Assembly: GCA_013203655.1 (NCBI GenBank)
Contig: JABMPN010000062.1
Span: 1-39,903 of the forward strand
From: Cyanobacteria bacterium bin.51
GTDB taxonomy: Bacteria; Cyanobacteriota; Cyanobacteriia; PCC-6307; Cyanobiaceae
Length of the DNA: 39,903 nt
Direction of reading: 5' to 3'
The notes under the pieces are model-generated. The model was not told the origin of the DNA, did no database searches, and saw only the letters and a program-made list of their open reading frames with translations. Every line of letters begins with the position of its first letter. Position 1 is the first letter of the stretch. Of this stretch, positions 1 to 39,903 are shown piece after piece. The translations under genes were made by a program, and so were the position numbers.

Positions 1-38
1 CGCCTTCGGGTTTGTGGGTTCGAGTCCCACCGCTCCCA
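1..38 (+). tRNA. 3' portion of a class II tRNA, probably tRNA-Leu (truncated by window edge)
   Basis: T-arm GTGGG-TTCGAGT-CCCAC followed by acceptor 3' strand CGCTCCC and discriminator A; preceding CGCCTTCGGG looks like a long variable arm. Anticodon is outside the window. Confidence 0.75.
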
Positions 39-103
39 TTGCACCTGGCCACACGGCCCTGGCTCGCCTCAGTGATTCCACCACGCCGCCAAAGAGCGCC
101 GTG

Positions 104-1288
104 ATGGACACCTACGCCCGGTTTCCTCTTGAGCTGGTGGAGGGCAAGGGGGTCTGGGTCAAGGACAGCCGCGGCCGCCGCTATCTCGATTGCGTCGCGG
201 GCATCGCCACCTGCGCCCTGGGCCATAGCGATCGGGTGATGCGCCAAGCCCTGAGCCGCCAGCTCGGGCGCCTTCAGCACGTCTCCAACCTGTACCAGAT
301 CCAGGAGCAGGAGCTGCTCGCCACCTGGATCACCAGCCGCAGCTGCACGGACCGGGTCTTTTTCTGCAATTCCGGGGCTGAGGCCAACGAAGCGGCGATC
401 AAGCTGGCCCGCAAGCATGGCCATGTCGTGCGAGGCATTGAGCGACCGATCATCCTCACGGCCCAGGCCAGCTTTCACGGCCGCACCCTGGCGGCGGTGA
501 GCGCCACCGGTCAGCCCCGCTACCACCAGGGCTTCGAGCCAATGGTGGAAGGCTTCCGCTTCTTTCCCTACAACGACCCGGAGGCCTTTGAGGCCCTGCT
601 TGCCGAAGCGGAAGCCGATGGTCCGCGTGTGGCTGCTGTGATGCTCGAGCCCCTGCAGGGTGAAGGGGGGGTGAACCCCGGCGATCCAGCCTTCTTCCGG
701 CGGGTCCGTCAGCTCTGCGATGAGCGCAACATCCTGCTGATCTTTGATGAGGTGCAGATCGGCATGGGTCGCAGCGGCTGCCTCTGGGGCTACGAGAAGC
801 TTGGGGTGGAGCCCGATGCGATCAGCCTGGCCAAGGGGCTTGGCGGTGGCATCGCGATCGGGGCGCTTGCCGTCAAGCAGGCCGTCGATCATTTCCGCCC
901 CGGAGACCATGCCAGCACCTTCGGCGGCAATCCCTTCGCCTGCCGCGCCTCTCTCACCGTGGCCCAGGAACTGGAACGCCGTCTGTTGGTGCCGCACGTG
1001 GAGCAGATGGGTGTGCTGTTGCAGAAACTGCTGGCTGATCTGGTCAGCCGTCGCCCCCAGCAGCTGGAAGGAGTGAGGGGCTGGGGTTTGCTGCAAGGCC
1101 TGGTGTTGCGGGCCGATGGCCCGGCCGCCGCGGAGGTGGTGCGCAAGGCGATCGATTTCGGCCTGCTGGTGGTGCCTGCAGGGCCGCGGGTGGTGCGCTT
1201 CGTGCCGCCCCTGGTGATCAAGCCCCGCCAGCTCAACCTGGCTGTGTCACGGCTGGAGCAGGCGTTGCAGGCGATCGCCGCCAACTGA
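104..1288 (+). CDS. argD: Acetylornithine/succinylornithine aminotransferase family (ArgD)
   Basis: ORF 14..1288 with class III aminotransferase motifs (NSGAEANEAAIKLARKH, FDEVQIGMGRSG, SLAKGLGGG, HASTFGGNPFACRA). Track start at 14 lies inside the tRNA; ATG at 104 is more likely. Confidence 0.93.
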   Translation: MDTYARFPLELVEGKGVWVKDSRGRRYLDCVAGIATCALGHSDRVMRQALSRQLGRLQHVSNLYQIQEQELLATWITSRSCTDRVFFCNSGAEANEAAIKLARKHGHVVRGIERPIILTAQASFHGRTLAAVSATGQPRYHQGFEPMVEGFRFFPYNDPEAFEALLAEAEADGPRVAAVMLEPLQGEGGVNPGDPAFFRRVRQLCDERNILLIFDEVQIGMGRSGCLWGYEKLGVEPDAISLAKGLGGGIAIGALAVKQAVDHFRPGDHASTFGGNPFACRASLTVAQELERRLLVPHVEQMGVLLQKLLADLVSRRPQQLEGVRGWGLLQGLVLRADGPAAAEVVRKAIDFGLLVVPAGPRVVRFVPPLVIKPRQLNLAVSRLEQALQAIAAN

Positions 1289-2596
1289 GTGCCTGACGGC
1301 GTTGACAGCTTTGCGGATCTGATCGAGCCCTTCAGCCGCCGGGGCATTGACCTGGGCCTGGAGCGGCTGCAGGGCGCCCTGGCCGAACTCGGCCATCCCG
1401 AACGTCGCTTTGCGGCCGTGCAGGTGGCCGGCACCAACGGCAAGGGCTCGATCTGTTCCCTGCTCCATGGCGCCCTTGGCGCCGCTGGCTTGCGTTGCGG
1501 CCTCTACACCTCGCCCCACCTGGTCAGCTGGTGCGAGCGGATCCGGCTGGGCTCAAGCGAGATCTCGGCGCCCAGGCTGCGCTCCTTGCTCCAGGGGCTG
1601 CAACCCCTGGCCCAGCGCCATGCCCTCACCCCGTTCGAGCTGATCACAGCCGCCGCGTTCCAGGCCTTCGCCGAGGCCGGGCTGGAGATTGTCGTGCTGG
1701 AAGTGGGACTGGGAGGCCGGCTCGATGCCACCAGCGTGCATCCTGATCGCCAGGTGGTGGGCTTCAGCACGATCGGCCTCGACCATGCCGAGTACCTCGG
1801 CAATACCCTCGGACTGATCGCCACCGAGAAGGCCGGAGCCCTGAGTCCTGGCGCCGCCGCAGTCAGCGCGCCCCAGCTCCCGGACGTGGCCGCCGCCCTG
1901 CAGCGGCGGGCGGCGGCCCTGGGTTGTTCGTTGCTCTGGGTGGATCCGCTGGATGGCTGCGGTGAAGAGCTTCTGGCGGGAAGCCTGCACTGGCGCAGTG
2001 GTCTGCCCGGCCAGGTGCAGCGCCTCAACAGCGCCGTTGCCCTCGGCATGCTCCAGACGTTGCGGCAGAACGGCTGGAAGATTCCCGACCAGGCGATCAC
2101 CGCGGGTTTTGCTGCGGCCCGCTGGCCAGCCCGGCTGCAGCGGGCCTGGTGGCGCGGCGTACCCCTGCTGCTCGATGGGGCCCATAACGTTCCGGCCGCC
2201 GTGGCCCTGCGAGCCGAGCTGGATCACCGCCGGCCCGGATCCGGGTCGTCCCATCCCTGGCTGTGGGTGATCGGTATCCTGGCGAACAAACAGGGGCCCG
2301 ACCTGCTCCGTGCCCTGTTGGCTCCTGGAGAGCGGGCCTGGCTGGTGCCGGTGCCAGGCCATGCCAGCTGGAATCGCGACTCCCTGCTGCTCGCCTGCCC
2401 CGAGCTGGTGGATCAGCTCATCGCCGCGACCGATCTTCCTGAAGCCCTGAATGCCGCTGCCACAGCCCGTGCGAGCGGCCAATCCGGCAGCCAGCTCAGC
2501 GCCCGCGGCGGTCCGCAGGTTGTGGTCGTGGCGGGGTCGCTGTATCTGCTGGGCAGCCTGCTCGCCAGCGGCGAACTCAGCAACACGGCGAGCTGA
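1289..2596 (+). CDS. folC: Bifunctional folylpolyglutamate synthase/dihydrofolate synthase
   Basis: Mur ligase-like motifs: VAGTNGKGSICSLLHGAL, SPHLVSWCERIRL, TIGLDHAEYLGNT, LLLDGAHNVPAA. GTG start directly after argD stop. Confidence 0.93.
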   Translation: MPDGVDSFADLIEPFSRRGIDLGLERLQGALAELGHPERRFAAVQVAGTNGKGSICSLLHGALGAAGLRCGLYTSPHLVSWCERIRLGSSEISAPRLRSLLQGLQPLAQRHALTPFELITAAAFQAFAEAGLEIVVLEVGLGGRLDATSVHPDRQVVGFSTIGLDHAEYLGNTLGLIATEKAGALSPGAAAVSAPQLPDVAAALQRRAAALGCSLLWVDPLDGCGEELLAGSLHWRSGLPGQVQRLNSAVALGMLQTLRQNGWKIPDQAITAGFAAARWPARLQRAWWRGVPLLLDGAHNVPAAVALRAELDHRRPGSGSSHPWLWVIGILANKQGPDLLRALLAPGERAWLVPVPGHASWNRDSLLLACPELVDQLIAATDLPEALNAAATARASGQSGSQLSARGGPQVVVVAGSLYLLGSLLASGELSNTAS

Positions 2597-2654
2597 AGGC
2601 AGAGGAGTGGACCCGTTCCGGGTGAGAGTGAGTCGATGGTTGTGAGATGAAGGG

Positions 2655-3191
2655 ATGGCGCGAATCGACCACGGCCAGCCGCTCTGGAGCTTGGTGCTCC
2701 ACCTCGGGGCCGTTGCTCTGATCTGGCTGGCGCTTGTTTTTCCAGCACCGCTGCTGGCGGTCGAGGGCAAGGCCCTGTTCCAGGACCGAGTCGACTACAC
2801 CCTCACCGATCAGAGCGGCACTGATTTCAGTGGGCAGGCCCTGGCCTTCAGTTCCTTTGCCGGGGCCACCGCTGCAGATGCCAACTTCGCCGGTGCCGAC
2901 CTGCGCGGTTCCATCCTCACCCAGGCCAGTTTTTCGCGGGCCGATTTCCGTGGCGCCGATCTCAGCGATGCCCTGATGGATCGGGTCGACTTCAGCGGTG
3001 CCGATTTCAGCGGAGCCCTTCTGCGTGGCGTGATTGGAGCTGGCAGCAATTTCAGTGAGGCCCGCATCGAGAACGCCGATTTCAGCGATGCCCTGCTCGA
3101 TCGCGCTGACCAGCGCCAGCTTTGTCTGCGGGCCCATGGCACCCATCCAGTCACCGGCGTCAGCACCCGACTCAGCCTCGATTGCCGTTGA
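2655..3191 (+). CDS. Pentapeptide repeat protein with N-terminal hydrophobic segment
   Basis: Tandem A(D/N)FxGADL-type pentapeptides (ANFAGADLRG, ADFRGADLSD, VDFSGADFSG); hydrophobic N-terminus (LVLHLGAVALIWLALVFPAPLLAVEG). Confidence 0.88.
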   Translation: MARIDHGQPLWSLVLHLGAVALIWLALVFPAPLLAVEGKALFQDRVDYTLTDQSGTDFSGQALAFSSFAGATAADANFAGADLRGSILTQASFSRADFRGADLSDALMDRVDFSGADFSGALLRGVIGAGSNFSEARIENADFSDALLDRADQRQLCLRAHGTHPVTGVSTRLSLDCR

Positions 3192-3211
3192 CCCCGGGCC
3201 GCCTGCTGTGT

Positions 3212-4618
3212 TCAGGGTTTCTGTTCGCTCCAGCCCCGCAGCTTGCCTGGGTTGAGCAGTCCGGCCGGGTCGTAGGCCCGCTTGGCTGACACCTGGTCGG
3301 CATCAATCACACCGAGTCCGCCGTCCTCGACGTTGAACGCGTGGGGGTTGAAGAGCAAGCCGCCGCTCTGGTTGACCTCAGCGATCAGCTCGGCAAGGGA
3401 CTCTGCGCCGCGCCAGCGCACCAGCGGAATGGCCGCCAGCCGCTGGCACCCCTGTTGCCGCACCCCCTCGAGGTGCCAGAGCAGATCCTCGCCCCAACGC
3501 TGTTTCAGTGCCGAGAGGAAGGGTGCTTCCGGTTGGGGCAGCAGCATCTGGAGGTAGGTCCAGGCCGGGTCATGGGCCCGCGCATGCAGGGTGGTGTGGT
3601 TCCAGCAAAGTTCCCGCAGCGGCAGCCCCCGCTGGCCCTGTTCCGGCGCCTGCCAGATGAGGGTTCCGCCCAGATCTGCCATCAGGTGCAGCAGAATTTC
3701 GAGCGTATCTGGTGCCGCCAGCAGCAGCAGGCGATGGCCACGGGCCACTGGGCATCCCCCTGCTCCTTGGCCGCCGATGGCTGGCATTTGACGGGCCACA
3801 GCCTCCTCCAGCAGGCAGAGGGTGTGGAGCATCAGGGCTGTGCCAGGCAACATCCGGGCGGCTTCGAGGGCGCTGTCCCAGTGGCTGAACTCCACCACCA
3901 GTTGCTGCCAGTTCACGGCGGCGGCGGTGGGCAGGCGGACCGCCGTGATGATGCCGTTGGTTCCGTAGGCATGGTTGATCGGCCGGCTTGCTTTCGCATC
4001 GAGCTGGAGCACGCGGGGTTCCGCCTCCAGGGTCACCACCTCCAGGCCGATCAGATTGCCTGGATCACGAAGGAATCCCCAGCGCAGTGAGCCGATGCCT
4101 CCGGAGCCGCCGGCGATGAAACCAGCCACGGTGGCGCTGCGCCAGGTGCTGGGGGCCAGCCGGAGTGAGCGGCCCGAAACCGACAGTTGACGGTCGAGGT
4201 CGGCCAGCAGGCAACCCGCTTCCACCGTGACGATCCCGGAGCTGGCCTCGAGCTGCCGCATCCGGTTCAGGCCACTGAGGTCGAGCACCACCCCGCCGGC
4301 GAGCGGCACGCACTGGCCGTAATTGCCGGTGCCGCTTCCCCGCAGGGTCAACGAAACACCCTGCCGGCTGCAGGCCGCAGCCACGGCCTGCACCTCCTCG
4401 AGGCGGCTGGCTCTGACCACCAGCTGGGCCAGCCGCCCGCTCAGCAAGGGCTGCAACACCGGTGAGTAGTCGAAACAGTCGCGCGAGAGGCGCGCCAGCT
4501 CTGGCCCGTTGCGTACCAATTTTAGCCCTGAGCCGGTGGCCCCGCCGGATCGTTTGAGTTCGGCTTCGATCGCCGCCAACTGGGCCGCTGTGGCCGCTGC
4601 AGGCAGATCGTCGGGCAT
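3212..4618 (-). CDS. FAD-binding oxidoreductase (GlcD-like)
   Basis: FAD_binding_4-like region LTLRGSGTGNYGQCVPLAGGVVLDLSGLNRM, GFIAGGSGGIGSLRWG; C-terminal YDPAGLLNPGKL. Start uncertain: ORF extends to 4774; GTG at 4657 or ATG at 4618 avoid the overlap with the upstream gene. Confidence 0.85.
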   Translation of the reverse strand: MPDDLPAAATAAQLAAIEAELKRSGGATGSGLKLVRNGPELARLSRDCFDYSPVLQPLLSGRLAQLVVRASRLEEVQAVAAACSRQGVSLTLRGSGTGNYGQCVPLAGGVVLDLSGLNRMRQLEASSGIVTVEAGCLLADLDRQLSVSGRSLRLAPSTWRSATVAGFIAGGSGGIGSLRWGFLRDPGNLIGLEVVTLEAEPRVLQLDAKASRPINHAYGTNGIITAVRLPTAAAVNWQQLVVEFSHWDSALEAARMLPGTALMLHTLCLLEEAVARQMPAIGGQGAGGCPVARGHRLLLLAAPDTLEILLHLMADLGGTLIWQAPEQGQRGLPLRELCWNHTTLHARAHDPAWTYLQMLLPQPEAPFLSALKQRWGEDLLWHLEGVRQQGCQRLAAIPLVRWRGAESLAELIAEVNQSGGLLFNPHAFNVEDGGLGVIDADQVSAKRAYDPAGLLNPGKLRGWSEQKP

Positions 4619-4710
4619 GCCCTCGGGGAAGGGGCTCGGGGCAGGCTTGGCAGACACGGCGGAAAGAAAAGAGGGCGAAGCCCATGGTGAGCTTGTTCTG
4701 ACAGGTGGCC

Positions 4711-6069
4711 CTAGCCAACGGCCAGGGCATCGAGCAGCGGCTGCAAGGATGGCGGCTCCAGGGGGGGCAGCCACTGGCCCTGGCGCAGCACCCGCCGCTG
4801 CGGGCAGCGGGCCAGCAGGTCGCTCCAGTTGCTGGCGGCCAGGATGATCAGGTCAGCGGGTGCCCCCTCGCGCATCACCCCGTCCCAGGCCAGCCCCATC
4901 AGCCTGGCCGCAGCGGTGGTGAACGGCATCAGACCCTGGCGTTGCCAGGGGGCGACATGGGCGGCTGCCACCGACAGCCGCAACAGTTCGAGCGGATCAA
5001 AGTCACCGCCTGGGAACCAGGGATCCTGGACGTTGTCTCCACCGATCGCCACAGTCACGCCGGCCCGCTGAAGTTGGCGGATCGGCGCCATCGGTCGCGA
5101 GTTCGGCGTGTCCCCACCGTGGTGGCCCAGCAACCAGAGGTTGGTGGGAGGCAGGGCCACCACGGCCAACCCCGCCCCGGCGATCACGTCGGCCAGGTCC
5201 AAGCAGCGATGGCTGGGAAGCTGGGACATGCTGGCGCTGTGGCTGCAGGTCACGGGAATGGCGATTCGCTGCTCCCTCACCAGCCGGGCCACCAGGGCGA
5301 CGCCTGCTCCAGCGTTGCCGCCTTCGCCGCTGCTTTCATCGACATGCAGGTCGACACCGCAGCCAAGCTCGTCAGCCAGGCGCAGTAGAGCCTGCAATCC
5401 GGCTCGCTCGCCCGCATGGGCCGAGAAGGGGGCGCCGAGAACCCCACCGAGCAGGATCGGCAGGGAGCTTCCATCCGTCGCCGGCCCGGCCCGGCTGGCC
5501 AGACGTCTGGCCAGCCGGGCCCCAGCGGTCGTGGCCCAGTGCCCGACCGGGACCAAGGCCACCAGCTGCAGGGTCAGCCTCTCCTGCCAGCGCTGTTGCA
5601 GGTCCAGCAGTGCCTCCCAGCTGGCCTCCGCAGCGGGCCCGGCGCTGTCCACATGGCTGCGCATGGCCCGGCAGCCCTGGCGCCACGCCTGCTGCAGGCC
5701 CCTCTCGCCCCGCTGCCACACCTGCTCCTGCGAGCGGTGGAGATGCTCCTGCTGGTTGGCCGCCAGGGCGCAGGCCATGGTGCCGGCGCCATTCGGGTGG
5801 CGCTCCCAGGTGAAGGCCTTGTCGAGGTGGGCATGGGGCTCAATCAGGGGCGTGAGCGCCACCGGCAATTGCTCGCCCGGCTGGGGGCTGTGGGCTGTGA
5901 TGCTGGTGATCCGGCCGGCTGTATGGCCGAGGCGCACGCTCACCAGTCCTTCGCCATCGGCGCGGGGCAGGTCGCTGCGCAGCGGGTCGAGCAGGCTGCG
6001 CGGCAGCCTCAATGGGGGCAGGCCGCCCGGCGTGGTCGCCTGCGCTGGGTTCAATTTCGGGTCCGTCAT
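4711..6069 (-). CDS. Amidohydrolase family protein (cytosine deaminase-like)
   Basis: Metal-site motifs: PLIEPHAHLDKAFTW, CRAMRSHVDSAG, GCGVDLHVDES, IPVTCSHSAS, VAIGGDNVQDPW. Confidence 0.85.
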   Translation of the reverse strand: MTDPKLNPAQATTPGGLPPLRLPRSLLDPLRSDLPRADGEGLVSVRLGHTAGRITSITAHSPQPGEQLPVALTPLIEPHAHLDKAFTWERHPNGAGTMACALAANQQEHLHRSQEQVWQRGERGLQQAWRQGCRAMRSHVDSAGPAAEASWEALLDLQQRWQERLTLQLVALVPVGHWATTAGARLARRLASRAGPATDGSSLPILLGGVLGAPFSAHAGERAGLQALLRLADELGCGVDLHVDESSGEGGNAGAGVALVARLVREQRIAIPVTCSHSASMSQLPSHRCLDLADVIAGAGLAVVALPPTNLWLLGHHGGDTPNSRPMAPIRQLQRAGVTVAIGGDNVQDPWFPGGDFDPLELLRLSVAAAHVAPWQRQGLMPFTTAAARLMGLAWDGVMREGAPADLIILAASNWSDLLARCPQRRVLRQGQWLPPLEPPSLQPLLDALAVG

Positions 6070-6093
6070 CGGCGCTGTCCTGCCAAGCCCTGG

Positions 6094-6519
6094 CTAGGGA
6101 TTGCCGGGGGAGGAGTCGTTGGCGTCACTGGATGTCCTCAGGATCACGAATTGGCCTGCCCCCGCCAAGGTGAGCGCGTGGTAAGTGGGAAGGCTGAGGA
6201 AGGGCAGCACTGACGGGCCACCAATCGCAGTGCGGTAGAGGCTGAACAGCCCGAAGTTCTGGCGCTGGCTGCTCCGCCCGGCCAGGCTTCCGAGCATCTG
6301 GCGCTGGCCACGGATCAGCTCTGGACAATTCTTGATCACAAGCCGCAGCGGTGCCGGCAGGCCATCGGGCCCGCAGACCTCGCCTATTGCCCGCTCGACC
6401 AGCTGCTCGGAGGCAAAGTCTTCAAATTCGGGCGGACCTGGATTGGTGAAGGCCAGGGCCAAGGCACCACCGCCGAGACCCGCGGCGGCGATGGCGAACG
6501 TTCTCCATCGGATGGTCAT
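6094..6519 (-). CDS. DUF4359-like cyanobacterial protein
   Basis: Short protein with N-terminal TM (FAIAAAGLGGGALALAFTNPGPPEFEDFASEQLVERAIGEVC). Family assignment is from memory. ATG at 6519. Confidence 0.65.
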   Translation of the reverse strand: MTIRWRTFAIAAAGLGGGALALAFTNPGPPEFEDFASEQLVERAIGEVCGPDGLPAPLRLVIKNCPELIRGQRQMLGSLAGRSSQRQNFGLFSLYRTAIGGPSVLPFLSLPTYHALTLAGAGQFVILRTSSDANDSSPGNP

Positions 6520-6580
6520 GGCGGATGGCGCACGGGGCAAGTCAGGCGGCAGGGCTGCTTGATACATTGGCAAAGATCAC

Positions 6581-6654
6581 GGCGGGCGTCGCCAAGTGGT
6601 TAAGGCAGCGGCTTGTGGTGCCGCCATACGGGGGTTCGAATCCCCTCGCTCGCC
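6581..6654 (+). tRNA. tRNA-His (anticodon GTG)
   Basis: Cloverleaf readable: acceptor GCGGGCG/CGCTCGC, anticodon loop TTGTGGT (GTG) in GCGGC/GCCGC, T-arm GGGGG-TTCGAAT-CCCCT; G-1 opposite C73 is diagnostic of tRNA-His. No encoded CCA. Confidence 0.95.
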
Positions 6655-7712
6655 CTTATCGCTTCCAGCAGCCGATCGGCTGCTGGGAAATTTCTCACCG
6701 GATCGTCGCAGGTCAGCCCTGTTTCCGCCTCGATCGCGGCGGCCTGGCTCTGGGCTTCTGCTTCGCTGAGCCTGGCCGTGTTCAGCGCCACGGCGCGCAC
6801 CTTCGGAGCCGGGCTGGCGGGGTCCGATCGACCGAGGGCGGCCAGCTGCTCGATCGTGGCGATCAGCTCGGCCAGGGGCGGGAGAGGAATGCTCGGATGA
6901 TTCTTGACATGGTTCTGGCCCGCCCGGTGCACCAGCAGGAAGCCGGTGGGCTGGCAGCCGCGGATCAGGGGCAGGCTGGCGCTGGAGCCGGGATGGCAGC
7001 GCGAACCCTGACCCTCCACGAACAAGGTGGTGTTTGGCCCGGCCCCTTCGGCGGCCTGCAGCACCGCTTGCTCCACGGCGCCGGCGGCGTAGTCGACCCG
7101 GACCGCATCGAGGGGCACACCGGCTCCACTGATCAGGATGCCTGCCTGCCCCGTGCCGACGAAGCGGGCTGCGAAGCCCTGGCGCCTCGCTGCGGCTACC
7201 AGCTCAAGGCAGGCGCTCATTTTGCCAACGGCCATGTCGGTTCCCAGCGTGAGGATCCGTTGGCTGCTCAGGGCTGCGGCCAGGCCGCTGGCCACCACCA
7301 GCCCTGGCGGTTCCTGGCGTAGATCCCAGATCCATTGATCCGACTGGCAGTGTGAGGCCAGCTCAGGGTCGTCCCCGAGGCGGGTGTGCAGGCCGCTGGC
7401 CACCGACAGGCCTGCGTCGAGGGCGACCAGCAGGTCGTTGCGGAGCCCGGCCGGCAAGGTTCCACCGGAAGGGGCCAGGCCCACCACCGCCACCTGGGGT
7501 CCATAGACCAGGGAAGAGCGCAGATCGCCCACCACGGGCACCGACCGCCGGATGCCGGTGATCGCCTCCAGGCTGCCTCCGGCCTGGCCCTGATCCACCA
7601 CCGCCACAATTGGCCCCGGCCGGTAGCGCAACAGGGCCAGGCCGGTCTTGCCGGAGAGATTGTCGAGCCCCCCGTGCAGCAGCAGCACGATCGGCGCAGT
7701 GGCGCTCAGCAT
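6600..7712 (-). CDS. dgcN: DUF1611 family protein, D-glutamate N-acetyltransferase DgcN-like
   Basis: DUF1611 features (RILTLGTDMAVGKMSACLEL, FVGTGQAGILISGAGVPLDAVRVDY, VEGQGSRCHPG) with the adjacent dipeptide epimerase-like gene. 3' end runs antisense into tRNA-His. Confidence 0.82.
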   Translation of the reverse strand: MLSATAPIVLLLHGGLDNLSGKTGLALLRYRPGPIVAVVDQGQAGGSLEAITGIRRSVPVVGDLRSSLVYGPQVAVVGLAPSGGTLPAGLRNDLLVALDAGLSVASGLHTRLGDDPELASHCQSDQWIWDLRQEPPGLVVASGLAAALSSQRILTLGTDMAVGKMSACLELVAAARRQGFAARFVGTGQAGILISGAGVPLDAVRVDYAAGAVEQAVLQAAEGAGPNTTLFVEGQGSRCHPGSSASLPLIRGCQPTGFLLVHRAGQNHVKNHPSIPLPPLAELIATIEQLAALGRSDPASPAPKVRAVALNTARLSEAEAQSQAAAIEAETGLTCDDPVRNFPAADRLLEAIRASEGIRTPVWRHHKPLP

Positions 7713-8809
7713 CGCGCTGTTGCGATCACGCCCAGGCCCGGGCGCATCGAGGGCTGTACCAGGTCGCCGCAGTGATCGGGTCCCTCGAAGCGGTCGTTGA
7801 TCAAGTTGAGATGGCTGTCGAGATCAGGCCAGCGCACCAGGGGCAGCAACTGGGCCGCGGCGCCATTGAGCAGGGCGCTGTCGGAGTAGCACCCCAGCAT
7901 CAGATCGAGACCGAGCCTGCGCGCCGTCTGGGCCATCAGCAGTGCCTCACGCAGCCCGCCGGTTTTGAGCAGCTTGATGTTCACCCCATCCACGTGGGGA
8001 GCCAGCCGCAGCAGATCGGCCAGGTCCCAGCAGCTCTCATCGGCCACCAGCGGGATCGGGCAGTGGATGTCAAGGGCGGCGAAGCCGGCTGTGTCAGCTT
8101 CCGGGTCGGCCAGGGCGGGCAGCGGCTGTTCCACCAGCACCACCCCCTGCTCGGCCAGCCAGGGAATCAGCTGCCGGGCCGTGGCCAGGTCCCAGCCGCC
8201 ATTGGCATCCACCTGGAGCTCGGCCTGGCTGCCGGCCATCGGGCCAGCCAGAGCCTTCGCGATTGTGCGCACCAGGGCCCGGTCATGGTCGGGGCCGTCG
8301 GGGCTGCCCAGTTTCAACTTGATGCGAATCGGAGCGACCCCCAGCTGCTTGCCCCAACGCTCCAGCCTGGCGAGTACCGCTTCTGTGGAGCCGAGGCCGA
8401 GGGTGATGCTGGTGGGGCTGCAGGCCTGGCGCTCCAGTCCCCAGAGCCGCCAGAGCGGCTGCTCGAGGCGCTTGCCCCACCAGTCGTGCAGGGCAAGATC
8501 CAGGCCGCAGCGCGCCGGTGGCGAGAGGGGCGCCAGCAGGGGCTCAAGCGCTTGCCAGGCTGAGGGATCCTGGGCTGTGCCGTTGGCACCCAGGCCCTCC
8601 AGCTGGGGCAGCACCCGCTCCAGCTCCTGGGCCACGGCGTCAGTGCTGAAGTGGCGATGGCCCGTTTCAAAGCCGCCGGTTTCGCCCTGGCCGATCAGGC
8701 CCCCGTGCTCCACCTCCACCAGCAGGCGTTCGACCGAAGCAGTCGTGCCGCGACTGATCGCCAGCGGCACATCTTTGATGAGCGAAAATCGCTGCAGGCG
8801 CCCTTGCAT
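7706..8809 (-). CDS. dgcA: Enolase-superfamily dipeptide epimerase / DgcA-like racemase
   Basis: MR/MLE motifs: [66 protein letters not shown]. Overlaps dgcN start by 7 nt. Confidence 0.85.
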
Positions 8810-8843
8810 GGACCCAGTGTCTGCCGTGGTTGAGACTGAGAGG

Positions 8844-10211
8844 ATGACACCGACCCTGACGCGCCGGGGCAGCTATTGGATCACCACCTTCGGCTGCCAG
8901 ATGAACAAGGCGGATTCCGAGCGGATGGCCGGGATCCTCGAAACCATGGGTTATGCGCCCGGAACCGATGAGCACAGCGCCGATCTGGTGCTCTACAACA
9001 CCTGCACGATCCGCGACAACGCCGAGCAGAAGGTCTACAGCTACCTGGGCCGCCAGGCCCAGCGCAAACGCCTCAACCCCAATCTCACCCTCGTGGTGGC
9101 CGGCTGCGTGGCCCAGCAGGAAGGCGAGAGCCTGCTGCGGCGGGTGCCCGAACTCGATCTGGTCATGGGCCCCCAGCACGCCAACCGCCTCGGCACCTTG
9201 CTGGAGCAGGTGGAAAGCGGTCAGCAGGTGGTGGCCACCGGCGACCATCACATCCTCGAAGACATCACCACTGCCCGCCGCGATAGCGCTGTCTGCGGTT
9301 GGGTGAATGTGATTTACGGCTGTAACGAGCGCTGCACGTACTGCGTCGTGCCTGCGGTGCGGGGTCAGGAGCAGTCGCGAACCCCCGAGACGATCCGGCA
9401 GGAGATCGAAGCCCTGGCGGCCCGCGGCTTCCGCGAGATCACCCTGCTGGGCCAGAACATCGATGCCTACGGCCGCGATCTGCCCGGCATCACTGCCGAG
9501 GGTCGGCGTCAGCACACGCTCACCGACCTGCTCCATCACATTCACGACGTCGAAGGGATCGAGCGGATCCGCTTCGCTACCAGCCACCCCCGCTACTTCA
9601 CCGAACGGCTGATCGACGCCTGCGCCTCGCTGAGCAAGGTGTGCGAACACTTCCACATCCCCTTTCAGAGCGGCGATGACGCCCTGCTCAAGGCGATGGC
9701 CCGCGGCTACACCGTGAATCGCTACAGGCGGATCATCGAGCGCATCCGTCAGCAGATGCCCGATGCGGCGATCAGTGCTGACGCGATTGTGGGATTTCCC
9801 GGCGAATCCGAGGCCCAGTTCCGCGCCACCATGGACCTGGTGGAGGAGATCGGCTTTGACCAGCTCAACACCGCCGCCTACTCGCCGCGCCCCAACACCC
9901 CTGCCGCCAACTGGCCAGGACAGGTGAGTGAGGCCGTCAAGGTGGAGCGGCTCCAGGAACTCAATGCCCTGGTGGAGAGCGAAGCCCGCCGGCGCAGCGG
10001 CCGATACCTGGGCCGCCGAGAGGACGTGCTGGTGGAGGGGAGCAACCCCCGCGATCCCTCCCAGCTGATGGGCCGGACCCGCACCAACCGGCTTACCTTC
10101 TTCCCGGCTGCTCAAACAGGCGGGGAAGGGGCCTACCAAGCCGGTGATCGGGTGATGGTCCAGATCGAGTCGGTGCGGGCTTTCTCGCTCAGCGGCGTGG
10201 CGGTGGGCTGA
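8844..10211 (+). CDS. miaB: tRNA-2-methylthio-N6-dimethylallyladenosine synthase
   Basis: [26 protein letters not shown], radical [26 protein letters not shown]-terminal TRAM. Track ORF start at 7965 is spurious; ATG at 8844 in frame. Confidence 0.96.
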
Positions 10212-10277
10212 GCGCTGCCCCTGGGCAGAACCCGGATCGCTGATACGTTTGGCGCCGATCTGGCCCGTCCTTTGCGC

Positions 10278-11384
10278 ATGCCCCGCTCCCCCCGCTGCCT
10301 TGGCCTGGTATTCGGGGGTGACTCAGGTGAGCATGCCGTGTCGATCCGATCGGCGATCACCGTGATCGGCGCCCTGCGCAGCGGCCCCAATGCCGCGCGC
10401 TATCTGGTGAAGCCCTATTACATCGACGAACGGGGCCATTGGTGGCCTCCCGCCATTGCCGAAACGGTGCTGGGCAAGGGCGTGCCGGCCACGGCGGCCG
10501 ATCTCCCAGCGGCCCCGCAACGGGATGGCTTCCAGGGCCTTCCCGAGGGAGCGTTGGATGTGGAGGTCTGGTTTCCGGTGCTGCATGGCCCCAATGGCGA
10601 AGACGGCACGGTCCAGGGCCTGTTCAAGCTGATGCAGGTGCCTTTCGTGGGCTCCGGGGTGCTCGGCTCGGCGGTGGGCATGGACAAGCAGGCGATGAAG
10701 GCCGCCTTCGCCGCCGCCGGGCTGCCCCAGGTCCCCTATGCGGCGGTCCAGGCCACGGAGCTTGAGGCCGAACCTGAGCAGCTGCTCGACAGGCTGGAGC
10801 GTCAGCTCGGCTATCCCTGCTTCGTCAAGCCGGCCAACCTGGGCTCCTCAGTGGGAATCAGCAAGGCCACAGACCGCCGGTCCCTACGGGAGGGCCTGCA
10901 GATGGCGGCACGGTTCGATCCCCGTCTGGTGGTGGAGCAGGGGGTGACGGCGCGGGAACTCGAATGCGCGGTCAGGGCGAGCGGCCCGGGCGCCGCAGCG
11001 GCGTGGCAGGCGTCGGTGGTGGGCGAAATCTGCTTTGAGTCCGACTGGTACGACTACCAGACCAAGTACACCGCCGGCCTGAGCCGCACGCTGATCCCGG
11101 CTCGCTTGCCCGCAGCAATTCAGGCCGAACTCCAACGATTGGCGATCCGGGCCTGCCAGGCGGTGGCGGCGGCGGGGCTGGCCAGGGTCGACTTTTTCTT
11201 TGATGAAGTCGCTGAAACCCTCTGGCTGAACGAAATCAACACGCTGCCGGGCTTCACCAGCCAGAGCATGGTGCCGATGCTGTGGGAGGCCAGCGGTGTA
11301 TCACTTGAGGATCTCGTGCACCAGTTGGTCGAGGCGGCGGGAGACTATGGGTTCCGCATGGTTGAAGAGGTGTTGGCGCCATGA
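10278..11384 (+). CDS. ddl: D-alanine--D-alanine ligase
   Basis: ATP-grasp Ddl motifs: [86 protein letters not shown]. Confidence 0.95.
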
Positions 11385-11791
11385 GTCACGGCTTGCTCTG
11401 GTTGCCCTTGCTGGTGGTCTTTGTGATGCTCACCGCCCTTGGCTGGCTGGAGCGCCGCCGGCAGCGGCTGTTCCGCTGCTGGGCCGAAGGCTCCGAGCTC
11501 GCCAAGCTCGATGGCTGCGGCGCCGCCAGGCTGCTCGATGGCGTGCTCACCTGGAGCAGCTTCGAGGCCGGCCAGCTCAAACCCCAGGGTAGTTTTGTGA
11601 TCAGCAAGCTCGAGTTGCTCGAGTTGATGGCCCTTGGCTCCGGTGACGCGCCGCTCACCGAAGAAAGCCAGGGCAGTTGCCGCCTGCGCCTGGTCGGCAA
11701 TGGCGAACAGAAGGATCTGGATTTCTCCGATGCCGATCGCGCCAGACGTTGGATGGATGATCTGATGGCGCGCTCCCGTTGTGAGCTGTGA
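11381..11791 (+). CDS. Hypothetical membrane-anchored protein between ddl and ftsQ
   Basis: 136-aa ORF, N-terminal TM, ATGA overlaps with both neighbours (11381/11384 and 11788/11791), consistent with translational coupling. Confidence 0.8.
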
Positions 11792-12663
11792 GTCCACCGT
11801 CTCCAAACCCTCCAACGCCCCCAAAGCCCCTGGCTCCCGGTGTGGAGCGCAGACGGCAGCTGCGCGATCAGCGACGACGGGAGCGGCTCCATAACCTCTG
11901 GAGATTGACCCTGTTTTCGGCCTGTGCGGCTGGTCTCGGCTACGGACTGCTCCGCCATGGCTGGAGCCTGCGCGGTCCTGAGCAGGTGGAGGTGATCGGC
12001 AGCCGGCAGGTGAGCCGCGATCAGGTGGTTGAGGCCGCTGGGCTGCAATTCCCCCTCCTGCTGCTCAGCCTCCAACCCAGGCAGTTGCAGCAGACGCTGG
12101 CGGCGGCGCTACCGGTGGACAAAGTCGAGGTTGAACGGCTGATGCTGCCTCCTCGGCTGCAGATCGATCTGGTCGATCGCCAAGCCGTCGCAAGGGCGCA
12201 GAGGGGAAAGGGCGCGGGTCTTGAGCGGGGCTATGTCGATCGTCTTGGCAACTGGATGAGCCTGAGCCAGCAGCAGGTGGCCCTCACCAGGACCAGCCCG
12301 CTGCCGATGGTCACGGTGCTGGGCTGGCAGGAGTGGCACCGTCCGGCGCTGACCCAGATCCTGGAGCGGCGCAACAGCCTGGGCAGCCCGCTGCAAGAGA
12401 TCCGTTTCGAGCCGAATGGCCATCTTCTGCTACGGACCAAGGCGCTGGGTCAGGTGAGATTGGGCCCTGCCGATGCCCTGCTGCTCCGTCGTCTTGAGCT
12501 GATGCATCACCTCACCGGGGAGCTGCCAGGCCAACTCAAGGGCCGAACGATCCAATCGATTGATCTGAGTGATCCCGACCAGCCGGAACTGGGCCTGCCG
12601 GCTGCCCCCGCCAAGGACGCCGCCAAGGGTTCCACCGGGACCGTCACCGCCGGCTCCAATTGA
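11788..12663 (+). CDS. ftsQ: Cell division protein FtsQ/DivIB-like (POTRA domain)
   Basis: Single N-terminal TM followed by POTRA-like VEVIGSRQVSRDQVVEAAGL; immediately upstream of ftsZ. Confidence 0.85.
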   Translation: MSPPSPNPPTPPKPLAPGVERRRQLRDQRRRERLHNLWRLTLFSACAAGLGYGLLRHGWSLRGPEQVEVIGSRQVSRDQVVEAAGLQFPLLLLSLQPRQLQQTLAAALPVDKVEVERLMLPPRLQIDLVDRQAVARAQRGKGAGLERGYVDRLGNWMSLSQQQVALTRTSPLPMVTVLGWQEWHRPALTQILERRNSLGSPLQEIRFEPNGHLLLRTKALGQVRLGPADALLLRRLELMHHLTGELPGQLKGRTIQSIDLSDPDQPELGLPAAPAKDAAKGSTGTVTAGSN

Positions 12664-12784
12664 CCAGTCAAAATTTCTTTCTGTCCATCCGGCAGGGGAA
12701 CGGGCTCAGGTCATTGCTTTCGAATCAGCCTTCCAAGCAAAAGTGATGGTTTGAACAGATGGGGTTTCACGTTTGGCAGACATA

Positions 12785-13999
12785 ATGCTGCCGAGGCCGA
12801 ATGGAAGAGGGTTCTTCGTGGAGACTGCACCTGACGCGAACACCACCTCCACTTACCCAGATTCTCTGCTCCTTTCCGTGACCACACCCTCCCACTCCCC
12901 CTCCCCCAGCAGCAACGGCATCGTGCCCAGCCAGACCGCGCGGATCGAAGTGATCGGGGTCGGTGGCGGTGGCAGCAACGCGGTCAACCGGATGATCGCC
13001 TCAGATCTCGAAGGGGTGGGCTATCGGGTTCTCAACACCGATGCCCAGGCGCTGCTGCAGTCGGCGTCCCAGAAGCGGGTGCAGCTGGGCCAGAAATTGA
13101 CCCGGGGGCTTGGAGCCGGCGGCAATCCGGTGATCGGCCAGAAGGCGGCGGAAGAATCGCGCCCCGAATTGCTGGCGGCGCTCGAGGGCGCTGATCTGGT
13201 CTTCATTGCCGCTGGAATGGGTGGCGGCACCGGCACCGGAGCGGCGCCGATCCTCGCCGAAGTCGCCAAGGAGTGCGGCGCCCTCACCGTCGGCATCGTC
13301 ACCAAGCCGTTCAGCTTCGAGGGGCGCAAACGCCAGAAGCAGGCGGAGGAAGGCATTGCCAGGCTGGCTGAGCATGTCGACACCCTGATCGTCATCCCCA
13401 ACGACCGGCTGCGTGACGCGATTGCCGGTTCGCCTCTGCAGGAGGCGTTCCGCGCCGCCGACGACGTGCTGCGTCAGGGGGTGAAGGGCATCAGTGACAT
13501 CATCACCAAACCCGGCCTGGTCAACGTTGACTTTGCCGATGTGCGTTCGGTGATGACGATGGCCGGCACAGCCCTGCTGGGCATCGGCGTGGGCTCAGGC
13601 CGCTCCCGCGCCACCGAAGCGGCCCAGGCCGCGATGAGCAGCCCGCTGCTGGAATCGGCACGAATCGATGGAGCCAAGGGCTGCGTGATCAACGTCAGCG
13701 GTGGCAAGGACATGACCCTGGAGGACATGACCAATGCCGCCGAGGTCATTTACGACCTGGTTGATCCCGATGCCAACATCATTGTTGGCGCCGTGGTGGA
13801 TGAAAAGCTCGAAGGTGAGATTCACGTCACAGTGATTGCCACCGGCTTCGAAAGTGGCATCGCTTACAGGGACCAAGACAGCGTCACCTCCAGCTTCGCC
13901 AGCCCCAAGCCTGCTCTCTCCCAACCCCCCGGCGATCAACGTGGTGCCAAGATCCCACCCTTCCTGCTGAACCGCCAGACACGCTCCGAGGACGAGTGA
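12785..13999 (+). CDS. ftsZ: Cell division protein FtsZ
   Basis: [15 protein letters not shown], tubulin signature [30 protein letters not shown]-terminal [11 protein letters not shown]-terminal extension of about 50 residues. Confidence 0.97.
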
Positions 14000-14157
14000 C
14001 CCGAAGCTTCGGGGCCGGCCATCACAAGCGACAGGCCTCTCCAGTGGGTTGCCACGGCCACGCTGGCCATGCCGCCGGGTTTTCATGCCGCAGCCTTGGG
14101 ATGTCAGGGATCTGACCTTCAAGATCCAAGTCTTGAAGCCAGCAAAGCGGAGAAAGG

Positions 14158-14256
14158 GGTGACCCGGAGACGACGCCTGCCTGGAGCATCCCGTGTGGCT
14201 GCTCCCTTCCGATTCTGACCAGATTTGGGCGTCCCGGCCGCATCGATCCGAGTCTT
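14158..14256 (-). ncRNA. ffs: Signal recognition particle RNA (4.5S type)
   Basis: Minus strand reads CTGGTCAGAATCGGAAGGGAGCAGCCACACGGG, the SRP helix 8 core with GGAA tetraloop. Closing helices: GACGCC (14228-14233) with GGCGTC (14172-14177), and GACTCGGA (14247-14254) with TCCGGGTC (14161-14168). TATCAT (-10-like) at 14261-14266. Ends approximate. Confidence 0.9.
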
Positions 14257-14300
14257 GGTGATGATAGCAAGCCCCTTCAGAAGCCCTGCCTGTCGTGCCG

Positions 14301-15110
14301 ATGCGTCCCGGTGATCTCATGGACCGCAAGCAGGCGGGGCAACCGATCCGGCTGCTGACCGCCTGGGATGCGCTCTCGGCGGCCTGGGTGGAGGAGGCCG
14401 GTGCTGAGGCGTTGCTGGTGGGCGATTCGCTGGCCATGGTGGCGCTGGGTCACCCCACCACCCTGCCGGTGACGCTCGACGAGATGATCCACCACACCCG
14501 GGCCGTGGCCCGGGGCCTGAGCCGACCGCCCGGCCAGCAACCCCTGCTGATCTGTGATCTGCCCTTTCTGAGCTACCAGTGCGGCCCTGATCAGGCCGTG
14601 GCGGCCGCCGGACGGGTTCTCAAGGAGACGGCGGCAGCAGCCGTGAAATTGGAGGGGGCCGAACCTGAAACCCTTGTGGTGGTTGACCGCCTGGTGCGCA
14701 GCGGCATTCCGGTGATGGGGCATCTCGGCTTGACTCCCCAGTCGGTGCACCGGCTCGGCTATCGGCGTCAGGCGAACGACCCGATCAGCCAGGAGCACCT
14801 GTGCTGCCAGGCAGAGGATCTGCAGGCGGCGGGCTGCTTTGCTTTGGTGCTCGAACATGTGCCGGCGGAGTTGGCCGGCCGGCTGCGGCGACAGCTGGCG
14901 ATCCCGGTGATCGGCATCGGTGCCGGTGACGACTGCGACGGCCAGGTGCGGGTGACCGCCGATCTGCTCGGGCTCAGCAGCCGCCAGCCTCCGTTCAGCC
15001 CGGCCCTGATCGATGGTCGTGGGTTGGCGATCGAGGCGCTTCAGGGGTGGGTGCGGGCCCAGAACGCTCGTCCCACCAGCCCAGCAGCTCCCTCAGCACC
15101 GCATTGCTGA
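14301..15110 (+). CDS. panB: 3-methyl-2-oxobutanoate hydroxymethyltransferase
   Basis: ITAWDALSA-like [72 protein letters not shown]. Confidence 0.95.
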
Positions 15111-16275
15111 GGGCCAGACCAGCAGGGTCACTGAGGCGCCAGCGGGCCGCTTCAATCAGCAGCAGGTCCGCCTCAATGAACGGCTGCAGCCGCTGTCGCA
15201 GCGAGGCCAGGGCGCTGCCGCTGAGGCCGTAGTCGATCGCCAGCTGGCCCATCGCTACCCCTTCGCGCCGGCGCAGGCCCACCATCAACAGCTCGTCAAA
15301 GGGCAGACCGGGCTCAGGAGCGCCCTGCTCAGGCGTGCCGCCTGGCGTCGGGCCTGGCCCGGCCTGGCTGGCTGCCTGGCTCAGCCATTCCCCGTAGGCG
15401 GCCCGGGTTCGCGGCCGGGCCAATCGCCGTCCGTAGGGCGCCGAGGTGGCTCCCAGCCCGAACCCCCACCAGCCCGCCCCGCTCCAATACACGCGGTTGT
15501 GGCGCGAAACGTGGCCGGGCCTGGCGTAATTGGAGATCTCATAGTGGCCGTAGCCTGCCGCCCGCAGCCGCTCTGAGGTGAGGGCCATCAGATCCGCCCC
15601 CTGGTCGGAATCGGGCAGTGGCAACTCGCCGCGCTTTTGGCGCCAGGCGAACACGGTGCCGGGTTCCACGATCAGGTCGTAGATCGAGAGGTGGGGCGCG
15701 TCAACGGCCACGGCCTGCCGCAGCTGGTTTTGCCAGTGGCTCAGGTCCTGTTGGGGTAACCCCTGGATCAGATCGAGGCTCCAGCTGCCCAGCGACCCCT
15801 GCCGCTGCGCCTGGGCCAGCCAGCCGGCGGCTTCGAGCAGGTCGGCGCGTCGGTGGCGGCGGCCCAGCTTCTCCAGCACGGCGTCATCGAAGCTCTGACC
15901 TCCCAGGCTCACGCGGTTGACGCCCGCGTCCAGCACGCCCGTGAGGCGGCGCTGATCGAAGCTGGCCGGGTCCATTTCCATGCTGATCTCCGCACCGGCA
16001 GCAAGGCCGAACTGGCGGTCTAGGCCGCTCAGGAGGGCGCCGATCTGCTCGGGGGTGAGCAAGGAGGGGGTGCCACCGCCCAGGTACACGGTGGAGAGGG
16101 GTGGCCCTGGTGGGGCGCTGCTGATCTCCCGGTGCAGCAGCGGGAGGTAGGCGGCGATCGAGTTGGAGTGGGCCCCGTCGGCTTTGTCTCCAAGGGGGAC
16201 CACCGCGAAGTCGCAATAAAAGCAGCGCCGCTGACAGAAGGGGATGTGCAGGTAGGCACTGCGGGGTTCACGCAT
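14995..16275 (-). CDS. hemW: HemW-like radical SAM protein (coproporphyrinogen III oxidase-like)
   Basis: [78 protein letters not shown] at 16275 chosen over 16350. Confidence 0.93.
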
Positions 16276-16381
16276 GGCTAGCGGGCCGGCCTCGGGCAAC
16301 GGTATGGAAATCCGAGCAAGGCAAATCGACCGGAATCGGCCATGCTGCATCTTCTGATCAACGGTCAGCCCAGATCAACCC

Positions 16382-17494
16382 ATGGTGGACCCGCTGATCC
16401 TGCTGTTGTTTCTGATCTCCGGCGCAGCTACCGGCTGGCTCGGCGTTGACCTGCTGCCTGCTGGGTTGCTCGATCAGGTCACGAACCTGAAGGGCCTGCG
16501 CTGGGTGCTGGCTGGTTTCGGCGCCTTTTTCGGATTGCTGGCCGGATTCTTCTTTCAGTTATTGCGCCGTCGCCTGATGCGACAGGTGCGGGCGATGCCC
16601 ACCGATCTGCTGGTGAGCCGGGCTGTCGGCCTGATCATGGGCCTGCTGGTGGCCAACCTGCTGCTGGCCCCGATCCTGCTGTTGCCGCTTCCCTGGGAGG
16701 TGGTTTTCGTGAAGCCCCTGGCGGCGGTGCTCAGCAACGTGTTCTTCGGGGTGCTGGGGTACAACCTGGCCGAGGTGCACGGACGCACCCTGCTGCGCCT
16801 GTTCAACCCCGCGAGTACAGACGCCCTGCTGGTGGCCGAAGGGGTGTTGAAACCCGCCAGCGCCAAGATCCTCGCCACCAGCGTGATCATTGATGGCCGC
16901 ATCCGTGGGCTGCTCGATTCCGGCTTGCTGGAAGGGCAGGTGATCGTGGCCCAGGCCGTGATCGACGAACTCCAACAGCTGGCCGATTCCAGCAACAACG
17001 AAAAACGCGGCAAGGGCCGCCGTGGCCTCAACCTTCTGGCGGTGCTGCGCGAGCGCTACGGCCGCCGCCTGGTGGTCAACAGCACCCGCTACGAGGGGAA
17101 CGGCGCCGACGACAAGTTGCTCAAGCTGACCGCCGATACGGCCGGCACCCTGCTCACCGCTGATTACAACCTGGCCAAGGTGGCTGAGGTGCAGGAGCTC
17201 AAGGTGATGAATTTGAGCGCCCTGGTGATTGCCCTGCGGCCAGAGGTCCAACCCGGCGATGCCCTGCAGCTGAAGATCGTGCGCGAGGGCAAGGAAGCCG
17301 ATCAGGGGGTCGGATACCTGGAGGACGGCACCATGGTTGTGGTGGAAGCGGCCCGCAAGCGGATCGGCCAACGCTTGCCTGTCACCGTGACCGGAGCCCT
17401 GCAGACCTCGACCGGCCGTATGGTCTTTGCCCGCTGCGATCCAGATGTTCCCAAGGAGGGGGTGGCGGTTCGGCCCACAGCTAGCCCCCGCTAG
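16382..17494 (+). CDS. PIN/TRAM domain membrane protein (YacL-like)
   Basis: N-terminal TM helices, then PIN (ILATSVIIDGRIRGLLDSGLLEG, DDKLLKLTADTAGTLLTADYNLAKVA) and TRAM-like (GVGYLEDGTMVVVEAARKRIG) regions. Confidence 0.9.
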   Translation: MVDPLILLLFLISGAATGWLGVDLLPAGLLDQVTNLKGLRWVLAGFGAFFGLLAGFFFQLLRRRLMRQVRAMPTDLLVSRAVGLIMGLLVANLLLAPILLLPLPWEVVFVKPLAAVLSNVFFGVLGYNLAEVHGRTLLRLFNPASTDALLVAEGVLKPASAKILATSVIIDGRIRGLLDSGLLEGQVIVAQAVIDELQQLADSSNNEKRGKGRRGLNLLAVLRERYGRRLVVNSTRYEGNGADDKLLKLTADTAGTLLTADYNLAKVAEVQELKVMNLSALVIALRPEVQPGDALQLKIVREGKEADQGVGYLEDGTMVVVEAARKRIGQRLPVTVTGALQTSTGRMVFARCDPDVPKEGVAVRPTASPR

Positions 17495-17525
17495 GCTCGA
17501 CCCTGATGTTGAACGTTGAGACCTG

Positions 17526-18200
17526 ATGTCGGTGTCGGCCCCTTACTACGGCGATTCGGCAGCGATGCGCACACCGCCGCCTGATCTGCCGTCGCTGCTG
17601 TTGAAAGAGCGGATTGTCTATCTGGGCTTACCGCTCTTCTCTGACGATGACGCCAAGCGCCAGATGGGCGTCGATGTGACTGAGCTGATCATCGCCCAGA
17701 TGCTCTATCTGGAATTCGACAACCCTGAGAAGCCAATCTTTTTCTATATCAATTCAACGGGAACGAGCTGGTACACGGGCGATGCGATCGGGTTTGAAAC
17801 CGAAGCCTTCGCCATCTGCGACACGATTCGCTATGTCAAACCCCCCGTCCACACGATCTGCATCGGTCAGGCGATGGGCACCGCCGCCATGATCCTCTCG
17901 GCTGGCGCCAAGGGCCACCGCGCCGCCCTGCCTCACGCCTCGATCGTGTTGCACCAGCCCCGCTCCGGCGCTCGTGGTCAGGCCAGTGACATCCAGATCC
18001 GGGCCAAGGAGGTGCTGCACAACAAGCGCACCATGCTTGACATGCTTTCGGAGAACACCGGCCGCAGCGCCGAGCAGCTCAGCAAGGATTCCGATCGGAT
18101 GACCTACCTCACCCCCCCCGAGGCCCTGGAGTACGGCCTGATCGATCGGATCCTGACCAGCCAGAAGGAGCTTGCGGTGCCGGTGGCCGGCGCGGCCTGA
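17526..18200 (+). CDS. clpR: ClpP-like, probably catalytically inactive ClpR
   Basis: ClpP fold sequence, but the serine motif is [10 protein letters not shown] instead of GLAASMGAF (Ser to Gly) and there is a [13 protein letters not shown] insertion; directly upstream of an active clpP. Confidence 0.88.
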
Positions 18201-18258
18201 CCGGCCTCCCTTTTCCCTTTTCTTTCCTTTCCGTTCCACTTACCCCACTTCCCGCACC

Positions 18259-18861
18259 ATGCCCATCGGCACCCCTAGCGTTCCTTACCGTCTGCCCGGC
18301 AGCCAGTACGAACGCTGGGTCGACATCTACACCCGGCTGGGTGTAGAGCGCATTCTCTTCCTCGGCCAGGAGGTCAACGACGGGATCGCCAACAGCCTGG
18401 TGGCCCAGATGCTGTATCTGGATTCCGATGACAGCAGCAAACCGATCTACCTGTACATCAATTCTCCGGGAGGTTCCGTCACCGCCGGTCTGGCGATCTT
18501 CGACACCATCCAGTACGTCAAATCGGAGGTGGTCACCATCTGCGTCGGTTTGGCGGCAAGCATGGGGGCGTTCCTGCTGGCGGCCGGCACCAAGGGCAAG
18601 CGGGTGGCCCTGCCCCACAGCCGAATCATGATCCACCAGCCCCTGGGTGGCACCAGCCAACGCCAGGCCAGTGATATCGAGATCGAAGCGCGCGAGATCC
18701 TGCGCATGAAGGACATGCTCAACCACTCGCTCGCCGAGATGTGCGGCCAACCCGACGAGAAGGTCGCCAAGGACACCGATCGCGACTACTTCCTCAGCGC
18801 CGCCGAGGCGATGGAGTACGGGCTGATCGATCGGGTCATCGCTCACCCCAGCGAAGCCTGA
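18259..18861 (+). CDS. clpP: ATP-dependent Clp protease proteolytic subunit
   Basis: [57 protein letters not shown] at 18259. Confidence 0.96.
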
Positions 18862-18884
18862 GGGCGGGATCGGCCCAACCGTAG

Positions 18885-20994
<2,110 letters not shown>

Positions 20995-21001
<7 letters not shown>

Positions 21002-21744
21002 GCGCCCCTGTCCATGGGTAACAGGATCACTCCGATGGTGCGCACGATGATCGTGAGATCGAGCCAAAAGGTCTGGCGTCTGGCGTAGCTGACGTCAAGC
21101 CTGACCCGTCTCGGGTAGGAGAGGTTGTTGCGACCGGACACCTGCCAGAGGCCGCTGAGGCCGGGACGGACCGCCAGCACCGCGTCCATCTGGTCTCCAT
21201 AGCGTTCGAGCTCGGCCCTGACGATCGGCCGGGGGCCGACCACACTCATCTGTCCCCTGAGCACGTTGAGGAACTGGGGAAGTTCATCAAGGCTTGAGCG
21301 GCGCAGGAACCTGCCTATGGGAGTGATGCGTGGATCGGCCTTGAGTTTGAAGTCTTTTTTGAATTCGGCGGAAAGTCCGGGGGATTGCTCGAGGAGGGTG
21401 TGCAGGATGCGATTGGCGTCCGGACGCATGGTTCGGAATTTGATGCAGCCGAACTCCCTGTAACTGCGCCCGACCCGCCGCTGCACGTAGAACACCGGCC
21501 CCGGTGAGCTGAGTTTGACCAGGACGGCCAACAGCAGGAACAGGGGGCTGCCCAGCCCAAGCACCGCAAGAGACAACAACAGATCGCCTGTTCGCTTGAT
21601 GACCCTCGAGCGCTTTGACTGTGCCTCGATCAGCGCGTGGGCCGGGACAACAGCACGGCCTGACGGCTCGGTGGCGGGCGCGGCCGGCGTTGGATTCAGG
21701 GCTGAGCGGACCAACGGGGTGTAAGGGGTGGACGTTGTCAACAT
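20995..21744 (-). CDS. Exopolysaccharide sugar transferase (bacterial sugar transferase, WcaJ/WbaP-type)
   Basis: KRTGDLLLSLAVLGLGSPLFLLLAVLVKLSSPGPVFYVQRRVG, FRTMRPDA, RFLRRSSLDELPQFLNVLRGQMSVVGPRP, VRPGLSGLWQVSGRN. ATG at 21744. Confidence 0.95.
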
Positions 21745-21895
21745 GGCCACCACCCCAGAGGATTGGTCGCGCGGGTTCGGCCGGAGTGGATTGGGTTGGT
21801 GAATGGCTACATGTTTTCCTACATGCTCAAACTGTAAAAATCGTTTGCCGCTTTCACCAGCGGTGAAGGTCACTCAGGCCAGAGGCACAGAGGCT

Positions 21896-23089
21896 TCAAG
21901 TCAGGGGAAAAGGCAGGGCGGTGCGGTTACTGCCTTGGTCTTCAACATGCTGGTCCCAGTAACGCTCCAGCAGGATCGACAGTCGGTCGCAGAAGCGCTC
22001 AGGGCTGAATTGGGCGGCCCAGCGGTGCTGTTCTTCTGCTGGCAGCCGCTTCCAGAGCTGTCCCTCCTCGAAGAAAGACAGGGCCTCTACGAGCGCCTTG
22101 CTGGTCTGTTGGCCAAACAGCAGTCCGGTCGGCTGTTCGGCGCCGCTGGCCAGGCAGCGAACGCTGTCGAGCAGTCCGCCTTGTCCCAGGGCAATGACCG
22201 GGGCGCCGGCGGCCATGGCTTCCACTGCGGCGATGCCGAAATCTTCCAGCCCGCCATAGACATAGGCACGACAGCGACCCATCAGTTCGTTCACCTGCTC
22301 GGCGGAGCGATGGCCCAGAAAGGTCACGGTGGGGCCAGCCATGGCCTCAAGTCGCCGTCGCTCCGGCCCCTCACCGACAACGGTCAAGGGAAGTCCGCTG
22401 CGGTTGAATGCCTGGACCACCAGGTCGACGCGCTTGTAGGGCACCAAGCGGCAGACCGAGAGGTAGAACTCCTCCCGTGGCAGGTCCCAGCGGAATCGCT
22501 CCACATTCACCGGGGGGTGGAGCACCTCGGACGAGCGCCCCCAGCAGCGCTGGATCCGCCTGGCAGTGAATCGCGAGTTGGCGATCAACCGGTTCGGGCG
22601 CCGACTGCTGATCACATCCCACTGGCGCAACTGGTGCAGTTGCCAGCGCACCCAGGGACCAAGCGGGCCGCGGGCCACCGCCGAACCCGCCAGGTAGGCG
22701 TGCATCTGGTCCCAGGCGTAGCGCACCGGCGTGTGCACATAGCTGATGTGCAGCTGGTCCGGCGCGGTGAGGATCCCCTTGGCCACCAGATGGCTGCTGC
22801 TGATTACCAGGGGGTAGCCAGAGAGGTCGAGCTGCTCGATCGCCAGCGGCAGCAAGGGCAGGTACTGCTGCACATGGCTGCTGCCCCAGGGCAGGCGCTG
22901 TACGAAGGAGGTCCGGATCCGGCGGCCAGCCAGCCAGCTTTCAGGCCTGCGGCTCTCCCCATCCACCAGGGCGAACAGCTGGGGGTGGAGCAGTTGGTCC
23001 AGCTCCCGCACAACCTGTTCTGCGCCTCCCACCGAACGGGGTGTGAACCATTCATGGACAAGGGCGATGGAGCTGGGCAGGGCAGGCAT
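21896..23089 (-). CDS. Glycosyltransferase (GT4 family)
   Basis: GGAEQVVRELDQLL, IANSRFTARRIQRCWGR, LSVCRLVPYKRVDLVVQAFNR, GLEDFGIAAVEAMAAGAPVIALGQGG. Confidence 0.94.
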   Translation of the reverse strand: MPALPSSIALVHEWFTPRSVGGAEQVVRELDQLLHPQLFALVDGESRRPESWLAGRRIRTSFVQRLPWGSSHVQQYLPLLPLAIEQLDLSGYPLVISSSHLVAKGILTAPDQLHISYVHTPVRYAWDQMHAYLAGSAVARGPLGPWVRWQLHQLRQWDVISSRRPNRLIANSRFTARRIQRCWGRSSEVLHPPVNVERFRWDLPREEFYLSVCRLVPYKRVDLVVQAFNRSGLPLTVVGEGPERRRLEAMAGPTVTFLGHRSAEQVNELMGRCRAYVYGGLEDFGIAAVEAMAAGAPVIALGQGGLLDSVRCLASGAEQPTGLLFGQQTSKALVEALSFFEEGQLWKRLPAEEQHRWAAQFSPERFCDRLSILLERYWDQHVEDQGSNRTALPFPLT

Positions 23090-23194
23090 TTCGGCACCGT
23101 AGATGGCGCCGGAAGGGCGCGCACGTCACGAATGCTCTCAGCTGATTGCGTTCCTGCTCCTTGATCCGGATGCTGAACGCAGCTCGTGCCCACC

Positions 23195-23437
23195 ATGGCG
23201 ATTCGCGAACTCCTGGAGGATGCCCTCGATGAACCATCGATCGGCCTGACCAGCTGCTTCAGCTGGCATGCCACCTCGGTCGGCATCGCCGCCCTCTGGC
23301 TGGCCGGCAAGGCTCCCGCCCAACCTCCATTCGAGGAGGCCCTGCAGGAAGGCCTGCAGGTGGGCCTGGATCTCAGCCGTGAAGAAAGGGAATTTCATCA
23401 GATCCCCAAGGGTCTGGTGCTGCTGTTCCATTCCTGA
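23195..23437 (+). CDS. Small hypothetical protein
   Basis: ATG at 23195 (MAIRELLEDALDEPSIGLTSCFSWHATSVGIAALWLAG...), about 80 aa; composition looks protein-like. A minus-strand ORF (23138..23821) competes but looks low-complexity. Confidence 0.5.
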   Translation: MAIRELLEDALDEPSIGLTSCFSWHATSVGIAALWLAGKAPAQPPFEEALQEGLQVGLDLSREEREFHQIPKGLVLLFHS

Positions 23438-23507
23438 AGTCCCGCCGGCCATAACGGCCTCGCCGCGCGGGGATGGAAGACTGAGCCGTCTTGAGTGGCT
23501 GCAGACC

Positions 23508-23798
23508 ATGGCGGACCGCAACGAGAGCCCAGGGCCTGACAACACCCAACCGACAGCGGCCCCTCCAGCGGCCACCCCTCCAGCCCGGGTCTCCATCTGG
23601 ATGAGCAAGCCCTGGTGGTGCCAGCCCTGGACGATCCTGACCACGGGCATCGGCATCAGTGGCTCGAGCTGGCTGCTGCTCCAGCGTTGGTGGATCACCC
23701 TGCCTGTGGTGCTGGCCGTTCTGGTCTGGTGGTGGTTGTTCCTTGTCCTGGTGCCCGCAGGGGCTGAAGCAGAGGCGCCTTCAGAACCGACCGAGTGA
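23508..23798 (+). CDS. Small two-TM cyanobacterial membrane protein (DUF6737-like)
   Basis: MADRNESPGPDN...SIWMSKPWWCQPWTILTTGIGISGSSWLLLQRWWITLPVVLAVLVWWWLFLVLVP; in-frame ATG at 23508. Family assignment from memory. Confidence 0.75.
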   Translation: MADRNESPGPDNTQPTAAPPAATPPARVSIWMSKPWWCQPWTILTTGIGISGSSWLLLQRWWITLPVVLAVLVWWWLFLVLVPAGAEAEAPSEPTE

Positions 23799-23894
23799 GT
23801 TGGTGGCCATTCCAACAACACAGCATCGACCGATTCGCTTCAGTAGGGTGGTGGGAATTAATGAGCCCTTCAGGAACCGGTTCGATTCGCTGTA

Positions 23895-23962
23895 GCCACG
23901 GCCCTCCAATTGCCACCGCCCTCCCATTGCCACGGCCCTCCCATTGCCACTGCCCTCGCTAT
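23895..23962. repeat. Four tandem 17-bp units, GCCACNGCCCTCCCATT
   Basis: GCCACGGCCCTCCAATT / GCCACCGCCCTCCCATT / GCCACGGCCCTCCCATT / GCCACTGCCCTCGCTAT read directly; intergenic. Confidence 0.95.
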
Positions 23963-24021
23963 CTCCAAATCGTTCTTGAGTTTTTTTCGAGCTGTTTTCA
24001 GACATTCGTGAGCCATCACCC

Positions 24022-24243
24022 ATGAGCTATGAGCCCGGTACCAGTGAGTGCCGATTGTTGATCGACAGCAAGGCCCAGATCGAAACGGTGCTGGCCAATC
24101 TCTCTCGATTGGAGAACACCGACCACATCAGGCTGCAGTTGCTTGCCGTCTACAACCAGCTGGAGGGGTTGCACGACCTCAGGCGCTCCAAGCTTCCTGT
24201 GTCCTCTGCTTCTGCAGGGGGCGACACGGATGGAAACGTCTGA
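24022..24243 (+). CDS. Small conserved-looking hypothetical protein
   Basis: 73 aa, MSYEPGTSECRLLIDSKAQIETVLANLSRLENTDHIRLQLLAVYNQLEGLHDLRR; helical, protein-like composition. Confidence 0.65.
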   Translation: MSYEPGTSECRLLIDSKAQIETVLANLSRLENTDHIRLQLLAVYNQLEGLHDLRRSKLPVSSASAGGDTDGNV

Positions 24244-24619
24244 GGAAGGCTTCCATGGGCATCGGGCCGCAGCGACGTTTCCAGCCCGGAACTTCCAGCT
24301 CTCGCCCCCAGGCGGAAATTCTCAGGGGCCATGTCCCTCCCGGTCGGTAGACGATCAAGTAGCGGAAGTCGCACTCGGCGCAATCCACAGGCGAGGGCAC
24401 AGGCTCTCCCTGGCGCTGGCAGCGCAGGAACCCGGCCACCAAGCCTGCCGCCCCCAAGTCCATGGCGGCACTATCGGTTGAAGCGGCGGCCAGCCGCAGG
24501 GCCGCCGCCGCCGGATAGCCCCCTTCACCGAGATAGAGATGGAGCGGTGCCCAGTCTGGAAAGCCAAGAAAGGAGAAGACGGCACGGGTAGCCACGGCAG
24601 TGAACAAACGGTGAATCAC
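24179..24619 (-). CDS. Hypothetical protein
   Basis: 146 aa; MIHRLFTAVATRAVFSFLGFPDWAPLHLYLGEGG...VDCAECDFRYLIVYRPGGTWPLRISAWGRE; 65-nt convergent overlap with 24022..24243. Confidence 0.6.
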   Translation of the reverse strand: MIHRLFTAVATRAVFSFLGFPDWAPLHLYLGEGGYPAAAALRLAAASTDSAAMDLGAAGLVAGFLRCQRQGEPVPSPVDCAECDFRYLIVYRPGGTWPLRISAWGRELEVPGWKRRCGPMPMEAFLRRFHPCRPLQKQRTQEAWSA

Positions 24620-24645
24620 CCCGTCAGTGCCCCCTGCGTATCAAT

Positions 24646-25176
24646 TTGGTGCTTCCCTTCGCTCCTGTCCCGCTGGTGGTGGTCCGCCTGATGGCTGCAC
24701 TGCTCACGGCCTGTGCCGTGAGTGGATCGGTTCCTGCCGACCTCGGCAGCCTGCTTCGGGTGGGCCAGCCGATCGTTGAGGCCGATCGTGACCTGCGGGC
24801 CAAGGGCTGGAGTCCGGCGCCTGAGCGTCGACCCGATGCCCTCGACCGCGAGCGTGCTGGCAACGACCTGGCCAGCCTCAGCGCCTGCTCCGGTGGCGCC
24901 TGGGGCTATTGCCGCTACGACTACCGCCGCTACGGCCACGAAGACAGCCGCGATGGGCATGGTCCTGATGGGCATCGGCGCCAGAGCCAACTGGTTGTGA
25001 TTACCTCCACGGCTGGCCCTGAGCTGGACACCCGGCCAAAACAAACGACCCCGCCCCTGCTGCCAGAGGGCACGGCCATGGTGGTGCGATGGAGCGACGA
25101 AGGCCCCCAGGGAGGGCGCTGGGGGCTTTGCCAGCAGGCAGTAGATCAGCAGCTGCTGCCCTGCGAGGGACCCTGA
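24646..25176 (+). CDS. Hypothetical protein with signal-like N-terminus
   Basis: Hydrophobic N-terminus (FAPVPLVVVRLMAALLTACAVSGS), Arg/Asp/His-rich middle; start uncertain. Confidence 0.5.
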   Translation: MVLPFAPVPLVVVRLMAALLTACAVSGSVPADLGSLLRVGQPIVEADRDLRAKGWSPAPERRPDALDRERAGNDLASLSACSGGAWGYCRYDYRRYGHEDSRDGHGPDGHRRQSQLVVITSTAGPELDTRPKQTTPPLLPEGTAMVVRWSDEGPQGGRWGLCQQAVDQQLLPCEGP

Positions 25177-25238
25177 TCCAGTTGTCTCGTTGATCGAGAT
25201 GTCTCACCGATAACGTTGCTGTCTCTGCCCCGTACCGG

Positions 25239-25349
25239 ATGGATCTCAAGAACGACAAGCGACCACCCTGGTTGAACTGGCTCTTCCTGCTGATCTTTCT
25301 TTGGAGTAGCTGGCAATTGGCGGGGTTCTGGTTCCAGCAACTCGGCTGA
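25239..25349 (+). CDS. 36-aa single-TM, Trp-rich small membrane protein (not in ORF track)
   Basis: ATG at 25239 translates to MDLKNDKRPPWLNWLFLLIFLWSSWQLAGFWFQQLG then TGA at 25347. Confidence 0.55.
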   Translation: MDLKNDKRPPWLNWLFLLIFLWSSWQLAGFWFQQLG

Positions 25350-25376
25350 TCAACACCTCAGCAGGAAGGCAACCTG

Positions 25377-25721
25377 TCAGCAAGGAGGACCTGGTGGCGT
25401 GGATCCAGGTTCATCGCCGTTCTCCAGGGCCTGAGCTAATTGCCCCAGCAGCACCGAGGCAGCCTCAGGGCGGCTGAGGCCATGGGCAGAGGCGGCTTCC
25501 ACCCACTGCTGGCAACGGTTGATCAAGTCCCGAAGGCCAGCGGCTTCACCGCGCAGGGCGTCGAAAGCCTTGGTCAGTTCCAGCTGGCCGGGGCCTTCTG
25601 CCATGCCACTGACGATGTACTGACGACCATCGCTGCCGGAATAGATCAAGGAACCAGCCGGCCCGCGCAGTGGGGCCGTGGCTGGAATGGCGGGGCGATC
25701 GGCGGAATCAGACTCGGCCAT
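25377..25721 (-). CDS. Hypothetical protein
   Basis: 114 aa; stop-start spacing of 1 nt with the ppk2 3' end (25723), suggesting the same transcript. Confidence 0.65.
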   Translation of the reverse strand: MAESDSADRPAIPATAPLRGPAGSLIYSGSDGRQYIVSGMAEGPGQLELTKAFDALRGEAAGLRDLINRCQQWVEAASAHGLSRPEAASVLLGQLAQALENGDEPGSTPPGPPC

Positions 25722-25722
25722 A

Positions 25723-26664
25723 TCAGGGATAGGCGTTGGGAACGTAAAACTGCTCGTTCATCGGTGGACGCTGGTAGTCGCCCCCACTCTTGCGGGGCGG
25801 CAGCTCGATGGCCTCAGGGGTCATGTCTTCATAGGGGACCTTGCTGAGCAGGTGGCGAATGCAGTTGAGGCGTGCGCGACGCTTGTCATCAGCTTCAACG
25901 GTGAACCAAGGAGCTTCGGGAATGTTGGTGTGGGCAAACATCTGGTCCTTGGCTTTGGAGAATTCCAGCCAGCGATCCCTCGACTCAAGATCCATCGGGC
26001 TCAACTTCCAGCGGCGGGCTGGGTCGTCAATCCGCGATTGAAAACGCAGTTCCTGCTCTTCATCACTGACAGAGAACCAGTATTTGAGAAGAACGATGCC
26101 TGAATCGACCAGCATTCTCTCGAATTCCGGACAGGATTTCATGAATTGTTCAACCTGCTCTTCTGTGCAGAATCCCATCACCCGCTCAACGCCAGCACGG
26201 TTGTACCAGCTTCGATCGAAGAGAACCATTTCACCGGCTGAGAGGAAATTCTCAACGTAGCGCTGAAAATACCATTATGTCTTCTGCTGATCCGATGGAG
26301 TGCCAAGGGCAACAACTTTGCAGCCCCGGGGGTTCATCGGTTCGGTGATCCGTTTGATCGTGCCCCCTTTCCCGGCCGCATCGCGGCCCTCGAACAGCAG
26401 GATCATGCGAAAGCCGGTGTGCTTGATCCAGTACTGCATCTTCACCAACTCGACTTGGAGACGCTCAAGTTCTTTCTCATAGAACTTCTTGGAGAGTTTC
26501 TCCTGTCGGCCGTTTGATGGTCCTTCCTCGATATCATCCAGCAGGGCCGAAGGGTGATAACGGTCGTTGAGAACAAGGCCGGCCAGCGCTGCAGCGGTGC
26601 TGGACGGCTCGGCGGATCCCCCCTTCTTTCCCTTGGACTTTTTGTGGTGTTTGCCCTTACCCAT
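25723..26664 (-). pseudogene. ppk2: Polyphosphate kinase 2 (PPK2) interrupted by in-frame TAA
   Basis: ORFs 26275..26730 and 25723..26229 are in the same frame and join as ...GRDAAGKGGTIKRITEPMNPRGCKVVALGTPSDQQKT[TAA]WYFQRYVENFLSAGEMVLFDRSWYNRAGVERVMGF... Stop at 26275-26277. MGKGKHH start at 26664. Confidence 0.88.
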
Positions 26665-26683
26665 CGAATCAGTCCTGATTGGT

Positions 26684-28189
26684 TCAGTTTGGCCCACCTT
26701 TAAGCGGCCTCTTGGTCCTTGACGGCTCAATTGATACCGATTTCAAGCCTCCTGGCGCTTTGCCGTCGGCGGGCAGGTCGATCGAGTGGCCGGTGAGGCT
26801 GACGCAAAAGCCCTGCTCCGCGCTGCCGCTTGGCCTTGGACCCTGGGGCGGCTCAAGGGAGCCTTCAGGGGAATGGTTGGCGATAGGTTCAGCAAAAGGT
26901 TCAGGCCCGCCCGGCAAGGCGCCGAACCCCAGCTTCAGCTCGTCGCCATGGGCGCGGGCCACCCGTTGGGCGATCGCCAGACCCAATCCACAGTGACCAT
27001 GGCCGCCACGGGCCACGTCAAGGCGCTGAAAAGGCATCAGAGCCTGGGAACGCTGGTCTTCGGCGATACCGGGCCCCCTGTCCCAGATCTGCAACTCGAA
27101 GCCATCCTTCTGCCAGGGGAGCAGGCGCAGAAGCACCGGCGGTTGGCCATAGCTGAGAGCATTGTCGACGAGATTGGCGACGGCCCGGCCCAGGGCAATG
27201 GGCTGAATCGAGGCCGTAACGGCGGCCAGATCCAGGTCGAGGGGCTGGCCGTCGTAGCGGGCCGCCAACTCGGCGATGACTTCGTGCAGGGGAACCTCCA
27301 CGGCCGGCTCGCTGCTGCCGCCACCGGCAAACAACAGGAACTGGCCGGTGATGCGCTCAAGATCATCCAGGTCTGCTTCCGCCTTGCCACGCCCCTCGGC
27401 CGTCAGTCCTGCCGCCGGCAGCAAAGACAGCCGCAAACGCAGGCGTGTCAGGGGCGTCTTGATGTCGTGGGCAATGCCGGCCAGCATCGTGGCTCGCTCC
27501 TGCTCACTGTTGGAGAGGCGCTCGAGCATGGCATTGAAGTGGCGAGCCAGGCGCCGCACCTCCGGAGCCCCACGCTGGGGCAGGGGGTTGGGCTCGCGGA
27601 CCAGGCCGACGCGGCCGAGGGCTTGCTGGAGTTGCCGCAGCGGCCTTTGCACCTCCAGCAAAAGGAACAGGGCGCCGGCCACGACGCTGCCGCTGATCAG
27701 CGAAAGGGTGGCGAGCAATGGGTCGGGCGGCCAGCCCAGCTGGGGCCGGATTCCTGCGTAGAGCCAGACCGGCTCCAGCGGCGAAGCCAGTTCGATCCAG
27801 ACGCCCCGGGCCGAGCCGTGGGTGGGAACGACCTGGGGGCAGCGCGGCAAGCGGCGACAGAGTTCGAGCTTCAGTTGCGCCGCCTGCCGGTTGAGGGTGT
27901 TGTCGGAGTTGCGGCCGAGAAAGCCGCGTTGTTGGTCTGCAGCTGGTGGGGTGCCCACCCCCAGCTGCAGACCACTGAGCTGGGAGACGGCAGCGGGCGG
28001 AAAGCGTTCCAGGGCCAGTTCGGAGAGGCGCAGGTTGAGGGCCACCTGGGGGCCCATCTGTGCCACTTGGGCCTGGCCGATCCGGGCCCCCAGCAGGGCT
28101 TGGAGCACCACGAGACTGAAAGCCCAGCCAGCCAGAAAAAACACCCTCAATCGCAGCCACAGGGCCACAGGGCGAAAGGAGGACGCCAT
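26684..28189 (-). CDS. Sensor histidine kinase (EnvZ-like)
   Basis: Two TMs, HAMP-like region, H-box MLAGIAHDIKTPLTRLRLRL, N-box LGRAVANLVDNALSYG, G-boxes IWDRGPGIAED and GHCGLGLAIAQRVARAHG. Confidence 0.95.
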   Translation of the reverse strand: MASSFRPVALWLRLRVFFLAGWAFSLVVLQALLGARIGQAQVAQMGPQVALNLRLSELALERFPPAAVSQLSGLQLGVGTPPAADQQRGFLGRNSDNTLNRQAAQLKLELCRRLPRCPQVVPTHGSARGVWIELASPLEPVWLYAGIRPQLGWPPDPLLATLSLISGSVVAGALFLLLEVQRPLRQLQQALGRVGLVREPNPLPQRGAPEVRRLARHFNAMLERLSNSEQERATMLAGIAHDIKTPLTRLRLRLSLLPAAGLTAEGRGKAEADLDDLERITGQFLLFAGGGSSEPAVEVPLHEVIAELAARYDGQPLDLDLAAVTASIQPIALGRAVANLVDNALSYGQPPVLLRLLPWQKDGFELQIWDRGPGIAEDQRSQALMPFQRLDVARGGHGHCGLGLAIAQRVARAHGDELKLGFGALPGGPEPFAEPIANHSPEGSLEPPQGPRPSGSAEQGFCVSLTGHSIDLPADGKAPGGLKSVSIEPSRTKRPLKGGPN

Positions 28190-28192
28190 GGA

Positions 28193-28918
28193 TCAGCGGC
28201 TCCGGGGGGAGCCGTCGGGTACGAACACATAGCCATACCCCCAGACGGTCTGCAGGTAGCGGGGGCGGCTGGGGTCGGGTTCGATCAATCGGCGCACCCG
28301 CGACACCTGCACATCCATGCTGCGGCTGTCGGTTTCACTGTCGGGGCCGCGGGCGAGTTCGATCAGGCGCTCCCGTGAAAGCGGCCGGTGTGGGTGCCGC
28401 ATGAAAGCGGCCAGCAGGCTGAACTCGCCGCTGGTGATTACAACCGCTTCTCCGTCTCGCACCAGGGTGCGGGCAGAGAGATCGAGGCTGTTGGTGCCGA
28501 AGCTGATCACCTCGCCATCGGCCAGGGGTGTGCCGGCCGGCATGGTGCCGCGGCGGCGCAGCACCGCTTCGATCCGGGCCGTGAGCTCACGGGGCAGAAA
28601 GGGTTTGGCCAGGTAGTCGTCGACGCCCTGTTCAAGCCCGATGATCCGGTCGACGGCCTCGGCCCGCGCGGTGAGCATCACCACGGGCAGATCATCACGG
28701 CCATCGCGTAGCCGGCGCAGCAGGGTGAGGCCATCATCACCGGGCATCATCAGGTCGAGGACGAGCAGATCGGGCCGCTGGAATTCCAGCCTGGCCATCA
28801 GTTGGAGGCCATCGGTCAGGCAGCGCACGTCATAGCCCTGGTCGGTGAGGTGGGTGCCCAGCAGCTGGCGCAGCTCCGGATCGTCATCCACCACCCAGAT
28901 CGTGTGGACTCGGCTCAT
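28193..28918 (-). CDS. OmpR-family response regulator
   Basis: Receiver IWVVDDDPELRQLL, LLVLDLMMPGDDGLTLLRRL, VMLTARAE, DDYLAKPF; winged helix C-terminus SMDVQVSRVRRLIEPDPSRPRYLQTVWGYGYVFVPDG. ATG at 28918. Confidence 0.95.
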   Translation of the reverse strand: MSRVHTIWVVDDDPELRQLLGTHLTDQGYDVRCLTDGLQLMARLEFQRPDLLVLDLMMPGDDGLTLLRRLRDGRDDLPVVMLTARAEAVDRIIGLEQGVDDYLAKPFLPRELTARIEAVLRRRGTMPAGTPLADGEVISFGTNSLDLSARTLVRDGEAVVITSGEFSLLAAFMRHPHRPLSRERLIELARGPDSETDSRSMDVQVSRVRRLIEPDPSRPRYLQTVWGYGYVFVPDGSPRSR

Positions 28919-29111
28919 GGCTTGGGGGCGGTTCAGTCCCTGAACTGTATGGAGCCAGAATGCAGCAGCTTCCGATTCGGCTGCGGCCAGCCTGGCCGTG
29001 CCTTGTCCAACCATGACTGGCCCCGCTGCCGGTTGGATTCAGTCATGGCTTAGGGCCTGGCAGAGGGCCAATGGATTGAAGCGCCAGCTCCTTCTTCCAT
29101 AGGGTGAGCCG

Positions 29112-29639
29112 ATGCTGTCTGCCCTGCCTTACGGCCCGCTCCGGGGTCTTTGCCGGCCTCCTGCCGCCATTCGAGGTGCCCTGGCGTTGGCCCTTGGGCT
29201 GGCGGCCCTGGCTGGGATCGTCTGCGGGCCTGGCGCTGGCGTGGGCCAGGCCCAGGACTCCCGCCAGCTGATGCGCTACGAGAAACGAATGCAGAGCTGG
29301 TTTCGCCGGATTGATCGCAACAGTGATGGCCGGATCACGCCAGCGGAGGCCAGGGGGCACCTGTTTCTGGAAATGAACTTCGAGCGGCTTGACGCGGCCG
29401 GCCGGGGTTATCTGCGGCCCCTGGATCTGGCCCCCGCCCGGACCCATTACCTCGGCGAGAGGCTGCGCAAGATGTTCCAGAAAGCCGACCAGAACCGCAA
29501 TGGGCAACTGAGCCTGCGCGAGGCCGATGCGTTTCCGTGGCTGTCAAAGCGATTCACGGAGGCTGACCGGGACCGCAACGGCAGCGTCACCCTCGAGGAG
29601 TTCTGGCAACTGCGACGTTCACTGGCCCCGCGGCGCTAG
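29112..29639 (+). CDS. EF-hand domain protein with N-terminal signal/TM
   Basis: Calcium loops DRNSDGRITPAE, DQNRNGQLSLRE, DRDRNGSVTLEE plus degenerate DAAGRGYLRPLD. Confidence 0.88.
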   Translation: MLSALPYGPLRGLCRPPAAIRGALALALGLAALAGIVCGPGAGVGQAQDSRQLMRYEKRMQSWFRRIDRNSDGRITPAEARGHLFLEMNFERLDAAGRGYLRPLDLAPARTHYLGERLRKMFQKADQNRNGQLSLREADAFPWLSKRFTEADRDRNGSVTLEEFWQLRRSLAPRR

Positions 29640-29651
29640 TTCGATCCGGAT

Positions 29652-30098
29652 TCATGGGTCGTCGCGATCGGGTTTGCGGATCTGCACCACGGCCCAGAGC
29701 AAGCGGGCCAGATCGCCCGGCACCCGGAACACACCGCCGATGCCCGGCAAGGCGATGCGCAGGATTCGGAACAGTCCATTGGCGAGCAACAGCATCGCCG
29801 CGATCGCCAGGCTCACCACCACCAGAATTCCCAGCGTCTGCAGCAATCCAGCCGCCAACGCGAGGATCCCCTGGCCGATCTGGCTGATCCCCTTGAGCAA
29901 GGCGCTGATCACCTTGCTGATCAACAGCAGCGAATCCAGTCGTTTTGGTAACTGGATCAGGAGTAGCAGGATCCCCGTTCCGATGCCGATGTTCAGCAAG
30001 GAGAGCAGGAGTTCGCGCCAGGGCGAGCGACGCCTGCGTTTGCGGAAGACCTTGCGGTCCTGGCTGGCTTTGAAGCCCGGTTCGCTGAGCAGATTCAT
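29652..30098 (-). CDS. Hypothetical membrane protein
   Basis: 148 aa, several hydrophobic segments (LLSLLNIGIGTGILLLLIQL; LALAAGLLQTLGILVVVSLAIAAMLLL). Confidence 0.75.
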   Translation of the reverse strand: MNLLSEPGFKASQDRKVFRKRRRRSPWRELLLSLLNIGIGTGILLLLIQLPKRLDSLLLISKVISALLKGISQIGQGILALAAGLLQTLGILVVVSLAIAAMLLLANGLFRILRIALPGIGGVFRVPGDLARLLWAVVQIRKPDRDDP

Positions 30099-30140
30099 GG
30101 CGTCATGCTCCGTTGCGGCTCTCTGGGCCCGAGGTGGTGC

Positions 30141-30386
30141 TCAGCCATGGAGGCTGTAGCCGGCGCCGCGCATCCAGCGCTCGAATTCGATCAACACCAG
30201 TTCGTTGGGACAGTCCACCAGGCTGAGCCCCTCGACGGTGCAGTCGCCCTGGCCACCGTGGTGGAGGGTGAGATGGAAATTGCTGCCGCTGAGACCGCAG
30301 ACTTCCGGATCGCTGCGCACCACCACATCAAGGGAGGTTCCCAGACGGCTGACACGCCGCCTCAGCTCTGACCAGCTGTCCGTCAT
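30141..30386 (-). CDS. Small hypothetical protein
   Basis: 81 aa, MTDSWSELRRRVSRLGTSLDVVVRSDPEVCGLSGSNFHLTLHHGGQGDC..., protein-like composition. Confidence 0.75.
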   Translation of the reverse strand: MTDSWSELRRRVSRLGTSLDVVVRSDPEVCGLSGSNFHLTLHHGGQGDCTVEGLSLVDCPNELVLIEFERWMRGAGYSLHG

Positions 30387-30508
30387 GGCCTTTCCGTCAT
30401 GGGCTTTGTTTCACGTTCGCCGTCGTGCCAGCATCCACATCAAGAGTTTGACCCCAACGGCACGATCCTGAACAGACAATCCTGGGCAGACGGGATGGAC
30501 AGCGATCC

Positions 30509-31144
30509 TCAAGGGACGGGATCCACTGCTGCCTCAGGCCGTGCTTCCGTCGCCGCTGGGTTGGCCGTTGGAATGGCCGGCCGGCGTGGCAGGGGAAGCA
30601 TCAGGCCGATCGAGGTGGTGATCGCCAGCGCTGCCATGGCCGCCAGGGGGGAGGCCAGGCGTTGGCGCAGGGGGATGCGCTCCAGGATCTCCCGGCGGGG
30701 AAGCGGTTGCTCGGCGGGAAGCGCGAAATCCACCTGCACCCGCGGATCAAGCCGAACTTGATCGAGGCAGCGGACCAGGTCCGAGAGCTCGGCATCGTCA
30801 AAGGCGAGTTCAAGGGGGGACGTGTCGGGCTGGCTGCTGCGCACCAGCACACGGTGGCTCATCACGCTCGCTTCGCCCTCCATCGGTTGGATCTGCACCG
30901 GGTTGTCTTCGCCTCCGAAGCGGCGAGGCACCCCGCTGACCAGATGGCGGGCATAGGGGAGCACGGCCTGCATCAGGGCTGCAAGATGCTCCCGTTTCCC
31001 TTCCAATGCCGGGTGACCGGCCAGGGAGAGCTCCCAGCCGGTGAGGATGCCGATCACGTCCTGGCCCTGCCCGGCCGAGTAGTCCGGCAGGCCATCGAGG
31101 CGAAGCCGGCAACTGGTTTGCTCGAAGCGGTAACTCAGCTTCAT
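30509..31144 (-). CDS. DUF4335-like protein
   Basis: MKLSYRFEQTSCRLRLDGLPDYSAGQ...ILTGWELSLAGHPALEGKREHLAALMQAVLPYARHLVSG; paired with the DUF3038-like gene via ATGA overlap. Family call from memory. Confidence 0.75.
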   Translation of the reverse strand: MKLSYRFEQTSCRLRLDGLPDYSAGQGQDVIGILTGWELSLAGHPALEGKREHLAALMQAVLPYARHLVSGVPRRFGGEDNPVQIQPMEGEASVMSHRVLVRSSQPDTSPLELAFDDAELSDLVRCLDQVRLDPRVQVDFALPAEQPLPRREILERIPLRQRLASPLAAMAALAITTSIGLMLPLPRRPAIPTANPAATEARPEAAVDPVP

Positions 31145-31716
31145 GCGGATGCATCCATGAGGCTGGCCTTGAGGCGATCGAACCCACCATGGCCGGCGCC
31201 GAAGGCCAGGCCATGGATCAGCTGACGCCGCAGCTGGGGTCCGTAGGCGGGATCGAGAAGTTTCTGAACACCTCCGCGCCGGGGGTTGAGCCGCTCCCTG
31301 ATCAATTCTTCCAGCCGGCCCTGGAACAGGCCCCAGCGCTGGTCGGTGACTGCCTCAGGCTCGGAGGAGGAGAGCAATTGACGCAGCATCGGGTAGAGGC
31401 GGTCGGCTAAGGCGCAGAGCAGGCTGATCAGGGCGTCGGTTTCCGGTTCGCTCAATTCACCGCGGCGGCAGGCCAGTCGCAGCGGGTTGTAACACCTCCG
31501 TTTCCAGAGTTCGACCCGGTTGGGGAAGAGGTCGCCGAAGCCGAGCTGGGCCGCCATCCAGACCATGGCTTCGCCGCCGTTGAGGTCGAGGGCTTCGACG
31601 CTGAGCAACATCAGGTCGAGACGTTCCAGGCCGCGGCGGGAGATCCGGGCACCGGCAGGGCGTTGGGTCAGGGGAGGTTGAGTCAGGGAAGACTCGCCCA
31701 GGGAAGCATTGGCCAT
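31141..31716 (-). CDS. DUF3038-like protein
   Basis: LERLDLMLLSVEALDLNGGEAMVWMAAQLGFGDLFPNRVELWKRRCYNPLR; upstream partner of DUF4335 with 4-nt overlap. Family call from memory. Confidence 0.78.
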   Translation of the reverse strand: MANASLGESSLTQPPLTQRPAGARISRRGLERLDLMLLSVEALDLNGGEAMVWMAAQLGFGDLFPNRVELWKRRCYNPLRLACRRGELSEPETDALISLLCALADRLYPMLRQLLSSSEPEAVTDQRWGLFQGRLEELIRERLNPRRGGVQKLLDPAYGPQLRRQLIHGLAFGAGHGGFDRLKASLMDASA

Positions 31717-31766
31717 GGCTGCGATGATGCCAGCGCCTGAGTCGATTCGTCACGCGCCCGCTTGCC

Positions 31767-32324
31767 ATGGCCAGTCCTTCCACACCAGTTCATCCAGTCC
31801 AGGCGCCCGATCTGCGCGGATTGGTGCGGGAGATTCCCGATTTTCCCAAGCCCGGCATCCTCTTCCGTGATCTGACGCCGCTGATGCGTGATCCGCTGGG
31901 CTGGGGTGAGGTGATGCGCCAGCTCGTGCAGGTCTGTGAACGGCTCCAGCCCGACCTGATCGTTGGCATCGAATCGCGGGGATTCATTGTTGGCACCGCC
32001 CTGGCCACGGTGGTGGCGGTGGGCTTTGTGCCCGTGCGTAAGCCCGGCAAGCTTCCCGGTGAAGTGTGTGGTGTCGACTACGACCTGGAGTACGGCAGCG
32101 ACCGGCTGGAGATCCAGCACGATGCTCTCTGCGGAGGCCCGCGGGTGCTGATCATCGACGACCTGCTCGCCACCGGTGGCACCGCCTCTGCCTGCGCCGA
32201 ACTGGTGACACTGGCTGGCGGGCAGCTCTGCGGCTTTGGCTTCGTGGCCGAACTGGCAGCCCTGGAGGGACGCCAGCGCCTGCCCGTGGATCAGCCCGTG
32301 GAATCGCTGATCGTCTACGCCTGA
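31767..32324 (+). CDS. apt: Adenine phosphoribosyltransferase
   Basis: [57 protein letters not shown]. Confidence 0.96.
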
Positions 32325-32346
32325 ACATTTCGTCCGGCCAGATCGT

Positions 32347-32559
32347 CTAGTCCTGGTTGTCCTGCCAGGCCAGGACCCGATCGAGTTGCTCCAGGCTGAT
32401 CAGACCGAAACGCCAGAGAATCACCGGCAAGGGCGCTTGCTCCAGTTGGGCCTGCTTCACGCCCAGATCCAAGGCATTTTCGCTGAGACCAAGCTCACGC
32501 CGCAAATAGCGCACCAGGGCCGAGGGCGGGGGCAATTGCGGTGTGGTGCTGATCACCAT
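32347..32559 (-). CDS. DUF2949-like small protein
   Basis: 70 aa, LVRYLRRELGLSENALDLGVKQAQLEQAPLPVILWRFGLISLEQLDRVLAWQ. Family call from memory. Confidence 0.75.
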   Translation of the reverse strand: MVISTTPQLPPPSALVRYLRRELGLSENALDLGVKQAQLEQAPLPVILWRFGLISLEQLDRVLAWQDNQD

Positions 32560-32584
32560 GACGCAATCGCCAGAGGAAGTGTCT

Positions 32585-33757
32585 TCACTCTGACCAGGGA
32601 GCGGTCAGCTGGCAAGGCCCCAGGGTCATCGCCTTCAAGCTCAACCTTCGCAGCGGCGCCCCGCCGCCCAGCAAGCCCAGAATCAGGCGCCGCAATCCCA
32701 GCAGCAACGGCTGGCGGTTGGAGAACAAGCGCACCAGCAGGTCGGTGGCCAGCAGGGTGAGCAGCACATCCCCCCAGCGGTTCCAGGCATAGGACCGGCC
32801 GATGGCAGCAACCGCCAGCCGGCCGCGGGCGGCCCGTTCCGCCTGCTTCTGCAGGGCGCGCACATCCCGCCAGCAGAGGTTGAGCCCCTGGCCGCCAACG
32901 GGATGGCAGCGGTGCAGGGTCTCTCCAAGCAGCACGGTGTTGCCACGGTGGCAGCGATGGGCCATCCCCAGGGCTACCGGAAAGGCGCGCGGGGTATCGA
33001 GCAGGGCCTCGACCTGCAGGCCATCAGGGAGCACTCCGGCGAGCTGGTCGAGGAAGGCCACCGGATCCAGGCTCTCCAGGGCACGCAGCCGCTGGGCCGG
33101 TGCACTCCAGACCAGTTGAAAGTGATCACCACCCAGCGGCAACACCGCGAACGGTCCCTGGGCGCGGAACAGCTCCCAGGCCTGATCCGGTGCTGAGCCG
33201 CGCAGGCGCACCTGGACGCTCAGGCAGGCCTGCCTGTAGGGCAGCCGCCAGCTGCCGATGCCGAGGCTTGAGCGGTTGGGCGAATCGCTGCCGTCGGCGG
33301 CCACGACTAGATCGGCCGTCTGCTCAGAACCCTCGCTGCTGACAGTCCCTCCCAGGGCCAGCCGTACGCAGGGGTTGGATTCGAGCCGCTCCAGGAGAAG
33401 CTCCATCAAGGGCCGGTGCTGCAGCACCCAGCCCACGGAGTTAGCGGCCGGCGAATGCCGGGCAGCAGGCCCGAGATCGGCACTGCTGAACGGCACTCGC
33501 CCGCCTACCTCGAGATCGCAGAGCTGGAGCGATCGGAACGGAGCCAGGTCAGGGGTGAGTTCCTGCCAGAGGCCCAGGCGCTGGAGCAGTAGACGACTGG
33601 AGTGGGACAGGGCGTAAGCCCGCTGGCGCCGCAGCAACTGCACCGCTGAGAGTGGATCCTCCAGGTGCACCTGCCAGCCCACCTCAGCGAGGGCAAGGGC
33701 TGCAAGGGCACCGGTGGGACCGGCTCCAAGCACCTGAGCCAGCAGTGGAGCGCCCAT
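32585..33757 (-). CDS. FAD-dependent monooxygenase, UbiH/COQ6-like
   Basis: VLGAGPTGALAALALAEVGW, LVVAADGSDSPNRSSLG, VLLGETLHRCHPVGGQGLNLCWRD. Confidence 0.9.
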   Translation of the reverse strand: MGAPLLAQVLGAGPTGALAALALAEVGWQVHLEDPLSAVQLLRRQRAYALSHSSRLLLQRLGLWQELTPDLAPFRSLQLCDLEVGGRVPFSSADLGPAARHSPAANSVGWVLQHRPLMELLLERLESNPCVRLALGGTVSSEGSEQTADLVVAADGSDSPNRSSLGIGSWRLPYRQACLSVQVRLRGSAPDQAWELFRAQGPFAVLPLGGDHFQLVWSAPAQRLRALESLDPVAFLDQLAGVLPDGLQVEALLDTPRAFPVALGMAHRCHRGNTVLLGETLHRCHPVGGQGLNLCWRDVRALQKQAERAARGRLAVAAIGRSYAWNRWGDVLLTLLATDLLVRLFSNRQPLLLGLRRLILGLLGGGAPLRRLSLKAMTLGPCQLTAPWSE

Positions 33758-33760
33758 CAG

Positions 33761-34141
33761 TCAGCCTGCGGGGCTTGCGGATACCCCATAAAAAAGCCGC
33801 AACAGAATTCTGTTGCGGCTTTTGAGTTGGAGTGGATCGAGCGGTGATGAAGCAGGTCGGGAAAACCGTCCGATTCGGCCGATCCCGAGCAGACCACGGG
33901 TGAAGGCTTCGCCACCGAGGGCGAATTCGGTTGCCAGCAGGGCGATGAAGCCGAGCATGGCCATGCGGCCGTTGAGCTTTTCGGCGCGCTCATGGAAGCC
34001 CCAGCCACCCTCGGGTGCCACCACTTCCATGCGGGGCTCGGTGGCGAAGGCATTGAGGCGACCGCCATCTTCCATGGTGACGGTGGCGCCACGGATCGGA
34101 GCGCGGTCGGTGGTCGGAGCGATGGAAGTGACTTGGCTCAT
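33761..34141 (-). CDS. High-light-inducible protein (HLIP / CAB-like) with unusual C-terminal extension
   Basis: Core GWGFHERAEKLNGRMAMLGFIALLATEFALGGEAFTRGLLGIG matches the HLIP ExxNGRxAMxGF motif. ATG at 34141 (MSQVTS). Tail of about 37 residues continues to 33761. Confidence 0.88.
   Translation of the reverse strand: MSQVTSIAPTTDRAPIRGATVTMEDGGRLNAFATEPRMEVVAPEGGWGFHERAEKLNGRMAMLGFIALLATEFALGGEAFTRGLLGIGRIGRFSRPASSPLDPLQLKSRNRILLRLFYGVSASPAG
33792..33823. terminator. Perfect-palindrome bidirectional intrinsic terminator
   Basis: AAAAGCCGCAACAGAATTCTGTTGCGGCTTTT: 16-bp perfect arms, GC-rich stem base flanked by A/T runs on both strands. Confidence 0.88.
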
Positions 34142-34164
34142 GGTGCCCTCGTTGGTATGGCGTA

Positions 34165-34182
34165 ATTGTAACACATTATTTC
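34165..34182 (-). promoter_or_regulatory. Possible HLR1-like (RpaB) element upstream of the HLIP gene
   Basis: Minus strand GAAATAAT-GT-GTTACAAT: one perfect (G/T)TTACA(A/T)(A/T) half and one degenerate half separated by 2 nt. Confidence 0.35.
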
Positions 34183-34208
34183 GCTTCGTAACGGAAGTAA
34201 TGAAAGTG

Positions 34209-34853
34209 TCAGCGCAGGCGTCGCAGACAGAGCTCTTCAAACGCCGGTCGCAGCAGAAACGGATACTCCCCGACCCAGAGCTTCAGGCCAGGAATCCAGG
34301 CGTCGCTGAGGGCGCCGATCCGTGAGAAGTCGGGCCGTTCACTCAGCACCAGGCAGCGGATCGCCATCCCCTTGCGGATCGACTTGTGTTTCTTGTCCAT
34401 CGGGAAACGCACCTGGCCCAGGTAGCCCTCCTCGTCTTCGAGCTGGAGGCAGAGCCAGGTGCGGCGGTTCTCCACCAGCTCCAGCCGGCCCCGCCCATCG
34501 GCCTGCTCCTTGCGCTCCTCGATCCGCTCACGCGTGAACAGGTCGGCCACCACCCCTTCGAAGATCGCCCCTGCCTTGTAGCGGCGCAGGGTGGCGTTGC
34601 GGCGGCCCGCCTCAACGATCGGCCCCCAGAGGATGTAGAGCAAAAACACGAAGCCGCAGATCAACCAGATCGGGCCGAAGCGCATCGCCAACCGGCTCTG
34701 GGCGATCAGCAGCGACAGCACCCCGCCGATCACGGAGATCAGCACCCGCTGCAGGATCTTGCGGGGATCACCACTGCAGGCGCTGAACTGGGGCCCGGTG
34801 GCCACCGCCGGGATCAGGCGCTGCAGCTCGCCGGCTTTGAGCGGAATTATCAT
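34209..34853 (-). CDS. Conserved-looking membrane protein of unknown function
   Basis: 214 aa with a TM pair (ISVIGGVLSLLIAQS; FGPIWLICGFVFLLYILWGPIVEAGRRNATLRRYKAGAIFEG). Confidence 0.8.
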   Translation of the reverse strand: MIIPLKAGELQRLIPAVATGPQFSACSGDPRKILQRVLISVIGGVLSLLIAQSRLAMRFGPIWLICGFVFLLYILWGPIVEAGRRNATLRRYKAGAIFEGVVADLFTRERIEERKEQADGRGRLELVENRRTWLCLQLEDEEGYLGQVRFPMDKKHKSIRKGMAIRCLVLSERPDFSRIGALSDAWIPGLKLWVGEYPFLLRPAFEELCLRRLR

Positions 34854-34857
34854 GGCG

Positions 34858-35745
34858 TCAGAGCAGACGTTCGAGTCCGTACACCAGGCCGTTGAGCTGG
34901 CGCACCCGCCGCACGGTCAGCAGCACCCCCGGCATGTAGGCGGAGCGCTCGATCGTGTCGTGGCGCAGTAGATAGGTTTCACCGGCGGCGCCGAACATCA
35001 CTTCCTGATGGGCCACCAGGCCCGGCAGCCGGATCGAGTGCAAGCGCAGGCCGCTCTCCCGCTGCCCGCCGCGGCAGCCCACCAGCGTTTCGTGCTCCTC
35101 CACCTGGGGGGCATTGAAGCTCTTGCCAAGCTCCTCGATCAACTCAGCGGTCTTGAGGCAGGTGCCGCTGGGGGCGTCGGCCTTGCGGTTGTGATGCAGC
35201 TCGGTGAGTTCGGCGAAGTCGTAGAAACGGGCGGCGGCGGCGGCAGCCTGCTGGAGCAGCACCATGCCGACGGAAAAATTCGGAATGATGGCGGCGCCGA
35301 TCCCGGCCTTCTCGGCAAAACCGGCGAGATCCGCCAGCTGCTTCGGGCCCAGACCGGTGGTGCCGATCACCGGGTGCACCCCGTAGGCGATCGCGGCACG
35401 GGTGTGCTCATACACAACCCTTGGATGGGTGAAATCCACCAGCACCGCCCCGGCGGGCTGCTGGCGAACGGCCTGGCTGGCCTGACAGAGCGTCCCTTCC
35501 AGGTCGGCGCTGATCGCCACCTCCAGCTCACCCAGGCCCAGTTCCAAACCCACATCGGCCCCTTCCTTGCCGAGGGTGGTGTCGATCGCGCCGACCAGCT
35601 GGCAGTCGGGGGCTGCGGTCACCGCTTTGACCACTTCAGCCCCCATCCGGCCCAGGGCTCCAGCCACCACCACGGCGATCGGCACCACGGCGGACGAACC
35701 GAGCTGGCTTGCAGGGGGATCGGACGGCCCGTTGGCGGCAGTCAT
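34858..35745 (-). CDS. dapB: 4-hydroxy-tetrahydrodipicolinate reductase
   Basis: [71 protein letters not shown] at 35745. Confidence 0.95.
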
Positions 35746-35905
35746 CAAGGGCTTGGAGCGGCACGAATTCGCTGAGCCTATGGCCGATCGCACCGGCAGA
35801 GGGCCAGCAAGGCCGGGCAAGACCTGTTACGCCTTGGCTTCAGAAGCCTCGCCCCAACAGCAGAGTCCGTAAGCTTCTTCACATTGCTCAATCACCACGG
35901 CGCCG

Positions 35906-38900
35906 ATGTTCACGCAGGTCCGCTCCGCCAGTCGCCGTGTTCGCCCTGACGATCAGCATGGCCCCGCCGGCAGCGAGGGTCGGGCGGTGATGCGGGCGGT
36001 GTACGTGGTGCTCGAGCCCCAGTACCAGAACGCCCTCACCCAGGCGGCCAACAGCCTCAACGAGCAGAACAGTGCCCTGGCCGTCGATCTGAGCGGCTAC
36101 CTGATCGAGGAGCTGCGTGACCCGGAGAACTACGCCGCCTTCTGCGCCGATGTGGCCGAAGCCGATGTGTTCATCGCCTCGCTGATCTTCATCGAAGACC
36201 TGGCTCAGAAGGTGGTGGAGGCGGTGGCCCCCCACCGCGATCGGCTCAAGGCTGCGGTTGTCTTCCCCTCCATGCCGGAGGTGATGCGTCTCAACAAGCT
36301 CGGCACCTTCTCAATGGCCCAGCTGGGCCAGAGCAAGAGCGCCATCGCCAGCTTCATGAAGAAGCGCAAGGAGGCCAATGGCGCCGGCTTCCAGGACGCG
36401 ATGCTCAAACTGCTCAACACCCTGCCCACGGTTCTCAAATATCTGCCAGTGGAGAAGGCGCAGGATGCCCGCTCCTTCATGCTCAGCTTTCAGTATTGGC
36501 TGGGGGGAACGCCGGACAACCTGCGCAACTTCCTGTTGATGCTGGCTGATAAATATGTGTTTCCCAGGGGCGACAGCGGCCGGCCGGCGCTTGAGGTGGC
36601 CGAACCGGTGGTGTTCCCGGATCTGGGCCTCTGGCACCCCCTGGCGCCGGGGATGTTCGAAGACCTCAAGGAATATCTGAACTGGAACGCCAGCCGAGTC
36701 GACCTGAGCGCGAAGGCCAAGGCCGGCCCGGTGATCGGCCTGGTGCTGCAACGCAGCCACATCGTCACCGGCGATGAGGCCCACTACGTGGCGGTGATCC
36801 AGGAACTGGAATACCGCGGCGCCACCGTGATTCCGGTGTTCTGCGGCGGGCTCGATTTCTCCAAGCCCGTCAAGGCCTTCTTCTACGACCCGCTCGATCC
36901 CGACCAGCCGATCGTGGATGGGGTGGTGAGCCTCACCGGCTTCGCCCTGATCGGCGGCCCGGCCCGCCAGGACCATCCGCGTGCCATCGAAGCGCTCTCA
37001 AAACTCAACCGGCCTTACATGGTGGCCCTGCCGCTGGTGTTCCAGACCACCCAGGAGTGGGAGGAGAGCGACCTGGGTCTGCACCCGGTCCAGGTGGCCC
37101 TGCAGATCGCCATCCCCGAACTCGATGGCGCCATCGAGCCGATCGTGCTGTCGGGGCGCGATGACGCCACCGGCAAGGCCCACACCCTCCAGGACCGGGT
37201 CGAAGCGATCGCCGAGCGGGTGATTCGCTGGGCCTCCCTGCGCACCAAGCCTCGTCTCGAGAAGAAGCTGGCGATCACGGTGTTCAGCTTCCCTCCCGAC
37301 AAGGGGAATGTAGGCACCGCCGCCTACCTCGATGTCTTCGGCTCGATCCACCGCGTGCTCGAGGAGATGAAGCGCGAGGGCTATGACGTCCAGAACCTGC
37401 CCCAGGATTCCAAGGCGCTGATGGAAGCGGTGATCAATGATCCTGAGGCCCTCCAGGGCGCACCGGAACTGGCGATCGCCCACCGCATGAGCGTGGAGGA
37501 GTACGAGCGGCTCACCCCCTATTCCGAGCGGCTGGAGGAGAACTGGGGCAAGCCCCCCGGCAACCTCAACTCCGACGGCACCAACCTGCTGATCTACGGC
37601 CGCCACTTCGGCAATATTTTTGTGGGCGTGCAGCCCACCTTCGGCTACGAGGGCGATCCGATGCGGCTGCTCTATTCGCGCAGCGCCAGCCCCCACCACG
37701 GCTTCGCCGCTTATTACACCTACCTGGAGAAGGTCTGGGGCGCCGATGCGGTGCTGCATTTCGGCACCCACGGCTCGCTGGAGTTCATGCCCGGCAAGCA
37801 GATGGGCATGAGCGAAACCTGCTACCCGGATTCGCTGATCGGCGCCCTGCCGAACCTCTATTACTACGCCGCCAACAACCCTTCAGAAGCCACGATCGCC
37901 AAGCGGCGGGGCTACGCCGCCACGATCAGCTACCTCACCCCACCGGCCGAGAATGCCGGGCTCTACAGGGGGCTGAAGGAACTGGGCGAACTGGTGGGCT
38001 CCTACCAGCAGCTGCGCGAGAGCTCCAGGGGTGTGCAGATCGTCAACGCGATCGTCGAAACGGCCCGCCAGTGCAACCTCGATAAAGACGTGACCCTGCC
38101 GGAGGGTGAGGCCTCCGAACTGGATCTGGAGGGCCGCGATTCGGTGGTGGGCGCGGTCTACCGCCAGCTGATGGAGATCGAAAGCCGGCTGCTGCCCTGC
38201 GGTCTGCACACAATCGGCAAACCTCCCACCGCCGAGGAGGCGATCGCCACCCTGGTGAGTATCGCCGCCCTTGAGCGTGAAGAGGAGGGTTACCGCAGCC
38301 TGCCGGGCCTGATCGCCGAAAGCCTCGGCCGCACGATTGATGACATCTACCGCGGCAATGACGCGGGGGTGCTGGCCGATGTGGAGCTCAACCAGACGAT
38401 CACCGAGGCCTGTCGCGCCGCGGTGGGCTCGATGGTGCGCGCCGTGACGGGCAGCGATGGCCGGGTCGATCTCAAGGGTCGCTTCGGCTGGTTCTTCGCC
38501 CTGTTGGAGCGCTTCGGCTATGAGCGCCCCAACCCCTGGCTGAGTTCCTGCCGGTCTTCGGGCTTTGCGGGCGTTGATCCACTTGAACTCGACAAGCTGT
38601 TCGGCTACCTGCGCTTCTGCCTGGAGCAGATCTGTGCCGACATGGAGATGGCCAGCCTGCTGCGCGCCCTCGATGGCGAATATGTGATCCCAGGCCCAGG
38701 CGGCGATCCGATCCGCAACCCTGGCGTGCTGCCCAGCGGCAAGAACATCCACGCCCTCGACCCCCAGTCGATTCCCACCCGCGCCGCCATCGCCGCCGCC
38801 AAGGTGGTGGTGGACCGGCTGATCGAGCGCCAGAAGGCCGAGCAGGGCACCTGGCCCGAAACGATCGCCTGCGTGCTCTGGGGCACCGACAACATCAAGA

Positions 38901-39903
38901 CCTACGGCGAATCCCTGGCCCAGATCCTCTGGTTCATCGGCGTGCGCCCTGTGGCCGATTCCCTCGGCCGGGTCAACAAGCTGGAGTTGCTTTCACTGGA
39001 AGAGCTGGGCCGCCCCCGCATCGATGTGGTGGTGAACTGCAGCGGCGTGTTCCGTGACCTGTTCATCAACCAGATGGGCCTGATCGATCAGGGCGTGAAG
39101 ATGGCTGCAGAGGCCGATGAGCCCCTGGAGATGAATTTTGTGCGCAAGCACAGCCAGGAGCAGGCTGCGGCTCAGGGCATCTCGCTGCGGGAAGCGGCCA
39201 CGCGGGTGTTCTCCAACGCCAGCGGCAGCTATTCATCGAATGTGAACCTGGCGGTTGAGAACAGCACCTGGGAGGAGGAAGGAGATCTCCAGGAGATGTA
39301 CCTCTCCCGCAAAACCTTCGCCTTCAACGCCGATAACCCCGGTGAGATGAACCAGAATCGCGACGTGTTCGAATCAGCGATGAAAACAGCTGATGTGACC
39401 TTCCAGAACCTGGATTCCGCCGAAATCTCGCTCACCGATGTGAGCCACTACTTCGACTCCGACCCCACCAAGCTGATCGCCGGCCTGCGCGACGACGGCA
39501 AGGCACCCACCAGCTATATCGCTGACACCACGACGGCCAACGCCCAGGTGCGCAGCTTGAGCGAAACGATCCGGCTGGATTCACGCACCAAGCTGCTCAA
39601 CCCCAAGTGGTATGAAGGCATGCTCAATTCCGGCTACGAAGGGGTGCGCGAGGTGGCCAAGCGCCTCAACTTCACCCTGGGCTGGAGTGCCACCAGCGGT
39701 GCTGTGGATAACTTCGTTTATGAGGAAGCCAACGACACTTTCATCAACGACGCGGAGATGCGCAAGCGGCTGATGGAGCTCAACCCCCACAGCTTCCGCC
39801 GCATTGTGGGCACCCTGCTCGAAGTGAACGGTCGCGGCTACTGGGAAACTTCTGAGGAGAACATCGCCCAGCTCCAGGAGATCTACCAGGAGATCGAAGA
39901 CCG
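35906..39903 (+). CDS. chlH: Magnesium chelatase subunit H (3' end beyond window)
   Basis: Open frame from ATG 35906: [52 protein letters not shown]...; CobN/BchH-type sequence through to the window end. Missing from the ORF track because no stop is reached. Confidence 0.95.

Follow-up and report, generated by a model that had tools for sequence, protein, structure and literature searches.

Organization of the HLIP-UbiH locus

The window analyzed here, a 39,903-nucleotide stretch of Cyanobacteria bacterium bin.51 (contig JABMPN010000062.1 of assembly GCA_013203655.1), carries a gene for a high light-inducible protein (HLIP) followed by a gene of the UbiH/UbiF/VisC/COQ6 family of FAD-dependent hydroxylases; all features of this locus lie on the minus strand. 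The HLIP core comprises 88 amino acids (33878-34141), from an ATG at 34141 to a last glycine codon that ends at 33878, and its C-terminal sequence, ...GEAFTRGLLGIG, finishes with GLLGIG. At the next codon (33875-33877), where the HLIP sequences of relatives have TGA or TAA, the window has CGA. The frame stays open over the remaining 33764-33874 up to a new in-frame stop, TGA, at 33761-33763, giving a tail of 38 residues, RIGRFSRPASSPLDPLQLKSRNRILLRLFYGVSASPAG, the CGA codon included. Within this frame lies a predicted intrinsic terminator (33790-33823). Only the nucleotides CTG separate the new stop (33763-33761) from the ATG (33757-33755) of the UbiH-family gene, which encodes 390 amino acids (32585-33757). 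The layout described by the first-pass annotation, in which the HLIP core continues through CGA into an open frame that crosses a perfect palindrome and ends 3 nt short of the UbiH start codon, is present in every part. No promoter was predicted in a scan of 32500-36500, a result that carries little weight in a cyanobacterium.

The upstream product is of the high light-inducible, single-helix, chlorophyll-binding type: it has a single LHC-type helix with the chlorophyll-binding ExxNGR motif (AEKLNGRMAMLGF), and its sequence matches in the PDB are to HliD and LHC proteins. A Pfam search of the protein returned no match at E ≤ 0.001, and an identity as Psb34 (NF033486) was rejected at 32.4 bits, below the cut-off of 45. 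The core shares 99% amino acid identity and about 93% DNA identity with its orthologue in the sister genome SynAce01, and 21 of the 24 substitutions between them fall on third codon positions; judged by this pattern, normal constraint acts on the HLIP core. The product of the downstream gene scores 230.9 bits against NCBIfam TIGR01988 (cut-off 224.65) and also matches Pfam FAD_binding_3.

A conserved predicted terminator between HLIP and UbiH

Positions 33792-33823 form an exact palindrome, AAAAGCCGCAACAGAATTCTGTTGCGGCTTTT, of which the assembly has no second copy within 3 mismatches. It corresponds to a 14-bp hairpin made up of a 10-bp G+C-rich stem (GCCGCAACAG/CTGTTGCGGC), an AATT loop (AAUU in the RNA) and an A-U extension, and is followed by a six-U tract (TTTTTT, 33795-33790). 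The fold of this 45-nt RNA has an energy of -23.9 kcal/mol (z = -7.1), a value equalled by none of 200 shuffled sequences; the hairpin is far beyond chance. A terminator scan of this region of the window missed the hairpin, probably because the A-U pairing of the stem uses up part of the U-tract. In relatives, 6 of 11 stem pairs were changed on both sides; such two-sided changes amounted to 26 cells, compared with 4.5 in shuffles, and the signal was lost when the pairs were slid. The element thus combines a G+C-rich hairpin and a U-tract with a structure kept by compensatory change, and collectively these data demonstrate that a predicted intrinsic terminator is conserved between HLIP and UbiH.

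The comparison drew on HLIP loci of 60 related genomes, with the best matches retained, and on 80 loci of the genome collection; the set of loci with distinct downstream sequence numbered 88, the window included. An adjacent UbiH gene was absent in 20 of them. Besides the window, 67 loci have HLIP followed by UbiH, and 54 of these carry a terminator by our criterion; among the 13 without a called terminator, this hairpin recurs in several but is followed by a weaker U-tract, and it is absent from a few (e.g. L012 and L101). Both the terminator and the adjacency of the two genes, as noted in the first-pass annotation, are accordingly features of the relatives as well. In the 54 terminator-bearing relatives the native HLIP stop stands 17-145 nt ahead of the stem, and for 74% of them this distance exceeds 27 nt. 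The UbiH start, as estimated from the alignment, lies merely 12-16 nt beyond the stem in 18 of the 54, so that a UbiH message must either traverse the hairpin from upstream or have its 5' end nearly at the initiation codon. We infer from this arrangement a partial terminator that would set UbiH expression below that of HLIP. A literature search on HLIP operon terminators found nothing.

The HLIP-terminator-UbiH unit is widespread in Synechococcus/Cyanobium, where examples include L003, L006, L057, L064, L074 and L078.

Probable loss of the HLIP stop codon

In the close HLIP relatives that were read, TGA or TAA follows directly after GLLGIG or GLLGLG, the window being the sole exception. SynAce01 (G002/L032) reads GGC TGA where the window reads GGC CGA, a sense codon one change away from the stop of its orthologues. 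The first-pass annotation had suspected a stop-codon loss and had named the C-terminus and CGA/TGA codon of HLIP orthologues as the place to look; the comparison bears the suspicion out, and no relative read shares the extended tail. Because close relatives, SynAce01 included, keep TGA or TAA at this position, the data support a stop loss that appears private to this assembly.

Downstream of the core, the HLIP-tail stretch of the window differs from that of SynAce01 by indels of 10, 1 and 1 nt. The 10-nt indel is a tandem unit, GGCTGAAACG, which is duplicated in SynAce01 (L003/L032) just after the HLIP stop, where it repeats the stop codon region, and is present as a single copy in the window. 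Since these indels separate the two sequences, the tail frame is not common to SynAce01.

Properties of the extended reading frame

In 37 of the 54 relatives that have a detected terminator, reading on past the native stop meets no further stop codon up to the end of the hairpin, for which reason the open frame was rejected as a sign of function. Likewise, 27% of tail shuffles remain open, and an open frame through the hairpin is unremarkable and not beyond chance. The codon adaptation of the tail is 0.31, compared with 0.65 for HLIP, 0.60 for UbiH and 0.34 ± 0.06 for shuffled tails. Seven of the tail residues are basic and one is acidic (net charge +6), and the tail would face the lumenal side, provided that the topology matches that of other HLIPs. 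Codon use and the comparison with relatives together show a tail that is not conserved and bears no sign of selection as coding sequence. That the new stop falls 3 nt short of the UbiH start codon, an arrangement absent from the sister genome, we take as a product of chance.

A new C-terminal tail selected for a protein function of its own, to which the 38-codon open frame might point, would have to be reconciled with its absence from every relative read, with codon use equal to that of shuffles and with seven basic residues against one acidic on the lumenal side, given the topology of other HLIPs. It was rejected as the best reading on the first two of these grounds, and we find it scarcely credible.

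The first-pass annotation had further proposed that HLIP translation controls transcription into UbiH. In such an attenuator, translation of HLIP would melt the hairpin and set UbiH transcription, and the stop 3 nt before the ATG would allow translational coupling. The geometry of the locus, with its frame through the hairpin and its closely placed new stop, fits this proposal, as do the conserved order HLIP-terminator-UbiH and the observation that E. coli intrinsic terminators can be suppressed by translating ribosomes (PMC4824070). However, the arrangement is not a conserved device because it was found in one assembly only: in each of the 54 relatives where a terminator was detected, the HLIP stop codon comes ahead of the stem, by 17-145 nt and in 74% by more than 27 nt. 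In addition, the tail appears unselected by codon use and its open frame fits chance. With the arrangement confined to one assembly and the tail without a coding signature, the proposal is unsupported, and we regard a functional attenuator at this locus as very unlikely.

Real allele or consensus error

The source assembly consists of 148 contigs and is 80.7% complete, with an estimated contamination of 2%. Among about 150 aligned stops checked in the window and in 20 other sampled contigs, one was lost; stop loss is therefore a rare event in this sample and no general trend. The contig sample also contained 20 nonsense cases, most of which we judged to be spurious because the gene filter lets in some antisense ORFs and over-long starts. 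Compared with SynAce01, the genes of the window are nearly free of frame breaks and their substitutions follow normal codon positions. A general base-level unreliability of the assembly found no support in the window or in the 20 further contigs sampled.

Two other places in the window also depart from SynAce01. A gene at 25723-26730 (minus strand), which we take from its sequence motifs alone to encode a PPK2-like polyphosphate kinase, has an in-frame TAA at 26275-26277 where SynAce01 has CAA. This codon sits between the motifs GRDAAGKGG and VLFDRSWYNR and involves two neighbouring substitutions (ACTCAA to ACATAA), which point to real divergence more than to one miscalled base; ppk2 is probably a pseudogene or an assembly problem. 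At 24616-25340 (minus strand), identity of a putative ORF with its SynAce01 counterpart drops to 82%, and there are gaps whose lengths are not divisible by three.

The CGA codon could also reflect a consensus or assembly error, the organism having TGA and the C being a miscalled or strain-mixed base. The codon was seen in a single fragmentary assembly with 2% estimated contamination, and the change of CAA to TAA in ppk2 (near 26275-26277) is a second stop-changing difference on the same contig. An error is harder to reconcile with window genes that are nearly without frame breaks and have normal codon-position substitutions, with the loss of merely one in about 150 sampled stops, and with the paired substitutions of ppk2. 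We consider it unlikely, at a level that nevertheless deserves weight.

Interpretation

Taken together, the locus is probably best explained by a private mutation, probably a recent one and seen in a single assembly, that turned the HLIP stop codon TGA into CGA in an otherwise ordinary HLIP-terminator-UbiH unit. We regard this stop loss as most likely accidental, with a neutral or mildly harmful effect; an HLIP paralogue of 78% identity, with its TGA intact, exists in the same genome (G000:C142) and may be why it is tolerated.

A spacing of about 55 nt separated the lost stop from the G+C-rich stem; the new stop follows the U-tract by 26 nt. Experiments in E. coli showed that an intrinsic terminator works at full efficiency if the stop codon precedes it by more than about 27-30 nt and loses nearly all activity when the stop is very near; with the stop shifted to 38 nt past the U-tract, which places the terminator late in the ORF, 40% of its efficiency remained (PMC4824070). 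In the ancestral state, a ribosome would have halted about 55 nt before the stem and left the terminator fully working, and residual readthrough probably supplied UbiH. If the base is real, ribosomes would now run into the hairpin. Those closely coupled to RNA polymerase would partly suppress termination, yielding an HLIP of 126 amino acids and more UbiH message; lagging ribosomes would allow termination and leave a nonstop HLIP mRNA for rescue by tmRNA. Partial suppression is plausible by analogy, and is expected because of the E. coli terminator-in-ORF experiments (PMC4824070); its size would depend on ribosome-polymerase coupling. The ribosomes of S. elongatus withdraw from the compacted nucleoid/DNA on a daily cycle (PMC13378304). 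The genome has a tmRNA gene (cyano_tmRNA, G000:C105), and a search of the 80.7% complete assembly did not find SmpB.

If real, the base thus places a terminator inside an ORF, and transcripts that still end at the U-tract would carry no stop codon, a consequence absent from the first-pass annotation. The locus would then be a natural counterpart of engineered terminator-in-ORF constructs, and could serve to gauge the closeness with which ribosomes trail RNA polymerase in picocyanobacteria. A stop loss fixed in the species might even have converted a constitutive partial terminator between HLIP and UbiH into a translation-controlled, arfA-like switch by one base change. Coupled ribosomes would then open the terminator and raise UbiH, and lagging ones would leave nonstop HLIP mRNA for tmRNA; we see this as a long shot. 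The more durable and more useful result is the conserved HLIP-terminator-UbiH unit: a conserved gene pair with a covarying terminator between its members suggests one shared transcript with different expression levels.

Comparison with known systems

In E. coli arfA, the ORF holds a stem-loop terminator/RNase III site and gives rise to nonstop mRNA (PMC10107115). As in arfA, the terminator hairpin of the HLIP gene lies within the reading frame and upstream of the stop, and terminated transcripts would be without a stop codon and are predicted tmRNA substrates. In arfA this layout is a regulated trait, whereas here it arises from the loss of a stop kept by relatives, known from sequence. The W38p construct of Li et al. 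(PMC4824070) likewise has its stop just past the U-tract (38 nt in W38p, 26 nt here), so that the hairpin is traversed late in the ORF. W38p, however, is a reporter built for E. coli around the tR2 terminator, with a measured 40% of control termination efficiency, whereas the suppression in the present case is predicted from the DNA sequence. A third comparison is with the ordinary HLIP-terminator-UbiH units found in SynAce01 and its relatives among Synechococcus/Cyanobium, which have the same genes in the same order and a hairpin of the same position and sequence family, but retain the HLIP stop codon before the hairpin.
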